Positions 1-64,000 of a stretch of 64,000 bases of DNA are shown in pieces. The first letter of the stretch is position 1, and every line of letters starts with the position of its first letter. A program made the position numbers and the translations under genes. The notes under the pieces were generated by a model that saw only the letters and a list, made by a program, of their open reading frames with translations, did no database searches and was not told the origin of the DNA. The stretch is from the NCBI GenBank assembly GCA_019638485.1, contig JAHBTP010000001.1:372001-436000 (forward strand). Direction: 5' to 3'. Source of the stretch: Ferruginibacter sp. GTDB taxonomy: Bacteria; Bacteroidota; Bacteroidia; Chitinophagales; Chitinophagaceae.

Positions 1-287
1 TTCTAAATGAGTATCGTGTTTTTACTATATACCGTATAAAATTATACATAATAAATGGGTGGTTCACAAATGCTTATTTTTTATTCCTGGAAAAGGTTTT
101 AAAAGTGTTGCTTTAAGTAAACGGATGTTATATATTTATGTTTGTAACTAAGTTAATCGCACCCGACAGTCTACACTTTAGGACTGAATTTCTCTAATTT
201 TCCTGTGAATATTTTTGTTTTGTACCCATATCCCATGGCTAACCCATGTACTATTTTGTACATGATGTTCAACCTAAATTCTTAGTC

Positions 288-560
288 ATGGAAAATTTTT
301 ACGAAGTTCATAAGAAGAATGTTCATGGGGTATCACATTATTTTGTGAAGCATTTTATTTCTTTTAAAGATTTGCCAGAATTGGCTCCTGTGTTAAAAGG
401 ATATGGGATGCATATTGATTTACATCAAGCATGTCATTTAGCAGGTATTCATTCATGCGAAATAATCAACACGTTAAAGGTGAAATCAGCGGATGATGAA
501 GTTGTGGGTAGGGTGGTTCAGCTGCACCCTCGCGGGCTATTAGTTAATATTTCTAAGTAA
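288..560 (+). CDS. Small hypothetical protein (90 aa)
   Basis: I do not recognise this protein. It reads as a short soluble protein with a basic, His/Lys-rich N-terminus (MENFYEVHKK), a central helical part and a short beta-like C-terminal tail (VVGRVVQLHPRGLLVNIS). No signal peptide or membrane segment is visible. The frame is open from an ATG at 246, but I chose the ATG at 288 because the protein looks natural from there and the upstream residues look like translated leader. A TAnnTTTG-type box (TATTTTTG) lies at 210-217, giving a leader of about 65 bases. It stands alone and points towards the lipoprotein gene that ends at 613. The coding call is moderate; no function can be assigned. Confidence 0.5.
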   Translation: MENFYEVHKKNVHGVSHYFVKHFISFKDLPELAPVLKGYGMHIDLHQACHLAGIHSCEIINTLKVKSADDEVVGRVVQLHPRGLLVNISK

Positions 561-612
561 CTTATTTATGGGTAGGTTACTTAGAAAGTGTGTTCTAATT
601 TTTTTAAAGAGG

Positions 613-1176
613 TTATTCTTTTTTATCGTCTTTTGATTTTACGCGACCATCTTTCTTATCTTTTTCTCTTCCAATAAGGTATCCTCCGGCGGCACCAACA
701 GCTGCACCAATAGCGGCTCCTTTGGCGTTTTTGCCAATTACAGTTCCTGCTGCAGCTCCTGTTACTCCACCAATAATTGCACCTTGTGCACCTTTACTCA
801 TTCCTTTCTTTTCATTTGATTTACTCTCTTCTTCATTTGATGTAGTAGTGGCAGTATTTTCTGCTTCACCTTTGGAAATATTTGTCTCAGGTTCTTTGGA
901 AGTATTAATAGTAGATGATGTATTATTTCCGGATGAAGATTTATTTGTGCCGGTAGCTACTTTCTCCGGTGCTTTTGTAGGAGATACTGCATTTGTACTT
1001 CCATTCACAGGTTGTGAAGCTTTATCCTCCACAACGGCTTTGGTAGTATCTGCACTTGTATTTACGCTTTGGTTGTCATTTGTATAAATTAAGTTGCGGT
1101 CATCTTTTTGTTCTTTGGTCTGGCAGGAAGACAAGGCAAATAAGATAGCAGAAGATAAAATGATTGCTCTTTTCAT
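613..1176 (-). CDS. Glycine-zipper lipoprotein
   Basis: Predicted outer-envelope lipoprotein. The N-terminus is a type II signal peptide ending in the lipobox LSSC (Cys at about residue 18). Residues 25-125 are low-complexity Ser/Thr/Asn/Lys-rich and probably disordered. Residues 126-170 form a glycine zipper of the YMGG/17-kDa-antigen type, with repeated GxxxG steps (GAIIGGVTGAAAGTVIG, then GAAIGAAVGAAGGYLIG), followed by a charged Lys/Asp tail. Glycine zippers of this kind insert into or pack against membranes and are common in small stress-related lipoproteins. It is a single-gene unit. The domain call is good; the role is unknown. Confidence 0.8.
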   Translation of the reverse strand: MKRAIILSSAILFALSSCQTKEQKDDRNLIYTNDNQSVNTSADTTKAVVEDKASQPVNGSTNAVSPTKAPEKVATGTNKSSSGNNTSSTINTSKEPETNISKGEAENTATTTSNEEESKSNEKKGMSKGAQGAIIGGVTGAAAGTVIGKNAKGAAIGAAVGAAGGYLIGREKDKKDGRVKSKDDKKE

Positions 1177-1322
1177 AATATTTAATTTCGTTGGTAAGTT
1201 TAGTTGTTAATTATTCAAATGCAAGTAACAGTTATGTATTCAAAACAAAATGTTAAGGAATAAAAACTTTGTTATCGGCTCGGATATTAAATTTTGATTT
1301 GAGATTCAAGAAATCATATTTT

Positions 1323-1532
1323 TTAAACTTCTGTAGGCAGTACCGGGCCTAAATGTACCTTGTGTTTTGGAGTTTCTTTTTTGGGAAATAAAATATCATG
1401 TGCAGTTTCGTAGCCTTCGTTGGCCACGTGATTTGCTCTTTTAGCGCTTTTAAATCCTTTAACAATTTGATAAATTGCTGTGGCGGCTAAAGCTGCAGAA
1501 ATGAGTGCTAATAGGGTACCTTTCTTTTTCAT
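1323..1532 (-). CDS. Small single-pass membrane protein
   Basis: Unrecognised protein of 69 aa. It starts MKKKGTLLALISAALAATAIYQIVKG, one N-terminal transmembrane helix, followed by a basic cytoplasmic or periplasmic tail rich in Lys/His with the motif FPKKETPKHKVH. A longer reading from 1571 adds 13 residues. I prefer the ATG at 1532 because a purine-rich stretch (AAGAGGAAA) lies just upstream of it and the membrane helix then sits at the very N-terminus. There is no known domain. It is probably a small envelope protein typical of this phylum. Confidence 0.6.
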   Translation of the reverse strand: MKKKGTLLALISAALAATAIYQIVKGFKSAKRANHVANEGYETAHDILFPKKETPKHKVHLGPVLPTEV

Positions 1533-1602
1533 TTTCCTCTTTATCGCAAAGATAGTATAACCATTTATCAATCTTTGTTAAACAATTAAAAAAGTACTTT
1601 TC

Positions 1603-2013
1603 TTAGATATCTCTATTCTCTTTCATCGTGTCCCAATATTCTTTCCCATATTCTACAAAAATTTCGCTACCGGCACTAATTTTCTTTGTAGATTGAATAT
1701 ATGGTTTCCCCTTTTTTATGGCATAGATAGCGTTATTTTGTATTCCTTTTACTCGTACAAATCCCCTGGCGTCATTAGCATAGCGAGCCAGTGCCTTTTT
1801 GGTTTTTTCTGCATCTACAACGTGGTTGCGGGTTACGTAAAAAATATATCCATTTGTACCATTATGGTGCTCAACTTCTTTCCAGGTGGTTATTTTTCCC
1901 TTGTATTCTACGATCAGGCTGTCCTTAGGTATATCTACTTTGGTAAATAATCCTTTTCCTGCCCTGGGTAGGCTAGATTTTTTCACTACAAGGTGTTTTT
2001 CGAATAAATCCAT
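1603..2013 (-). CDS. SET domain protein (putative lysine methyltransferase)
   Basis: The protein is almost entirely one compact SET domain of the short bacterial type. Visible marks are the N-terminal G-rich strand SLPRAGKGLFTKVDIPKDS, the central YANDARG segment in the position of the NHxC-type cofactor motif, and the C-terminal E-I-F-V-E-Y-G-KEYW block that carries the catalytic tyrosine. SET proteins transfer a methyl group from S-adenosylmethionine to protein lysines; the bacterial substrates are mostly unknown. I use the internal ATG at 2013 rather than 2049, since the first 12 residues of the longer form do not belong to the fold. It lies close downstream of the L,D-transpeptidase on the same strand and may be co-transcribed with it. 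Confidence 0.8.
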   Translation of the reverse strand: MDLFEKHLVVKKSSLPRAGKGLFTKVDIPKDSLIVEYKGKITTWKEVEHHNGTNGYIFYVTRNHVVDAEKTKKALARYANDARGFVRVKGIQNNAIYAIKKGKPYIQSTKKISAGSEIFVEYGKEYWDTMKENRDI

Positions 2014-2051
2014 TTTTAGGTTTTGAATTGGTGTGAATAATGAGTACAAAG

Positions 2052-3650
2052 CTATTTGAATAATTTCTTTATCATAATCGCATCATGGCCATATACGTCA
2101 TTTCTAAATTGAAGCATATTATTGTTGTCGGTATATGCGGTAAAATAAGTAATCCATACGGGGATGGGTTGTTTTATTGATACCCAGGTTTCTTTTGTTT
2201 TGTTCATAGCCACCTGAATACTATCAGGAGTCCATTGTGGTTGGTCGCGCAGCAAATATTCAGCTAATTCAAAAGGCTCTTGAAGCCTGATACAACCATG
2301 GCTAAATGCACGAAAATCTCGGGAAAATAAACTTTTTGCCGGTGTGTCATGGAAATATATGTTATAGCTATTTGGAAATAGAAATTTCACCTTTCCTAAA
2401 GAATTATTTCCACCCGGCCTTTGTCTCACAATGGGAACATTGCCTGAATAACCGGTAATTTCCATATTATTGTTTGCCAAATAATTTTTATTTCTTCGTA
2501 TAGCAGGAAGGATTTCATTTTTAGAAATAGAATAAGGAACATTCCAATAAGGAGCGAATACAATTGTTTTTAGTGTATTTGTAAATACCACTGTACTCGT
2601 TCCAGCTTTTCCCACCACCACCCGCATTTTTAGTGTAATGGTGTCATCATCAAATACAGTTAAAATGAAATCAGGAATATTCACCACAATGTATCTCTTA
2701 TCATTACTTTTAGGGAGCCATCTCATTCGTTCCATATTTACCAGTATTTGAGAAATCCTTGTTTCCACCGGAACATTTAATTCATTTATTAACGCTTTAT
2801 CAATACCTCCACTTTCATTTAATCCATATCTGCTGCGCACAAGCTTTATTGTCTCAAAAAGCATTGAATCGTATAATGCTGTAGAATCGGAGGCAGGGAA
2901 GAGGCCTTCACGACTTAACCGATCTTTTAATTTAATAATCGATAAACTTTCCTTTCCTCGCTTTAAGTCTGGCAAATATGGAAGGGAATCCCATCCACCT
3001 CGCTTGGCAAAATTGCCATATTCGCTGAGCTTATCACGAAGAAGCACATATTGTGAGCTAACGGGTTCCCATTTTTTAAAATCTACGTTTTTATTATCAG
3101 CTAATGAGTCAAGTAATGAAACCAAATCAAGTTTTTTACGTGGAATATGCCATTGTAATTCCGCAGGATCAATTTTGCCTGCATAAGCATATTGTGCATA
3201 TTTAAAAAACAGATTGGTTAACCCCAGTTCAGTTTTCAGCCTAATGGTATCATTATTAAAGTGCAAGCTGTCATCCACATAATGTTGCATTTCTTCCTGA
3301 AGCGTTTTATCCAAAAGAGAACTGTCGGGTTGGAAGCTAACAAAATGCAGGTAGAGATTCCAGAATCCGGATGTTTGTTGAGTTAACCCTTCTTCATCAA
3401 ACCATGTGTACTGATAATTCCTGCTTAAATAAAAATTCCTGAACTGGACGGCTTTATCCTTATCCATGTGTTGCTGTGAAATGAATTGTTCAACCTGATT
3501 ACTGTCGAGTACCAATGAAGTGATGGCAGTAATTGGGGTAATGGTGGTATCTCTGGTTATAACAGGGCTTGTTTTATCCGGCTTACAAGAAGTGTAACTA
3601 ATACTAAAAACTATAATAATAGAATAAAAAAAGAGAAGAGGCTTCCGCAT
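2052..3650 (-). CDS. L,D-transpeptidase, YcbB-like, lipoprotein
   Basis: Peptidoglycan cross-linking enzyme that forms 3-3 links between diaminopimelate residues, or anchors proteins, in the periplasm. The N-terminus is a signal peptide with a lipobox-like YTSC near residue 22. The central part (about 50-300) matches the scaffold domain that precedes the catalytic domain in YcbB-type enzymes. The YkuD domain (about 320-490) carries the conserved His of the HDTPA segment and the catalytic motif SHGCIRL (catalytic Cys). A length of 532 aa is normal for the family. It probably shares a transcript with the SET protein gene, which begins about 40 bases beyond its stop codon. Confidence 0.93.
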   Translation of the reverse strand: MRKPLLFFYSIIIVFSISYTSCKPDKTSPVITRDTTITPITAITSLVLDSNQVEQFISQQHMDKDKAVQFRNFYLSRNYQYTWFDEEGLTQQTSGFWNLYLHFVSFQPDSSLLDKTLQEEMQHYVDDSLHFNNDTIRLKTELGLTNLFFKYAQYAYAGKIDPAELQWHIPRKKLDLVSLLDSLADNKNVDFKKWEPVSSQYVLLRDKLSEYGNFAKRGGWDSLPYLPDLKRGKESLSIIKLKDRLSREGLFPASDSTALYDSMLFETIKLVRSRYGLNESGGIDKALINELNVPVETRISQILVNMERMRWLPKSNDKRYIVVNIPDFILTVFDDDTITLKMRVVVGKAGTSTVVFTNTLKTIVFAPYWNVPYSISKNEILPAIRRNKNYLANNNMEITGYSGNVPIVRQRPGGNNSLGKVKFLFPNSYNIYFHDTPAKSLFSRDFRAFSHGCIRLQEPFELAEYLLRDQPQWTPDSIQVAMNKTKETWVSIKQPIPVWITYFTAYTDNNNMLQFRNDVYGHDAIMIKKLFK

Positions 3651-4332
3651 ATATAAGGCTTCTGGTCAAATATAGATTGTTTATAGCGTAAAGAAATTAT
3701 AAATAATTATTTTCCATTACAATAATATGGGCTGCTGTTCGTTTTATTTTTTAGCCATTCTGGCCAACGAAGAACACCGAAAACTGGCTGTCTCATTTAT
3801 TGTGGCAGCCTTTTTTTAAAAATTCAATTTACTGTCCCTTAGGCGTTGAAATGAGTTATAATTCCTGATACGGTAAGCTTTTTTATACGGATTTGGGTAT
3901 TGCTGTAGAAGGCGCTTATTAGCACAATATGTCATTCTGAGACTAGAAGTAAAATTTTTGCATAAAAGTTCAATCAATACCATTCAGTTCCGTTTTTGGC
4001 AATTTTTTTAAGCAATATGAGTTACTTTTTAACTTGTCTGTAAAACACTGTTATTGTATGCTCTTACATTAGAGATTGGAAATATAATGTCCATTAGAGG
4101 CCATTGCGGTAGATCAAGCATGCGACAACTACCGGAAAACAAAAATGAAAATAATAAATGTAATTTTAATATTGACGATTCTCTTATTAGCACCGGACAA
4201 CATTGGAAATTAGGTGAATTATATGAACTAAAACAACAATTTTAAAATCAGGTACACATTCGAGACCAAGATAAAAGAGGTATTTGGAATGTAACAAGTC
4301 ATGACATATTACACTCTCTAATATATTTAATT
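3651..4332. other. Mostly non-coding, degraded stretch
   Basis: No convincing complete gene is seen here. A hairpin with arms GGCTG and CAGCC followed by seven T residues lies near 3788-3819 and could end a plus-strand transcript. A weak ORF at 4054-4245 is described separately. Base composition is AT-rich with no clear coding bias. The stretch separates the L,D-transpeptidase from the GIY-YIG-like ORF and looks like decayed accessory DNA. Confidence 0.4.
4054..4245 (+). pseudogene. Possible broken N-terminal part of the GIY-YIG ORF
   Basis: A 63-aa reading frame with no recognised domain. Its value lies in its frame: it is in the same frame as the GIY-YIG-like ORF that starts at 4333. Only the TAA at 4243-4245 separates them. 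Reading on past that stop gives a protein-like linker (NQVHIRDQDKRGIWNVTSHD) straight into the next Met. This suggests one longer gene broken by a nonsense change, or a fortuitous frame. The upstream part is weakly protein-like. Confidence 0.25.
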
Positions 4333-4680
4333 ATGGATGCAAAAAAAGAAAATAAAAATGCCTACAAACAAATGAAATTTAGGATAGGTATATTCCAAAT
4401 TGTGAACCGAAAGACCAATAGGAAATATTTAAGCACAAGTACAGATTTGGAAAGAGCTTATAATGGTGACAAGTTTCAACTAAATAATGGGCTGCATCGA
4501 AATAATGACTTGCAAAGTGATTGGAATAATTTGGGAAGTAACGAATTCGAATTTAGTATAGTTGACGAGCTAAATGTGGAAGATACCGCAACTAAAACAA
4601 AAATTAATGCAGACTTAAAAGAGTTTATTGACATGTATAAATCGGAGCTTTTAAAGACCGGTGAACTGTTGTATGAATAA
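4333..4680 (+). CDS. GIY-YIG-like nuclease family protein, degenerate
   Basis: The segment from about residue 17 resembles the short stand-alone GIY-YIG proteins of Bacteroidota. A GIF-Q-I-V strand stands for GIY, and KYLSTSTDLERAYNGDKFQL stands for the YIG strand plus helix. The blocks LQSDWNNLGSNEFEFSIVDEL follow, where Asn and Glu residues of the fold are expected. GIY-YIG domains cleave DNA with one metal ion, but here GIY is GIF and YIG is YLS. The expected Arg is not obvious either, so catalysis is doubtful. It stands alone in an accessory stretch, next to the repeat array. It may be the 3' part of a longer gene (see the ORF ending at 4245). Confidence 0.55.
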   Translation: MDAKKENKNAYKQMKFRIGIFQIVNRKTNRKYLSTSTDLERAYNGDKFQLNNGLHRNNDLQSDWNNLGSNEFEFSIVDELNVEDTATKTKINADLKEFIDMYKSELLKTGELLYE

Positions 4681-5187
4681 AAATGCAAATCGCTAAGATC
4701 CTTTTGACAATAGGTGGGTTGAACGGCTTCGTATCAACATAAGTACAAAATTCAACTTTTTTTCGTTGTAGCGAGATCAGTGCTAAAATCCCTGCTCATT
4801 GCCAATACGTGGCACGTTTTTCTTTCCATAAATAAGTTATCTAAAATTGTCCTGGTTAGGCACTTTAGTAATAAATAGGCTTCAAAGTTTTAAAATTCAT
4901 CAATGGTAAAAGAATATGTTTTAAAAATTTGCCGGATTCCACCATTCGATTTTTGGAGGTGATGTACAAAAGGTTTTTTGTTTTATTAAAGGTATTTAGC
5001 GCAAAAAAATTATCTCAACATTAAATTCTTATACTTTGCGGCAGACTTTTATTATTGTGTGTGGATTATTTTTGGAGATGTATTTCATCCATGTATATCA
5101 GTAAATCAATAGCCACAAAATATAGGAGAGAGTGGCTAATGAATAGGTAAGATAACTTCGTTTATTCCTGCCCGTTATGCTCCATAA
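4681..5187. other. Intergenic, no gene seen
   Basis: AT-rich sequence with stop codons in all frames and no convincing ORF, RNA gene or promoter-terminator pair. It leads into the repeat array that starts near 5188. Confidence 0.4.
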
Positions 5188-5615
5188 ATCCCGAATTGTG
5201 GGTATTGTTTCGTATATAAAACAATCCGAACTTTGAATTGGGGTGGGGGGCGCAGCCCCCGCTCGAAAGGGTTATCTGCCTCTTAAAGCACCTTGATGAG
5301 GTATTGTTTTGTGTTCTTAAAAATTTGAACTTCGCACCGGGGTGGGAAACGTAGTTTCCCCCTTTTTTGAAATATACCCCATAAAGTACCAAGCTGAGGT
5401 ATTGTCACATGTTTCAATAAAAAACGAATTTTGCTTAGGGCGGAAACGCCAGTTCCCCATCCGCTTGGAGTAGAACCTATAAAGTACCAAGCTGAGGTAT
5501 TGTCACACGTTTCAATAATGTAGAATTTTGCTTTAGCCCATCTGTTTTGGAGCATTGGTGCCCACAATGTCCCTTGAGGAGGTATTGTGTCGTATCATAA
5601 TAACCAATACTCTTC
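5188..5615. repeat. Degenerate array of about 98-bp units with covarying hairpins
   Basis: Five units are aligned on the box GGTATTG at 5201, 5300, 5398, 5496 and 5581; steps are 99, 98, 98 and 85 bp. A sixth, weak copy has AGTATTG at 5794. Two adjacent units share 34 of 35 bases around ATAAAGTACCAAGCTGAGG (5381 and 5480). The first three units carry a hairpin about 45-50 bp after the box, with different arms: GGGGGC/GCCCCC at 5246-5260, GGGAAAC/GTTTCCC at 5344-5360, and an imperfect GGAAAC/GTTCC at 5442-5456. The stem is kept while its sequence changes. Overlapping minus-strand ORFs in this array are translations of the repeat and are not called as genes. Confidence 0.75.
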
Positions 5616-5960
5616 TATCTGGTTGGTAGATCATCACCCAAGAAGTAACCTCTTCATCCAGTCCGATAAATCAACTTTCCCACATTCAGTTCTAAGAATT
5701 TTTCCATTTATTTTGTTTGATAAACTGAACCATGCTGATGTTTAAAGAACTCCATCCCCATTTTCCTTCCTTGTTCATAATCCATCATGTTGAAGTATTG
5801 TTCTGAATTTTAAAAAATCCGCTCCTTTCATTTCAATGTAGAAAAGTACGCTTATGTCACTTTGCGCATTTTTATAAATATTGAAATTTAAATATGGCGG
5901 CAAATTTAAAAGGTATAGGAATTACAGATTTAAAAGAAGAGGTATTAAAATTGATGGAGA
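5616..5960. other. Intergenic, no gene seen
   Basis: Continuation of the accessory stretch. It holds one weak outlying copy of the array box at about 5790 and a 28-codon frame at 5894-5980 (MAANLKGIGITDLKEE start) that ends without a recognisable domain and is probably a remnant. No other feature can be supported. Confidence 0.35.
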
Positions 5961-6458
5961 CTATGCTGTTGCTGCGGTAATAATAGTTATATAGTAATTT
6001 ATGCAGTGTACAACGGTTAGGAGTAATAATGAATTCTTATCAGAATCGTCAAAGTTTTGGGGCGTTTCAATGTTGTAGTTGAAGTTAAGTTTTCTCCAAT
6101 TAAAAATTGTTTCTGCCACCATTAGTTCTTCATTATCCTGGTTCAGTAAAACAAATTTATTACTAAATAGTCCTTTTAATTTTAACAAAAAAACCTGTTC
6201 TTCCTCGCCAAAGAATGTTTCAATAATTATTCCCTCCCATCCCATTCTAAACGATAGCAGTGTTTTTAAGCCATCATGTAATTCAATAGTAGTATCCCAA
6301 AATCCTTTGGATTCAAGGTTATACTTTCTGTTGTTTGCTAATACAATATCCGCATTAAACGAGTACCATTTTTTGTAATTCAGCTCACCTAAAATCCTTT
6401 TATCCAGTGCCAAACAAAAATGATGGGAATTTGTTGAGCTTACAGTGTATTGTGTCAT
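5961..6458 (-). CDS. Hypothetical protein, possible LURP/tubby-like fold
   Basis: Not recognised with certainty. The protein is beta-rich, with alternating strands such as ADIVLANNRKYNLESKGFW, TTIELHDGLKTLLSFRM and EEQVFLLKLKGLFSNKFVLL. This pattern resembles the LURP-one/phospholipid-scramblase-like beta barrel seen in many small Bacteroidota proteins. It ends in a hydrophobic stretch (LLLLTVVHCINYYITIITAA) that could be a C-terminal membrane anchor. There is no signal peptide. It borders the repeat array, and its 3' end lies at the edge of the non-coding stretch. Confidence 0.55.
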   Translation of the reverse strand: MTQYTVSSTNSHHFCLALDKRILGELNYKKWYSFNADIVLANNRKYNLESKGFWDTTIELHDGLKTLLSFRMGWEGIIIETFFGEEEQVFLLKLKGLFSNKFVLLNQDNEELMVAETIFNWRKLNFNYNIETPQNFDDSDKNSLLLLTVVHCINYYITIITAATA

Positions 6459-6536
6459 GTGGTATCCTAAACTTTGCTGTTCCGGTAGTGTTTAAAAACT
6501 TGGCGAGTAAGTTGTTTTGTAAAATAAATTTAAATT

Positions 6537-7028
6537 TTAATTTACAAAATCTGCTCGGGTGTAGATACCCGGCTCGGCATGGTCACCACGTTTAAAATGG
6601 AGGTCTATAAAATGAATATCTTTTAATTCAGTTAGGTTGTAAGTGAGTTCTTTAATATATGTTTCAGCGCCTGTAGAGCCCATTCGTTGAGTTAGATAGG
6701 CACTGTTTTCTATTTTTATTGACAGCGTATCATGAGATAACCCGGATGGGATTAATTTAATGTCAGGATAATTACTATTGAATAATCCTATTACTGCATT
6801 ATAATTTAAAGAATCTGTTGGTATGGGCCTGATTTTTTGCATTTCAATTTTACCATGAATATCTTTTGCTTCCCAAAAATATGCTGCATCAGTAATTGAA
6901 AGAGTCGAGTCCGGATGTACAGGGTTTGTTTCTGTTAGTGGCAATTCTCTTTCATCCTCATTGTTGTTACATGCAAATACACTTGTTAAAAAGAGGAGTA
7001 AGCAAATTTTTTTTATAGTATTTAGCAT
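6537..7028 (-). CDS. Hypothetical lipoprotein, GerMN-like
   Basis: Lipoprotein with signal peptide and lipobox VFAC (Cys at about residue 20), followed by an acidic linker. The remaining 110 residues alternate strands and helices. They include LSIKIENSAYLTQRMGSTGAETYIKELTYNLTEL and end in a conserved-looking FKRGDHAEPGIYTRADF. The order, with a residue run that counts roots and a closing GDHA..PG motif, is reminiscent of GerMN domains of spore and cell-wall lipoproteins. That is a resemblance, not proof. It is the last gene of a minus-strand run with the rhodanese-thioredoxin and Dps genes, 15 bases downstream of the former. Confidence 0.6.
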   Translation of the reverse strand: MLNTIKKICLLLFLTSVFACNNNEDERELPLTETNPVHPDSTLSITDAAYFWEAKDIHGKIEMQKIRPIPTDSLNYNAVIGLFNSNYPDIKLIPSGLSHDTLSIKIENSAYLTQRMGSTGAETYIKELTYNLTELKDIHFIDLHFKRGDHAEPGIYTRADFVN

Positions 7029-7043
7029 GCGTGATATTTTAAA

Positions 7044-7754
7044 TTACTGAAATTTTTCAATTGCGGTTGTTATTGTCTCTCTCGAAACAAGGCCTCGTTC
7101 TTCCCACACCAATTTCCCGTTATTATATAATTTAAGCACGGGGATTTCGTCTGCAGATAGTTTTACAGCCAGCTTTACATTTTCATCAATGTTAATTCGT
7201 ACGATCTTTAATTTATTGGTATATGTTTCACCTAAAGATTTTAAAATAGGCTCAAGTTTTTTACAGGGCATACACCAAGGAGCGTAAAAATCCACCAATA
7301 CATAACCGGATTCTACCATTTTTAAATACTCATCATGTGCAATAGCATCTGTTTTGGCATTTTGTTCAACAACAGGTAAATCTGCTTTACGCCATGCCAT
7401 CATTCCACCTTTTAATTCTTTGATGTTTGCAAATCCTTCTTTACGCATTATTTTAATAGCTGAAGCACTTCTGCTTCCTCCAAGGCAATACACATAATAT
7501 GTTTTGGTTCTGTCTAAGCCGCTTAAACGATTTTCAAATTGCTCATCTTCATAATCAATATTGTGTGCGTTGAATAAATATCCTTCTGAATATTCTGTTG
7601 GCGTTCTCACGTCTAATACTACAGCATCCTTATCTGCCAGTACGGCTTGTTGAAAATCAGGAGCAGATAAAAGATAGTCCTTATTCTGTGCAATACATGC
7701 TTGAATACTGTAGCTTACTAAGAAAAGCATCATTGCTTTTGTAAAAAAATTCAT
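7044..7754 (-). CDS. Rhodanese-thioredoxin fusion lipoprotein
   Basis: Secreted two-domain sulfur/redox protein. From the ATG at 7754 the N-terminus is a signal peptide ending in SIQAC, a probable lipobox. The first domain (about 25-120) is a rhodanese with the strand VVLDVRTPTEYSEGYL and the active-site loop YCLGGSRSA (catalytic Cys). The second (about 130-236) is a thioredoxin with WCMPCKK as the CxxC active site, FYAPW before it and the cis-Pro in DEIPVL. Rhodanese moves sulfane sulfur and thioredoxin reduces disulfides, so the fusion may reduce persulfides or thiols in the periplasm. The longer start at 7781 would overlap dps; ATG 7754 leaves a 17-base gap. Confidence 0.9.
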   Translation of the reverse strand: MNFFTKAMMLFLVSYSIQACIAQNKDYLLSAPDFQQAVLADKDAVVLDVRTPTEYSEGYLFNAHNIDYEDEQFENRLSGLDRTKTYYVYCLGGSRSASAIKIMRKEGFANIKELKGGMMAWRKADLPVVEQNAKTDAIAHDEYLKMVESGYVLVDFYAPWCMPCKKLEPILKSLGETYTNKLKIVRINIDENVKLAVKLSADEIPVLKLYNNGKLVWEERGLVSRETITTAIEKFQ

Positions 7755-7771
7755 TCTTTTTGCTTTTAAGT

Positions 7772-8239
7772 TTATGAGCAATATGCTTTATACATCCACA
7801 ACAATTTTTCCTGTTCGGCAATGTAGTCACTCATCAGGGCATTGGTGCCTTCATCTCCTGCTTCTGCAGAAGCATTTAATATAGTATTTTGAAGTTTTAG
7901 TACTTCTTCTAATCCGTTAATTACTGACTCTGCAGATTTTCTTGCATCGGATACATTCTTTACTGCTTTAATTTTTGAATAAGCAATAAAGTCAGAGAAG
8001 GTATGATAAGGTTGCTCACCAAGGGTTAAAATACGCTCCCCAATTTCATCTATCTTAACCAATAAGTTAGTATATAATTCTTCAAATTTTGCATGTAATT
8101 CGAAGAATTTCTCACCTTTAATATTCCAGTGAAGGCCACGCGTGTTTTGATAGAACATCATATAGTCGGCAAGGAGTTCATTGAGCATTGTGGCCAACTT
8201 TTTCTTATTACTTCCTTTGGGTGTTGATAAAGATTTCAT
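7772..8239 (-). CDS. dps: Dps family ferritin-like protein
   Basis: DNA-protecting iron-storage protein. It stores iron as ferric oxide in a dodecamer and uses hydrogen peroxide as the oxidant, limiting Fenton chemistry. The ferroxidase signature is visible: HWNIKGEKFFELHAKFEELY gives the His and the Asp/Glu-spaced ligands shared between subunits. It is followed by the helix with IDEIGERILTLGEQP typical of the family. A length of 155 aa is normal. It sits directly upstream of the rhodanese-thioredoxin gene, which fits an oxidative-stress unit. The N-terminus is lysine-rich, as in DNA-binding Dps forms. Confidence 0.93.
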   Translation of the reverse strand: MKSLSTPKGSNKKKLATMLNELLADYMMFYQNTRGLHWNIKGEKFFELHAKFEELYTNLLVKIDEIGERILTLGEQPYHTFSDFIAYSKIKAVKNVSDARKSAESVINGLEEVLKLQNTILNASAEAGDEGTNALMSDYIAEQEKLLWMYKAYCS

Positions 8240-8304
8240 TGTTCAAAATTTTAGTATAAAAATAGAGGTAGATAAGTGAGTTATTCTGGTTTTAAAAATA
8301 ATTA

Positions 8305-8787
8305 TTATTCTATGGTATTATTATACTTTGTAAAAATGGCAATGGCCTTTTCGTTTTGTAATAGTTGTAAGGAGTCTCCCACCATCGAAAAATGATTTAT
8401 GCTATCCATATTTTTCAAAAAAGTATCTTCTGCCCATAAATCTTGACAAAACATCTTGGTTGCAAATCCTTTTGAAAATTGGATGGTGTTTTCTTTAATT
8501 AAATACTTTGCTCCAATACGGTTGCATCCCATAGTTCCGCTAAATGAACTATCTGCCTTGTTAAATTGAATGGCAGGGATTTTCCCATTTATAGAATCGG
8601 CAACTGGTTTATCTGATAACCATATCAGACGCCATTTAAAATCATCGGGTAATGATATGGTTTTATTTTCCTGCGCAATTAATTGGTTCTTTATTGAATC
8701 TGCAGAAATACTTTTAGCATTATTTGATGAATTATTGCCACATGATACAAGGAAAAAGACGCTTATTGCAAAAATTGAAATTTTCAT
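8305..8787 (-). CDS. META/HslJ-like lipoprotein
   Basis: Lipoprotein with signal peptide and lipobox LVSC near residue 16. Residues 50-155 form a META domain of the HslJ type: WRLIWLSDKPV start, then FSGTMGCNRIGAKY with the conserved GCNR, and a second Cys-containing segment MFCQDLWAEDTF. HslJ-like proteins are envelope proteins linked to stress or motility phenotypes, and their biochemical role is unclear. It lies 7 bases downstream of nhaA on the same strand, which suggests one transcript. Confidence 0.82.
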   Translation of the reverse strand: MKISIFAISVFFLVSCGNNSSNNAKSISADSIKNQLIAQENKTISLPDDFKWRLIWLSDKPVADSINGKIPAIQFNKADSSFSGTMGCNRIGAKYLIKENTIQFSKGFATKMFCQDLWAEDTFLKNMDSINHFSMVGDSLQLLQNEKAIAIFTKYNNTIE

Positions 8788-8794
8788 TTTGTAA

Positions 8795-9937
8795 TTATTT
8801 CTTTTGTGTATGCAAGGTAAATTTTAAATATAAGAAACCTGTTAATCCTATAATAAAAGAAGCTAGCAGGATTGAAATTTTGGCGCCATTTATCACTTCA
8901 GGGTCTTTAAATGCCAAAAGGCAGATGAAAATGGACATGGTAAAGCCAATTCCGCCAAGCATGCCGATACCTAATAAGTTTTTAAAATTCAATCCACGGG
9001 AAAAAGAAGCTAATCCCATATAGGTTACCAGGTAAGAAAAAAGAATAATCCCAAGTGGTTTACCGATTATCAAACCAAGCGCAATACCCAAGCTATAAGA
9101 TTCTGTAAGGGTTGTATGCCAGTCTTGAGTTATTGGAATAGCTGTATTGGCCAAAGCAAACAAGGGTAAAATAAAATAAGAAACAGGAAAGTGTAGGGCT
9201 TTCTCTGTTTTAAAAGATAAAGTTTGTTTGTTGCCATTGCCAAATGGTAGGGCAAACGCCAATAAAACACCGGTTATGGTTGCATGTACACCTGAATGTA
9301 ACATAAAATACCACATGGCTATTCCTCCAATTAAATAAGGGAGGAATAAATTTACACGTAATTTATTCAATAGAAGGAGTAGAAAAAATATACCTAAAGA
9401 GGCCGCCAGATAAAACCAGGATAATGTTCCGGTGTAAAAAAAGGCAATAACCAGAATAGCGCCTAAATCGTCAGTAATAGCGAGTGCCGCAAGAAATACT
9501 TTTAGTGTGGGAGGAACTTTATTTCCTAACAAGGATAGAATTCCTAATGAAAAGGCAATATCCGTAGCCATCGGGATACCGGCTCCGGCACTATATGGTG
9601 TTCCCCAATTAAATAATGTGTAAATGCCTGCCGGAACTAAGATACCTCCAAGGGCTGCAAAAACCGGTAGGAGTGCGTGTTTAGGTTGAGATAATTCGCC
9701 TATGTAAATTTCTCGTTTTAATTCAAGCCCAATGAGTAGGAAGAAGATAGCCATAAGGCCATCATTTATCCAATGAGTAATAGAATTCCCGGCTACCGGC
9801 AGCATCCACATATTAAGATAAGAGTGGGCGCGAAGGGAATTAGCCAGCATTAATGAAAAAATAGTACAAAATACGAGGATTAAACCTGCTGATTGTTCAC
9901 TTTCAAAAAAACGCTTGAAAACGCTGGTTAATTTCAT
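8795..9937 (-). CDS. nhaA: Na+/H+ antiporter NhaA
   Basis: Inner-membrane antiporter that exports sodium in exchange for protons and keeps cytoplasmic pH and sodium low. The full-length protein (380 aa) has about 11-12 hydrophobic helices. Family hallmarks are GLELKREIYIGELSQPKHALLP in the second and third helices, and the ion-binding ITDDLGAI segment with the paired Asp residues (D163/D164 of E. coli NhaA). The helix TDIAFSLGILSLLG that holds the transport-critical Asp is also present. A TAnnTTTG box is seen on the minus strand at 9986-9993. It is divergent from the uspA pair. Confidence 0.96.
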   Translation of the reverse strand: MKLTSVFKRFFESEQSAGLILVFCTIFSLMLANSLRAHSYLNMWMLPVAGNSITHWINDGLMAIFFLLIGLELKREIYIGELSQPKHALLPVFAALGGILVPAGIYTLFNWGTPYSAGAGIPMATDIAFSLGILSLLGNKVPPTLKVFLAALAITDDLGAILVIAFFYTGTLSWFYLAASLGIFFLLLLLNKLRVNLFLPYLIGGIAMWYFMLHSGVHATITGVLLAFALPFGNGNKQTLSFKTEKALHFPVSYFILPLFALANTAIPITQDWHTTLTESYSLGIALGLIIGKPLGIILFSYLVTYMGLASFSRGLNFKNLLGIGMLGGIGFTMSIFICLLAFKDPEVINGAKISILLASFIIGLTGFLYLKFTLHTQKK

Positions 9938-10150
9938 GTTTAAACTGTGGTGAAGATGCTAGTAATTTCCTTTTGGAAAGATAAACAAAGGTAAGGCAGA
10001 TGGTTTTATGAATGGATTGTTATCTTATGGTAATTTATTTGTTAATGTCAGGGTGATGTGCGTTACATTATTTTGTAAATTTGACATAGTGGAAGGTGTG
10101 AAAGAACGATAATAACGGTGACGCATAAATGATTATTAAATTTATAAACG

Positions 10151-10984
10151 ATGAACCGTGTACTGTGGCTGATTAATCCATTTACGTTTAGTATGCAGGA
10201 TGCTTATTTTGCGGCATCCTTTGCAAAAGAAGGTAATTATGCTATTAATGCTGTTATGCTTAAGGAATGGCAACAGCCGGAAATACCACTGTTTTCTACA
10301 GATCCTCTTTTCCCTTCTATTCCTTATATGCCGGCACCTCAAATAGAATCTTCCGATTTCTCAAAAAAAATTAATGAAGTGGTTGGAATTATTCATCAGG
10401 TATTTCAATCAACAAATATTGATGTGCTGGTAAGCAGTGGAGTTGTTGATGCAGACGATGGGGTTGTTACCGAAAGCCGATTTGCAGATATGATATTGGT
10501 TCAGCCGGGATTAACTTTTAGTTCATTTGATGAAACGACTCCATCTTCCTATGTTCTTGAACTACTCCCACGCGTACAATGCCCAGTATTAATTGCTCCG
10601 CAAACAATAACAGCAACGAAGGAGATTATTTTCACCTATAATGGCGGATACTCCTCTTTATATGCTATTCGCCAGTTTACTTATTTATTTAGTTACCTAA
10701 AACACTTACCCGTAACGGTTGTGTATGTTGAAGAAGGAAAGAATGGATTACCTCATGAACAGTCTTTAAAGGTATTTCTGCATAGCCATTATTCTTCTGT
10801 TCATTTTAAAGTGCTGAATGGCCCGGCAGATGCGGTTATCGTGAATGAATTAATGCACAATAATGAGGCTATTGTTACTTTTGGTGCGTTTGGGAGAAAT
10901 AAAATTTCACGGTTTTTTAGACATAGCACTGCCGAAGGCTTTTTAAAAATGATAAATATTCCGGTTTTTGTTACACACCCTTAA
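10151..10984 (+). CDS. Universal stress protein, tandem UspA
   Basis: Soluble protein with two Usp folds (about 1-140 and 145-277). The second half keeps VEEGKNG and the nucleotide-loop-like segment ending FGAFGRNKISRFFRHSTAEGFL. This resembles the G-2x-G-9x-G(S/T) ATP motif, but its glycines are only partly conserved. Usp proteins help survival under starvation, low oxygen and redox stress. It is followed after 9 bases by a second protein of the same family. A TAAATTTG box lies at 10076-10083. The divergent position next to nhaA and the nearby YdjM gene suggest a stress cluster. Confidence 0.85.
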   Translation: MNRVLWLINPFTFSMQDAYFAASFAKEGNYAINAVMLKEWQQPEIPLFSTDPLFPSIPYMPAPQIESSDFSKKINEVVGIIHQVFQSTNIDVLVSSGVVDADDGVVTESRFADMILVQPGLTFSSFDETTPSSYVLELLPRVQCPVLIAPQTITATKEIIFTYNGGYSSLYAIRQFTYLFSYLKHLPVTVVYVEEGKNGLPHEQSLKVFLHSHYSSVHFKVLNGPADAVIVNELMHNNEAIVTFGAFGRNKISRFFRHSTAEGFLKMINIPVFVTHP

Positions 10985-10993
10985 AATATTTTT

Positions 10994-11833
10994 ATGATAA
11001 AAATTGTTGCGGTATTTGATGGATTGAAATTTTCTGAGGCTACACTGGCACATAGCATCCGGCTGGCTAAAGAAAAGAAGGCACATTTGGTGGGGTTGTT
11101 TTTGGAAGATTTTACCTATCAAAGTTTTAGTAAGTATCAGGCAATTGTTAAGGACCAATTGACAAATGAAGAAATTGAAAAACTTGAAAAGAAGGATGAT
11201 GAAATAAGGGCTGCGTCTCGCCAACGGTTTGCCCAGGCATGTAATGATGCCGGAATAGATTTTAGTAAGCATAAAGAAGATAATGTTGCTTTCCCATCCT
11301 TGGTACAAGAAAGTATTTATGCAGATTTGGTTATTATTGATCAAAAGGAAACTTTTATGCGTTTAGATGAAAGAATCCCCACCCAGTTTGTTACCGATTT
11401 TTTAGGAGCTACCGAATGCCCGGTCTTATTAGTAAATAATGCGGATCCTTTTTCTAGTGTGGCCATGCTTTTTGATGGTTCTCCAAATTCGGTTTTTGCA
11501 ATAAAGCAATTTAGTTATGTTATGGGGCAGCACCCGGGTCTTGAAAAAGAAGTGATTACGGTTAAAAAGCCTGAAAATAGTTTGCATCTTCCGGATGGAC
11601 ATTTAATGAAGGAGTTTATGACCAGGCATTTTCCTACTGCTGAATTTAGGGTGGTAAAAGGATTGGTGGCAGACGTGGAAATTCCACAATATTTAAAATC
11701 TAAACCGGGTAATGTGTTAGTGGTGTTGGGAGCTTATAAAAGAGGTGCGGTGTCTAGGTGGTTTAAAGAAAGTATGGCAGATGTATTGATGAAGAGTTTG
11801 TCAAATCCACTGTTTATTGCGCATGCCAAATAA
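10994..11833 (+). CDS. Universal stress protein, tandem UspA
   Basis: A second two-domain Usp protein, 279 aa. The N-terminal strand IKIVAVFDGLKFSEATL is the typical Usp beginning. The second domain starts with VAMLFDGSPNSVFAIKQF. Its C-terminal loop VVLGAYKRGAVSRWFKESMADVLM matches the family's ligand-loop region (G-A-Y-x-R-G-x-x-S-R). It has the same size and layout as the gene before it, so it looks like an old duplication. Spacing of 9 bases and the same strand indicate one operon. Confidence 0.87.
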   Translation: MIKIVAVFDGLKFSEATLAHSIRLAKEKKAHLVGLFLEDFTYQSFSKYQAIVKDQLTNEEIEKLEKKDDEIRAASRQRFAQACNDAGIDFSKHKEDNVAFPSLVQESIYADLVIIDQKETFMRLDERIPTQFVTDFLGATECPVLLVNNADPFSSVAMLFDGSPNSVFAIKQFSYVMGQHPGLEKEVITVKKPENSLHLPDGHLMKEFMTRHFPTAEFRVVKGLVADVEIPQYLKSKPGNVLVVLGAYKRGAVSRWFKESMADVLMKSLSNPLFIAHAK

Positions 11834-11857
11834 TGTTTTACTTTTCTTTTTATTAGT

Positions 11858-12868
11858 ATGGATTCTGTAACGCATATTGCCATAGGCGCATGTATGGGTG
11901 AGGCTTTTGCAGGTAAAACACTTGGTAGAAAGGCCTTGTTGTGGGGTGCATTTGCACAAACTGTTCCTGATTTGGATGGATTAACATCATTTTGGCTTCC
12001 TACATCAAAGGTATTGTTGGCGCATAGAGGGTTCACTCATTCTATTCTTTTTGCTTTCCTTTTTTCAATTGTTCTTTCTTTTATTGCTAAATCATGGCAT
12101 CGTAAAGCTCCTATATCCTTAAAAAGATGGATCTTTTTTTTCCTTTCTGCATTAGCAGTGCATATTTTTATTGATGCATTTAATAATTATGGTACAGGTT
12201 GGTTTGAACCTTTCTCGCATGCACGAATTGCTTTTGATACGTTGTATGTAGTGGACCCGTTTTTTTCTGTTTTTCTTTTAATATCTGCTTTAGCGCTGTT
12301 TATTTTACCACGTCAAGCGCATAGCAGAAAAAAATGGTTAATGATAGGTCCGGTAATAGCCTCTCTTTATCTTGGATATAGTATGGTAAATAAAATTTTG
12401 ATTGAAAATCAAGTGAAGAAGGATTTGAATAATCGGCATATCCATTCCAATAATTTGTTTACTACTCCGGCTCCTTTACAAACTTGGCTTTGGTTTTTGG
12501 CTACTCCCGGTGATTCCGGATTTTATGTTGGATATCATTCGGTCTTTGAAGGGAGTAAACCTGTTCAATGGACTTATTTTCCTCAGCAAAAAAGTTTTTT
12601 GGAAAAATGGCAAGACAATTCTGAAGTTAAAGACTTGATTCGGTTTTCAAAAGGATTATATACTGTGGAATATTATGGAGATACATTGGTACTAAATGAT
12701 CTTCGATTTGGACAGGAAGTGGGCTGGATGGATCCCTCCGGCCATTTTGTGTTTCATTATTTTTTAAACAAAAAGGAGGATAATGAAATGGTAGTCCAAC
12801 GGGGAAGATTTGCGCGATGGGATGAAAATAGTTTTAAGTCGCTAATTAAACGTATTATTGATAAGTAG
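11858..12868 (+). CDS. Metal-dependent hydrolase-like membrane protein, YdjM family
   Basis: Inner-membrane protein of the YdjM/DUF457 family. The conserved start MDSVTHIAIGACMGEAF places a His in the first helix. It is followed by VPDLDGL and HRGFTHSILF, the Asp and His residues thought to bind a metal. Four to five membrane segments follow up to about residue 180, and the last 150 residues form a soluble domain. Members are annotated as membrane-bound hydrolases, some LexA-regulated, but no reaction is proven. It follows the Usp genes by 24 bases and precedes the Mla transporter on the same strand. Confidence 0.8.
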   Translation: MDSVTHIAIGACMGEAFAGKTLGRKALLWGAFAQTVPDLDGLTSFWLPTSKVLLAHRGFTHSILFAFLFSIVLSFIAKSWHRKAPISLKRWIFFFLSALAVHIFIDAFNNYGTGWFEPFSHARIAFDTLYVVDPFFSVFLLISALALFILPRQAHSRKKWLMIGPVIASLYLGYSMVNKILIENQVKKDLNNRHIHSNNLFTTPAPLQTWLWFLATPGDSGFYVGYHSVFEGSKPVQWTYFPQQKSFLEKWQDNSEVKDLIRFSKGLYTVEYYGDTLVLNDLRFGQEVGWMDPSGHFVFHYFLNKKEDNEMVVQRGRFARWDENSFKSLIKRIIDK

Positions 12869-12893
12869 CAGAGAGATAATCTAATTTTTATGT

Positions 12894-13664
12894 ATGAATG
12901 CCCGTAATCAATTGAAGTTGTTTTTAGTGGAAGCGGGCGGAATGGCTCGTTTCACCGGCAATTTTTTTACACAGGTGTTTAAACCAAGGTATGAAACTGC
13001 TGAATTGTTGCGACAGTGTTTTCGAGTAGGCTATCACTCCCTTCCACTCATCGGTATTACCGGCTTTATTATGGGCTTGGTACTTACCATGCAATTACGG
13101 CCTTCAATGATTGAATATGGTGTTGAATCACAAATTCCGGCCATTTTGAGTATTGCTCTTGTGCGCGAAGTTTCACCGGTTATTACTGCACTCATTTTTG
13201 CAGGAAAGATTGGAAGCAGTATGGGTGCAGAATTGGGAAGCATGCGTGTTACTGAACAGATTGATGCAATGGAGGTAAGTGGTACAAATCCCTTTAAATT
13301 TTTAGTGGTGACCAGGGTTTTGGCTGCTACGTTAATGTTGCCTATCCTGGTATTACTCAATGATGTTATTTCTTTGTATGGTGCCTATGTTGGTGTCAAT
13401 ATTACCGGACATACCAGTGTTCAGTTATTTATTATGCAAGTGTTGGATAATGTTTCATTCAGCGACTTGATACCGGCAGTGGTTAAAACTTTTTTCTTTG
13501 GATTTGCAGTGGGCATTGTTGGGTGCTATAAAGGATATTTTTCAAAAAAAGGGACAGAAGGTGTTGGTGTGTCAGCCAATTCAGCAGTAGTGGTTGCATC
13601 ACTGCTGGTATTTATTATTGATTTAATTGCTGTTCAGATAACCGATTTGCTTGGCTTTAATTGA
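12894..13664 (+). CDS. mlaE: MlaE-type lipid ABC permease
   Basis: Permease of an MCE-type phospholipid ABC transporter that moves lipids between inner and outer membrane. The protein has five to six membrane helices. The family block HSLPLIGITGFIMGLVLTMQ is followed by ALVREVSPVITALIFAGKIGSSMGAELGSMRVTEQIDAMEV, including the EQIDAME segment that contacts the ATPase. A length of 256 aa is normal. The stop overlaps the start region of the ATPase gene, and the MCE protein follows, giving the order permease, ATPase, substrate-binding protein. Confidence 0.94.
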   Translation: MNARNQLKLFLVEAGGMARFTGNFFTQVFKPRYETAELLRQCFRVGYHSLPLIGITGFIMGLVLTMQLRPSMIEYGVESQIPAILSIALVREVSPVITALIFAGKIGSSMGAELGSMRVTEQIDAMEVSGTNPFKFLVVTRVLAATLMLPILVLLNDVISLYGAYVGVNITGHTSVQLFIMQVLDNVSFSDLIPAVVKTFFFGFAVGIVGCYKGYFSKKGTEGVGVSANSAVVVASLLVFIIDLIAVQITDLLGFN

Positions 13665-13669
13665 GTAGA

Positions 13670-14425
13670 ATGGAACCTGTTTTACAACATAAGGAAGTGG
13701 TGCTTGACGTATCCAATTTGTGTAAATCTTTTGGAAATAATCATGTATTGCGCAATTTTTCATTAAGGGTTCTTAAAGGTGAAAATGTAGTAGTAGTAGG
13801 TAAATCAGGCTCGGGGAAATCAGTATTAATTAAGTGTATTATTGGTTTAATGATGGCAGATAGCGGAACTGTAATTCTTCTCGGGAAAGATGTATCGCTT
13901 ATTTCTGTAAATGAATTGGATAAAATTAGAGCTAGGGTAGGCTTTTTATTTCAAAGCAACGCATTGTATGATTCTATGACGGTTCGTGAAAACCTGTTGT
14001 TTCCTTTACGGCGGCATTGGTTGAAAAGAGAAAGTACAGATGAAGAATCTCTGGTGCGTGAAGCACTGGCTAATGTAGGCCTAGAGCATACATTGGATAT
14101 GATGCCCGCTGAATTATCAGGAGGCATGCGAAAACGTATTGCGCTGGCCAGAACTTTAATTCTAAAACCACAGCTTATTTTATATGATGAACCAACAACC
14201 GGATTAGACCCGATTACTTCAAGAGAAATAATTGCACTGATGAATACAATTTCTAAAAAATATAATGCAGCTTCAGTCATTATTTCTCATGATATGAATT
14301 GTATTAAGATGGCTGCCGATAGAGTGGTTATGCTTATTGACGGACGCTGTTATGCAGAAGGTAATTACGAATCGTTGAAAAAACATGATGATGCTAAGGT
14401 GGCTGCTTTCTTTGAAGGAGAATAG
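13670..14425 (+). CDS. mlaF: MlaF-type ABC ATPase
   Basis: ATP-hydrolysing subunit of the lipid transporter. All nucleotide-binding motifs are visible: Walker A GKSGSGKS, Q-loop LFQSNALYDSM, signature LSGGMRKRIALART, Walker B LILYDEPTTGLDP and the switch His in SHDMN. I chose ATG 13670; a TTG at 13661 would overlap the permease stop by four bases and is also possible because it gives an overlap typical of coupled genes. It is cytoplasmic and partners the MlaE-type permease. Confidence 0.95.
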   Translation: MEPVLQHKEVVLDVSNLCKSFGNNHVLRNFSLRVLKGENVVVVGKSGSGKSVLIKCIIGLMMADSGTVILLGKDVSLISVNELDKIRARVGFLFQSNALYDSMTVRENLLFPLRRHWLKRESTDEESLVREALANVGLEHTLDMMPAELSGGMRKRIALARTLILKPQLILYDEPTTGLDPITSREIIALMNTISKKYNAASVIISHDMNCIKMAADRVVMLIDGRCYAEGNYESLKKHDDAKVAAFFEGE

Positions 14426-14457
14426 GATTAAATAACTATAACAGAGTAAATTTGAGT

Positions 14458-15438
14458 ATGGGAAATAAAAGCACAAATAACCTTAAACTCGGCATTTTCG
14501 TTATTGCCGGCTTATTGGTATTGGTAGCCTTTCTTTATTTCATAGGTAAGAAACGAAATATGTTTGGCTCTACTTTTTTACTTAAGGTGCAATTTCATAA
14601 TGTACAAGGGCTGATGCCTGGTAATAATGTTCGTTATGCAGGAATCCAGGCGGGTACAGTAGGTGATATTTTTGTTCAGGGTGATACCATCATTGAAGTT
14701 GAAATGAATATCGTTTCTTCATTGAAAAATGTAATTAAGTCAAACGCTGTGGTTTCGATTGGTACAGATGGGATTGTAGGAAATAAAGTGTTGAATATTA
14801 TTCCAGCCAAGATTTCCGGCTCCGCAGCTTCACCCGGTACTTTTCTTATAGGACAGGAATCTTTTAACACCGAAGATTTGATGAATATGTTGGGCGGTGC
14901 AAATGATGATTTATCTTTTATTATGAAAGATTTGCGCACCACCATTCAACGGTTTAACAACAGTAAGGGGTTTTGGGAATTAATAAATTCTGAAACCATC
15001 GCTTCTGATTTGAAAGAGAGTATGGAAAACCTCCAACAAGCTTCCGTAAAAATAAATAATATGTCAGGCTCCTTAAATGAAATAGTAGCTGATTTAAAAA
15101 ATGGTAAAGGCTCTGCCGGACGTATTTTGCGAGATACTCAGTTAATTTTTCAATTGGAACAAACCGCCCAACAGCTAAATGGTGTAGGTGGTGAGGCTAA
15201 AAGTGTGGTGGAGAAATTAAACGGCTTGGTAGATGATGTAGATCATAAAATAAATAATGGCAATGGCCCGATTTCTGCTGTTCTTAATGATAAAGAGATG
15301 ACAAATTCCATTAAACAAAGTTTGGATAATATTGAAAAAGGTACACGTGCTTTTGAAGCCAATATGGAAGCCTTAAAACATAATTTCCTATTCAGGGGTT
15401 ATTTTAAAAAATTAGAAAAGCGAGAAAAGAAACAATAA
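14458..15438 (+). CDS. mlaD: MlaD family MCE protein
   Basis: Membrane-anchored substrate-binding subunit of the lipid transporter. One N-terminal transmembrane helix (about 10-30, LGIFVIAGLLVLVAFLYFIG) is followed by a single MCE domain (about 40-120) with the core GLMPGNNVRYAGIQAGTVGDI. The rest, about 200 residues, is helical and coiled-coil-like with repeated Asn/Leu segments (LNEIVADLKNGKGSAGRIL, VVEKLNGLVDDVDHKIN). It probably forms the periplasmic needle or tether. The ATG at 14458 is preferred to the TTG two codons earlier. It is the third gene of the operon. Confidence 0.92.
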   Translation: MGNKSTNNLKLGIFVIAGLLVLVAFLYFIGKKRNMFGSTFLLKVQFHNVQGLMPGNNVRYAGIQAGTVGDIFVQGDTIIEVEMNIVSSLKNVIKSNAVVSIGTDGIVGNKVLNIIPAKISGSAASPGTFLIGQESFNTEDLMNMLGGANDDLSFIMKDLRTTIQRFNNSKGFWELINSETIASDLKESMENLQQASVKINNMSGSLNEIVADLKNGKGSAGRILRDTQLIFQLEQTAQQLNGVGGEAKSVVEKLNGLVDDVDHKINNGNGPISAVLNDKEMTNSIKQSLDNIEKGTRAFEANMEALKHNFLFRGYFKKLEKREKKQ

Positions 15439-15491
15439 ATAAGAAGTACTTTTTTTAATTTTTTATTTTCTTAATTCTTAAATCGTTTGCT

Positions 15492-15851
15492 ATGCTCGAC
15501 GAAGCTCAAAAATTATTTAAACAATTACGCGATTATGCAGACACCCAATTCGCATTATTCAAGCTTGAAACAGCAAAGAAGGTTTCTGCTGTTGTTTCTT
15601 CCTTAATGGCAATTATCTTGGTTGCACTATTGGGTTTTGTTGCTGTTCTGTTGCTCAGCCTGGCTGTGGCATGGTGGTTGGGAGCTGTTTTAGGCTCGTT
15701 GCCTTTAGGATTAGCTATTGTTGGCGCATTCTATATCCTATTATGTATAGTAGTTTGGCTCAGTCGTGAAAAGATACTACGCATTCCCGTTATGAATGAA
15801 ATGATAAAACAGTTATTTCCAAATAAGGAAGGAAATAATCAGCCGGAGTAA
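15492..15851 (+). CDS. Holin-like superfamily III membrane protein
   Basis: Small protein of the phage-holin III / YqjE-like family, common in bacterial chromosomes and usually not phage-derived. An amphipathic N-terminal helix (LFKQLRDYADTQFALFKLE) is followed by two transmembrane helices (about 33-57 and 66-90) and a short charged tail. Its role is unknown; relatives associate with stress and membrane-shape genes. It follows mlaD by 53 bases on the same strand and may be part of that transcript. Confidence 0.75.
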   Translation: MLDEAQKLFKQLRDYADTQFALFKLETAKKVSAVVSSLMAIILVALLGFVAVLLLSLAVAWWLGAVLGSLPLGLAIVGAFYILLCIVVWLSREKILRIPVMNEMIKQLFPNKEGNNQPE

Positions 15852-16033
15852 CGCCCGGCAGCTTGGCGCTGGTGCGGACTTAATAACCAAAATGTTCAAG
15901 TTTGCACCAATACAAGCCGAAGCTGCTTTTTTTTGCTAATTTATTCCTTTTAAAGCAAACAAAAAGCAGCGAAGGCGATTATAATAACAAAAAACTTTTG
16001 GCGAAAACAAAAACCGCACTTGCGCCAAACTGC

Positions 16034-16729
16034 CTGTTGTGCGTTCGGCATTGTCACAAATCATCTATAGCTTGTTTCTTTATTGTCGCACTATTGATTT
16101 TATCAAAGTAAGCTAACTTGACAAAACAACTTGTTACACTATCGTGGTCAATTGAAAGTTGGATTTCCCCTTTGTCTGTCATCCAAATTGAATAATATTT
16201 ACAACGGTCGAGTTGAACTTCATACATTTTAGAGTCATCGTAGCTTGGCTCTGTTGTTGTGTCAAATTTTTCTACTACCTCTGACGGTTTCCCGTATTTT
16301 TCTGTCAACATCTCTTTCAAGTTGAAGTAATTTCCTGAAAGCGTTGACCAAGTGTCTTTCTCAGAAAAGAGTACGACAATTTTATGCACCAAGTTCTTTT
16401 GCTTTAATGTAGAAACTCCAACATAGCAATCTTTGTAACCAGCGAAATCTCCCTGCAACATAGCCACTCCGTCTTCTGTACTTATATGATAAAATCCATT
16501 CTGTTTCATTTTGAAAACATATTGGTCAAGTGTCCCGTCAAGTGGAATACCTTTAAATGTCAAATGTGCAGAAATGTCTGTCTTTGTTTGAGAAAAGGAG
16601 GTCAATGCAGTTATTGTCAAGAATAGTAAGGGAAATAATTTTCTCATATGAAAACGTCTTTACGGTTTTGTGTCAATTTGCTTACAGTCTTTATAGGAGA
16701 TAGTTTTTTTTATGCTGACGCACAACAAG
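16034..16729. repeat. Imperfect inverted repeats around an orphan gene
   Basis: CTGTTGTGCGTTCGGCAT at 16034-16051 and ATGCTGACGCACAACAAG at 16712-16729 are inverted copies of each other with one indel and a few mismatches. They bracket only the secreted-protein gene at 16054-16647. A related CGCCCGGCA motif lies at 15853-15861, just after the holin-like gene. The arrangement looks like a transferable single-gene cassette, but no recombinase is in the window. Confidence 0.5.
16054..16647 (-). CDS. Orphan secreted protein
   Basis: Unrecognised protein of 197 aa with a clear Sec signal peptide (MRKLFPLLFLTITALTSFSQ, cleavage after FSQ). The mature part is a mixed alpha/beta domain with ISAHLTFKGIPLDGTLDQYVFKM and a strand-rich centre, plus the acidic patch VEKFDTTTEPSYDD. 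It resembles the many orphan periplasmic proteins of Bacteroidota in which FKGIPLDG-type starts recur. It is not in an operon and is enclosed by inverted repeats. Compared with neighbouring genes its DNA uses GTC, CTC and CAC more freely, which fits acquisition. Function unknown. Confidence 0.75.
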   Translation of the reverse strand: MRKLFPLLFLTITALTSFSQTKTDISAHLTFKGIPLDGTLDQYVFKMKQNGFYHISTEDGVAMLQGDFAGYKDCYVGVSTLKQKNLVHKIVVLFSEKDTWSTLSGNYFNLKEMLTEKYGKPSEVVEKFDTTTEPSYDDSKMYEVQLDRCKYYSIWMTDKGEIQLSIDHDSVTSCFVKLAYFDKINSATIKKQAIDDL

Positions 16730-16864
16730 TAATATGCGCAATAGGTATTTGGTGACCTTTATTTTCTAAAAATAGTTTTCTATTCTGGTTACGATTATTC
16801 GCTTGTTTTTTAAAAAAAGGATATTCACATGACTAATAAAATTATCAAAGCCCTTCTATTTTAA

Positions 16865-16872
16865 TACTTTTG
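16865..16872 (+). promoter_or_regulatory. -7 box (TACTTTTG) of tnaA
   Basis: Matches the Bacteroidota TAnnTTTG box and lies 18 bases before the tnaA ATG. No TTG -33 element is seen at the usual distance. A half-site TGAC starts at 16830, exactly 35 bases before the box, in an imperfect inverted repeat TGACTAAT-AAA-ATTATCA. This hints at activation by a Crp-type regulator. Confidence 0.55.
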
Positions 16873-16889
16873 CATAAAATTATTTTTTT

Positions 16890-18266
16890 ATGGCAGTCAT
16901 TATCGAACCATTTCGTATAAAATCAGTTGAGCCGCTATTTGTAAAAACACCCGAAGAGCGCAAACAAATTTTAAAAGAAGCTCATTATAATCCCTTTTTA
17001 ATTCCTGCACGTGATGTATTGATTGATTTACTTACAGACAGCGGAACCAGCGCTATGAGTGCTGCACAATGGGCGGGTGTTATGTCGGGAGATGAATCTT
17101 ATGCAGGTAGTGAGAGTTTCTTTCATTTTGAAGCCGCTGTAAAGGAAATAGTGGGTATGCCTTTTATCATTCCTACGCATCAGGGAAGAGCTGCCGAAAA
17201 AATTCTTTTTTCCATAATCGGTGGCAAAGGAAAATATATTTTGAGTAATACACTATTTGATACAACCCGTGCTAATATTGAATATACCGGAGCGGAAGGG
17301 GTTGATTTATTATGTAACGAAGGGATGGATCCTGCATTAATAGCTCCATTTAAAGGGAATATGGATATTAAGAAATTGGAGGATTTTATTGCGAAAACAG
17401 GAGCTCAAAACATCCCGTTATGTATTGTTACTGTTACTAATAATTCCGGAGGAGGACAACCGGTTAGTATGGACAATATTAAAAAGGTTAAGGATGTGTG
17501 CCATCGCCATGGAATCTTATTTTATTTAGATGCTTGTCGCTTTGCAGAGAATTGCTATTTTATTCAAAAGCGTGAGCCCGGGTATGCAAATAAATCAGTT
17601 TTGAAAATTGCACAAGAAATGTTCTCTTATGCTGATGGCTGTACGATGAGTGCAAAAAAAGATGCTTTTGCAAATATTGGTGGCTTTCTAGCTATGCATA
17701 ATCCTGAACTAGCTCAACAATGCAGAAACTTATTAGTAATTACTGAAGGTTTCCCAACTTATGGTGGGCTTGCAGGGCGTGATTTGGAAGCAATCGCCAT
17801 TGGACTTAAAGAAGTGGTTGATGAAAATTATTTACAATATCGGATAAGAAGTATTGAGTATCTGGCTGAAAAATTAACTGCTGCCGGTGTTCCGGTAATG
17901 CAACCTGCAGGTGGACATGCCGTTTATTTGGATGCGAAGGCAATGCTCCCTCATATACCGGTTAACCAGTATCCGGGCCAAGCATTAGTTGCTGAATTAT
18001 ATCTGCAAGGAGGCGTGCGTGGTGTGGAAATTGGTTCTTTGATGTTTGGGAAATATGATGCCAATATGAATTTAATTCCGGCCATGATGGAATTAGTTAG
18101 ATTAGCTATCCCACGTCGGGTATATACGCAAAGTCATATTGATTATGTTGCTGAAGTTATTATTGAAGTGTATAATAAGCGCGATAAAATAAAGGGATTG
18201 GAAATTACTTATGAGAGTTTGGCTTTACGTCATTTTACTGCTCATTTAAAACCGTTTGAAGAATAA
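16890..18266 (+). CDS. tnaA: Tryptophanase
   Basis: PLP-dependent lyase that splits L-tryptophan to indole, pyruvate and ammonia. The protein is full length (458 aa). The PLP lysine lies in SAKKDAFANIGGF, and THQGRAAEK and SYAGSESFFHFE are fold-defining. Tryptophanase and tyrosine phenol-lyase are close relatives. Here GVEIG occupies the place where tyrosine phenol-lyase has its substrate Arg (MERG), and LRHFTAHL keeps the His that tryptophanase needs. I therefore call tryptophanase rather than tyrosine phenol-lyase. It is a single gene with its own promoter and ends two bases from the stop of the convergent thioesterase gene. The product indole is a signal in many bacteria. Confidence 0.92.
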   Translation: MAVIIEPFRIKSVEPLFVKTPEERKQILKEAHYNPFLIPARDVLIDLLTDSGTSAMSAAQWAGVMSGDESYAGSESFFHFEAAVKEIVGMPFIIPTHQGRAAEKILFSIIGGKGKYILSNTLFDTTRANIEYTGAEGVDLLCNEGMDPALIAPFKGNMDIKKLEDFIAKTGAQNIPLCIVTVTNNSGGGQPVSMDNIKKVKDVCHRHGILFYLDACRFAENCYFIQKREPGYANKSVLKIAQEMFSYADGCTMSAKKDAFANIGGFLAMHNPELAQQCRNLLVITEGFPTYGGLAGRDLEAIAIGLKEVVDENYLQYRIRSIEYLAEKLTAAGVPVMQPAGGHAVYLDAKAMLPHIPVNQYPGQALVAELYLQGGVRGVEIGSLMFGKYDANMNLIPAMMELVRLAIPRRVYTQSHIDYVAEVIIEVYNKRDKIKGLEITYESLALRHFTAHLKPFEE

Positions 18267-18268
18267 AC

Positions 18269-18727
18269 TTATTTATTTTTTCTTCTTTCCTTTCGCTCTA
18301 ATGCCTGTTCATACTGTTTTTTCTCGTCATTTGATTGTGGAGAAATTTCTGCTATAGGAATAGAGCGGTCATTATTGTTAGATGCAACGAAAGTAAAATA
18401 TGCATCAGCTATCAATGTGCGTTTTGCACTGGTTATATCTATCAAAGCTACTTTTACATAAATCTCTAATGATGAGTGAAAGGCACGTGTAGGTTGAGCT
18501 TCAATAACTAAAATATCACCCACCTTGGCAGGAGCAAAAAAATTAACTTCAGAAATCCCTGCGGTAACACATATCATTCCGGTATGTGTTTGAGCAGTTA
18601 CTGCAGCTGCAATATCCATCCATTGCACTAAATTACCTCCTTTCAAATATCCCACAGGATTGGTGTCGTTTGGACAAACAACCTCTGTTTTAATTGTTAG
18701 CGATTCAGCAGGCATTTTAATTTTCAT
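18269..18727 (-). CDS. Hotdog-fold acyl-CoA thioesterase, YciA-like
   Basis: Soluble thioesterase that hydrolyses acyl-CoA. The hotdog fold is seen in NPVGYLKGGNLVQWMDIAAAVTAQTH, with the Asp of the central helix as the usual catalytic acid. The strand GISEVNFFAPAKVGDILVIEAQPT follows. The C-terminal 25 residues are charged (KKQYEQALERKERRKNK). It is convergent with tnaA with two bases between the stops, so the two transcripts overlap at their ends. Confidence 0.88.
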   Translation of the reverse strand: MKIKMPAESLTIKTEVVCPNDTNPVGYLKGGNLVQWMDIAAAVTAQTHTGMICVTAGISEVNFFAPAKVGDILVIEAQPTRAFHSSLEIYVKVALIDITSAKRTLIADAYFTFVASNNNDRSIPIAEISPQSNDEKKQYEQALERKERRKNK

Positions 18728-18786
18728 GTAAAGTTTTTTATGAAGGTAATTTATTCAGGTAAAAAAGGATATTTTTGTCCCTTATT

Positions 18787-19194
18787 ATGAAACCATTTTC
18801 CGACAAACATAAAGCTATATTGTTTATTGTATTGGCGGTGTCCTTTTTTAGTTATACCGTTGTGTTATATGTATCACCTCCGGTAGATAGACCTTTGGAA
18901 CATGCTACCGCTGTGCTGGATGGGAAGGCGCTTTGGCAGAAGTATAATTGCAATGCATGCCATCAATTGTATGGATTAGGCGGATATTTAGGTCCTGATC
19001 TTACTAATGTATATGAAAAGGGGCCTGATTATATTAAAGGATTTTTAGTTACCGGTACTAATGTTATGCCTGATTTTCATTTGAATAATGAAGAAATTGA
19101 GCACTTAATTAGTTATTTTAAATACCTGAATACAACAGGGTCTGCTGATCCCAGAAGTTTTAAAATTTATTACGATGGCCGCATCGAACAATAA
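18787..19194 (+). CDS. norC: NorC-like membrane cytochrome c
   Basis: Electron-input subunit of a nitric oxide reductase. One N-terminal membrane anchor (about 10-28) is followed by a periplasmic monoheme c domain. The heme is bound by CNACH (about residues 49-53) with a distal Met in VMPDFHL. GGYLGPDLTNVY is the usual loop of NorC and CcoO-type domains. ATG 18787 is preferred to the TTG at 18775. A TATTTTTG box at 18770-18777 would place the transcript start only a few bases before the ATG. Its last 20 bases overlap the start of the NorB-like gene, so the two are coupled. Confidence 0.86.
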   Translation: MKPFSDKHKAILFIVLAVSFFSYTVVLYVSPPVDRPLEHATAVLDGKALWQKYNCNACHQLYGLGGYLGPDLTNVYEKGPDYIKGFLVTGTNVMPDFHLNNEEIEHLISYFKYLNTTGSADPRSFKIYYDGRIEQ

Positions 19195-20572
19195 GAATAC
19201 TGCCTTTCCAAAATTGTTTATTGTGTCAGCTTTGTTGCTGTTGTGCTGTGGCCTTGTCTTTGGGCTGATAGGCGGACTACAATATATCATTCCCGGTTTT
19301 TGGCGTAATACATTATCATTTGAAAAGGTACGCCCGTTGCACGTAAGCTCAATGGTATTTTGGATTATTATTGCATTAGTGGGTGTTGTACTTAGCTTTC
19401 TTCAACAACATGGCACCCGTCGCAACTATTCCCCCTTTTTGTTAAGAGCACAATTAATCTTGCTTTGCCTGGCAGTACTGCTCATTTTTATTTCCTATTT
19501 CCGGGGGTTGTTTGGAGGTAGAGAGTACTGGGAGTTTCCACCCTATATTTCCATTTTTATAATAGCTTCATGGATTTTATTTTTAGTTAATGTTATCGCA
19601 TCACTAATAACGATTAAGAAGCAACCGGTTTATATTTGGATGTGGCTCACCGGAATTTGTTTTTTTCTTTTCACTTTCTTAGAGTCTTATCTATGGTTGA
19701 TACCTTATTTTAATCGTCATTTGGTAAATGATATGACGGTACAGTGGAAGTCCTATGGCTCAATGGTAGGAAGCTGGAATATGATTATGTATGGCAGCTC
19801 TATCTTCTTAATGGATAAAATAAGCGGCTCAAAAACATATAGTCATTCGCGAATAGCATTTCTGTTATACTTTTTGGGCTTGTTTAATTTGATGTTTAAT
19901 TGGGGGCATCATTTATATACCGTGCCCACTCACCCTTATGTTCATTATATTGCTTATGCAGTGAGTATGACTGAACTGCTTATTTTGGGAAGGATGATTC
20001 TCACCTGGAGGCAGTCATTAACTGCCGCACAAAAGTTTAGGCATAATATAGCTTATCGCTTTCTATTGTTTGGAGATGTTTGGATTTTACTAACCTTGGT
20101 TCTTGCATTGGCTATGTCTATCCCGGCTATTAATGTTTATACACATGGTACGTATATTACCGTAGGACACACTATGGGAGCTACAATTGGTATTAATACT
20201 TTTTTGATATTGGGTATGGCATATAACCTGCTTACTGATGAATGTAGAGAGCCAAATAGAAAAATAATTATAGCCGGCTTGAATTTAGCCAATATCGCAT
20301 TGTTTGTTTTTTGGATTTCACTAATTGTGGCAGGGGTGCTAAAAGCCGCATGGCAGATGAATCCCGAACGATTGCCCTATGCAGCTATGTTGGATTCTGT
20401 TAAACCTTGGTTGATTTCGTTTGTAGTTGCAGGATTTGTATTAACAACAGGTTTGTTAATGATTGTTCTTCCGCTGTTGAAAAGTTATTTATCGTGTTAT
20501 TTTACTTCCCATCTTTTTTCATTACGTTCTCTTAACGCTAAAAAACAAAAGCGCGAGCTGAGTTTAGAATAA
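19175..20572 (+). CDS. norB: NorB-like heme-copper reductase subunit, atypical active site
   Basis: Twelve-helix heme-copper superfamily protein expected to reduce NO to N2O with electrons from NorC. By eye against canonical cNOR these parts agree: RPLHVSS (heme ligand), NWGHHLY (two FeB His), SMTELLI (Glu of helix VIII) and YTHGTYITVGH (heme b3 His). Three positions differ. The FeB His of helix VI (HLWVEG in cNOR) is Tyr in WKSYGSMVGSW. The Glu four residues later is Val. The second His of the HxH pair is Met (GHTMG). The protein is therefore a divergent relative. The overlap with norC and the NsrR-like gene 4 bases downstream still support a role in NO metabolism. Confidence 0.82.
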   Translation: MAASNNKNTAFPKLFIVSALLLLCCGLVFGLIGGLQYIIPGFWRNTLSFEKVRPLHVSSMVFWIIIALVGVVLSFLQQHGTRRNYSPFLLRAQLILLCLAVLLIFISYFRGLFGGREYWEFPPYISIFIIASWILFLVNVIASLITIKKQPVYIWMWLTGICFFLFTFLESYLWLIPYFNRHLVNDMTVQWKSYGSMVGSWNMIMYGSSIFLMDKISGSKTYSHSRIAFLLYFLGLFNLMFNWGHHLYTVPTHPYVHYIAYAVSMTELLILGRMILTWRQSLTAAQKFRHNIAYRFLLFGDVWILLTLVLALAMSIPAINVYTHGTYITVGHTMGATIGINTFLILGMAYNLLTDECREPNRKIIIAGLNLANIALFVFWISLIVAGVLKAAWQMNPERLPYAAMLDSVKPWLISFVVAGFVLTTGLLMIVLPLLKSYLSCYFTSHLFSLRSLNAKKQKRELSLE

Positions 20573-20576
20573 TACC

Positions 20577-21017
20577 ATGTTTTCAAAAACTACTGAATAT
20601 GCGCTTAGGGCAACTTTATACATTGCTGCGAATAGCTCACCGGAACGGAAGCTGAGCATAAATGAAATTGCAGCGGCTATTGATTCTCCCCGATCCTTTA
20701 CTGCTAAAATTCTACAAAGACTTTCTGCCAATGAACGTTTAATTTCTTCTTCAAAAGGCCCTGGAGGCGGCTTTTATATGACGGAAAAGGCAGGGAAACA
20801 ACCGGCTAAAATAATTTTAGAAACGATGGATGAAGATGCTTTGCTTAATAAATGTGTTTTAGGATTATCCCGCTGTTCAGATGAAAAACCTTGCCCGATG
20901 CATAAGGATTTTAAAGTAATTAAAGCAGATATCTACACCCTCTTTACAAAAACATCTATCGCCAGCCTTGCAGCAGACACACATAAAAATTCCTTTTTGA
21001 AAGGAGCGCGAAGGTAG
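20577..21017 (+). CDS. Rrf2 family regulator, NsrR-like
   Basis: Winged-helix regulator of the Rrf2 family (146 aa). The N-terminal HTH holds KTTEYALRATLYIA, and SINEIAAAIDSPRSFTAKILQRL is the recognition region. A three-Cys cluster (C at KCVLGLSRC and KPCPMH) fits an iron-sulfur ligand set as in NsrR and IscR. NsrR loses repression when NO attacks its cluster. Its place 4 bases after the NorB-like gene, in the same operon, makes NO sensing and autoregulation of nor likely. The target site was not found in the sequence. Confidence 0.88.
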   Translation: MFSKTTEYALRATLYIAANSSPERKLSINEIAAAIDSPRSFTAKILQRLSANERLISSSKGPGGGFYMTEKAGKQPAKIILETMDEDALLNKCVLGLSRCSDEKPCPMHKDFKVIKADIYTLFTKTSIASLAADTHKNSFLKGARR

Positions 21018-21038
21018 AAGGAAATCTAAAACTTAATT

Positions 21039-22289
21039 TCAACGCTTTATTTTAGGTTGCCATGGAATTTTTTCAGATTCTAAAGGCTCCCTCATCATAA
21101 TAACAATAAATAATAGTCCGGTTAGCATTATCAACGATGCACCCAACAAGGATTCGTTCATATATGGCAACGGAAAATATCCCATGTAGGTTACGCCTTG
21201 CAACAGCAAAATAAGCTCGTTTAAAATAACACCAATCGTAAAGATAATTACACCCCACCATGCTTTCTTTTTAGGGATTACAATGCGATAGGCAAACATA
21301 TATCCCAAAATAAACAGGGTGAATACGCCTAATAATACCAAGTGCAGGTATCCTATAATAATTGGCCTGAAAGAATAAGAAAGCGTACTAAGGCTGGGTA
21401 TAACAGAACCTAATTGTAGCAAAAGTTTTATAGTTAATGCAAATCCTGCAAAAGTTAACATCCACCTCGCCAGGGGAGAAAGCTTGGATCTTAATAATGA
21501 TAATTGCGATTTAATAATAACTAACATTACTCCCCATCCATATACTTGCAATACAGCACTAATTACTACAATAATGTAAACCCATGTTGGCATTGGCAAC
21601 CACAGTACGGATAAAAAATAAGCAGGGATACAAGACAATGCGAAAGCCCAAAAAACTCTTTTTAACTTGTATTCATCCACGCCTTCTTCATATAATTTGT
21701 TACTAAACAAACCCATGGCAGCAAAGAAAAACCAACCGTTATATTGAAAATGTAGGAAGTAGTAAATAGAGGCTAAATAAGCTCGTTGATTGGCGGTATT
21801 TGTAGCCATTAACCATGCTAACGCAAATGCACCAACTGATGAAATGATGTTAAAAATAAGCGCCAACTTAAGATACTTATGTGTAAGAACAGGTTTTATT
21901 TTCTTTAAATCGCGCCAATAGATTATCGTAAAATAATAAATAACAAAAATAGAAAGAATAGAAAATGAAATAGAAAATAAACCATAGCCTTGGATGGAAA
22001 AACTAATCAGCATACCATAAGCACAAATGAGATTAGCAATTAATACAGGTGTGTATTTTTTTACTGTTTCATAATTGGTACGGCGGTGAATATAACTAAC
22101 AAACAGGGTGAGCATAACCTGCGATATCCATCCATAAAAGGCAAAATGAGAATGAGCATGTAGAAGATGCTTTTGATTTACCAGAGGAAGCGAATATAAA
22201 ATTTTATATCTCATGGTAATGCCGAAAATAGCTACAATAACAAGGTTGATAAGGGCAATTCGAAGCCATTTATATAGTGGGAATGTCAT
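21039..22289 (-). CDS. Membrane protein with heme-copper-oxidase-like His motif
   Basis: Hydrophobic protein of 416 aa with about 11-12 helices; not assigned to a named family. The second helix contains LLHAHSHFAFYGWISQVMLT. This resembles helix X of NorB (HGHMAFYGAYAMIVMT), where both hemes are bound. Another conserved-looking segment is HFQYNGWFFFA, and near the end GYLHLVLLGVFTLF. The three His-bearing helices suggest heme or metal binding. The gene overlaps the Crp/Fnr gene by 20 bases and lies between nor and nos, so a role in NO or N2O handling is plausible but unproven. Confidence 0.6.
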   Translation of the reverse strand: MTFPLYKWLRIALINLVIVAIFGITMRYKILYSLPLVNQKHLLHAHSHFAFYGWISQVMLTLFVSYIHRRTNYETVKKYTPVLIANLICAYGMLISFSIQGYGLFSISFSILSIFVIYYFTIIYWRDLKKIKPVLTHKYLKLALIFNIISSVGAFALAWLMATNTANQRAYLASIYYFLHFQYNGWFFFAAMGLFSNKLYEEGVDEYKLKRVFWAFALSCIPAYFLSVLWLPMPTWVYIIVVISAVLQVYGWGVMLVIIKSQLSLLRSKLSPLARWMLTFAGFALTIKLLLQLGSVIPSLSTLSYSFRPIIIGYLHLVLLGVFTLFILGYMFAYRIVIPKKKAWWGVIIFTIGVILNELILLLQGVTYMGYFPLPYMNESLLGASLIMLTGLLFIVIMMREPLESEKIPWQPKIKR

Positions 22290-22932
22290 ATTGAAAAAGT
22301 GGGTCGTTAGTTAAATAGTTTTTTCCTTTTTCTTTTTTAGGTAAATAAATTTTGCCCTTATGTATTTTTAAAATACCGGAATCAGCTAATTGCTTCACTG
22401 ATCTAATAACCGTTTCTACTCTAAAGCCTAACAAATTGGCAATTTGCTGTCTGGTTAGTAAAATTTTATGGCAATCCTTGCAACAAAATTCTTCATTAAT
22501 TTTTAAAAAATGAAGCAGTTTCAAAATGGCTTTTCTAGGATTGTTTTGAGCAACTTCTTTAAGTAAAAATATTTTAAATCGTAACCTTGAACTTATGGTG
22601 CTCAAAAGCATTTCATAATACTTGGGATGCGCAGATAATAGCCTTAGGAAATCTTTGGTATTTACTCTAATTACGGTGCTCTCTGTTTCTGCAATTAAGG
22701 TAACCGGCACAGGTTTGTTATCAAATATACCCGCCTCAGCACAGGATTGGCCGGGCAAAACAAAATATTGCAAAAGCTCTTGTTCTGAATGAATGGAATT
22801 AATGGCTTTAAGTTTGCCTTCTACTAATTGATGGTAGAAGAGTGTGGGCTGCCCTTCACGCACAATAACTTCATTAATGGTATGCCTTTTTTGTAATCCT
22901 CCGTATTGCTGCAGCAATTCAATCGGTATCAT
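22270..22932 (-). CDS. Crp/Fnr family regulator
   Basis: One-component regulator with a cyclic-nucleotide-binding-like sensor domain (about 1-120) and a C-terminal HTH (about 150-205). The recognition helix reads GFRVETVIRSVKQL and keeps the Glu and Arg of Fnr-type TGA readers. A short Cys motif CCKDCHK lies between sensor and HTH. It is unlike the four-Cys Fnr cluster at the N-terminus, so oxygen sensing by an Fe-S cluster is not assured. It is divergent from nosC-nosZ, and a TGATTAAAATCA palindrome sits between them. It probably regulates nos and possibly itself. Confidence 0.88.
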   Translation of the reverse strand: MIPIELLQQYGGLQKRHTINEVIVREGQPTLFYHQLVEGKLKAINSIHSEQELLQYFVLPGQSCAEAGIFDNKPVPVTLIAETESTVIRVNTKDFLRLLSAHPKYYEMLLSTISSRLRFKIFLLKEVAQNNPRKAILKLLHFLKINEEFCCKDCHKILLTRQQIANLLGFRVETVIRSVKQLADSGILKIHKGKIYLPKKEKGKNYLTNDPLFQYDIPTI

Positions 22933-22989
22933 AATTCGAAAATATTCTTAATGCTCCTTTTTTTATTTGACTTTTTACTGCCGACAATA

Positions 22990-23001
22990 TGATTAAAATC
23001 A
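22990..23001. promoter_or_regulatory. Fnr-like palindrome between crp and nos
   Basis: TGATTAAAATCA reads TGAT-N4-ATCA, the core of the Fnr/NnrR consensus TTGAT-N4-ATCAA. It lies in the 256-base divergent region between the Crp/Fnr gene and the nos cytochrome. It is about 145 bases before a degenerate -7-like box (TAACCTTTG at 23144-23152). A second half-site, TGAC at 23109, lies 35 bases before that box. Confidence 0.5.
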
Positions 23002-23188
23002 GCAATAAAAATGATTACGATTTTAAAGCGCTAAAACCCTTGTTCAGTAAGCATCTTCAAAGAAAAATAGGTAATTATGGTTGTAAAAATACGTAAAATT
23101 TGAAAATATGACTGTACGCATAAAGATAGAATGAAATTTAACCTAACCTTTGTGCTATAATCAATCTTTAATTAAATCAAAAATAATT

Positions 23189-23668
23189 ATGAAAAAGTTG
23201 CTCTCTTTTTTGGTAATTGCTGCTACTCTTTATGCTTGCGGAGGCCCTAGTGAAGCAGATAAACAAAGTGAATCTTCAACTGCTGCTACTAAGGAATTAA
23301 CTCCGGAAGGTAATCCAACTTACGACCCCAAAAGAGGGGAAGGGAAATTTACTGATGTGGCAATTAGTGACAAATTAGATGCTGCAATGGCCAAATCGGG
23401 CGAGAAAGTTTACACCGTAAAGTGTGCCGGATGTCATAAACTGACTGATGAAAATTTGGTCGGTCCGGGATGGAAGGGTGTTACGCTGCGTCATACACCG
23501 GAATGGATTATGAATTTCTCAACCAATACAGATGAGATGCTGGATAAGGATCCTAAAGCCCAGGCTCAATTGGAAATTTGCTTAGTGCGTATGCCCAATC
23601 AAAATCTTACTGATGATGATGCCCGAAATGTATATGAGTTTATGCGTGAAAATGACGGTGTCAAATAA
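23189..23668 (+). CDS. Monoheme cytochrome c lipoprotein of the nos cluster
   Basis: Predicted electron donor for the N2O reductase. The start at 23189 gives a lipoprotein signal peptide with lipobox LYAC near residue 16. A linker rich in Ser/Glu/Thr precedes the heme c domain, whose heme site is CAGCH. The heme-adjacent segment GPGWKGVTLRHTPEWIMNF and a distal Met in VRMPNQNL complete the fold. The longer start at 23150 would bury the signal peptide. It ends 50 bases before nosZ on the same strand; this order is typical of clade II nos clusters. Confidence 0.85.
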   Translation: MKKLLSFLVIAATLYACGGPSEADKQSESSTAATKELTPEGNPTYDPKRGEGKFTDVAISDKLDAAMAKSGEKVYTVKCAGCHKLTDENLVGPGWKGVTLRHTPEWIMNFSTNTDEMLDKDPKAQAQLEICLVRMPNQNLTDDDARNVYEFMRENDGVK

Positions 23669-23717
23669 GTGAAAAGAATATTGACTTATCAATCTTAAAA
23701 TAAAACCAACACTAATT

Positions 23718-25706
23718 ATGAAAAGGGTAAATTTTGCATTAACATCACTTGCTGCAGCTTCGCTGTTGGTTGGTATGTATAGTTGTAAACCAAAGAGTGC
23801 TGCTATTGCATCCGGTGCTGATGGTGCATCGAAGGCTTATGTGGCACCCGGTAAATACGACGAATTCTACAATTTTGTTTCAGGTGGCTTTAGCGGACAA
23901 ATGTCTGTTTATGGCTTGCCAAGCGGTCGCTTACTTCGTGTAATCCCCGTTTTCTCCGTTGACCCGGAAAAAGGATGGGGCTATAGTGAAGAAACAAAAC
24001 CTATGTTGAATACCTCTCATGGATTTGTTCCTTGGGATGACTTGCACCACGTTCAGGTTTCTCAAACTAACGGTGAACTTGATGGTCGCTGGGCCTTTGG
24101 TAATGCAAACAATACACCCAGGGTGGCTCGTATTGATTTGAATACATTTCGTACTGCCGAGATATTAGAATTACCTAATAGCGCCGGTAACCACTCATCT
24201 CCTTTTATTACAGAAAATACAGAGTATGTAGTTGCAGGTACACGCTTTAGCGTTCCTATGGATGATGCAGATGGAGATGTGCCCATTGATTCTTATAAAC
24301 AGAATTTTAAAGGAACGGTTAGCTTTATTAGTGTTAACAAGGATAATGGTAATATGGATATCGCTTTCCAATTACTTTGCCCGGGTGTGAATTTTGATTT
24401 GAGCCACGCCGGTAAAGGAAAATCACATGGCTGGTTTTTCTTTAGTTGCTATAATACCGAACAAGCAAATACCTTGCTTGAAGTAAATGCTTCTAAAAAT
24501 GATAAGGATTTTATAATGGCAGTTAACTGGAAACTTGCTGAACAATTAGTAAAAGATGGTAAAGGAAAACAACAGGCTGTTCGTTATGCAAGTAATCGTT
24601 ACGATGATAAAAACCATGCAGCTACATCTACAATTAAAACTTCAGTTACGGTAATAGACACCAAAGATCATCCGGGATTGGTTTATATGATGCCTTGTCC
24701 CAAATCACCACATGGTTGTGACGTTGACCCTACCGGTGAATTTATTGTAGGAAGTGGTAAATTGGCCGCACTGATTCCGGTGTTTAGTTTTGATAAAATG
24801 ATGAAAGCAATTGAAGCAAAAGATTTTGAAGGAGACTATGCCGGTATCCCTGTGTTGAAATATGCTTCTGTGTTGCATGGTGAGGTACAGAAACCGGGCT
24901 TAGGGCCTTTGCATACTGAGTTTGATGGTAAAGGGAATGCTTATACTTCTATGTTCGTATCCAGTGAAGTAGTGAAATGGAATATCCAGGATTTGAAAGT
25001 GCTAGATAGAGTACCTACTTATTATTCTGTAGGACACCTGATGATTCCGGGTGGCGATAGCCGTAAACCTTATGGTAAGTATTTGGTAGCATACAATAAG
25101 ATTACCAAAGACCGCTACTTGCCTACCGGACCTGAGCTTTCACAAAGTGCGCAGTTGTATGATATTAGTGGAGATAAAATGCAGTTGATTTTGGATTTCC
25201 CAACTATTGGAGAACCCCATTATGCACAAGCTGCACCAGCCGACCTAATAAAAGGGAATTCAGTAAAATTCTTTAAAATTGATGAGAATAACCATCCTTA
25301 TGTTTCAAAAGGAGAAGCAACAACAAAGGTTTGGCGTGAAGGAAATAAAGTACATGTGAATATGACCATGATACGCTCTCATTTAACTCCTGATAATATT
25401 GAAGGGATTAAAGTGGGTGATGAGGTACTCTTCCATATTACAAATATTGAACAGGATTGGGATATCCCACATGGTTTTGCAATCAAGGGAGCAAATAATG
25501 CAGAGTTGCTTATAATGCCCGGTGAAACCACTACGTTAAAATGGAATCCGGATCGTGTAGGAATATTCCCTATGTATTGCACAGACTTCTGTAGTGCACT
25601 TCACCAAGAAATGCAAGGATATATCAGGGTTTCTCCAGCCTCAAGTAATGTTCCGATAAAATATTATACAGGACAAGAACCGGGCGCTGCCAGTGCATCT
25701 AAATAA
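23718..25706 (+). CDS. nosZ: Nitrous oxide reductase NosZ, clade II
   Basis: Reduces N2O to N2 with two copper centres. The N-terminus is a Sec signal peptide with a lipobox (YSCKP), not a Tat motif. Together with the length (662 aa) this places it in clade II. Residues 60-500 form the beta propeller with the His residues of the CuZ site, for example DDLHHVQ and SPHGCD. Residues 545-640 are the cupredoxin domain with the CuA motif CTDFCSALHQEM (C-x3-C-x3-H-x2-M). It follows the nos cytochrome and is separated by 156 bases from the accessory genes. That gap holds a strong hairpin, which may set the nosZ transcript level apart from them. Confidence 0.97.
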   Translation: MKRVNFALTSLAAASLLVGMYSCKPKSAAIASGADGASKAYVAPGKYDEFYNFVSGGFSGQMSVYGLPSGRLLRVIPVFSVDPEKGWGYSEETKPMLNTSHGFVPWDDLHHVQVSQTNGELDGRWAFGNANNTPRVARIDLNTFRTAEILELPNSAGNHSSPFITENTEYVVAGTRFSVPMDDADGDVPIDSYKQNFKGTVSFISVNKDNGNMDIAFQLLCPGVNFDLSHAGKGKSHGWFFFSCYNTEQANTLLEVNASKNDKDFIMAVNWKLAEQLVKDGKGKQQAVRYASNRYDDKNHAATSTIKTSVTVIDTKDHPGLVYMMPCPKSPHGCDVDPTGEFIVGSGKLAALIPVFSFDKMMKAIEAKDFEGDYAGIPVLKYASVLHGEVQKPGLGPLHTEFDGKGNAYTSMFVSSEVVKWNIQDLKVLDRVPTYYSVGHLMIPGGDSRKPYGKYLVAYNKITKDRYLPTGPELSQSAQLYDISGDKMQLILDFPTIGEPHYAQAAPADLIKGNSVKFFKIDENNHPYVSKGEATTKVWREGNKVHVNMTMIRSHLTPDNIEGIKVGDEVLFHITNIEQDWDIPHGFAIKGANNAELLIMPGETTTLKWNPDRVGIFPMYCTDFCSALHQEMQGYIRVSPASSNVPIKYYTGQEPGAASASK

Positions 25707-25784
25707 GGGTGCAATATTAGGCTGAAAAAGAGTGTGAATGGCGTGTGTGGAATAGAAGCGTAAACTTTTTAATTTCAAATAGCG

Positions 25785-25841
25785 AGCCACTGCGCTTCTG
25801 ATGGCACCATTAAAAAAGTGTCAGTAGAATGTGCAGTGGCT
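25785..25841 (+). terminator. Nested hairpin after nosZ
   Basis: Perfect 9-bp arms AGCCACTGC (25785-25793) and GCAGTGGCT (25833-25841) enclose a second stem, CTGA..CAC with GTGTCAG. The outer stem is followed by TTTGTGTTTTT. A further pair, AGAAGCG (25754-25760) with CGCTTCT (25793-25799), can form beside it. It could be an attenuator, a terminator or an mRNA-stability element between nosZ and the accessory genes. Confidence 0.65.
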
Positions 25842-25862
25842 TTGTGTTTTTAAAATATTTTT

Positions 25863-26885
25863 ATGAAAAGGGAAAAACTAAGCGGATTATACAAATGGCT
25901 ACTTATTATTAGCGGAGCTGCTTTAGTGTTGGTATTGTTTACTCCTATATGGCGAATTGATTTGGTGGCACCACAATATCCTGAAGGATTAGCGATGTTC
26001 ATTTACGCTAATAAGTTAGGAGGAAATGTTGAAATTATTAATGGTTTAAACCATTATATTGGGATGAAGACATTGCATACCGAAGATTTTATCGAGTTTA
26101 CTGTGCTTCCATATATTATCTCCATTTATGCTGTACTGTTTATTATTGCAGGATTAATTGGAAGCCGAAAATTCATGCGCGTATTGCTTGTGTTGTTTAT
26201 TTTGTTTGGCGTTGTTGCTATGGTAGATTTTTGGAAATGGGAATACGATTATGGGCATAACCTCGATCCTTCAGCACCTATTATAGTACCCGGTATGGCT
26301 TATCAGCCTCCACTGATCGGCTTTAAGCAACTTCTTAATTTCGGAGCTTGGTCATTCCCGGATGTGGGTGGATGGATTTTTATTGGAGTTGGAGTATTGC
26401 TTCTTTTACTGGTAATTGCTGACTGGCGAAAAAATAAAAAGAAACCTAAGGTTACTTCTGCTGCAATTGGATTGATGGCGCTGGCACTCTTCTCACTTTC
26501 AGGATGTAAGGCCGGACCTGAACCCATTAGGTTCGGAAAAGATGCTTGCGACTATTGTAAGATGACAATAAGTGATAAACGATTTGGGGCTGAATTAGTA
26601 ACAAAAAAACACAAGGTCTATAAATTTGATGATACCCATTGTTTGTTTGGCTTTCAGGCTGATGGTACTGTACCACAAGGCGATGTGGCAGAAATCTATT
26701 TAACCGACTTTGATGAACCACATGCCTTGTTGAATGTTAAAGAACTTGTATTATTAAAGGCAGATTTTATTAGAGGCCCAATGGGAGGTAATATTGCAGC
26801 ATTTAAAAATAATGAGCGCGCAGCGCATGTAGATGAAAATAAAAAAGGTGAGGTGTTGCTATGGCAAGAACATTTGGCAGAGTAA
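25863..26885 (+). CDS. nosL: NosB-like membrane protein fused to NosL
   Basis: Two proteins in one frame. Residues 1-190 form a membrane domain with about four helices and a periplasmic loop (PQYPEGLAMFIYANKLGG), like the membrane protein found after nosZ in clade II clusters. Residues 200-340 start with another helix ending in a lipobox-like LSGC. They then form a NosL domain with FGKDACDYCKMTISDKRFG (Cys ligands for Cu(I)) and a second motif KFDDTHCLFGF. NosL is a copper chaperone for the CuZ site. The fused form probably keeps the copper-binding domain on the periplasmic face next to its membrane partner. It overlaps nosD by 25 bases. Confidence 0.87.
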   Translation: MKREKLSGLYKWLLIISGAALVLVLFTPIWRIDLVAPQYPEGLAMFIYANKLGGNVEIINGLNHYIGMKTLHTEDFIEFTVLPYIISIYAVLFIIAGLIGSRKFMRVLLVLFILFGVVAMVDFWKWEYDYGHNLDPSAPIIVPGMAYQPPLIGFKQLLNFGAWSFPDVGGWIFIGVGVLLLLLVIADWRKNKKKPKVTSAAIGLMALALFSLSGCKAGPEPIRFGKDACDYCKMTISDKRFGAELVTKKHKVYKFDDTHCLFGFQADGTVPQGDVAEIYLTDFDEPHALLNVKELVLLKADFIRGPMGGNIAAFKNNERAAHVDENKKGEVLLWQEHLAE

Positions 26886-28111
26886 TTATTTTGTTTTTTC
26901 TTTTTTCCGCTTTTGTAAAAAATACTTTTGCTATCACCATTGTTGTTGATGCAAAAGGTGCTGTTTCCACAATAACAAGAGCTTTTGAAATAGCAAACAA
27001 TGGCGATACCGTTATTGTTAAGGAAGGAGTTTACAAAGAAGGGAACCTGACTATTAACAAAAGTATCACTTTTCTTGCTAAGGGAAAAGTAACTTTAGAT
27101 GGTCAGCACAAATATGAGGTACTCTCAATAAAAGCAAGTAATGTTTGGATAGAAGGATTTACCCTGATTAATTCCGGTGTTTCCAGTATTGTTGATATGG
27201 GAGGAATAAAAGTTTATGAGGTAAAGAATGTGACTATTAAAAACAATGTGCTGATAGATTGCTTTTTTGGAATTTATATTCAACACGGAAAAAATTGTGT
27301 TATAAAGGGAAATACTGTTACTGCCCATACTAAGATTGAGCAGGATAATGGGAATGGTATTCATGGATGGAAAAGTGATAGCCTGCTGATTTTAAAAAAT
27401 ACAGTTAGCGGACATCGGGATGGCTATTATTTAGAATTTGTAACCAATACTACTATCTTAAATAATATTTCAGAGAATAATCTCCGTTATGGATTACACT
27501 TTATGTTTAGCCATGGCAATTTTTATATTAATAATTCATTTATTAACAACGGAGCTGGTGTTGCTGTAATGTATTCCAGAGCTGTTAAAATGTACAATAA
27601 TCATTTTTCTAAAAATTGGGGAGATGCTTCTTACGGCCTCTTATTAAAAGAATTGAATGATTCTTATATTGAAGGGAATGAATTTGAAAACAATACTGTA
27701 GGGATTTTTGCTGATGGCGCTACACGAGTTGAGGTAAGGAAAAATATTTTCAGGCAGAATGGATGGGCCGTAAAAATGCAAGCCAATTGTATGGATATGC
27801 ATTTGGAGAATAATAATTTTATTGCTAATTCATTTGATATTGGTACAAATGGGAGCCTGGTGTTAAACACCCTTAAAAAGAATTACTGGGATAAATATGA
27901 AGGTTATGACCTGAATAAGGATAATATTGGAGACATCCCTTTTAGGCCGGTGAGCCTTTTTTCAATGATAATTGAACAAAGCCCGCCAGCAATGATTCTT
28001 TTCAGAAGTTTTATGGCATCACTTTTAGATAAAACAGAAAAAATATTACCTTCTATTACACCTGAAGGATTGAAGGATGAAATGCCTCTAATGAAACCGA
28101 ATAAATTATGA
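26861..28111 (+). CDS. nosD: NosD, periplasmic beta-helix copper-site factor
   Basis: Periplasmic partner of the NosFY transporter needed for CuZ assembly. After a signal peptide (about 1-25, VIILFFLFSAFVKNTFA) the protein is a right-handed parallel beta helix. It shows repeated Asn-rich turns such as NNGDTVIVKEGVY, IQHGKNCVIKGNTV and FMFSHGNFYINNSF. The end carries the usual NYWDKYEGYDLNKDNIGDIPF segment found in NosD. The start overlaps the nosL fusion gene, and the stop overlaps nosF by four bases (ATGA), showing tight coupling. Confidence 0.95.
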   Translation: MARTFGRVIILFFLFSAFVKNTFAITIVVDAKGAVSTITRAFEIANNGDTVIVKEGVYKEGNLTINKSITFLAKGKVTLDGQHKYEVLSIKASNVWIEGFTLINSGVSSIVDMGGIKVYEVKNVTIKNNVLIDCFFGIYIQHGKNCVIKGNTVTAHTKIEQDNGNGIHGWKSDSLLILKNTVSGHRDGYYLEFVTNTTILNNISENNLRYGLHFMFSHGNFYINNSFINNGAGVAVMYSRAVKMYNNHFSKNWGDASYGLLLKELNDSYIEGNEFENNTVGIFADGATRVEVRKNIFRQNGWAVKMQANCMDMHLENNNFIANSFDIGTNGSLVLNTLKKNYWDKYEGYDLNKDNIGDIPFRPVSLFSMIIEQSPPAMILFRSFMASLLDKTEKILPSITPEGLKDEMPLMKPNKL

Positions 28112-28815
28112 TTGTTGTTGAAGATTTAGTAAAACGGTTTGGACGCCAAACTGTATTGAATAATGTTTCACTTAGTTGTAGAGTGGGCGATTGTATTGCC
28201 CTGATTGGACCAAACGGATGCGGGAAAACCACATTGATAAAATCTCTCCTTGGAATGGTAGTGCCGGACAGTGGATTGATTTCCTTTGAAAATGAACCTA
28301 TAAAAAGGCATTGGAAATATAGAGAAAAAATAGGGTACATGCCGCAAATTGGACGTTATCCAGATAATATGACTATTGGGCAAGTGTTGGATATGATGAT
28401 TGATATTCGAAAATCATCATCAAGGAAATTAGATGAAGAACTGGTGGAGGCTTTTGGATTGAATGACTTACGACAAAAACGAATGCGAACCTTATCCGGT
28501 GGAACACGCCAAAAAGTTAGCGCATGTTTGGCTTTTATGTTTAATCCCCCGGTTTTAATATTAGATGAACCCACTGCAGGCTTAGATCCTCTTTCAGCAG
28601 AAATTTTAAAGGAAAAAATTCAAAAAGAAAAAGCCGCAGGAAAATTGGTTTTAATTACTTCACACATTTTAAGTGACCTGGATGAACTGATAACATCTAT
28701 TATTTATATGCAGGAAGGTAAAGTAGTGTTTCATAAAGGGATAGAAACATTATATACCGAAACAGGTTGTGATCGTTTAGGAAAAGCCATCGCAGCAATT
28801 ATGCGAAACAGTTAG
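28108..28815 (+). CDS. nosF: NosF ABC ATPase
   Basis: Cytoplasmic ATPase of the NosDFY complex that energises maturation of the NosZ copper site. Motifs: Walker A GPNGCGKT, Q-loop GYMPQIGRYP, signature LSGGTRQKVSACLAFM, Walker B LILDEPTAGLDP and the switch His in SHIL. A length of 235 aa is normal for NosF. It overlaps the nosD stop by four bases, and nosY begins three bases after its stop. Confidence 0.95.
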   Translation: MIVVEDLVKRFGRQTVLNNVSLSCRVGDCIALIGPNGCGKTTLIKSLLGMVVPDSGLISFENEPIKRHWKYREKIGYMPQIGRYPDNMTIGQVLDMMIDIRKSSSRKLDEELVEAFGLNDLRQKRMRTLSGGTRQKVSACLAFMFNPPVLILDEPTAGLDPLSAEILKEKIQKEKAAGKLVLITSHILSDLDELITSIIYMQEGKVVFHKGIETLYTETGCDRLGKAIAAIMRNS

Positions 28816-28817
28816 TT

Positions 28818-29585
28818 ATGAAAAAGATTATTAAATATGTTATTATAGACATTTTGCGTAGCAGAATTGTAATTGGGTTTACCTTGTTCTTATTATTGCT
28901 ATCAACCAGTGTTTTTCTTCTTGAAGATAATTCGGCAAAAGGAATTTTGAGTTTACTCAATGTGGTATTAATTGTTGTTCCATTGGTAGGTATTTTGTTT
29001 TCTTCTATTTATGTTTACAATAGTGCGGAATTTTTAGAATTACTGGTTAGTCAACCTCTACGGCGTAGGTCAATTTGGTTAAGTATCTTTTTAGGACTGT
29101 CTGTATCTCTCACCTTGTCATTTTTAGTAGGGGCAGGGTTGCCTATTTTATTTTTTGAATCTTCAGCCACCGGCCTTTTAATGGTAATCTCCGGGGCGCT
29201 GCTGATTAATATTTTTGTTGCTATTGCCTTGCTTATTACCAGCCTTGTGCGAGATAAGGCCAAAGGAATTGGTGTGGTGATGTTACTGTGGTTATATTTT
29301 TCACTTTTGTTTGATGGAATAATTTTATTTTTAGTTTTCCAGTTTTCCGAATATCCACTCGAAAAAGCTTTGATTGGTGTTATTGCGCTTAATCCAATTG
29401 ACCTTAGCAGAATTTTGATTTTGCTAAAAATGGATGTGTCAGCATTAATGGGTTATACGGGTGCAATATTTAAAGATTTCTTTGGAACCCCATTTGGAAT
29501 TATCTTTTCCGCTATTTCTCTTTTTATTTGGATAGTAATTCCTGTTTGGCTGTCTGTAAGACGTTTTAATAAAAAGGATTTATAA
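28818..29585 (+). CDS. nosY: NosY ABC permease
   Basis: Inner-membrane permease of the NosDFY complex. The protein has six hydrophobic helices (about 8-30, 45-65, 90-115, 120-145, 155-180, 225-250). An Asn/Ser-rich cytoplasmic loop after the second helix holds FLELLVSQPLRRR, the coupling site for the ATPase in ABC-2 permeases. It is the last nos gene and is followed by a strong hairpin. Confidence 0.93.
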   Translation: MKKIIKYVIIDILRSRIVIGFTLFLLLLSTSVFLLEDNSAKGILSLLNVVLIVVPLVGILFSSIYVYNSAEFLELLVSQPLRRRSIWLSIFLGLSVSLTLSFLVGAGLPILFFESSATGLLMVISGALLINIFVAIALLITSLVRDKAKGIGVVMLLWLYFSLLFDGIILFLVFQFSEYPLEKALIGVIALNPIDLSRILILLKMDVSALMGYTGAIFKDFFGTPFGIIFSAISLFIWIVIPVWLSVRRFNKKDL

Positions 29586-29627
29586 TTTATTATGAAAATC
29601 TTTTTAGCGAATTAGCTGAATACAATA

Positions 29628-29657
29628 GAGGCTGCTTTTTACGGCAGCCTCTTGGTT
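29628..29657. terminator. Bidirectional terminator between nosY and the fasciclin gene
   Basis: Eight-bp arms GAGGCTGC and GCAGCCTC (29628-29635 and 29644-29651) with an 8-base loop, followed by TTGGTTTT on the plus strand. It lies between two convergent genes and can end both transcripts. Confidence 0.8.
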
Positions 29658-29690
29658 TTGGATTGAAAAAGTAGTAAGGTGCTCTCTGTC

Positions 29691-30245
29691 TTACTTCGGT
29701 AATAATACGCCATCAATTACATGAACAATACCATTTGCTGCAGGTACTGATGCTATAATTTGCGCATCGTTAATATATTGTTTGCCATCTTTAATATGGA
29801 CAACTGCTCTTTTTCCGTTTACCTGACCCAAGTCTAATCCTTCTACCAACTGCTCAGGCTTAAATACACCAAGAGAAACATGATATTCTAAAATGTCTGA
29901 TAAATCAGCTTTTTTCTCTGGTTTTAATAATCCTTCAACAGTACCTTTTGGTAATTTATCAAAGGCTTCATTGGTAGGAGCAAAAACAGTAAATGGTCCT
30001 GCATTGCTTAAAGCATCAACCAATTCAGCAGCTTTTACCGCTGTTACTAAGGTGCTGTGGTCTTTACTGGCCATGGCAATTTGAACTACATTCCGCGCAG
30101 ATGCGTCATCCTGTACACCTGATTGGCCAACAGTTGCCTCAGTGGTGGTTGCAGCCGTTTCTGCAGGTTTTGCACCCTCATTGCTTTGGCACGACAAAAT
30201 AGTTATTGAGCATAGTGCGCTGAACGCTAAAAAATATTTTCTCAT
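29691..30245 (-). CDS. Fasciclin-domain lipoprotein
   Basis: Secreted lipoprotein: signal peptide with lipobox ILSC near residue 20, an Ala/Thr-rich linker, and one fasciclin (FAS1) domain (about 60-185). The domain shows STLVTAVKAAELVDALSNAGPFTVFAPTNEAF and the closing H-V-I-D-G-V-L-L-P. FAS1 domains mediate adhesion or protein binding. The ATG at 30245 is chosen because the upstream 29 codons do not resemble a signal peptide. It is divergent from ccoI. A TGACTTGTGTCA palindrome lies exactly 35 bases before its putative -7 box, so it may be co-regulated with the cbb3 genes. Confidence 0.85.
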   Translation of the reverse strand: MRKYFLAFSALCSITILSCQSNEGAKPAETAATTTEATVGQSGVQDDASARNVVQIAMASKDHSTLVTAVKAAELVDALSNAGPFTVFAPTNEAFDKLPKGTVEGLLKPEKKADLSDILEYHVSLGVFKPEQLVEGLDLGQVNGKRAVVHIKDGKQYINDAQIIASVPAANGIVHVIDGVLLPK

Positions 30246-30266
30246 ACAGTGTATTTTTTTGTAGTG

Positions 30267-30274
30267 GAAAGGTA
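30267..30274 (-). promoter_or_regulatory. -7-like box (TACCTTTC) of the fasciclin gene
   Basis: Read on the minus strand, TACCTTTC matches TAnnTTTG in seven of eight positions. It starts 35 bases after the outer edge of the palindrome at 30298-30309 and about 20 bases before the chosen ATG. The placement mirrors that of the ccoI promoter. Confidence 0.45.
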
Positions 30275-30297
30275 GAGCGCCCATTTTTATTGAACTA

Positions 30298-30331
30298 TGA
30301 CTTGTGTCATAAAAGTGTTTGATTGCTGTCA
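30298..30331. promoter_or_regulatory. Two Crp/Fnr-type palindromes, ccoI and fasciclin promoters
   Basis: Site A is TGACTTGTGTCA at 30298-30309, perfect over ATGAC-N4-GTCAT. Site B is TGATTGCTGTCA at 30320-30331. Their starts are 22 bp apart, about two helical turns. Site B starts 35 bases before the ccoI box, and site A starts, on the other strand, 35 bases before the fasciclin box. Both positions correspond to centres near -41.5, the class II position of Crp/Fnr activators. Confidence 0.7.
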
Positions 30332-30354
30332 TTAAGAAGAATTTCTATCTGAAA

Positions 30355-30362
30355 TATGTTTG
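30355..30362 (+). promoter_or_regulatory. -7 box (TATGTTTG) of ccoI
   Basis: Exact match to TAnnTTTG, 22 bases before the TTG start of ccoI. No TTG -33 element is visible, which fits an activator-dependent promoter using the palindrome at 30320. Confidence 0.6.
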
Positions 30363-30383
30363 CTGCAATCAAGGTAAAAAGTA

Positions 30384-32792
30384 TTGGAAAGTAATTTTTG
30401 TTTTCATTGTGGCGATGTATGTCCGTCAGAATCTATAATAGAAGATGGACACCCATTCTGTTGCCAGGGATGCCGACAAGTCTATTTATTATTGAATGAA
30501 AATAATCTTTGTTCCTATTACGATTTTAGTAAAACACCCGGCATAAAAGCCAAAGGACGGTTCATTTCTGAAAACTTTGCCTTCCTTGATGATGAGCATA
30601 TTATAAACGACCTGGTTAGTTTTAAAAGCGAAGAAAGAATACATGTGATGTTTGATTTGCCCCAGGTTCATTGTTCATCATGCGTGTATTTGTTAGAAAA
30701 TTTGCATCGTATAAATTCCGGAATTCTTCAATCTAATTTGAATTTCCAACGAAAAGAAATCTTTATTGCTTTTTCGCCCAAGGATATTTCATTGCGGGGT
30801 GTGGTTGAATTACTAACTTTTATTGGGTATGAGCCAGCTATTAGTTTAAAATCGAAAACAAAAAAGAGGGTGAAGCCAGTGCGTAGAAAGGAAATTTTTA
30901 GAATAGCAGTGGCCGGATTTTGCTTCTCAAATATTATGATGCTAAGTTTTCCTGAATATCTTTCTTCAGGTAATATTTTGGAAGGAGGATTCAAGGAGGC
31001 TTTTTCATGGTTGATTTTTGCTTTGTCACTTCCGGTGTTAATTTTTGGTGCTGGCGGTATTTTCAAATCAGCTTTTAAGGGCCTACGGCATAAAGATATA
31101 AATATTGATGTGCCCATTGCGCTGGCTATTGTTATTACTTTTGGCCGTAGTTATTATGAAATTATAAGTGGAACAGGAGCCGGTTATTTAGATTCCGGAT
31201 CCGGCATTATTTTCTATATGCTTGTTGGGCGCTGGTTCCAAAGTAAAACAAATGAAGCGTTGTCTTTTGATCGGGATTATCGCTCCTACTTTCCATTAGG
31301 CGTTACCGTTAGCAGCCAGGGGAAGGAAGATAATATTCCTGTTACCCGGTTAAAACATGGCGATAAGGTGGTGTTAAGAATGGGGGAGATGTTGCCCGCA
31401 GATGCAATACTTAAATCTCCTGTGGCAGAATTTGACTACAGTTTTGTAACTGGTGAAAACAAGCCTGTTATATTGAAAAGCGGGGCATTAGTATATGCCG
31501 GATGCAGGCAATTAGGAGGTCGTATTGAATTGGAGGTAGTTAAAGAACCATCTCAAAGTTACATTACTGAATTATGGAACAATGATGTGTTTTCAGAAGG
31601 GAAAAAACAACGAACCTCATTTGTTCATCCATGGAGTCGCTATTTTACTGTAGTTCTGTTGTCTATTGCTACTGCAACAGCTATATACTGGTATAATATA
31701 GATGCATCAAAGTTATTTCCTGCAGTTACTGCTGTGCTTATTGTGGCTTGCCCATGTTCGTTATTACTATCCGCTACTTTCACATTTGGAAATATGCTCA
31801 GATACTTTGGCCGTGCCAAACTCTTTTTAAAAAATGCAGGTGTTATTGAACAAATGGCTGCTGTAAACACTATTGTTTTAGATAAGACAGGCACTGTTAC
31901 CGAAGTTGAACATAATAGGGTTCAATATAATGGAGTTGAACTATACCCCTTTGAAAAACGATATGTAAAGCAATTAGTAGGACAATCAGCACATGTGCTT
32001 AGCAGAAGTATTTTTGATAGTCTTGATGAAACTATAGATAAAAATGACAATCTTTTTGAATTCAAGGAATTACCCGGTCATGGAATTGAAGCGGTAATAG
32101 ATAATCAAAAAATTAGAATGGGTGCATATAAATTTGTTTTTGATGATGCTGCGCTATCTGATGAGAATGATAAGATTGGATCAAGGGTGTATGTGAAAAT
32201 GGGAGATTCTACAAAAGGGTTTTATGAATTTAAGAATATGTACCGTAAAGGATTTAAACGTATGGTATGGAGTTTAATTAGGAAGGGTTATGAAGTGCAT
32301 TTGCTGTCGGGTGATAATGATGCAGAAAAAAGGAGGCTCAATAAATATTTTGATGGTAAGTTAGAGATGGTTTTTGATGTAACTCCATTGGGAAAACTTG
32401 AGTATATAAAAAAATTACAAAAAAGAGGACGCAAGGTGCTGATGGTGGGAGACGGTTTAAACGATGCCGGAGCATTAAAACAAGCAGATGTAAGCATCGC
32501 AGTTAGTGATCAATCAGCACGTTTCACACCAGCTAGTGATGGCATTTTAGATGGCTCGGCAGTTAGAAAGCTATCCTCATTTTTGCATTATGCACGCGGA
32601 GCAAAAAAATTAATTGCTATAGGTTTTGTTTTATCCATCCTCTATAATGTAGTAGGATTAACCTTTGCCGTTACAGCTAATTTATCGCCATTAGTGGCTG
32701 CAATCCTTATGCCTGCCAGCAGTTTGAGTCTAATTGGCCTTGCTGCCGGCTTAACGTATTGGTATGCAAAGACGAAGTCAAAACTTAGGTGA
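30384..32792 (+). CDS. ccoI: CcoI/FixI-type heavy-metal P-type ATPase
   Basis: Copper-exporting P1B ATPase needed to assemble the CuB site of cbb3 oxidase. The N-terminus has a metal-binding Cys cluster (CFHCGDVC, then CCQGC) and a degenerate HMA-like segment with HCSSCV. Then follow eight membrane helices with the metal-binding VACPCSLL, the phosphorylation site DKTGTVTE, TGEN in the actuator (usually TGES) and GDGLNDAGAL. The start must be TTG at 30384: an in-frame TAA lies three codons upstream and there is no ATG before the conserved Cys cluster. The ccoI stop codon TGA is itself the first half of a regulatory palindrome. Confidence 0.93.
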   Translation: MESNFCFHCGDVCPSESIIEDGHPFCCQGCRQVYLLLNENNLCSYYDFSKTPGIKAKGRFISENFAFLDDEHIINDLVSFKSEERIHVMFDLPQVHCSSCVYLLENLHRINSGILQSNLNFQRKEIFIAFSPKDISLRGVVELLTFIGYEPAISLKSKTKKRVKPVRRKEIFRIAVAGFCFSNIMMLSFPEYLSSGNILEGGFKEAFSWLIFALSLPVLIFGAGGIFKSAFKGLRHKDINIDVPIALAIVITFGRSYYEIISGTGAGYLDSGSGIIFYMLVGRWFQSKTNEALSFDRDYRSYFPLGVTVSSQGKEDNIPVTRLKHGDKVVLRMGEMLPADAILKSPVAEFDYSFVTGENKPVILKSGALVYAGCRQLGGRIELEVVKEPSQSYITELWNNDVFSEGKKQRTSFVHPWSRYFTVVLLSIATATAIYWYNIDASKLFPAVTAVLIVACPCSLLLSATFTFGNMLRYFGRAKLFLKNAGVIEQMAAVNTIVLDKTGTVTEVEHNRVQYNGVELYPFEKRYVKQLVGQSAHVLSRSIFDSLDETIDKNDNLFEFKELPGHGIEAVIDNQKIRMGAYKFVFDDAALSDENDKIGSRVYVKMGDSTKGFYEFKNMYRKGFKRMVWSLIRKGYEVHLLSGDNDAEKRRLNKYFDGKLEMVFDVTPLGKLEYIKKLQKRGRKVLMVGDGLNDAGALKQADVSIAVSDQSARFTPASDGILDGSAVRKLSSFLHYARGAKKLIAIGFVLSILYNVVGLTFAVTANLSPLVAAILMPASSLSLIGLAAGLTYWYAKTKSKLR

Positions 32793-32823
32793 TTCTTGTC
32801 ATAAAGAATTTTGATGATAGTCA
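32790..32823. promoter_or_regulatory. Two Crp/Fnr-type palindromes before ccoS
   Basis: TGATTCTTGTCA at 32790-32801 and TGATGATAGTCA at 32812-32823, both TGAT-N4-GTCA. Their starts are 22 bp apart, the same spacing as the pair before ccoI. The second starts 35 bases before the -7 box at 32847. The first three bases of the first site are the ccoI stop codon. Confidence 0.7.
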
Positions 32824-32846
32824 TTTTTAAGTCACTGAAACACAGA

Positions 32847-32854
32847 TACTTTTG
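32847..32854 (+). promoter_or_regulatory. -7 box (TACTTTTG) of the ccoS-ccoNO operon
   Basis: Exact TAnnTTTG match placed 16 bases before the ccoS ATG, giving a leader of roughly 10 bases. It stands 35 bases after the start of the nearer palindrome, identical to the ccoI promoter. Confidence 0.6.
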
Positions 32855-32869
32855 GCGATATAATTGGAT

Positions 32870-33058
32870 ATGAGTGTAATATTTGTCCTAATTGCCGTCA
32901 GTCTTTTGCTGGCAGGAGGTTTCCTGTTGGCTTTTTTTTGGAACGTAAAGAGTGGTCAGTATGATGATGACTATACGCCATCTATTAGGATGCTTTTTGA
33001 TAATGAAATAAATGATAAAAACAACAATAACAACAATAACAAAACAAAAAATAATTAA
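32870..33058 (+). CDS. ccoS: CcoS, cbb3 oxidase assembly protein
   Basis: Small single-pass membrane protein required for heme and copper insertion into CcoN. It has one helix (MSVIFVLIAVSLLLAGGFLLAFFW) followed by KSGQYDD, the usual CcoS motif. The tail is asparagine-rich, coded by repeats of AAC/AAT/AAA, and probably disordered. ATG 32870 is chosen over the TTG two codons earlier. It opens the oxidase operon, 11 bases before ccoNO. Confidence 0.88.
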   Translation: MSVIFVLIAVSLLLAGGFLLAFFWNVKSGQYDDDYTPSIRMLFDNEINDKNNNNNNNKTKNN

Positions 33059-33069
33059 TCATAGAGAAT

Positions 33070-35187
33070 ATGCAACCGGATAAGTTTTATTATGATAACA
33101 GGATTGTAAAGAATTTTGCTTTTGCCACAATCTTTTGGGGAGTTATTGGCATGTTGGTTGGATTATGGGCATCCTTACAATTGATATTTCCCACTTTAAA
33201 TATCCAGCAGTTTGGATCGTTTGGAAGAATCAGGCCATTGCATACCAACGCAGTTATTTTTGCATTTGTAGGTAATGGAATTTTTATGGGCGTGTATTAT
33301 TCTTTGCAGCGCCTATGTAAAGCGCGAATGTATAGTGATGCATTGAGTAAAATTCATTTTTGGGGATGGCAATTAATTATTGTGGCAGCAGTGGTTACCT
33401 TACCGTTAGGCATTACCGCATCAAAAGAATATGCAGAATTAGAGTGGCCAATTGATGTGGCGATTACCTTTATATGGGTTGTTTTTGGTTGGAATATGTT
33501 TGCTACAATTATTAAGCGACGTGAGCGTCATCTGTATGTAGCCATTTGGTTTTATATCGGCACTTTTGTTACTGTTGCTGTTTTACATATTGTAAATTCT
33601 TTTGCCATTCCTGTCAATTTTTTAAAGAGCTATTCATGGTATGCGGGGGTGCAGGATGCATTAGTTCAGTGGTGGTATGGACATAATGCTGTGGCATTCT
33701 TCTTAACTACTCCCTATCTCGGTCTTATGTATTATTTTCTTCCTAAGGCAGCAAACAGGCCTGTTTATTCATATCGGTTAAGTATCATCCATTTCTGGTC
33801 ACTCATCTTTTTATATATCTGGGCAGGCCCTCATCATCTGTTATATACTGCATTGCCTAACTGGGCGCAATCATTGGGAGTTGTTTTTTCCATCATGTTA
33901 TTGTTTCCAAGTTGGGGTGGTATGATAAATGGATTACTTACTCTTCGTGGTGCGTGGGATCGTGTACGCGATGACGTTATATTAAAATTTATGGTGGTGG
34001 CTGTTACAGCCTATGGTATGGCTACCTTCGAAGGACCAATGCTTTCATTGAAATCAGTTAGTGCCATTGCACACTATACTGATTGGATTGTTGCGCACGT
34101 GCATGTAGGCGGATTGGGCTGGAATGGAATGTTAACATTTGGTATCCTGTACTGGTTAATCCCTCGGTTATTTAATACAACACTGTATTCTAAAAAAATG
34201 GCGGCTTCTCACTTTTGGATGGCAACCCTGGGTATTGTGTTTTATGCCGTTCCGTTGTATTGGGCGGGATTTACACAGAGTAGTATGTGGAAACAGTTTA
34301 CTGCAGGCGGGCAACTTAAATATAGTTTTCTTGAAACGGTTACTTATCTCAAACCGTTTTATATTATGCGTTCTTTAGGCGGAACATTATATTTAATTGG
34401 AGCTATCTTAATGATGTATAACCTGTATAAAACTGTCCGTGCAGGTAAATTGGTGGCTAATGAAGCGGCTGAAGGGATGCCTCTGCAATCCTTAACTGAA
34501 GCTAATTTCCGGGAGACATGGCATCGTAAGATTGAACGCAAACCGGTAAAGCTGCTAATTTTCAGCCTTATTGTAATCTTAATAGGAGGAATCGTAGAAT
34601 TTGTTCCTACATTTTTAGTAAAATCAAATGTGCCTACCATAAGTAGCGTAAAGCCTTATACACCCCTTGAATTACAGGGTAGAGATTTGTATGTGCGTGA
34701 AGGTTGCTACACCTGCCACTCACAAATGATCAGACCTTTTAGGAGTGAAACAGAGCGATATGGTGAATATTCAAAAGCAGGTGAATTTGTGTATGATCAT
34801 CCGTTTCAATGGGGCAGTAAACGTACCGGCCCCGATCTGGCACGGGAAGGCGCGGGTAACCTTAAAAAGTCTAACGGTTGGCATTTCCGCCACTTCCGAG
34901 ATCCGGGTTCAATGAGTGAAGGATCTATCATGCCTTCTTATGATTTTATGCTGCATAAGGACTTGGATACAAATACAACAGCATCTAAAATTAAAGCAAT
35001 GCAAAAATTAGGTGTGCCTTATCCGGATGGATTTGAAAGGGAAGCGAACAAATTATTAATGGAGCAAGCTACACATATTGCAGGCAATTTGCAGGGCGAC
35101 AGTATCAGAGTGTCTCCACGAAAGGAAGTTATTGCCTTGATTGCCTATATGCAACGCTTGGGAACTGATATTCAAAAAAATGATTAA
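33070..35187 (+). CDS. ccoN: CcoNO, fused catalytic and cytochrome c subunits of cbb3 oxidase
   Basis: High-affinity terminal oxidase subunits I and II in one chain (705 aa), common in Bacteroidota. The CcoN part (1-480) keeps the heme b ligand in RPLHTNAV, the CuB His residues in YGHNAVAFF and GPHHLLYT, and the HVH pair in IVAHVHVGGLGWNG. The CcoO part (about 505-705) has one membrane anchor and a monoheme c domain with CYTCH, SQMIRPF and GPDLAREG. The fusion point lies near residue 470-500. It is followed by ccoQ after 11 bases. Confidence 0.97.
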   Translation: MQPDKFYYDNRIVKNFAFATIFWGVIGMLVGLWASLQLIFPTLNIQQFGSFGRIRPLHTNAVIFAFVGNGIFMGVYYSLQRLCKARMYSDALSKIHFWGWQLIIVAAVVTLPLGITASKEYAELEWPIDVAITFIWVVFGWNMFATIIKRRERHLYVAIWFYIGTFVTVAVLHIVNSFAIPVNFLKSYSWYAGVQDALVQWWYGHNAVAFFLTTPYLGLMYYFLPKAANRPVYSYRLSIIHFWSLIFLYIWAGPHHLLYTALPNWAQSLGVVFSIMLLFPSWGGMINGLLTLRGAWDRVRDDVILKFMVVAVTAYGMATFEGPMLSLKSVSAIAHYTDWIVAHVHVGGLGWNGMLTFGILYWLIPRLFNTTLYSKKMAASHFWMATLGIVFYAVPLYWAGFTQSSMWKQFTAGGQLKYSFLETVTYLKPFYIMRSLGGTLYLIGAILMMYNLYKTVRAGKLVANEAAEGMPLQSLTEANFRETWHRKIERKPVKLLIFSLIVILIGGIVEFVPTFLVKSNVPTISSVKPYTPLELQGRDLYVREGCYTCHSQMIRPFRSETERYGEYSKAGEFVYDHPFQWGSKRTGPDLAREGAGNLKKSNGWHFRHFRDPGSMSEGSIMPSYDFMLHKDLDTNTTASKIKAMQKLGVPYPDGFEREANKLLMEQATHIAGNLQGDSIRVSPRKEVIALIAYMQRLGTDIQKND

Positions 35188-35198
35188 TAGAAATTAGT

Positions 35199-35399
35199 AT
35201 GTTCAAGTTTATTAAACAATATACAGAAACCCTTACAGGCGCTGAGTTTTATCCGGTCTTTTCACTGCTTGTATTCTTCTTGTTTTTTGTGGCATTATTG
35301 ATTTATGTCTTTTCTATGCGTAAACAAGATATAAACACCATGGCCAACATTCCATTAAATGATGAAACTGAAAATCTGAATCTTCCAAATAAAGTATAA
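35199..35399 (+). CDS. ccoQ: CcoQ-like small subunit
   Basis: 66-aa single-helix protein (about 20-40) with a charged C-terminal tail. CcoQ stabilises the cbb3 complex. Sequence similarity is low, as usual for this subunit, so the assignment rests on size, topology and its place between ccoNO and ccoP. Its TAA is directly followed by the ATG of ccoP. Confidence 0.8.
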   Translation: MFKFIKQYTETLTGAEFYPVFSLLVFFLFFVALLIYVFSMRKQDINTMANIPLNDETENLNLPNKV

Positions 35400-36542
35400 A
35401 TGAAACAGGTGAATAAAATTAAAAAGAGCTTTTTATTGGGATGTTCTATCCTTTCTCCAATTTTACTTGCTGCACAAACAGAAACGCAACCCGCTACTGA
35501 AAGCGAACCAATCAATTTGGCAGTGTTTATTTTAATCACTATTGCTGTATTGCTTGCCTTTGTCATCTGGGGATTGGGATATGTGTTGGATGAATTAGGT
35601 AGTCAAGTATTGAAGAAATCAAAACACTTAAAAACAGTATTGTTAATTGTATTGGTAAGTATAGGCTCTATGACCTATGCTCAGGAAGATTCCCGAAATA
35701 TAATAGCAACTCCATCATCCATTGCAGGTATTTCTCCTTTTGCATTTTGGATGATTATAATAGTTATCGGTATTGAAATAGTAGCTATTTTATTTCTACT
35801 ATATATGATTAATCAGTTTCGTAAAGAGTTGATTCCCGGTGAAGAGGATAGTGGTTGGTCTATGTATTGGAAGAAGCTGGATAAGAAACTTTTTACTAAA
35901 GCTGTGCCGGTAGAGCGGGAAGCAGATGTTTTGATGGAGCATGAGTATGATGGTATCAGAGAGTTAGATAATTCATTACCACCCTGGTGGAAGTATGGGT
36001 TTTATATAACCATTGGCGCTTCTGTTGTTTACCTGCTCTATTTTCATGTACTGGGAATTGGAAAAGATCCTATTCAAGAATATCAGTATGAGATGGATAA
36101 AGCCGCTGCACAATTACTAAAATTTCAAGAAAATGATCCGGGAAAGATTGATGAAAAGAATTTGAGTATGGTAGATGGTGCAGGAATTACAAATGGTGCT
36201 AAAATATATAATACGGCATGCTGGCCTTGTCATGGAAAAGAATTAGAGGGTGGAGCAGGGCCTAATTTAACCGATGATTATTGGCTACATAAAGGAGGGT
36301 TAACAGATATCTATTTGTCAATTAAACATGGTTATCCTGATAAAGGTATGCAGGCATGGGAGAAGAATTATTCACCTAAAGAAATCTTGCAGATGGCAAG
36401 TTATATTAAATCGAAGCAAGGAACTAACCCTCCGGGAGCCAAGGACCCGCAGGGCGATTTGTATGTAGAAGATACAGGAACAAATGAATTGAATCCACCT
36501 GAGGCCGTGAATGATTCTATAGCTGAGATTAAAAATAAGTAG
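35400..36542 (+). CDS. ccoP: CcoP, cytochrome c subunit of cbb3 oxidase
   Basis: Membrane-bound cytochrome c that brings electrons to CcoO. A signal-like N-terminal segment and further hydrophobic helices (about 40-60, 75-90, 110-130) precede the WWKYGFY helix that marks CcoP. The heme domain (about 255-350) shows CWPCHGKELEGGAGPNLTDDYW. Only one CxxCH is visible, whereas the proteobacterial CcoP has two. The extra N-terminal helices are usual in this phylum. ccoG follows after 5 bases. Confidence 0.92.
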   Translation: MKQVNKIKKSFLLGCSILSPILLAAQTETQPATESEPINLAVFILITIAVLLAFVIWGLGYVLDELGSQVLKKSKHLKTVLLIVLVSIGSMTYAQEDSRNIIATPSSIAGISPFAFWMIIIVIGIEIVAILFLLYMINQFRKELIPGEEDSGWSMYWKKLDKKLFTKAVPVEREADVLMEHEYDGIRELDNSLPPWWKYGFYITIGASVVYLLYFHVLGIGKDPIQEYQYEMDKAAAQLLKFQENDPGKIDEKNLSMVDGAGITNGAKIYNTACWPCHGKELEGGAGPNLTDDYWLHKGGLTDIYLSIKHGYPDKGMQAWEKNYSPKEILQMASYIKSKQGTNPPGAKDPQGDLYVEDTGTNELNPPEAVNDSIAEIKNK

Positions 36543-36547
36543 GGTAA

Positions 36548-37393
36548 ATGACAGAAGTGAATAAACATATTGACCAAGATAGTTTTCGTGATTCTGTAGC
36601 TACTATTACCAAGGAGGGAAATAGAAAATTTATCTATCCCAAAAAACCAAAGGGCAAGTATTACAATCTGCGTACATGGTTTAGTATTGGCTATTTGATT
36701 GTCTTCTTTGTTTTACCATTTATTAAAATGGATGGTGAGCCTTTGTTTTTATTTAATGTAATAGAAAGAAAATTTATTCTATTTGGTATGATATTTTGGC
36801 CACAGGACTTTTTCATTTTTGGCCTGGGTATGGTTACGTTTATTGTTTTTATTGTACTGTTTACTGCTGTATTTGGCAGGGTGTTTTGTGGATGGGCTTG
36901 TCCTCAAACTATTTTCCTTGAAATGATTTTTAGGAAAATTGAATATTGGATAGATGGGGATCAAACCAAACAAATGATTTTAGCCAAAATGCGGTGGAAT
37001 GCAGAGAAAATTAGAAAACGATTGATTAAGTTTATTGTGTTTTATACCATCTCATTTATTATAGCCAATTTTTTTCTTTCCTATATAGTAGGTATAGATA
37101 CCCTGTTGGATTATGTAGTACATCCGGCTAATAATATAGGCACATTAGCAGCTTTGTTACTCTTTACTACCATTTTCTTCTTTGTGTATTGGTGGTTTAG
37201 AGAACAAGTGTGTATTGTGGTCTGTCCTTATGGACGACTACAAGGTGTTTTGCTAGATAAGAATTCAATTGTTGTGGCTTATGATTACAAGCGTGGAGAA
37301 CCTAGAGGAAAGCCCGGTAAAAAGAGAGGAGCTGAAACAATTGGGGATGGTTGTTCCACATGTATAAAGAAATATGATGGCACAGGAAAATGA
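36548..37393 (+). CDS. ccoG: CcoG, N-terminal part of a split gene
   Basis: Membrane part of the cbb3 oxidase copper-handling protein CcoG (RdxA/FixG). It has four to five helices and the Cys motifs CGWACPQTIFLEM (about 115) and CIVVCPYGRLQG (about 223). It ends in a strange linker, GAETIGDGCSTCIKKYDGTGK, and a stop, just where normal CcoG continues into its ferredoxin domain. The next frame carries that domain. Read together the two would give a typical CcoG, so this is a frameshifted or split gene. The overlap is 20 bases. Confidence 0.85.
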   Translation: MTEVNKHIDQDSFRDSVATITKEGNRKFIYPKKPKGKYYNLRTWFSIGYLIVFFVLPFIKMDGEPLFLFNVIERKFILFGMIFWPQDFFIFGLGMVTFIVFIVLFTAVFGRVFCGWACPQTIFLEMIFRKIEYWIDGDQTKQMILAKMRWNAEKIRKRLIKFIVFYTISFIIANFFLSYIVGIDTLLDYVVHPANNIGTLAALLLFTTIFFFVYWWFREQVCIVVCPYGRLQGVLLDKNSIVVAYDYKRGEPRGKPGKKRGAETIGDGCSTCIKKYDGTGK

Positions 37394-38030
37394 ACAAATA
37401 GCAGTTGTTGATTTGGGTGATTGCATTGATTGCTTTGCTTGTGTACGCGTGTGTCCTACCGGTATTGATATTCGCAATGGTACTCAATTGGAATGTGTGA
37501 ATTGCACGGCTTGTATGGATGCTTGTGATGCCATAATGGATAGTATTGGTAAGCCCAGAGGATTAATCAGATTGGCATCTGAAAACTCAATTAGAGATGG
37601 AAAGAAACTTGTGATGACTAGACGGATAAAGGTCTATACATTGTTGCTACTATTGTTGATTGGTTTTTTAGGCTTCTTATTAGCCTCTAGAAGCGATGTA
37701 GATGCAAGACTAATGCGTACTGCCGGTATGACCTATAATTCATTACCGGATGGGCGAATTAGTAATTTGTATAATTTAAAACTGATAAATAAATCACGCA
37801 AGGATATTCCGGTGGATGTTAGGGTTGAAGAATCAAATGCAGAGTTACAAATGATTAGCCTGAATAAGACGATAAAGAAGGAAGATCATACTACACTTCA
37901 ATTTTTTATTATTCTAAACCGTAATCAAGTTAAGAGTTGGAAAACAGAGATTGAATTGGGATTGTATCAAAACGGAGAAAAATTTAAAACACTAACGGCA
38001 AAATTTATTGGCCCTGAAGTGTATGAATAA
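37374..38030 (+). CDS. ccoG: CcoG, C-terminal part (ferredoxin and Ig-like domain)
   Basis: Starts ATGATG at 37374 inside the end of the N-terminal part. The ferredoxin clusters are CIDCFACVRVCPTGIDI and CVNCTACMDACDAI. A membrane helix (about 85-105) and a periplasmic Ig-like domain follow up to residue 218, as in full-length CcoG. If the N-terminal part were made separately the domains would still have to join in the membrane. Frame 3 is closed upstream by TAA at 37365-37367, so the shift or restart must occur between 37368 and 37393. Confidence 0.85.
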   Translation: MMAQENEQIAVVDLGDCIDCFACVRVCPTGIDIRNGTQLECVNCTACMDACDAIMDSIGKPRGLIRLASENSIRDGKKLVMTRRIKVYTLLLLLLIGFLGFLLASRSDVDARLMRTAGMTYNSLPDGRISNLYNLKLINKSRKDIPVDVRVEESNAELQMISLNKTIKKEDHTTLQFFIILNRNQVKSWKTEIELGLYQNGEKFKTLTAKFIGPEVYE

Positions 38031-38475
38031 AAATCTTTTTATGAATTGGGGATATAAATTAATGACAGTTTTTGTTTTATTCGTTTTAGGTATCCTAGTG
38101 ATGGTTTATAAGGCATCACAATTTAGCAGTGAATTGGTTACAACAGGATATTATGAGAAGGAACTGGTGTATCAAAATCAAATTGATGCCATGAATCGCT
38201 CGGCTGCATTAAATGAGGCAGTAACGGTATCTTATAATGGCAAGTATTTGATAGTGAAGTTTCCGGATATGTTTAGAGGAGTAGAGATAGTGGCAGACGT
38301 AGAATTGTATTGTCCTTCAGATAAAAGACAAGATCGTCATTTTAGTCAAAAAACCCAGTTTGCCGGGCTTGAATTGGTTGTCACTGACCTACAACCTGCA
38401 AAATATTACGTAAACGTAAATTGGTATCAGAATGATGATCACTACTTTGATAAAATTGAATTAATATGGCCTTGA
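38023..38475 (+). CDS. ccoH: CcoH/FixH, cbb3 assembly protein
   Basis: Single-pass membrane protein that stabilises the assembling cbb3 complex. A helix (about 13-30, LMTVFVLFVLGILVMVY) is followed by GYYEKELVYQNQIDAMNR, the family hallmark, and then a beta-rich periplasmic domain. ATG 38023 overlaps the ccoG stop region by eight bases (ATGAATAA). The TTG at 38008 is less likely. Confidence 0.9.
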   Translation: MNKNLFMNWGYKLMTVFVLFVLGILVMVYKASQFSSELVTTGYYEKELVYQNQIDAMNRSAALNEAVTVSYNGKYLIVKFPDMFRGVEIVADVELYCPSDKRQDRHFSQKTQFAGLELVVTDLQPAKYYVNVNWYQNDDHYFDKIELIWP

Positions 38476-39185
38476 TGGCATGGTTAATAAGCGGGTTTAT
38501 GTTGGGGCTCATGGGTAGCCTGCATTGTGTGGGCATGTGCGGCCCACTGGCCTTGTCATTGCCGCTTTCTGCAAAATCGAAGACTTCGCGGCTTTGGGGT
38601 AGCTTTTTATATAATGGAGGAAGAGTAATTACGTATATGCTGCTGGGAACTGTGTTAGGTGTTATTGGGTATTCATTTGTATTGATTGGTTATCAAAAAT
38701 GGTTGTCTATAGGATTAGGGTTTTTATTGCTGGCTTCATTTGCTGCTATGAAATTCTTGTCGGGCAAATTTCGTTTAGGCATAACCGATAGTTTCTTTAA
38801 ATGGGTAAGACAAAGGATTGGGTCTCTTTTTAGTCATCAACAATGGTGGGCCCTGTTTGCTATTGGATTGTTAAATGGATTATTACCCTGTGGCTTGGTC
38901 TATTTGGCTATTGCGCTGTCCCTTGCCGGTAGTACGCCATTACATAGTGCCTTATTAATGGGGGCTTTTGGATTGGGTACCTTACCGTTAATGTGGATGG
39001 TGTCTTTTTTCGGAAGCTTTATCCTAGTAAAACAACGGTTGATGTTAAAGAAGGTACTTCCGGTATTAACCTTATTGATGGGGTGTCTTTTGATTTTGCG
39101 TGGGCTTGAACTGGGAATTCCATATATCAGCCCAAGTTTCACTGGACAATCACATCATGGACATAATATTATTTGTCATGAATAA
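38466..39185 (+). CDS. SafE/UreH-like membrane protein of the cbb3 locus
   Basis: Six-helix protein of the sulfite exporter TauE/SafE or UreH-like family (239 aa). The start MLGLMGSLHCVGMCGPLALS carries HCVGMCG, a putative metal-binding motif. GLLPCGLVYLAIALSLAG is the matching second half. It closes the cco operon with a ten-base overlap with ccoH. In many bacteria this gene sits beside ccoGHIS. A role in copper import for the oxidase is therefore plausible; the substrate is not proven. Confidence 0.82.
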   Translation: MALMAWLISGFMLGLMGSLHCVGMCGPLALSLPLSAKSKTSRLWGSFLYNGGRVITYMLLGTVLGVIGYSFVLIGYQKWLSIGLGFLLLASFAAMKFLSGKFRLGITDSFFKWVRQRIGSLFSHQQWWALFAIGLLNGLLPCGLVYLAIALSLAGSTPLHSALLMGAFGLGTLPLMWMVSFFGSFILVKQRLMLKKVLPVLTLLMGCLLILRGLELGIPYISPSFTGQSHHGHNIICHE

Positions 39186-39225
39186 TGGGTCATTAAAAAA
39201 TTAATGGAAAAATATTTCTAAATTC

Positions 39226-39645
39226 ATGAGACAACTATCAAATGATAAAAAAAGAGAGCAGACATTCTGGGATCACTTTGCCTTAGAATGTATGTCATGG
39301 TTGCGTGAATTAGATTTCTTTTTAATGGAGGTTTCATTAATGAAAACCAGGCTATCTCATTTGGTAGATGCGGCTACCGAGCGTTCCATGATAAATAAGG
39401 CAGAAGAATTTGTTATAAGATTAATGGATTATGAAGAGCGTATCCGACAAATTTATAATGAAATAAAATCGCACGAGTCTAAGGGTGGGAATGGACCGGT
39501 GATAAAGCAATCAGATGCCAATAAGTACAAAATAATGGAAGATCATGCCCATTTACGTACGGCAATGGCTGATATGTCATCTATCTTCCTTGAGTTGAGA
39601 ATTCGATTTAACCAGTGGATGGAAGATGAAATGCGTGAAATTTAA
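39226..39645 (+). CDS. Hypothetical helical protein
   Basis: Unrecognised 139-aa protein, almost all alpha-helical and highly charged, with two long amphipathic stretches (FALECMSWLRELDFFLMEVSL, about 18-37, and the closing HAHLRTAMADMSSIFLELR). It has no signal peptide or membrane helix. It may be a coiled-coil adaptor. It is plus-strand, follows the cco operon by 40 bases, and its last four bases overlap the stop region of the convergent response-regulator gene. Confidence 0.6.
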   Translation: MRQLSNDKKREQTFWDHFALECMSWLRELDFFLMEVSLMKTRLSHLVDAATERSMINKAEEFVIRLMDYEERIRQIYNEIKSHESKGGNGPVIKQSDANKYKIMEDHAHLRTAMADMSSIFLELRIRFNQWMEDEMREI

Positions 39646-40706
39646 TTCAACATATTTTTTAATTTCTGTTCATTCAGTAGGGTGATTTTGCTACCTTCTA
39701 CTTTAATCAGGTTTTCACTTTTAAAATCACTTAGGGTTCTAATAAGAGACTCAGTTGCTGTGCCGGCTATATTAGCTAAATCCTCTCTTGATAAATGAAT
39801 GGAGAAAGGTGGCTTTTCTTCGGCTTTCGTATATTTGTCACGTAAAATAATTAGTGCATTAGCTACTCGTTTACGAAGAGAATTATAAGCTACATTAAGC
39901 AACTGAGTTTCTTTTTCTGCAATATTTTTTGTCATCAATTTAATAAAATGATGAGTTGCTTCTGTATTGGAGTTGATTAAATCTCTAAAATCATCTACAG
40001 GAATTTCTACAATCACTGAGTCGTCAAGAGTTTCGGCTGTTTCCCGATAGGTACTGTTTTCCAAAAGAGCAGTATAGCCGAAAAAATCACCACTTGTAAA
40101 CAATCCGATAGTTAATCCTTTGCCATCATCACTGGTGATAAAAGTTTTTACTTTCCCCTCTTTTACAAAGAATAGTTTTTGAGGATGGTTGCCGGTATGA
40201 TAAATATTTTGTTTTTTCTTGTACAAATTTTCTACCCGGTTGGCTAAGAAATTTTGTAGAGCATGCTCCCCTTTAAAATCTCTCAAAAAATGTTTAATAC
40301 CATTTTCATCAGAGGTGTATGCATTGCGTAATGATGCAACTTTCTTTAATCTACTTTCAATGGCACTTAGTAGTTCAATGTCTGTAAAAGGCTTGGTGAT
40401 ATAATCATCTGCACCCATCTCCATCCCCTTGCGTAAATCAGCACGTTCACTCTTTGCAGTAAGAAATATGAACGGGATACCTGCTAATTCATGATTTTTA
40501 TTAACAAGATGAAGCACACCATATCCATCCAATACCGGCATCATAACATCGCAAATAATTAAATCAGGCCTGTTTGCCAGTGCAGCTTCAACACCCAGCT
40601 TTCCATTTGCAGCAGTTGTTACTTTATAATCGGCCAAAATAAGAATCTCTGCCGTGTTTTCCCTGATTTCATCGTTGTCTTCAATAAGTAAAATATGTTG
40701 CTTCAT
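39642..40706 (-). CDS. Response regulator fused to a Crp/Fnr-type DNA-binding protein
   Basis: Three parts in one chain. A receiver domain (about 1-120) has the acidic pair ED at the start of the fold, the phosphoacceptor Asp in IICDVMMPVLDG and Lys in ITKPF. A cyclic-nucleotide-binding-like domain (about 150-260) comes next. The C-terminal Crp-type HTH has SREDLANIAGTATESLIRTL. The recognition helix keeps the Glu and Arg (ESLIR) of TGA-reading Fnr/FixK proteins. It behaves as FixJ and FixK merged. The ATG at 40706 lies two bases after the kinase stop, so the kinase and regulator are one operon. Likely targets are the palindromes before ccoI and ccoS. Confidence 0.9.
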   Translation of the reverse strand: MKQHILLIEDNDEIRENTAEILILADYKVTTAANGKLGVEAALANRPDLIICDVMMPVLDGYGVLHLVNKNHELAGIPFIFLTAKSERADLRKGMEMGADDYITKPFTDIELLSAIESRLKKVASLRNAYTSDENGIKHFLRDFKGEHALQNFLANRVENLYKKKQNIYHTGNHPQKLFFVKEGKVKTFITSDDGKGLTIGLFTSGDFFGYTALLENSTYRETAETLDDSVIVEIPVDDFRDLINSNTEATHHFIKLMTKNIAEKETQLLNVAYNSLRKRVANALIILRDKYTKAEEKPPFSIHLSREDLANIAGTATESLIRTLSDFKSENLIKVEGSKITLLNEQKLKNMLN

Positions 40707-40708
40707 AC

Positions 40709-41950
40709 TCAAATATAATTAACCGGAATTACAATGTTAAATATAGTGCCTTCGCCAAGATTACTGTTGAATGTGATTTTTCCATTCATTAATTCAAGGT
40801 ACTTTCCAACAATATGTAATCCTAAACCCGTACCTTGGATGTTTACTGCATTTCTTGCCCTGAAAAACCGTTTGAAAAGACGCTTTTGATCCTGGGCAGC
40901 GATTCCAATCCCATAGTCGCGAATAACCACGCTTAATTCTCTTTCTTGTACGGTTGTATTAAGTTCAATTTTTCCTCCCGGATGAGAAAACTTAATTGCG
41001 TTGGATAAGAGGTTAATAATAATGTTGCGGAATAAATTTGGGTCTAAATAAACCATTGTTTGCCCTAAATGTTTATATGTGATTTGCTGATTTTGAGTAC
41101 TCAGCATTTGCATTTCGGTGCATATACCCGAAACCATTTCCTGTACATCAAATGTTGTAGCCTGAGGTTCAATCCTGCCATCGTCAATACGCCCAATAGA
41201 TAAGAATTCGTTTAAAATACTGGTAAGGTTGTTTACCGAAGATTTAATTCGGGCAATATGTTTATCTCTTTGTGGTTGCTCACCTTCAGTAGTGTATTTT
41301 GCTAAAAGGGATGCAGATGATAATATAGTGCTGAGTGGTGTTCTGAACTCATGTGAAGCCATTGAAACAAATCGCGTTTTTAAGTCACTCAATTCCTTTT
41401 CTTTATCCAACTCACTGGATAACTCATCGCGTGACGTTTTTAATTGCTGCATTATTTCTTTTAATTGTTCAGTTCGCAACTCTACCTTCTTCTCTAGTTC
41501 CTCATTAAGCTCTTCCATCTTTTTGTTTATCCTTGCAAGTTGCTCCTTTTGTTGCAGCGCATTATTTTCTATTTCCTTTCTTTGGGTAATATCAATTACG
41601 TAAGCAATAATAAATTTTTCACCTTCAAATGTGTAATGACTTAAGCTTACTTCAACAGGAATTTCAGTTTTGTCCTTTTTTAATCCATGAAGCTCACGTC
41701 CCATTCCCATAGCTCTTGGCGACAATTCATTATTATATTTTTCTCTATACGAATCATGGTGTTTAGAAAACCGGTGAGGTATGAGCACTTCAACTTTCTT
41801 TCCTATGAGTTCTGAAGGGTTGGTGTATCCGAATTCTTTTATTAAGAATCTGTTAACCATCGTTATTATACCCTCTTTGTTGGCTACTAATATACCCATG
41901 GATGCATATTGAAAAAGAGCTTCAAATTTTTGGTCATTGGGCTGTGGCAT
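40709..41950 (-). CDS. PAS histidine kinase, FixL-like
   Basis: Soluble sensor kinase: an N-terminal PAS domain (about 8-125), a coiled coil (about 125-195), HisKA with the phospho-His in SHEFRTPLST (about 205), and an HATPase domain with NLLSNAIKFS, DYGIGI and GTGLGLHI. In the PAS domain SKHHDSYREKY is followed after the FixL spacing by MGMGR. In FixL the corresponding His binds heme and the Arg contacts the gas ligand. Many non-heme PAS domains share parts of this pattern, so heme binding is a prediction. It has no membrane segment. It is upstream of, and co-transcribed with, the receiver-Crp gene. Confidence 0.9.
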   Translation of the reverse strand: MPQPNDQKFEALFQYASMGILVANKEGIITMVNRFLIKEFGYTNPSELIGKKVEVLIPHRFSKHHDSYREKYNNELSPRAMGMGRELHGLKKDKTEIPVEVSLSHYTFEGEKFIIAYVIDITQRKEIENNALQQKEQLARINKKMEELNEELEKKVELRTEQLKEIMQQLKTSRDELSSELDKEKELSDLKTRFVSMASHEFRTPLSTILSSASLLAKYTTEGEQPQRDKHIARIKSSVNNLTSILNEFLSIGRIDDGRIEPQATTFDVQEMVSGICTEMQMLSTQNQQITYKHLGQTMVYLDPNLFRNIIINLLSNAIKFSHPGGKIELNTTVQERELSVVIRDYGIGIAAQDQKRLFKRFFRARNAVNIQGTGLGLHIVGKYLELMNGKITFNSNLGEGTIFNIVIPVNYI

Positions 41951-42086
41951 AACCAACAAAGTTAAGGAGATAGATTAATAGATGGATTTAGCATGGAGGC
42001 TTCAAAAAGCTTAAATAAATTAAGATGAAGGTATAATTCATAGGAATTTTAATAATGACTTGGGGAAAATATGATATTAGAGCCAA

Positions 42087-42742
42087 GCCCTTCAACTTTG
42101 TTGAAAGGCCTTGTGACCGCGTTAGGATTATTTCATGATCCGTTGATGGGAGGGCTTACAAGGCCTTTAGCGCTTTGCGCTGTCAGTCTTTTTGTTTGTT
42201 TGCTTTTGAGTGCACACACTCATCGCATCCAAACTAAAAAGCCCTTCAACTTTGTTGAAAGGCCTTGTGACCGCGTTAGGATTATTTCATGATCCGTTGA
42301 TGGGGGGCTTACAAGGCCTTTAGCGCTTTGCGCTGTCAGTCTTTTTGTTTGTTTGCTTTTGAGTGCACACACTCATCGCATCCAAACTAAAAAGCCCTTC
42401 AACTTTGTTGAAAGGCCTTGTGACCGCGTTAGGATTATTTCATGATCCGTTGATGGGGGGCTTACAAGGCCTTTAGCGCTTTGCGCTGTCAGTCTTTTTG
42501 TTTGTTTGCTTTTGAGTGCACACACTCATCGCATCCAAACTAAAAAGCCCTTCAACTTTGTTGAAAGGCCTTGTGACCGCGTTAGGATTATTTCATGATC
42601 CGTTGATGGGGGGCTTACAAGGCCTTTAGCGCTTTGCGCTGTCAGTCTTTTTGTTTGTTTGCTTTTGAGTGCACACACTCATCGCATCCAAACTAAAAAG
42701 CCCTTCAACTTTGTTGAAAGGCCTTGTGACCGCGTTAGGATT
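42087..42742 (-). repeat. Tandem 153-bp repeats carrying the tRNA-Arg 3' end
   Basis: Four near-identical units start at 42087, 42241, 42394 and 42547 (154, 153, 153, 153 bp). A fifth, partial copy from 42700 runs into the tRNA gene to 42742. Each unit, read on the minus strand, holds the last 16 bases of the tRNA, its terminator hairpin (GCCCTTCAAC/GTTGAAAGGC) and further stems AGCGC-TTT-GCGCT and TGAGTG-CACA-CACTCA. An 8-bp pair GGCCTTGT/ACAAGGCC closes a shortened tRNA-like piece with ACGGATCA. The ORF in this stretch is a translation of the repeat, not a gene. Confidence 0.9.
42695..42723 (-). terminator. Terminator after tRNA-Arg
   Basis: On the minus strand GGCCTTTCAAC-AAA-GTTGAAGGGC is followed by TTTTTAG. 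It lies 4-30 bases beyond the tRNA 3' end and is copied in each 153-bp unit. Confidence 0.8.
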
Positions 42743-42800
42743 CAAACCTAAAACCTTCTGATCCGTAGTCAGATGCTCTATTCAGTTGAGCTACGCAGCC
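42727..42800 (-). tRNA. tRNA-Arg (anticodon ACG)
   Basis: A complete cloverleaf can be drawn on the minus strand: acceptor 7 bp (two G-U pairs), D arm GCTC/GAGC with loop AACTGAATA, anticodon stem TCTGA/TCAGA with loop CTACGGA, T stem TTAGG/CCTAA with loop TTTGAAT. The anticodon is ACG, so arginine CGN codons. The 3' end is A then CAA, so the CCA tail is not encoded. Position 19 is A and position 56 is T instead of the nearly universal G and C, a matched change. Confidence 0.93.
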
Positions 42801-42915
42801 AAAATTTAGGATTGCAAAAATAGTTCGTTACAGCCTAATAGCCAAATATTTTTAATGCTCAAACGCGTGTTAGTTACTTAATTCATAATTCCTGCAGGTT
42901 TTTTATGTAAAGGGT

Positions 42916-42923
42916 TATTTTTG
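42916..42923 (+). promoter_or_regulatory. -7 box (TATTTTTG) of the T9SS cargo gene
   Basis: Exact TAnnTTTG match, 20 bases before the ATG at 42943. No clear -33 TTG is seen at the usual distance. Confidence 0.5.
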
Positions 42924-42942
42924 CCCACTTAACTTCTTTATT

Positions 42943-45171
42943 ATGAGAAAATGCCTGTTGGTTTTTGTGCTTGGCCTTTTATTTTCTTTTTCAGCAATCG
43001 CACAATCAACCTTGATAGTTAATGAAATTTCACAAGGAACAAATAACACCAAGGAATATGTTGAATTTGTTGTAATAGGAACCCGAACTTGTACTGATAG
43101 TACTGCTGATTTACGAAATTGGATTTTTGATGATCATAATGGATGGTATGGAGGAAGTGGAACGGGCATAGCTGCCGGACATTATCGGTTTAAAAATATT
43201 TCTGAATGGTCGAAAATTCCTTACGGGTCAATTATCTTGATTTATAATAATGCAGATCGTAACCTTAAAATTCCTGTAGGAAGTGATGATCCAACAGACG
43301 TAAATCATGATTATGTGTATGTACTTCCCATTACCAGTGATTTACTTGAACAGAATATTAACGAGCCTATCTCTCCATCAACTTTTAATTATACCTATCC
43401 TGTTGCCGGTTATAATAATCCGGTTGATTGGACGTCTATTGGCTTAGCTAATGGTGGTGATGCAGTTATTATTGTTAATCCTACTAATTTATCTGTGGCA
43501 AATCATTCAGTTTTATTTGGATTTACTCCTGCCACAGGAGCCCAGGTGCCAAATGTTGCTAAAGGCGCTGTTGGTGCAGGCGCCTGCCTTTATTTGTCGG
43601 ATGGTAATTATAATACTGAGGCATCATGGTTAATTGGTGTTGCAGGCACTGCCGATGAAACGCCGGGTGCGGGCAACTCTCCCGATAATTTAGCATGGAT
43701 AAACGCTATGCGAACCCAAACTTCGTCTTTCAATGTTACTGCTTCTGTTGTTAATCCTTCTTGTCCCGGAACTATGGGCGCAATAACCGTTACTTCTCCT
43801 ACCGGTACAAACTATACTTATGCTTTAAATGGAGGAACTTTTCAAACGGCAAATGTTTTTTCAAATTTAACGCCGGGAACCTATCTCATTTCGGTAAAGG
43901 AAGATGGAGGTTGTGAATCTACCTTGCAGGTTTATGTAGCAAATGCGCAAGGCGTGCCTGATATTATTTTTACTGTATTACAACCATCTTGCGCACAGCC
44001 ATTCGGAGGAATTACAATAACTTCACCTCCCGTAAGTCTTGGATATACTTTTAGTATAAATGGTGTAGATTTCCAGGCAGACCCTGTATTTAATAATCTC
44101 GCACCGGGTACATATACAATAACAATTGCAAATACACTTGGATGTACAAGATCTACCAGTACAACAATTAATACACCCACCGATCAACCCGCGCTACCCG
44201 CAGTTACTTCTCCGGTTAATTATTGTCTGAATCAAACTGCAACTCCTCTTGCAGCTTCAGGAAATAATTTGTTGTGGTATAATAGTTTGTCGGGTGGTAC
44301 AGGGCAGTCAACACCACCCACGCCCTTAACAAGTTCTGCCGGAACTACTTCTTATTATGTGTCTCAAACTATAAATGGATGCGAGAGTAATCGTGCCGAA
44401 ATTATCGTTCAGGTTACTGATTTTGATTTAGATGAAATTGAAGGGATAGATACAATTTGTTTAAGCGGAAATACTTTCGCAATACTTTCTAATTCTTTTG
44501 TTGGTGGAACTTGGAGTAGCAGTAATCCGGCTGTGGCTACGATTAGTACCGGAGGGATGGTAACTGCTGTTGCAGCAGGTACTACAACCATAACTTATGC
44601 AGCAACCTCAGGAGGTTGCCCTGCATCAGTAAGTATGGATGTTACGGTAAATGATTTTTCCCTATCATTAGATGGGCCGTTAGCCCCTGTAAATGCAGGC
44701 ACAAGTGTTATCCTTAATGCAAGTGCTATAGAACCATTTATTGTTACCTCATGGTTACCGATAAATCTATTTACCGACCAATCCCTTACTTCTCAAACCA
44801 TAATCGCCAGTTCTTCCGAATTGATAAAGGTGATTGGTGTGAGTACTTATGGATGTATTGATACTGCCCAATTTGAATTAGTGGTTATCCCTCAGGATGA
44901 AGAACTTTATATCCCTAATGCATTTAGTCCAAATCATGACGGGATAAACGATGTATTTAGGCCTTATGGAAATTCCATTATTATGGTTGAAACAACTATT
45001 TTTAATCAATGGGGCGAGAAAATTTTCTCGGGTAAGGGGCTTCCGGGTGGATGGGATGGCCTACATAAAGGTAAACTTCAACCATCTGGCGTATATGTAT
45101 ATGTTTTAAAGATTACGCTTCAATCCGGAAGGGTAGAAACAAAAAAAGGAGCTGTTAATTTAATACACTAA
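42943..45171 (+). CDS. Large secreted protein with gliding-motility-type C-terminal domain
   Basis: Cell-surface or secreted protein exported by the type IX system. A signal peptide (about 1-20, ending AIAQ) is followed by a lamin-tail-like N-terminal domain (about 25-265, VNEISQGTNNTKEYVEFVV). Two SprB-like repeats (about 270-400, each with LTPGTYLISV/LAPGTYTITI) come next, then Ig-like and Big_2-like domains (about 415-560, VAAGTTTITYAA). The C-terminal domain (about 655-742) is type B: IPNAFSPNHDGINDVFRP, FNQWGEKIF, and G-V-Y-V-Y-V-L-K. The T9SS machinery itself is outside the window. The stop is directly adjacent to the convergent ligase gene. Confidence 0.9.
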   Translation: MRKCLLVFVLGLLFSFSAIAQSTLIVNEISQGTNNTKEYVEFVVIGTRTCTDSTADLRNWIFDDHNGWYGGSGTGIAAGHYRFKNISEWSKIPYGSIILIYNNADRNLKIPVGSDDPTDVNHDYVYVLPITSDLLEQNINEPISPSTFNYTYPVAGYNNPVDWTSIGLANGGDAVIIVNPTNLSVANHSVLFGFTPATGAQVPNVAKGAVGAGACLYLSDGNYNTEASWLIGVAGTADETPGAGNSPDNLAWINAMRTQTSSFNVTASVVNPSCPGTMGAITVTSPTGTNYTYALNGGTFQTANVFSNLTPGTYLISVKEDGGCESTLQVYVANAQGVPDIIFTVLQPSCAQPFGGITITSPPVSLGYTFSINGVDFQADPVFNNLAPGTYTITIANTLGCTRSTSTTINTPTDQPALPAVTSPVNYCLNQTATPLAASGNNLLWYNSLSGGTGQSTPPTPLTSSAGTTSYYVSQTINGCESNRAEIIVQVTDFDLDEIEGIDTICLSGNTFAILSNSFVGGTWSSSNPAVATISTGGMVTAVAAGTTTITYAATSGGCPASVSMDVTVNDFSLSLDGPLAPVNAGTSVILNASAIEPFIVTSWLPINLFTDQSLTSQTIIASSSELIKVIGVSTYGCIDTAQFELVVIPQDEELYIPNAFSPNHDGINDVFRPYGNSIIMVETTIFNQWGEKIFSGKGLPGGWDGLHKGKLQPSGVYVYVLKITLQSGRVETKKGAVNLIH

Positions 45172-46281
45172 TTAAAGGCCAATTAAAAATTGACCATGAA
45201 TAAAATCTGTAACTGCTTGCAGATTTTGTTCATTTTCATATACTTTAAGCTGTCTGTCTGCTCCGGTACCTTCTTCCAAAATTTTGTGCACATGAGAAAT
45301 GGCATTCCTGCTGCCTAAATGTGGAATAACATCATCTATAAAATCAAGTAATTCATAAATAAGTACCCTTGTATTTACTTCCTGCTCTTTTCCAAAATCA
45401 ATTAGACTTCCTTCAATACCGTATCTGCTTGCTCTGAATTTATTTTCGTTTAATAGTGCTCGTGAGTACATCATAAAATTCAGATTTTGCGTACGCAACT
45501 TATAAATCTTGGCACATATAGCCTGAAACAAACCGGCCAGCATAATGGTTTCATGTACAGTTAATGGGATGTCGCAAATTCTAAATTCAACTGTATTAAA
45601 AAAAGGATGTACACGCAAGTCCCACCATATTTTCTTTGCATTATCAATGCAATTTGTTTTTACAAGCAGCTTGATGTAGTTGTCATAATCCTCTATACTA
45701 TTGTATGCATCGGGAATACCTGTGCGTGGAAACTTTTCAAATACCTTTGTTCTAAAAGATTTGTATCCTGTTTTTCTTCCTTCCCAAAATGGAGAATTAG
45801 TACTGAGCGCAAAGATGTGGGGTAAAAAATAACGAACAGAATTGGCAATATGTATGGCCATTTCCCGCGTTTCCATACCTACGTGAACGTGCAATCCGAA
45901 AATAAGATTGCTCCTGGCTGCCTCTTGTAATTCATTTACAATTTCGCTGTATCGGGCATGGTCGGTAATAAGTTGGCTTTCCCAGTGGCTAAAAGGATGT
46001 GTTCCGCTTGCACCAACCCATAAGCCAAGTTCATCAGCAATACCTGCAATGGTTTTTCTAAGTGTTCCTACATCCATGAATGCTTCGTTCACATCTGCAC
46101 AAATATCGGTTCCTACCTCTACTACGGCTTGATGCATTTCGGCTTTTACCTTGTCTTTAATAACCTTCTGCCCCTCTTGTACTATCTTTTGCTGATGGCT
46201 CCTCAATTCTTTAGTTATAGGGTCAATAACCATATACTCTTCTTCCACACCAATGGTGAAGTGTTTATATTTTATAGGCAT
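45172..46281 (-). CDS. Carboxylate-amine ligase, GCS2/YbdK family
   Basis: Glutamate-cysteine ligase-like enzyme that joins a carboxylate to an amine with ATP. The start IGVEEEYMVIDP has the conserved acidic triad of the active site. The blocks VEVGTDICADVNE, GASGTHPFSHW and HVHVGM bind substrate and metal, and FRTKVFEKFPRTGIPD is typical of the YbdK group. A length of 369 aa is normal. The substrate is unknown for this group; it need not be cysteine. It is followed by an ATP-grasp gene and an esterase gene, forming a conserved-looking trio. Confidence 0.88.
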   Translation of the reverse strand: MPIKYKHFTIGVEEEYMVIDPITKELRSHQQKIVQEGQKVIKDKVKAEMHQAVVEVGTDICADVNEAFMDVGTLRKTIAGIADELGLWVGASGTHPFSHWESQLITDHARYSEIVNELQEAARSNLIFGLHVHVGMETREMAIHIANSVRYFLPHIFALSTNSPFWEGRKTGYKSFRTKVFEKFPRTGIPDAYNSIEDYDNYIKLLVKTNCIDNAKKIWWDLRVHPFFNTVEFRICDIPLTVHETIMLAGLFQAICAKIYKLRTQNLNFMMYSRALLNENKFRASRYGIEGSLIDFGKEQEVNTRVLIYELLDFIDDVIPHLGSRNAISHVHKILEEGTGADRQLKVYENEQNLQAVTDFIHGQFLIGL

Positions 46282-46318
46282 AAGAAAATATTATTTATCC
46301 CGATTGCTTATTTTGATT

Positions 46319-47272
46319 TTAATAAAGTGCTTTTTTTGAGGCACTCCGTTTAATATATTCTCCCCAGGTGAGATTATCAACCCCGGGTTTATGTTCCATA
46401 GCCCGCTCAATAGCATAGTTAGCAGCTGTTTCTACCACCCATTCAAAATTTTCTTCTCCTACACTGTTTTTGTCAGCATCAGGCGCAGGGTTACAAAAGT
46501 CAATTGCATAGGGGATTCCGTTTCGTACCGCTAATTCTACTGTATTAAAATCATATCCAAGATAATGATTGATACGTAGCACTATTTCTTCCATCATTTT
46601 TAATCTTTCCTCTGATGGTTTAAAATCTGCTACATAACGTAGATGATGAGGATTCCTTGGTTCATAAGGCATGATGCGCACATATTTACCACCAATACAA
46701 TAGCAGCGATAGTATTCTTCAAAGATAATTTCCTCCTGTAGCATCATCACCAATTCACCCGTTTCACCATGCTTGATGAAAAAGTCGTCCATGTCTTTAA
46801 TCTTATAAACACTCTTCCAGCCTCCACCTGCAAATGGCTTCATATAGGCCGGGAATCCAACGTAATTAAATATGCCATCCCAATCTAAAGGATAGGTGAG
46901 ATTAGAAAATGAGTTCTCACTTGTATCCGGTGGCATTTCACGGGAAGGGAGAATTACTGTTTTAGGAACCGGTACATTTATTTTTGTAGCAAGGCAGTTA
47001 TTAAAAAACTTCTCATCTGCACTAAACCAAAATGGATTGTTTAATACAGCGGTATCACAAAGTGCTGCATTTTTTAAAAATGCACGGTAAAACGGAACAT
47101 CTTGAGAGATACGATCAAAGATAACGGCGTAACCATTTCCTTCACCCTGCATAACTTTATCTATAGAAACCGGCTCTGCCAATATTCCGACTGGCTTCTT
47201 ATTATTAATTCTTTCTACAAGAGCCTGAGGGAAAGTCCTTTCCTGGCCAAATAAAATTCCAATCTTTTTCAT
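46319..47272 (-). CDS. ATP-grasp family ligase
   Basis: ATP-dependent carboxylate-amine or peptide ligase (317 aa from ATG 47272). The N-terminal Rossmann-like part starts with KKIGILFGQERTFPQALVERI. The central and C-terminal ATP-grasp parts show YMKPFAGGGWKSVYKI (ATP-binding glycine loop), VMMLQEEIIFEEYYRCYCIGG and the metal-binding FNTVELAVRNGIPYAIDFCNPAPD. The longer frame to 47311 adds residues with no fold. It is upstream of the GCS2-like gene on the same strand by 37 bases and so is probably its operon partner. Confidence 0.85.
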   Translation of the reverse strand: MKKIGILFGQERTFPQALVERINNKKPVGILAEPVSIDKVMQGEGNGYAVIFDRISQDVPFYRAFLKNAALCDTAVLNNPFWFSADEKFFNNCLATKINVPVPKTVILPSREMPPDTSENSFSNLTYPLDWDGIFNYVGFPAYMKPFAGGGWKSVYKIKDMDDFFIKHGETGELVMMLQEEIIFEEYYRCYCIGGKYVRIMPYEPRNPHHLRYVADFKPSEERLKMMEEIVLRINHYLGYDFNTVELAVRNGIPYAIDFCNPAPDADKNSVGEENFEWVVETAANYAIERAMEHKPGVDNLTWGEYIKRSASKKALY

Positions 47273-47397
47273 GTTCAATAATTTATATAAGGATTCTGTT
47301 GTTGTAATCAAATATATTTTTAACAGGTTAATTAAACAAATTATGATTTTACCGGCAAATTGAAGAATATATTTCTTTAAGTATTAATTTTACGAAG

Positions 47398-48213
47398 ATG
47401 CCGGAATTACAAAATCCTACAATTTCTGTTTATTCACTTGAACTGGAGTCACATTTTTTGGGTCGTATGGTAAGGTTTGATTGCTATGTGCCCGCTAAGC
47501 TTTCTGAAAATGTTTCTTTGTTATTGATTAATGACGGGCAAGACCTGGTTACCATGGACTTTGAAAAGATATTGAACGAAGCCTATTCCCGTTTTCCACT
47601 TTCTCCGCTGATGTGTATTGGGATATACTGCGGTGCCGACCGTAAGAATGAATATGGAACAGCCAGGTATATGGATTATAAGGGAAGAGGAGCAAAAGCC
47701 TTCTTGCATAACCGTTTTGTTTTAGAAGAACTTTTACCATTTATAAGAAGTCATTTTGCCATGCCCTCTTTTAAGCAAAAGGCTTATGCCGGATTTTCAT
47801 TAGGTGGGCTGTATGCAATGGATATTGTGTGGAATTATCCTGCAGAATTTACAGTTTGTGGAATTTTTAGTGGCTCTATGTGGTGGCGAAGTGTATCTCA
47901 GGATGAACCTAATTTTAATGAAAATGAGCATCGTATAATGCAAAAGCAGGTGCGTGAAGGGAAGTATTTCCCGTGGCAAAGGTATTTTTTTGAAGTAGGG
48001 GTTTTAGACGAAACGGCAGATAGAAACCATAATGGTATTATAGATTCTATTGATGATACTCAGGCAGTAATTAATGAACTTAAACTAAGTGGATGCCCTG
48101 ATAAGAATGTTTCCTATCTTGAATTAGCTGATGGCAGACATGATGTACCCACCTGGGCAAAAGCATTTCCAACTTTTTTGGTATGGGCCTTTTCAAAAAA
48201 TACAGAACAATAA
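47398..48213 (+). CDS. Esterase family alpha/beta hydrolase
   Basis: Alpha/beta hydrolase of the esterase (Fes/EstD-like) group, 271 aa, without signal peptide. The nucleophile elbow is GFSLGGLYAMD (Ser). Acid and His candidates are in FEVGVLDETADRNHNG and ADGRHDVPTW. It is divergent from the ATP-grasp gene. Together with the ATP-grasp and GCS2-like genes it resembles clusters predicted to make small peptides or amides; it might cleave or load an ester or thioester. The substrate is unknown. Confidence 0.85.
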   Translation: MPELQNPTISVYSLELESHFLGRMVRFDCYVPAKLSENVSLLLINDGQDLVTMDFEKILNEAYSRFPLSPLMCIGIYCGADRKNEYGTARYMDYKGRGAKAFLHNRFVLEELLPFIRSHFAMPSFKQKAYAGFSLGGLYAMDIVWNYPAEFTVCGIFSGSMWWRSVSQDEPNFNENEHRIMQKQVREGKYFPWQRYFFEVGVLDETADRNHNGIIDSIDDTQAVINELKLSGCPDKNVSYLELADGRHDVPTWAKAFPTFLVWAFSKNTEQ

Positions 48214-48243
48214 AAAAGCTCCGGTAAAAAACCGGAGCTTTTA
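48214..48243. terminator. Bidirectional terminator
   Basis: Twelve-bp arms AAAAGCTCCGGT and ACCGGAGCTTTT with a five-A loop, between the esterase gene and the convergent TonB receptor gene. The A and T tracts serve both directions. Confidence 0.9.
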
Positions 48244-48259
48244 TTTATCAGGTGAAGGG

Positions 48260-51200
48260 TTAGTTAAAAGTATATCTGATTCCAATTTGTCCCTGGAATC
48301 GGGAACCGAATGATTCAGACCATGGAGTACGCGGAGTGTAGTTGTATCCTTTCCCGGCATTAGGGCCCGATGTACGGTTAACCGCGGTTAACAGCGTATA
48401 GGCCTGGTTTGAAACATAATACTGACGTCCCCATTTTTTGTTTAGCAGATTAGTAAAGTTAAAAATATCAATGGTTAATTGTAGGTCGTGCTTTTTCCCA
48501 TTAATAGTAGTGTAAAAGTCTTGAGCAAAGCGCATATCAATAACATGCTGCCAAGGTGTAACCGAACCATTTCTTTCAGTATAATTTCCTTTCCTGCTGC
48601 TCAAATATTTATCATTGTTAATGAAGTTGAAAAAAGCTGCTTGTTGCTCTGCCGCAGTAGCAATAACAGCGCCTGAGCCACTCAGCCTGTCTATGAATTT
48701 AATTTGTGATGCATCAGCAGGAACATACATTAAATCATTTCCAAATCTGCCATCACTATTCAAGTCTCCATCAACCAAATAAGTAAATGGTTGTCCGGAA
48801 CTCCCTACATAAATAAACGAAATGGTAGATTTAAAATATTTAGCATAGCTGATGTTGTATGATGCAACACCCATAAAACGATGTTTCAATTCGTGTGCTG
48901 ATGTAGCTAATGGCGGATTGTTTGGGTTGCCAACAACTTGTACATATTCCCAATTAGATAGTGCGGTAGAACTCAATCCGCTGTTTATGTCAGCAGCACT
49001 ATTAAAGTTATAGGATATTTGTCCAAAGAAATTATCCCAGGTTTTATTAAGCGTAAATCCGGCATTAAACGAATAGCCACGATTTGTGTTACTGATTAAA
49101 ATAGCATTATTTAAATTAGCAAACCGGCGGCGTGCAGCACTGGAAGAAGCATAAGCTATCCTGGTGTCGAATCCATTGTTATATGTAGGATCAACAACTC
49201 CTACAGGATCGGTAAGATTAATATCTTGATATAAGATATTATTGAGTGTTCTGCTTAAGATTGTTTCAATGGTTAAATTAATATCTCCGGGTAATTTTTT
49301 ATCAGCAGCCAAATTGAATCTTACTACTTGTGGAAGTTTGAAATCTTTACTTATTAAATTTAAATCAAAGTTGGGTGATGTAGAGGAGCCAATTTGTGAA
49401 GGCTCTACGGTGGGGTCTAAACCGTTTCCGTTATTTACTGTAAATGGAGCCTGTGTAGGCGTGTTGTCTGTTTGTGAGGTTGATTTAGTTAGCATCCCAT
49501 TGTTTGAATACTGATTGGAAATCCAAACAAATGGAATACGTCCGGTAAATACACCAATACCACCTCTGATTACAGTACTACGATCACCATCTACATCATA
49601 ATTAAATCCTATCCTTGGAGAGAATAATAGTTTTTTGTCAGGAACAGTAGTTGTGCTGTATTTACCTGCAAATACTGAATCTACATAAGGGTTATATTCA
49701 GGCTTATCATTAAATACCGGCATGTCTCCGCGTAAGCCAATGGTTAAACGAAATTTTGGATTAAATTGAATTTCATCCTGAACATAAAATCCAAACTGCG
49801 CCGCCTTAAATTCTGCTGCCGGCTTGTCACCTAAGGAGGCTTTATCTCCTGTATAAGTAACATCAAACTGGCGTGGTGCGTTCACATTGAAATCATTCAA
49901 TGATGCAAAACGCCATCTGCCATTGTAATTATTAATGAATACGTTCATGAACTTAAATAATTCATTATGCGTACCAATAGTAAAGAGATGTTTGCCTTTT
50001 GAAATTTTCAGATTATCGGTTATCTCCAGAATATCCTGATTTAGAACATTGGCAACTGAACTTCTTTCAGAACCCATGGTAACCGTACCACCGTTCATTG
50101 AAATTTCTATTGATGGGAAAACCTGTCCGTACACAGAACGGAAGTCGCGAATTCGATGATTACCAATAATCAGATTATTAGTTACTTTATTACTAAACCG
50201 GCTGCGTAATTCTACAACGGTAATGTTTTGTTTGTTGTTAAAACGGTAGGCGTTATTCCCAAAACGGAATGAAGAACTGCTTCGGCTAATATTGTCATCA
50301 AAAGCATTAATATAGTTATGGCGCCAAGTAAGCCTGTGCTTGTCTGTTACATTCCAGTCAATTCTTCCAAATATCTTATCGCTTTGTGTTTGCACATCTA
50401 CAACACCAAAACTTCCCGCATCATATCCCCAACGGTTTTTTACTGTATCATAAAGTGCCTGTGCATCTTCAAGGGAGAGTAAAGATCTTTCTTCTCCTGC
50501 ATTAAATAACGTGGGAGAAGTTCTGCGCGCCATTTCTCCATTCAGGAAATAGAATATTTTATTTTTAATAATTGGTCCGCCTATACGTGCACCAAATTGT
50601 TTATCTGAAAACTGAGTTGTTTTCTGTCTGGTTAAAGGGTCTTTTCCTACCGTGTTTTCATTACGGAAAAAGTAATAAACAGAGCCTTGAATTTCATTTG
50701 TTCCTGAACGGGTAACTGCATTTATTCCACCACCTGTGAAATTGCCATAAGTGATATCATAAGGTGCAAGTACAACCTGAACTTCTTGTATAGCATCAAG
50801 TGAAATAGGTGTTGTGCCTGCCTGACCACCCGGAGTGCCGGAAGAGGCTAATCCAAATACATCATTATTTACTGCACCATCAATAGTGATATTATTGAAG
50901 CGGTTATTCATTCCTGCAAATGAATTGCTTCCAGTTGCTTGAGGTGTTAAGCGAGCAAAATCCATTAGGCTTCTGCTTAATGTAGGCATGGCATTTATTT
51001 GTTCACGACTTATATTGGTAGAAGCGCCTGTCTTTCTACGCGTGTTATGCGTTGTTCCTGTAACCACAACATCCGATAACTGAACGGCGGTAGATTCCAA
51101 ACTGGCATCAACCCTTGTATTCTCTCCCAAAGGCAGATTAATTCCGCTTTGAGAAAAATTATTATATCCTACAAAAGAGATGGAAATAGTGTACGGCCCG

Positions 51201-51415
51201 CCGGGTATTAGGTTCACTAAATCATAACGACCATCTTTGTGGGTAACAGTCCGGTACGTTGTTCCGGTAGAAGTATGGGTAACTTCAACTGAGCTTCCGC
51301 TTAATACTTCTCCTTTGGAGTTTTTAACATAACCAGTTAAACTACTGGTAGTAACTTGGCTTAAGCCGAAAAACGGTAAGGCAAGTAAAATTAAGATAGG
51401 TAAAAGTTTTCTCAT
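48260..51415 (-). CDS. TonB-dependent receptor, Oar/carboxypeptidase-regulatory-like
   Basis: Outer-membrane receptor (1051 aa from ATG 51415). A signal peptide (MRKLLPILILLALPFFGLSQ) is followed by a carboxypeptidase-regulatory-like domain (about 22-105, SLTGYVKNSKGEVLSG). The plug domain (about 115-235) has VVVTGTTHNTRRKTG and NAMPTLSRS. A long barrel ends in PWSESFGSRFQGQIGIRYTFN, a classic aromatic C-terminal strand. Oar-like receptors bind extracellular proteins or peptides. No SusD partner is adjacent, so the ligand is unknown. The longer start at 51499 would add a non-signal stretch. Confidence 0.93.
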   Translation of the reverse strand: MRKLLPILILLALPFFGLSQVTTSSLTGYVKNSKGEVLSGSSVEVTHTSTGTTYRTVTHKDGRYDLVNLIPGGPYTISISFVGYNNFSQSGINLPLGENTRVDASLESTAVQLSDVVVTGTTHNTRRKTGASTNISREQINAMPTLSRSLMDFARLTPQATGSNSFAGMNNRFNNITIDGAVNNDVFGLASSGTPGGQAGTTPISLDAIQEVQVVLAPYDITYGNFTGGGINAVTRSGTNEIQGSVYYFFRNENTVGKDPLTRQKTTQFSDKQFGARIGGPIIKNKIFYFLNGEMARRTSPTLFNAGEERSLLSLEDAQALYDTVKNRWGYDAGSFGVVDVQTQSDKIFGRIDWNVTDKHRLTWRHNYINAFDDNISRSSSSFRFGNNAYRFNNKQNITVVELRSRFSNKVTNNLIIGNHRIRDFRSVYGQVFPSIEISMNGGTVTMGSERSSVANVLNQDILEITDNLKISKGKHLFTIGTHNELFKFMNVFINNYNGRWRFASLNDFNVNAPRQFDVTYTGDKASLGDKPAAEFKAAQFGFYVQDEIQFNPKFRLTIGLRGDMPVFNDKPEYNPYVDSVFAGKYSTTTVPDKKLLFSPRIGFNYDVDGDRSTVIRGGIGVFTGRIPFVWISNQYSNNGMLTKSTSQTDNTPTQAPFTVNNGNGLDPTVEPSQIGSSTSPNFDLNLISKDFKLPQVVRFNLAADKKLPGDINLTIETILSRTLNNILYQDINLTDPVGVVDPTYNNGFDTRIAYASSSAARRRFANLNNAILISNTNRGYSFNAGFTLNKTWDNFFGQISYNFNSAADINSGLSSTALSNWEYVQVVGNPNNPPLATSAHELKHRFMGVASYNISYAKYFKSTISFIYVGSSGQPFTYLVDGDLNSDGRFGNDLMYVPADASQIKFIDRLSGSGAVIATAAEQQAAFFNFINNDKYLSSRKGNYTERNGSVTPWQHVIDMRFAQDFYTTINGKKHDLQLTIDIFNFTNLLNKKWGRQYYVSNQAYTLLTAVNRTSGPNAGKGYNYTPRTPWSESFGSRFQGQIGIRYTFN

Positions 51416-51551
51416 ATTTGAGTCAGTTTTGCTTGTACAAAGAAAAACAATAATCAATGATAAAATTGCATCTTTTATTAACAGAATGTTAGGAAACACA
51501 CTATTTTTTTTGAGGGGATGCGTTCAATTAGCATGGATAGGGATTCATTAG

Positions 51552-51559
51552 TAACTTTG
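51552..51559 (+). promoter_or_regulatory. -7 box (TAACTTTG) of ribBA
   Basis: Exact TAnnTTTG match 17 bases before the ribBA start ATG at 51576, giving a very short leader. No FMN riboswitch-like structure fits in the short space. Confidence 0.55.
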
Positions 51560-51575
51560 CAGATAAATATTTTTT

Positions 51576-52784
51576 ATGTTGGATAGCATTGAATCAGCCA
51601 TTGAGGAAGTAAAAAATGGCAAATTGATTATTGTGGTGGATGATGAGGACAGGGAAAATGAAGGGGATTTTATTACTGCTGCTGCAAATGCTACTCCGGA
51701 GGTGATTAATTTCATGAGCACCTATGGTCGTGGCCTTATTTGTGCGCCTTTAACAGAGGAGAGGTGCGATGAATTGAGGCTTCATCCTATGGTATCTGAT
51801 AATACATCGCTGCACGAAACTGCATTTACTGTGAGTATTGATTTATTGGGTGAGGGCTGCACTACAGGAATCTCTGCGCATGATCGTTCAAAGACAGTAA
51901 AGGCATTGGTTAACCCCAAAAACCAGCCCGGTGATTTTGGCCGCCCGGGTCATATCTTCCCATTAAAAGCGAAAAAAGGGGGCGTATTAAGAAGATCCGG
52001 ACATACAGAGGCTGCGGTTGATATTGCCCGGCTTGCCGGATTTGATCCCGTTGGTGTGTTGGTAGAAATTATGAATGAAGATGGCTCGATGGCCAGAGTT
52101 CCTGAATTGCAAAAGATTGCTAAGAAGTTCGGTTTGAAAATAATTTCTATCAAAGATTTGATTGCCTATCGCTTAAAAACCGAATCATTGGTGGAAGAAG
52201 AAGTGAGGGTGCAGATGCCTACGCGTTATGGTGTTTTTGAACTTATTGCTTTTAAACAATTAAACACCGGTGATATTCACATGGCGTTGAAGAAGGGCGA
52301 ATGGACTGAAGATGATGCGGTATTGGTTAGAGTGCATAGCAGTTGCCTTACCGGTGATATTTTGGGCTCGCTGAGATGTGATTGCGGTGAACAACTTCAT
52401 GCGGCTATGCAAATGATTGAAGAAGCAGGCCGCGGACTGGTTTTATATATGAATCAGGAAGGGCGTGGTATTGGCCTCTTAAATAAGCTTAAGGCCTATA
52501 AATTACAAGAAGAAGGGATGGATACAGTAGAAGCAAATCTTCATTTAGGCTTTGGTGTAGATGAACGAGATTATGGTGTAGGCGCACAAATTTTGCGGAA
52601 ACTGGGTATTGGAAAAATTAAATTGATAAGCAATAATCCACGTAAGCGCGCCGGATTATCAGGATATGGCCTGGAAATTACAGAGCGCGTTCCAATTGAA
52701 ATGGTACCTAATCCATACAATAAGAAATACCTGGTTACCAAAAGAGATAAGATGGGGCATCAAATTTTAAATGGATTAAAATAA
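51576..52784 (+). CDS. ribBA: RibBA, bifunctional riboflavin biosynthesis enzyme
   Basis: The N-terminal domain is 3,4-dihydroxy-2-butanone 4-phosphate synthase (about 1-200): [25 protein letters not shown] and [17 protein letters not shown]. The C-terminal domain is GTP cyclohydrolase II (about 205-400), with the zinc Cys residues in [19 protein letters not shown] and the catalytic [12 protein letters not shown] and NNPRKRAGL. The protein therefore makes both precursors of riboflavin. A length of 402 aa is normal. It is a single gene; other rib genes are not in the window. Confidence 0.97.
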
Positions 52785-52808
52785 CACCTACGCATAAACG
52801 AAATTTGA

Positions 52809-55800
52809 TTACTTTTCAGTGCGCAATGTGTTGCGATATTTTTGCTCTCTTGCCTCAATCCTTTTTCTGCTCATAAATATTTCCCATAAGCGGTTATAAT
52901 TCTTTCTGTAAGAAAGTTGAATTCCCGAACGGTTTCGTTGTCCTGCGGTAAGGTCAATGCTTGTTCTGTTAAACCCTACCACCCGAAGGGTGCCATCTTT
53001 ATTCAGCAACCATTCAATAGTGATATCAGGAGTTAATAATCCGCGGCGTGATAATTGAAGGGTTGCGGGATTGTTGTATTCTAAATTTCCACCTATCAAA
53101 ATAAAAAGCCTTTTACTTAGCAATACCTTCAATCCTGCCCGCACATTTGCCTGAAGCTGGCTGGCGGCTGTTTGAAGGTTTAGTGTGGGATTTATATCTA
53201 TATAACTGGTAATAATACCATGGGTGGCTTTTTCTAATTCTTTGTTGAAAATATTGGTAAGCCAGCCACTCATTATTCCGCCAATGGTATTGGTGGCAAT
53301 GGATAGGGTATTTTCTGCTGAAAGGAAGGATTGGCCACTACTAATAAATGAATTGAATAAAAGTAAACTGGCTACCTGCTTATTCATCTCCGCTTTATCG
53401 TTTTGGAAATCTGCAAGTTTTTTTACAGCGATATAATCATTTTTGATTTCACTTTTTTCGGGAAGCTTGAATTCAAATTCAATTACCGGTTGTTGTAAAA
53501 TTCCGGTGAGGTGGGAGATGATGGTTACATCTTCCTTTTGACGGTATCCACCTGCTCTGGCTAATATACTTACATCTACATTTTTGGCAATGTACTCTGC
53601 TTCAATGTCTATAATCGCTTGATAGGGGTCTCCGTTCCATGTAATGGAGCCGCGGTTTAACGTAAATGGTTTGTGTAAAAATGTTTGGAAGTTAAAGGTA
53701 TATTCTCCTTTTACTAATTCATATCTCCCCCTTATACTTAAGGGCTCTTTTGTGCCTACCCTGATGTTTAATAAACCATTGCCCTGGCCGGAAATAATAT
53801 CACCGGTAGCCTCATCTAATATCACATCTACCTGACAACTTGGATTGGCATTTACATTCATAATGACAAGCATATTGGCTACATTGGTTTTCTTGCGCTC
53901 ATCGGGTAAAGTGCCATATTGTACAAAATCTATATAATCTATGCTGCTACTTTCCTTGCTGTCTTCGGTTGGAAGAAATAATCTGCTGGAATCTGTACTG
54001 CTTGGTTGCCCGTCTATTGTCATTACCATACCGGCAAGCGGCCCATTTAGGCTTACTTTTGCATAACCAATTAAGTTGCCGTAAAATTGTTCGTTATTTT
54101 TTCTAGAGGTGTTTAGTAAAAGGAGTTTTTGAGTTTCCAAGTTTACCTGATGGAAGTTAAAATTATCAAAGAATTGATGCGTCATCCTTCCACTTACCAC
54201 ACCTTGATTACCCAGCGTATCATAGATATCCATTCTGCCTAAATCAATTTCATCAGGCCTGAAATACACAGTTTCATCTTTAAGGGTGTATTTACATTGC
54301 GTGTAATCTACCATCATCTCTGCACTATCAATAGTGGCTTCTCCTACTAGGTATAAGTGACCCGGTGTGCCGTTTATCTGTAAATTAGCCGTTGCAGTGC
54401 CTTTAATTGAAGTGAATATGGTGTTCAAATACGGTTCAAGTACTTCTAAGTTAATCTTTTGCCCGTCAAGGTTAACCACTAATTTTCTTAATGAGTCTTT
54501 GTAATTATAATTGCCTTCCAAATCAAAGTCAAAAGTGGTATCACGCGCATTAGCCCTATAGTTGATATCACCTGATAAAATATCGGCATTGGCTTCCAGA
54601 TTTACATCACCAATTCTTTTCTTATTTAAGTAAAAATTTTCTGCTTCTCCAATGAAGGCTAAAGAGGTTTTTCCGAATGGATTAAATAGTGTAGCCGTTC
54701 CAGTTAGTTTACCTGCTAATTTTGGTTTTTGTATGACTAATGGAGCTATGTCCTCAATAGTTACGTTTTTTAAATTAGCTATTAAGTGTGCTTGGTCTGT
54801 TTCGTCTGATAACTCGCTGAGTATGGCTATTTCTTCATTCTCATGTTTGAATTTAATTTCATTGGCATTAATAAAGTTTTTACGAATGGTTAACTCTCCG
54901 TTGTTTTCCAATAACCATTCCTTTTCATTTAGGATAATTGATGAAGGGAATAAATTAATCTGTACACCATCAGGCATTGTTTCTATTCCCGCATTGAGCT
55001 GGGCATTATTAATATTCTTACTTGCACTGGTAGTTAATTGAACCCATGAATAGTTGTTATTCGTTTTTAGTTTTAAATTAGTCTTTGGAAATTGAAGACT
55101 GTCTGATAATACAATACGCTCCACATCTATATTGGCTCTTAGCGTATCCATATCTCCATCTCCATCTATATTTATGTTTTGAAATGTTCTCTTGCCCAAT
55201 GAAAACTCCGGAATAAATGCATTTAGGTCGAGTATGGAATGAATAAGATTAATTTTCCCATCCACATTGGCATGATTTAACCCTTTTATTTGTGGATGAA
55301 TAAGTGGCAAATAACTTTCTACATCCCGTGTGTGGATATTAAAAGTAAAATCCTGATTATTTACAAAAAAATCTGGTTTTTCTATATATGCAGGGAAATA
55401 ACGACTAAAGAAAAACCTGAAAGCATTAGGAAGATCCATAATGGTATAATTCCCTTTAAGCTGAGCATCTATTTCATTAGAATGTAGTGTTAATGTCTTT
55501 TTATCTCCTTCCAGGTAGGAAGAAAGAGATAATGAATCGAAGGAGAGTCGTATAGAATCGGAAATCAAATTGGCATCATAAACCCGTGCAACTCCCATAA
55601 AGTGGTCAATAGTATTACCGGTAAAATTCATATTGAATTTTCCACCCATGCGCAAATCCTTTTTAACTATTCCTAATTGCTGTAAGTCAATAAAATCAAT
55701 ATCTGCATCCGCATTTAAATTCATTTCCTTATCAATTAAACTGACTGTGCCATCCAAAGTGCGAATTTTTATCTTAGGGTCATCAATAGTAAAATGCCCT

Positions 55801-57482
55801 CTAAAAAAGCGCTTCTCAAAGTCTCCTGTTATATCCAGATTTGAAAAGGTTTTATTATTCCATGCTACCGATGAAATATGACCATCATAATTTACTTTTA
55901 ACTTGTTTAGGGTAAGTGCTTTCCCGTTTATATTACCATCTAAGGAGATTTTTCCAAACATGTTATTGTTGAGAAATTGTCCAATGTTAAATTGTTGGGT
56001 TTGCAATTTCCCATTATATAATACGTCATCTTTTTTTGAAAGGTTGATGTTGAACTGATTGGCTCCAATTGCTCCTATGTCTGAACGGAAATTTCCTGTG
56101 GTAGTGAAGTTATACAATGAGCCTGAAGCCTGTCCTATAAAATATAATTTTCCCAATGCCGAAATCCTCGGTGTTTTTAAATCTTTTATTGCGGGGAAAA
56201 AATTTATCAGGTCGAAATAATGAGTGGCTAATGTTTTGGCATCTAACTTCATTATTGTAGAATCTTTATCCGGCAGGCCTTTCATTGCAAAATCACCTTC
56301 GAGGTACGACATGCCTGATTTTATTTTCATATCCCTGGCAATAAAATCTTCAACTGTTCCTGTTGCGTTCCCTTCAAAATTGAATAGCCTATTCCACTTT
56401 TTTAGCTCGGGTGCAAAAAATGCAATATCGTTACTATGTATTATGGAGTTTTTAAAATGTCCGGTTAGCACAACATCCGAAATGAAGTTGGCCATATCCT
56501 TATTAAAAGAATCATATTTCATAGAATAATAATTCCCTAATTCACTGCGGTTTGTTTTTAAAGTGAGGTTATTGAATTCCATTAATACCGGTGTGAAACG
56601 CATATCTGCATTTACTTCTTTTACAATAAGGCCACATTTTTCTTGCGCAGATACTTGTATGTGGCCGGAAAATGTATCTCTGATTGCCGAAAGATTTTTT
56701 ATTGAGCCATTAATATCATAAAATAAAATATGTTGCCCATCAAATCTATCATCGTAAGGTTCACGCACCGTTTCTTTATCATTTTGAAAAATACCATCCT
56801 TAATTTTTAAAGTGCTTACCCGAACTTGCCAACCTGAATTATTCCATCTTAAAGCAGAGGTAATAGGAATTCTTTTTAATATAGCGGAAAGATTAGGTTG
56901 TGGCAACCTGTTACCGGTGTAATCAGATTGAGCAAAAATGGGGCTGATTAGGTTGATATCTTTTACAAGGATTTGTTTTTTTACATAATCAATTTTATCC
57001 ATGTTAACTAAAATATCCTTCGCGGAAATTTTTTGGTCTTGACCAATCCAGGCATCTTTTTTATTAAAAACTACATGAGTGAGCCGAAGGGAATTAATGT
57101 TAAGCTCGATTTTGTTTTTTTCTTTGTTTTTATTTGTTGGAGTATCAAAATAATCTAAAATGAACTGATAGTTCCAAATGGAATCCGTTCTGTGAAAATT
57201 AAATTCGGCTTTGTCTAATTGTAAATAGCTTATGGTGGCTTTGTCTTTCAAAAAAAACCAATTGGAGATAGCCATTTTTGCTTTTCCGGCATATAGGAGG
57301 GTGTCTTTATGACGATCGGCTACCATAAGACCGTTAAATTCCATTCGATTAAACAAGCGGATATTTATTCGATTGATTGTAACTTGTGCGCCAATCTTTG
57401 CCGAAAGTTGCCGGGCTGCATTTTTTGCTAACCAGGTTTGCACAGGTGATAAATTGATTAAAACTACAACAGTAATAATCAA
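52809..57482 (-). CDS. TamB-domain (DUF490) envelope protein
   Basis: Very long beta-rich protein (1557 aa from the TTG at 57482). Most of it consists of repeated strand pairs like those of TamB and AsmA proteins, which span the periplasm and move lipids to the outer membrane. The C-terminal TamB domain (about 1200-1500) includes LNIRVGTKEPLSIRG, ITSYIDINPTLNLQTAASQ and the ending with FNRTSIDLTAGQRNRSG. The N-terminal helix is short from the TTG. Upstream codons in the same frame spell a better membrane start, KRFFKILKRTLLVLLLLIIT, preceded by a CTG at 57531-57533. The true start may be that non-ATG codon. Confidence 0.87.
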   Translation of the reverse strand: MIITVVVLINLSPVQTWLAKNAARQLSAKIGAQVTINRINIRLFNRMEFNGLMVADRHKDTLLYAGKAKMAISNWFFLKDKATISYLQLDKAEFNFHRTDSIWNYQFILDYFDTPTNKNKEKNKIELNINSLRLTHVVFNKKDAWIGQDQKISAKDILVNMDKIDYVKKQILVKDINLISPIFAQSDYTGNRLPQPNLSAILKRIPITSALRWNNSGWQVRVSTLKIKDGIFQNDKETVREPYDDRFDGQHILFYDINGSIKNLSAIRDTFSGHIQVSAQEKCGLIVKEVNADMRFTPVLMEFNNLTLKTNRSELGNYYSMKYDSFNKDMANFISDVVLTGHFKNSIIHSNDIAFFAPELKKWNRLFNFEGNATGTVEDFIARDMKIKSGMSYLEGDFAMKGLPDKDSTIMKLDAKTLATHYFDLINFFPAIKDLKTPRISALGKLYFIGQASGSLYNFTTTGNFRSDIGAIGANQFNINLSKKDDVLYNGKLQTQQFNIGQFLNNNMFGKISLDGNINGKALTLNKLKVNYDGHISSVAWNNKTFSNLDITGDFEKRFFRGHFTIDDPKIKIRTLDGTVSLIDKEMNLNADADIDFIDLQQLGIVKKDLRMGGKFNMNFTGNTIDHFMGVARVYDANLISDSIRLSFDSLSLSSYLEGDKKTLTLHSNEIDAQLKGNYTIMDLPNAFRFFFSRYFPAYIEKPDFFVNNQDFTFNIHTRDVESYLPLIHPQIKGLNHANVDGKINLIHSILDLNAFIPEFSLGKRTFQNINIDGDGDMDTLRANIDVERIVLSDSLQFPKTNLKLKTNNNYSWVQLTTSASKNINNAQLNAGIETMPDGVQINLFPSSIILNEKEWLLENNGELTIRKNFINANEIKFKHENEEIAILSELSDETDQAHLIANLKNVTIEDIAPLVIQKPKLAGKLTGTATLFNPFGKTSLAFIGEAENFYLNKKRIGDVNLEANADILSGDINYRANARDTTFDFDLEGNYNYKDSLRKLVVNLDGQKINLEVLEPYLNTIFTSIKGTATANLQINGTPGHLYLVGEATIDSAEMMVDYTQCKYTLKDETVYFRPDEIDLGRMDIYDTLGNQGVVSGRMTHQFFDNFNFHQVNLETQKLLLLNTSRKNNEQFYGNLIGYAKVSLNGPLAGMVMTIDGQPSSTDSSRLFLPTEDSKESSSIDYIDFVQYGTLPDERKKTNVANMLVIMNVNANPSCQVDVILDEATGDIISGQGNGLLNIRVGTKEPLSIRGRYELVKGEYTFNFQTFLHKPFTLNRGSITWNGDPYQAIIDIEAEYIAKNVDVSILARAGGYRQKEDVTIISHLTGILQQPVIEFEFKLPEKSEIKNDYIAVKKLADFQNDKAEMNKQVASLLLFNSFISSGQSFLSAENTLSIATNTIGGIMSGWLTNIFNKELEKATHGIITSYIDINPTLNLQTAASQLQANVRAGLKVLLSKRLFILIGGNLEYNNPATLQLSRRGLLTPDITIEWLLNKDGTLRVVGFNRTSIDLTAGQRNRSGIQLSYRKNYNRLWEIFMSRKRIEAREQKYRNTLRTEK

Positions 57483-57677
57483 TAATAATAGAACGAGTAA
57501 CGTCCGTTTTAATATTTTAAAAAAACGTTTCAGGTGAAATTTTGTTTGTAAAAATAGACAATAGGTTTAAACGTGCATTTTTCAATCTTAATTTTACCAT
57601 ATCTTTTCTATTGTTTATTCAAAATTCGGATAAAAGGCAGAGGGCTTTATTAACTTCATAAAATAAAAATTATCATC

Positions 57678-60164
57678 TTGAAAAAAGCAATCTTTTTGAT
57701 ATTATTGGTGCCAGTTATTGCATTTGGCCAGCCGGTAAAGTCGCCCTCAGCATTTTTGGGCTATCCCTTAGGCGAGCATTTTACCCCTCATTTTGCTGTA
57801 ATAAATTATTTCGATTACATAGCCAAAGAGAGACCCAATCATGTAAAACTATACCACTATGGCAAAACCTATGAAGGCCGTGATTTGATTTATTCCGTTA
57901 TTTCGGATGAGTCAAATATGAAACAATTAGAAAAAATAAGGATAAATAATCTGCGATTAACCGGTCTGGTTAGTGATCAACCGGGGAATACGGATATGCC
58001 GGCTGTTGTTTGGCTTAGCTTTAATGTTCATGGCAATGAAGCAAGCTCTACAGAGGTGGCTATGCAAATGTTGTATGAGCTGGCATCAGGTGAAAATCTT
58101 AAGGCAGCAGAATGGTTAAAAAATACGGTCATTATTATTGATCCTTCACTTAATCCTGATGGGAGAGACCGTTATGTGAATTGGTTTAATGGCATGGTGG
58201 GTAAAAATCCGAATCCAATGATGTTTTCACGTGAACATATAGAGCCCTGGCCCGGAGGGCGACCTAATCATTATTATTTTGATTTGAATCGTGATTGGGC
58301 ATGGCAAAGTCAGCTGGAAACTCAAAATAGAATGGAAGCTTATCATCAATGGATGCCCACCGTACATGTAGATTTCCATGAACAATATTATGATAGCCCA
58401 TATTATTTTCCTCCGGCCGCAGAGCCCATGCATGAAGTAATTACCCCATTTCAACGCAGCTTTCAAAGTGTGGTAGGTAAAAATAATGCGAGGTATTTTG
58501 ATAAAATGGGATGGCTGTACTTTACCGGTGAATTTTTTGATTTGTTTTATCCTGCTTATGGCGATACCTATCCTTTATACAATGGAGCTATTGGTATGAC
58601 GTATGAACAGGCCGGACATTCAATGGGTGGTATATCCATCGCTTTTGATGGCGATACCCTTACACTGGCACAGCGAATTCAACATCACCTTACTGCCGGA
58701 TTGAGTACAATAGAGACGGCCTCAGCACACCAAACGGATTTGAATCAGGCATTTCAAACCTTTTTTCAACAAACAATAAAAAATGGCAATGGTATATATA
58801 AAACATATATCCTTGATGGTAGCAATCAAGGTAAACTAAAAGCATTGAAAACACTATTAGACCGAAATAAAATTCAATACGGTTTTGCAGGTAAAAAAAG
58901 CGTCGTTAAAGGATATCGCTATTTCAGCGGGAAAACGGAAAGTTATCAAACTCAATCCAATGACTTGATTGTTTCAACACTTCAACCTAAAGGGGTGTTA
59001 GTGCGTACGTTATTTGAACCGGAATCAAAATTGAGTGATAGTTTAACTTATGATATTACCGCCTGGGCCTTACCGTATGTGTTTGGTATAGATGCGTATG
59101 CCACTCCTGAAGTGATTACTTTTTCAGAAGCTGTTTCCACACCGGTGAAAAATGTTCCCGATGATGCCTATGGGTACCTCGCTTCTTATAATTCTATTGA
59201 ATCCGGAAAATTTTTAGCAGCCATGTTAAAATCAGGAATAAAAGTACGTGTATCTGCCAGCCCCTTTTCATATCAGGGAAATAAATATGAAGCGGGAACA
59301 CTGATTGTTTTAAAAAGTGGAAATAAGGAAAAGATAGCTTCACTGCTTAATTTGGCCAAACAATTTGAAGTAGCGTTAGTACCGGTAAATACCGGTATGA
59401 TGGATGCTGGTGTAGATTTCGGCTCTGATAAAATTAGCCAGGTAAATAACCTTCGGGTTGGAATGCTTGCAAATGATCGTCTTAACGAACATTCAGTAGG
59501 TGCAATTTGGCATTTCTTTGATCAGCAACTAAATTATCCTATTTCACTTTTTTCAAGCAGCAATCCAAACAAACTTCCACTTAAAGATTTAGATGTGATT
59601 ATCTTGGCTGATGGCTGGTATGAGGGGATTAATTCCAAAGAAGGAAATGACGAACTAAAGGATTGGTTGAAAAATGGAGGAAGATTGATAGCTATTGGAA
59701 ATGCAGCTATTCAAATGACATCGGGTGAATGGGGTGTTACCAAAAAGAATGGCAACACAGAAGAATTAGATAAAACAAATTATAACCTGGTAAAACGATA
59801 TGGAGATAGGATAAGACAAAGTATTTCCAATTTTGTACCCGGAGCTATTTATAAAGTAAATATTGATAATACGCATCCGTTGGGATATGGCTATCCGGAT
59901 GTTTATTATACACTTAAAACCGAATCGGTAATTTTTGAATTCCTGTCATCCGGATGGAATGTAGGTGTTATAAAAAAGGATGCATTGGTGGCTGGGTTCG
60001 TTGGTAAAAATGTAATGACTAACATGCATGATGGAACCGTAATTGCTTCACAAAGTTTCGGGCGGGGATCCATAACTTATTTCTTAGAAGATCCGCTTTT
60101 TAGAAGCTTTTGGGAAAATGGAAAATTATTTTTAATCAATGCTGTTTTTTTAAATAGGAATTAA
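57678..60164 (+). CDS. M14-family zinc carboxypeptidase
   Basis: Secreted metallopeptidase (828 aa). The start is TTG at 57678: the sequence KKAIFLILLVPVIAFGQP is a signal peptide and no ATG precedes it. The M14 catalytic domain (about 25-340) has the first zinc motif NVHGNEASSTE (His, Glu), the third zinc His in TVHVDFHEQ, and MTYEQAGHS with the likely catalytic Glu. The C-terminal 400 residues include a ThuA or GATase-like alpha/beta domain (ILADGWYEGINSKEG), as in other large Bacteroidota M14 proteins. It starts an operon with PIG-L and a symporter, suggesting peptide or aminosugar uptake. Confidence 0.93.
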   Translation: MKKAIFLILLVPVIAFGQPVKSPSAFLGYPLGEHFTPHFAVINYFDYIAKERPNHVKLYHYGKTYEGRDLIYSVISDESNMKQLEKIRINNLRLTGLVSDQPGNTDMPAVVWLSFNVHGNEASSTEVAMQMLYELASGENLKAAEWLKNTVIIIDPSLNPDGRDRYVNWFNGMVGKNPNPMMFSREHIEPWPGGRPNHYYFDLNRDWAWQSQLETQNRMEAYHQWMPTVHVDFHEQYYDSPYYFPPAAEPMHEVITPFQRSFQSVVGKNNARYFDKMGWLYFTGEFFDLFYPAYGDTYPLYNGAIGMTYEQAGHSMGGISIAFDGDTLTLAQRIQHHLTAGLSTIETASAHQTDLNQAFQTFFQQTIKNGNGIYKTYILDGSNQGKLKALKTLLDRNKIQYGFAGKKSVVKGYRYFSGKTESYQTQSNDLIVSTLQPKGVLVRTLFEPESKLSDSLTYDITAWALPYVFGIDAYATPEVITFSEAVSTPVKNVPDDAYGYLASYNSIESGKFLAAMLKSGIKVRVSASPFSYQGNKYEAGTLIVLKSGNKEKIASLLNLAKQFEVALVPVNTGMMDAGVDFGSDKISQVNNLRVGMLANDRLNEHSVGAIWHFFDQQLNYPISLFSSSNPNKLPLKDLDVIILADGWYEGINSKEGNDELKDWLKNGGRLIAIGNAAIQMTSGEWGVTKKNGNTEELDKTNYNLVKRYGDRIRQSISNFVPGAIYKVNIDNTHPLGYGYPDVYYTLKTESVIFEFLSSGWNVGVIKKDALVAGFVGKNVMTNMHDGTVIASQSFGRGSITYFLEDPLFRSFWENGKLFLINAVFLNRN

Positions 60165-60174
60165 ATTGAAATAG

Positions 60175-62658
60175 ATGTTTAAAAGATACTCTTTCCTTTG
60201 CTTATTTGTATGCGCTATTGGTAATGGTAGTGTTCAAGCCCAGGATGCTTCAGAAATATTTCACGGGCTTAAAAAACTTGAAGTGTATGGTAGTGTATTA
60301 TATATTGCAGCACATCCTGATGATGAAAATACCCGCTTATTATCGTACCTCGCAAATGAAAAACAATATCGTACAGCTTATTTAAGTCTTACTCGTGGAG
60401 ATGGCGGACAAAATTTGATTGGAGATGAACAGGGAATAGACCTTGGGCTTATTCGCACTCAGGAATTGTTAGATGCCCGGAAGATTGATGGAGCCCAACA
60501 ATTCTTTACTCGTGCCTATGACTTTGGATATAGCAAAAGCCCGGATGAAGCTTTTAACTTTTGGGGGCATAATGAAATACTGGCCGATGTAGTTTGGGTG
60601 ATAAGAAAGTTTAAACCCGATGTTATCATTACCCGTTTCCCCACTACCGGTGAAGGTGGGCATGGACATCATACTGCCTCTGCTATTTTAGCTTCTGAAG
60701 CTTTTGATGCCGCTGCAGATGAAAAAATGTTTCCTGAGCAATTTGCCTTTGGTGTTAAACCTTGGCAAGCTAAACGGTTGTTATGGAATACTTTCAATTT
60801 TGGTACTACCAATACCCAAAGTGAAGATCAATTTAAAATTGATGTAGGCATGTATAATAGTGTGTTAGGAATTGGATATGGTGAAATGGCGGCAAAGAGT
60901 AGGAGTATGCATAGAAGTCAGGGGTTTGGTGTTGCACCTCAGCGTGGACAGTTGATGGAATATTTTAAAACATTAAAAGGGGAGCCTCCTGTTAATAATT
61001 TGATGGATGGAATAAGCACTGATCTTTCCCGTTTAAAAGGTGTAGAAGCAGGTGATCGAACCCGGCTTTTTGATATGCAGCGCTCTCCACAGCTAAGTTT
61101 TAATATTCAACATCCGTCAGAATCCATAAGCAGTTTGCTGCAATTAAAGACCGTTTATGCCAACTTTTTGCCCGCTGTAGATAGTTTTTGGAAAGATGAA
61201 AAAATGCAAGCTGTGGATCGATTAACAAAAAAGGCATCAGGTATTTATATGGAAGTGAATGCTTCAAATCAGTTTAATGTTGCAGGGGATAGCATGCAGT
61301 TGATTTTTTCATTTAATAATCGTTTAGGCTTGCCTGTTAGTAATGTTAAAATGCAGGTATTGAATGTTGAGGCAGGTTGGGCTGATGCTCCGCTAAATGA
61401 ACAGAAGGTGGTAAAAAAATGGACACCTGTTTCCAATAAAACTCACTTTTCTACACCCTTTTTCTTACAAAAGGAAAAGGGGAGCGGAAGGTATAATATT
61501 GAACCTATTCCGATTCGGAATTTACCTGAAATCAGAGAGTTTGAAGCCAAGGTAAGTTTTGATATTTATGGGAGATCGGTAAAATTTTCACTACCCGTTA
61601 GCTATAAATTTACTGATCCGGTAAAGGGAGAGGTGCACCAACCCGTTTTTATTGTGCAAAGAGCAGAGGTGTCATTTGATAAAGATGTTTTACTCATTAA
61701 ACCGCAAGATGAGATTAAAGAGGCAAAGATTAAGGTGAAGTTTAATGCACCGGTAAATGAGCGGGTGCGTGTATATGCTGGTGAAAAAAATAAATTACAA
61801 TTAATTGCTGATACTGTAGTGGATGTAAACAAGGGAGATGAAATGCTCTTTCCTTTACAGGTTAAGTACTTGAAAGATAAGACACGCTTATATTATGCTG
61901 AAGTGGAATTGGTAAATCATAAAGAGAGATTTCAGTTGGCAACCCACCTTATCAGCTATGATCATATTCCTAATCAACTCTATCACTATAAAGACAGTCT
62001 TAAAGTAATTTCTCCTGAACTAACGGTGGTAGGTAGAAAGATTGGATATATTGCAGGGGCAGGCGATAAGGTGCCCGAAGCTTTGGAGCAAATGGGATAC
62101 CGGGTTGATATGCTCTCACGAGAACAGTTGCTGAGCGGCACGTTAAATGAATATGATGCTATTGTAGCCGGTGTAAGAGCTTATAATGTGCACTCCTGGC
62201 TTGCCTCTGCTTATAAGCCGCTTATGTTGTATGTAGAACAAGGAGGTGTATTGATTGTACAATATAATACCCAAAACAATATTGGCGGGATAAAGTTTGA
62301 TTTTGCTCCCTATCCATTTACTATTTCCCGTTCACGAATAACTAATGAGAATGCTCCGGTATCCATGCTTCAGCCTGAGCATAGGATATGGAATTATCCC
62401 AATAAAATTAATTTACATGATTTTGATGGTTGGATTCAGGAGAGAAGTATATACAGTGCTGAAGATATTGATAAAGCTTATACCCGATTGATTGCTATGA
62501 AAGATCCATGGCCTGGCGATAAAGTGCAGGATGGTAGCCTCATTGTGGCTAATTACGGAAAGGGAAGGTTCATTTATACCGGCTTGGTGCTTTTTAGAGA
62601 ACTGCCCGCCGGCGTACCCGGAGCTTACAGGATATTAGCTAATTTGTTAGCTCATTAA
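60175..62658 (+). CDS. PIG-L/LmbE family deacetylase with C-terminal extension
   Basis: Secreted zinc deacetylase (827 aa) with a signal peptide (about 1-22). The PIG-L domain (about 40-250) shows IAAHPDDENTRLLSYL with the zinc His and Asp, LTRGDGGQNLIG, and the second zinc motif GEGGHGHHTAS. PIG-L enzymes remove acetyl groups from N-acetylglucosaminyl compounds. The last 500 residues contain beta sandwiches and a ThuA-like end (DAIVAGVRAYNVHSW), the usual long form in this phylum. It follows the M14 peptidase by 10 bases and precedes the symporter by 17 bases. Confidence 0.93.
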   Translation: MFKRYSFLCLFVCAIGNGSVQAQDASEIFHGLKKLEVYGSVLYIAAHPDDENTRLLSYLANEKQYRTAYLSLTRGDGGQNLIGDEQGIDLGLIRTQELLDARKIDGAQQFFTRAYDFGYSKSPDEAFNFWGHNEILADVVWVIRKFKPDVIITRFPTTGEGGHGHHTASAILASEAFDAAADEKMFPEQFAFGVKPWQAKRLLWNTFNFGTTNTQSEDQFKIDVGMYNSVLGIGYGEMAAKSRSMHRSQGFGVAPQRGQLMEYFKTLKGEPPVNNLMDGISTDLSRLKGVEAGDRTRLFDMQRSPQLSFNIQHPSESISSLLQLKTVYANFLPAVDSFWKDEKMQAVDRLTKKASGIYMEVNASNQFNVAGDSMQLIFSFNNRLGLPVSNVKMQVLNVEAGWADAPLNEQKVVKKWTPVSNKTHFSTPFFLQKEKGSGRYNIEPIPIRNLPEIREFEAKVSFDIYGRSVKFSLPVSYKFTDPVKGEVHQPVFIVQRAEVSFDKDVLLIKPQDEIKEAKIKVKFNAPVNERVRVYAGEKNKLQLIADTVVDVNKGDEMLFPLQVKYLKDKTRLYYAEVELVNHKERFQLATHLISYDHIPNQLYHYKDSLKVISPELTVVGRKIGYIAGAGDKVPEALEQMGYRVDMLSREQLLSGTLNEYDAIVAGVRAYNVHSWLASAYKPLMLYVEQGGVLIVQYNTQNNIGGIKFDFAPYPFTISRSRITNENAPVSMLQPEHRIWNYPNKINLHDFDGWIQERSIYSAEDIDKAYTRLIAMKDPWPGDKVQDGSLIVANYGKGRFIYTGLVLFRELPAGVPGAYRILANLLAH

Positions 62659-62675
62659 TAAACTAACGCCTACGT

Positions 62676-64000
62676 ATGCACGTAATTGATTGGATTATTT
62701 TATTGGCTGTATTACTTGGTATCATTGTATTTGGTGTGTATAAAAGCCGTGCCAGTAAAAATTTAGAAGGCTATTTTCTTAGCAATCGCAATTTACCTTG
62801 GTTTTTAGTGCTGATGAGTATCATGGGTACACAGGCAAGTGCGGTTACCTATTTGTCAGGCCCCGGGCAATCCTATTCAGATGGTATGCGTTTTGTTCAG
62901 TATTATTTCGGGCTTCCTCTGGCTATGATTGTCATTAGTTATGTTTTTGTTCCTGTTTATAACAAACTCAAAGTAATCACTGCTTACGAATTTCTTGAAA
63001 AGCGCTTTGATTTTAAAACCCGTACACTTACCTCCTTACTCTTTCTTATATCACGTGGTTTAAGTACAGGAGTAAGTATTTATGCTCCATCTATTATCCT
63101 TAGTTCGATCATGGGGTGGAATATTTACCTAACTAATTTAATAATGGGCGGTTTGCTTATTATTTATACTATGAGCGGTGGAGCCAGGGCCGTGGCCTAT
63201 ACCCAAAGCTTACAAATGGTAATTGTTTTTGTATCCTTGTTTTTAGTTGGTTATATCATTGTGCATTTACTTCCGCAAGGCATTTCTTTTAGCCGTGCAG
63301 TAGAGGAAGCAAGGGAGGCCGGAAAAATGAATGTATTCACCACAGGTTTTGAGTCGGGTTCGTTTAACTGGAAGGATAAATATAATTTGTGGAGTGGGAT
63401 AATAGGCGGGTTCTTTTTAGCGCTAAGTTATTTTGGTACAGATCATAGTCAGGTAGGGAGGTATCTCACCGCAAAGAGCGTGAAAGAAAGCAGGAAGGGT
63501 TTATTGATGAATGGATTAGTTAAGATTCCCATGCAGTTTTTTATTTTATTGCTTGGTGCCCTCATTTTCGTTTTTTATCAGCATTACAAGGCACCTGTCT
63601 TCTTTGATGAATCACGTGCTGCATTAGCAGAATCAACATCGGTAGGCCCACAAATGAAACAAGTACGAAGTGCATACCAGTCGGCTTCATCAGAAGGTAA
63701 TACCGCGCAAATGGATTTGTTGCGTAATGAATATCGTTCTTTATTGAAGAAGGCTTTGCCTGGTGATGATGGGAATGATAATAACTATATCTTTTTGCGG
63801 TTTGTAAAAGATCATCTTCCTGTAGGTTTGGTTGGGCTTTTGTTTGCCGTTATCTTCCTTGCAGCCTGGGGTAGTATTTCTGCAGCATTAAATGCACTGG
63901 CTGCATGTACCATGGTTGATTTTCATAAAAGGTATTTCGTAAAAAACGAAGATGAATCTAAAGAATATAAAGCATCAAAATGGTACACCTTGGGCTGGGG
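62676..64000 (+). CDS. Sodium:solute symporter, truncated by the window end
   Basis: Partial gene; no stop before the last base. The ATG at 62676 starts MHVIDWIILLAVLLGIIVFG, the first helix of an SSS-family (SGLT-like) symporter. Recognisable segments are GYFLSNRNLPWFLVLMSIMGTQASAVTYLSGPGQ (helix 1 region), YEFLEKRFDFKTRTL, SGGARAVAYTQSLQM, and the later TDHSQVGRYLTAKSVKESRKG that marks the family. Its place after PIG-L and M14 suggests it takes up a deacetylated sugar or a related compound with sodium. At least 441 codons are visible. Confidence 0.92.
   Translation, partial: MHVIDWIILLAVLLGIIVFGVYKSRASKNLEGYFLSNRNLPWFLVLMSIMGTQASAVTYLSGPGQSYSDGMRFVQYYFGLPLAMIVISYVFVPVYNKLKVITAYEFLEKRFDFKTRTLTSLLFLISRGLSTGVSIYAPSIILSSIMGWNIYLTNLIMGGLLIIYTMSGGARAVAYTQSLQMVIVFVSLFLVGYIIVHLLPQGISFSRAVEEAREAGKMNVFTTGFESGSFNWKDKYNLWSGIIGGFFLALSYFGTDHSQVGRYLTAKSVKESRKGLLMNGLVKIPMQFFILLLGALIFVFYQHYKAPVFFDESRAALAESTSVGPQMKQVRSAYQSASSEGNTAQMDLLRNEYRSLLKKALPGDDGNDNNYIFLRFVKDHLPVGLVGLLFAVIFLAAWGSISAALNALAACTMVDFHKRYFVKNEDESKEYKASKWYTLGW

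Follow-up and report, generated by a model that had tools for sequence, protein, structure and literature searches.

The stretch of DNA analysed here (the window; 64 kb of a Ferruginibacter genome) contains a minus-strand pair of genes encoding a PAS sensor histidine kinase and a response regulator, which lies tail to tail with a plus-strand cbb3 oxidase locus. The initial annotation had located this pair at the end of the cbb3 locus, and the arrangement bears this out, with genes for a copper-type ATPase, ccoS, ccoNO, ccoP, and ccoG converging on the pair. The features are as follows, in window coordinates.

30267..30274, minus strand: possible divergent -7 box TACCTTTC with one mismatch, for a fasciclin-type gene running in the opposite direction from the same operator
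30298..30309, no strand assigned: operator site 1 of the copper-ATPase promoter, TGACTTGTGTCA
30320..30331, no strand assigned: operator site 2 of the copper-ATPase promoter, TGATTGCTGTCA, 22 bp from site 1
30355..30362, plus strand: Bacteroidota -7 box TATGTTTG of the copper-ATPase promoter, exactly 23 bp past site 2 (box consensus from PMC9723704)
30384..32792, plus strand: heavy-metal P-type ATPase, copper-type and CcoI-like, a predicted target
32790..32801, no strand assigned: operator site 1 of the ccoS-ccoNO promoter, TGATTCTTGTCA
32812..32823, no strand assigned: operator site 2 of the ccoS-ccoNO promoter, TGATGATAGTCA
32847..32854, plus strand: -7 box TACTTTTG of the ccoS-ccoNO promoter, exactly 23 bp past site 2
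32870..35187, plus strand: ccoS-like small ORF (ATG at 32870) and fused ccoNO (33070-35187), predicted targets
35400..39185, plus strand: remainder of the cbb3 locus, with ccoP (35400), a ccoG-like pair (36548, 37374), a small membrane ORF (38008), and a transporter-like ORF (38466)
39642..40706, minus strand: response regulator of 354 aa (ATG at 40706, stop at 39642) with a receiver (Pfam Response_reg), cNMP_binding, and HTH_Crp_2
40709..41950, minus strand: PAS sensor histidine kinase of 413 aa (ATG at 41950, stop at 40709; Pfam PAS, HisKA, and HATPase_c)

The stop codon of the kinase gene and the ATG of the regulator gene are separated by a gap of 2 bp. No strongly hydrophobic segment was found in the kinase, which is predicted to be soluble, and its H-box and ATP-binding motifs are invariant or nearly so in 26 orthologues. 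The regulator combines Response_reg, cNMP_binding, and HTH_Crp_2 in a single ORF, as expected from the earlier description of a receiver fused straight to a Crp/Fnr-type DNA-binding domain. Among 13 orthologues of the regulator, the acidic pocket, the phospho-acceptor Asp, and the Lys of the receiver are invariant or nearly so, and the same holds for the recognition helix TATES(L/I)IR, whose retention had likewise been proposed. The regulator shares with FixK and FNR proteins a cNMP fold and an HTH_Crp domain with an E..IR recognition helix, but it carries an N-terminal receiver, which those stand-alone proteins lack, and its output of cNMP fold plus HTH_Crp_2 differs from the LuxR/NarL-type HTH that follows the receiver in FixJ. 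It is therefore not a FixJ, because the output is different, and not a FixK, because a receiver is present; by domain content, it is best classed as a Crp/Fnr-family reader with a fused receiver, and its partner as a kinase with a FixL-type PAS.

Both cco promoters share the architecture TGAYN4RTCA–N10–TGAYN4RTCA–N23–TAnnTTTG. The prediction that the promoters of the locus carry matching sites was borne out, since the sequence TGAYN4GTCA occurs exactly four times in the 64-kb window, as two pairs located before the copper ATPase and before ccoS-ccoNO, each spaced 22 bp from start to start. When up to two mismatches are allowed, shuffled sequences give an expectation of 0.11 site pairs against the four rows found, which represent two places read on both strands, and across the 2.76-Mb genome, exact site pairs occur only at the two cco promoters. 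Over the window, TTGANNNNNNTCAA at one mismatch shows no excess over chance and single TGAN6TCA sites are barely above chance; the spaced pair is the only informative form of the site. The divergent box at the copper-ATPase operator corresponds to a composite match on the minus strand (G000:C1:402267-402331). In Bacteroidota, sigma-A promoters have TAnnTTTG as their -7 box (PMC9723704). With the centre of this box placed at about -7, the centres of sites 2 and 1 would fall near -40 and -62, respectively. These are the class II and class I activator positions of Crp/Fnr proteins.

The geometry extends to related genomes. Upstream of ccoN, the site pair (up to two mismatches) was found in 24 of 30 genomes, and 21 of those 24 had the box at exactly +23. 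In a sample of 1.22 Mb, which was picked by the fusion protein with the motif ignored, 22 of the 34 site pairs less than 60 bp apart were spaced at exactly 22 bp and six more at 20-21 bp; the box stood at +23 in 14 of 15 cases, and a reversed control pattern gave 1 pair. The whole composite promoter (up to two mismatches) gave 414 matches in 99 genomes vs 1 for its control pattern. An origin of the sites by chance was rejected by the shuffles, by the control pattern for the composite, and by the motif-independent 1.22 Mb. The same geometry bears on the sign of regulation. The regulator might act as a repressor at these sites, since site 2 is near the -33 region and a protein positioned there could obstruct polymerase; repression is the least probable of the readings considered, as the fixed -40/-62 placement and the invariant 23-bp gap to the box correspond to class II/I activator positions of Crp/Fnr proteins, and Flavobacterium psychrophilum, from another family, strongly induces its cbb3 oxidase on oxygen limitation (PMC9723704).

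The fusion was detected at E below 1e-60 in 62 of 99 close genomes. A phylum-wide sample of 148 genomes had it in 23, all within the Bacteroidia and with identity down to about 41%. The named relatives possessing it are Chitinophagaceae, including Ferruginibacter, Terrimonas, Lacibacter, Niabella, Chitinophaga, Flavisolibacter, and others. A kinase gene lies immediately 5' of the fusion gene in nearly all loci with enough flanking sequence (the partner kinases of family f25, from more distant Bacteroidia, were identified by eye), and in the window's own family, the partners are either about 420 aa long with one PAS or about 545 aa long with a longer sensor, which in at least some cases includes a second PAS. 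In many relatives, ccoN is no more than about 15 kb away from the pair. In four genomes (G012, G024, G026, and G057), the pair is found on a different contig from ccoN, whose promoter has no operator pair there. Other genomes, for example G005, G009, G045, and G056, have the fusion without cbb3, and the system must therefore serve other targets too.

The composite promoter co-occurs with the fusion, being found in 55 of the 62 fusion-bearing genomes vs 13 of the 37 others (Fisher p 5e-8, a guide only, as the genomes are related and kinship is uncorrected), with a mean of 6.2 matches per genome vs 0.9, respectively; in seven genomes, the fusion is present and the composite absent. The operator sites are thus not exclusive to the fusion, because the 13 fusion-less genomes have composites and some of them encode an FNR-like protein with a similar helix. 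Stand-alone FNR-like proteins with a Cys-rich N-terminus and a TATET or TATES helix were found in G060, G077, G013, and G074, in the first three of these near cco, and such a protein may be the reader of these promoters in genomes without the fusion. These proteins, together with the composites in fusion-less genomes, could also be taken to mean that a different Crp/Fnr protein is the main reader of the operators, with the receiver-Crp pair a mere neighbour. We consider this improbable for the window genome, in which the remaining Crp proteins found have different helices, none of them TATES; the concentration of composites in fusion genomes argues in the same direction, as does a composite that adjoins the fusion gene itself in several families. 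The resolution of a tree of the Crp parts was insufficient to tell whether the fusion originated from stand-alone FNR-like proteins or in which direction any swap went. If an FNR-like protein and the kinase-fusion pair did replace one another, this would be comparable to Alphaproteobacteria, for which an exchange of FnrN for FixLJ-FixK has been described (PMC4999443).

In 40 regions, the products of the first genes 3' of the composite include copper ATPase, ccoN, ccoG, many Usp proteins, and HemN, together with RIC/ScdA, hemerythrin, BON and DUF892 proteins, PaaB, a beta-eliminating lyase (tryptophanase-like), and a second stand-alone Crp protein. In G004, the kinase gene and RIC/ScdA are read away from each other behind a composite, and each side has a perfect box; here, a single operator pair (G004:C44:77203-77298; L295/L296) forms two divergent perfect composites, one for the kinase and one for RIC/ScdA, a protein of Fe-S repair. 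This arrangement suggests autoregulation of the kinase and a tie to iron-sulphur damage. In family f23, also more distant Bacteroidia, the composite is flanked by the fusion gene on one side and, on the other, by a D-lactate dehydrogenase-like gene, which is followed by hemN. In three relatives (L305, L307, and L310), a composite stands before the gene of the second, stand-alone Crp protein, which suggests a downstream cascade; a similar protein of the window genome (L224) is encoded at about window position 22330. In family f25 (L355, L356, L357, and L359), one to four or more universal stress protein genes stand 3' of the fusion gene, and the 22-bp composite of the other families was not found at these loci, where the operator may be different. 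A perfect composite also occurs before paaB of phenylacetate degradation (L275; G088:C43:184515); as this pathway uses oxygen, its presence in a low-oxygen regulon is unexpected.

FNR and ANR classically control HemN, cco, and Usp genes. The genes behind the composite look like a low-oxygen regulon, and low oxygen would therefore be the natural signal of the system, whatever the cofactor of the PAS domain.

The nature of that cofactor was approached through the PAS domain itself. In the kinase, a distance of 20 residues separates His65 from Arg85, and the two align with His200 and Arg220 of Bradyrhizobium japonicum FixL (BjFixL), in accordance with the spacing first noted for this domain, and in the window genome, the His/Arg pair occurs in 1 of 12 PAS_9 matches, which is this kinase. 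Against all solved chains, the window PAS matches FixL best (E 9e-13), followed by DosP. A profile of 17 orthologues also places FixL first (E 1.7e-17), with FixL or DosP accounting for 13 of the 14 top PDB sequences and flavin and citrate-type PAS domains well below FixL, which is near-equivalent to the comparison of heme and non-heme PAS families that had been suggested as decisive. The likeness to FixL drawn from the two residues is stronger for the His than for the Arg, which most close orthologues lack. The proximal His is present in 84 of 85 near relatives with sequence at this position and in 16 of 16 distant loci; the distal Arg, found in the window kinase, is kept in 9 of 85 near relatives and in 13 of 16 distant loci, the near relatives having Met (41), Lys (16), Leu (14), or a few other residues including Ile in its place. 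At the positions of the FixL propionate residues 206 and 214, the window kinase has Lys and Arg. In families f23 and f25, partner kinases with a canonical FixL PAS occur; the partner kinase of L365, for example, has the equivalents of His200, Arg206, His214, and Arg220 and is 51% identical to BjFixL (E 7e-30).

Poor conservation of the Arg among close orthologues means that FixL-like O2 chemistry cannot be assumed for the window kinase, and its loss weakens any claim on such chemistry made from sequence. Heme would still be possible without the Arg, because His is the only residue that touches heme in all structures of the FixL/DosP cluster (PMC10468136). Heme and oxygen sensing by the kinase are predictions. 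An AlphaFold model of the kinase (pTM 0.39) had low confidence over the His region, and a fold search returned generic kinases only, so both were set aside for the heme question. The same circuit and targets could be served by a PAS domain that is not an O2-binding heme sensor and that has drifted from a FixL-type ancestor towards another ligand, redox, or NO. The replacement of Arg in most close orthologues and the differing propionate-side residues favour such a drift, an RPMG-type sequence with His is also present in 10jx, a solved kinase PAS, and RIC/ScdA and hemerythrin as targets would fit NO or oxidative damage as well. We regard this reading as unlikely, though deserving of serious attention, since the His that is the sole invariant heme contact of the cluster (PMC10468136) is nearly invariant here and the targets match low-oxygen regulons.

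The reading that we consider probable is a low-oxygen two-component switch, in which a PAS kinase and a receiver-Crp protein directly activate genes of high-affinity respiration. The idea that the roles of FixJ and FixK are united in one protein at a cbb3 locus was strengthened by the gene pairing, the promoter geometry, its co-occurrence with the fusion, and the FixL-type PAS of distant partners, alongside the two protein architectures and their conserved catalytic residues. In this circuit, the soluble PAS kinase would sense low oxygen, most likely via heme on His65, would autophosphorylate, and would pass the phosphate to the Asp of the receiver-Crp protein. Two Crp-type dimers of the phosphorylated regulator are predicted to occupy the TGAYN4RTCA sites, which are spaced 22 bp and have their centres at about -62 and -40 relative to a sigma-A promoter bearing the TAnnTTTG box. 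From there, the regulator would directly activate the copper ATPase and ccoS-ccoNO operons, with no separate fixK-like gene between sensor and target.

Such a circuit suggests a mode of action like that of the FixL-FixJ-FixK cascade of rhizobia and Caulobacterales with its last two steps in one protein. The two systems are alike in a PAS kinase whose nearest solved relative is FixL, in a Crp/Fnr-type reader, and in cco and respiration targets. They differ in that FixJ has its own DNA-binding domain and switches on a separate fixK gene (PMC4999443), whereas the window regulator joins its receiver directly to the Crp/Fnr portion and is predicted to bind sites in a 22-bp tandem arrangement. Similarly, the hFixL-FxkR-FixKf system of Rhizobium etli and R. 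leguminosarum is a variant of the FixL type with a Crp/Fnr protein at its end and with FxkR sites also predicted at the cco operon; however, FxkR is a separate response regulator for GTTACA-N4-GTTACA, and FixKf is a separate protein (PMC4999443). FNR/ANR and the stand-alone FNR-like proteins at cco (G060, G077, G013, and G087) go with TGA..TCA half-sites like those in the predicted operators of the fusion, and those of G060, G077, and G013 share a TATET helix, but they have N-terminal Cys motifs and no receiver, so that the receiver of the fusion takes the place of a Cys-rich sensor. The heme PAS of Escherichia coli DosP (EcDosP) belongs to the PAS cluster of FixL and aligns similarly over the His, with a weaker match than FixL. 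The output of EcDosP is a phosphodiesterase. In searches of an open-access library, no account was found of how Bacteroidia switch their high-affinity oxidases, and none of the fusion.

If the two-component reading is true, a three-protein cascade has been reduced to two proteins, and an FNR-like reader takes its input from phosphorylation in place of an iron-sulphur cluster. The circuit is concrete and testable, with named operators, and the natural series from Arg to Met, Lys, or Leu in a FixL-type pocket offers a ready set for probing the role of that residue. A broader proposal, which we put forward tentatively and hold to be somewhat doubtful, is a class-wide oxygen switch of the Bacteroidia with FixJ and FixK in one protein, whose sites would once have belonged to an ancestral FNR protein of the Fe-S kind; its two Crp dimers would bind cooperatively 22 bp apart in a phosphorylation-dependent manner, and in the window lineage, the change from Arg to Met, Lys, or Leu would have retuned the heme pocket in ligand or affinity.

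Two further features flank the pair. Between the kinase gene and an ORF at 42943, a block of about 170 bp with GCCCTTCAACTTTGTTGAAAGGCCTTGTGACCGCG in head-to-tail repeats was noted by eye (window 42090-42500 and beyond). On the other side, a plus-strand ORF of 139 aa (39226-39645), which had no match in Pfam or NCBIfam, shares 4 bases with the 3' end of the regulator gene. Small proteins of a size like that of the 139-aa ORF are also encoded near cco in G018 and G022 (L302 and L293), where they have a composite promoter.
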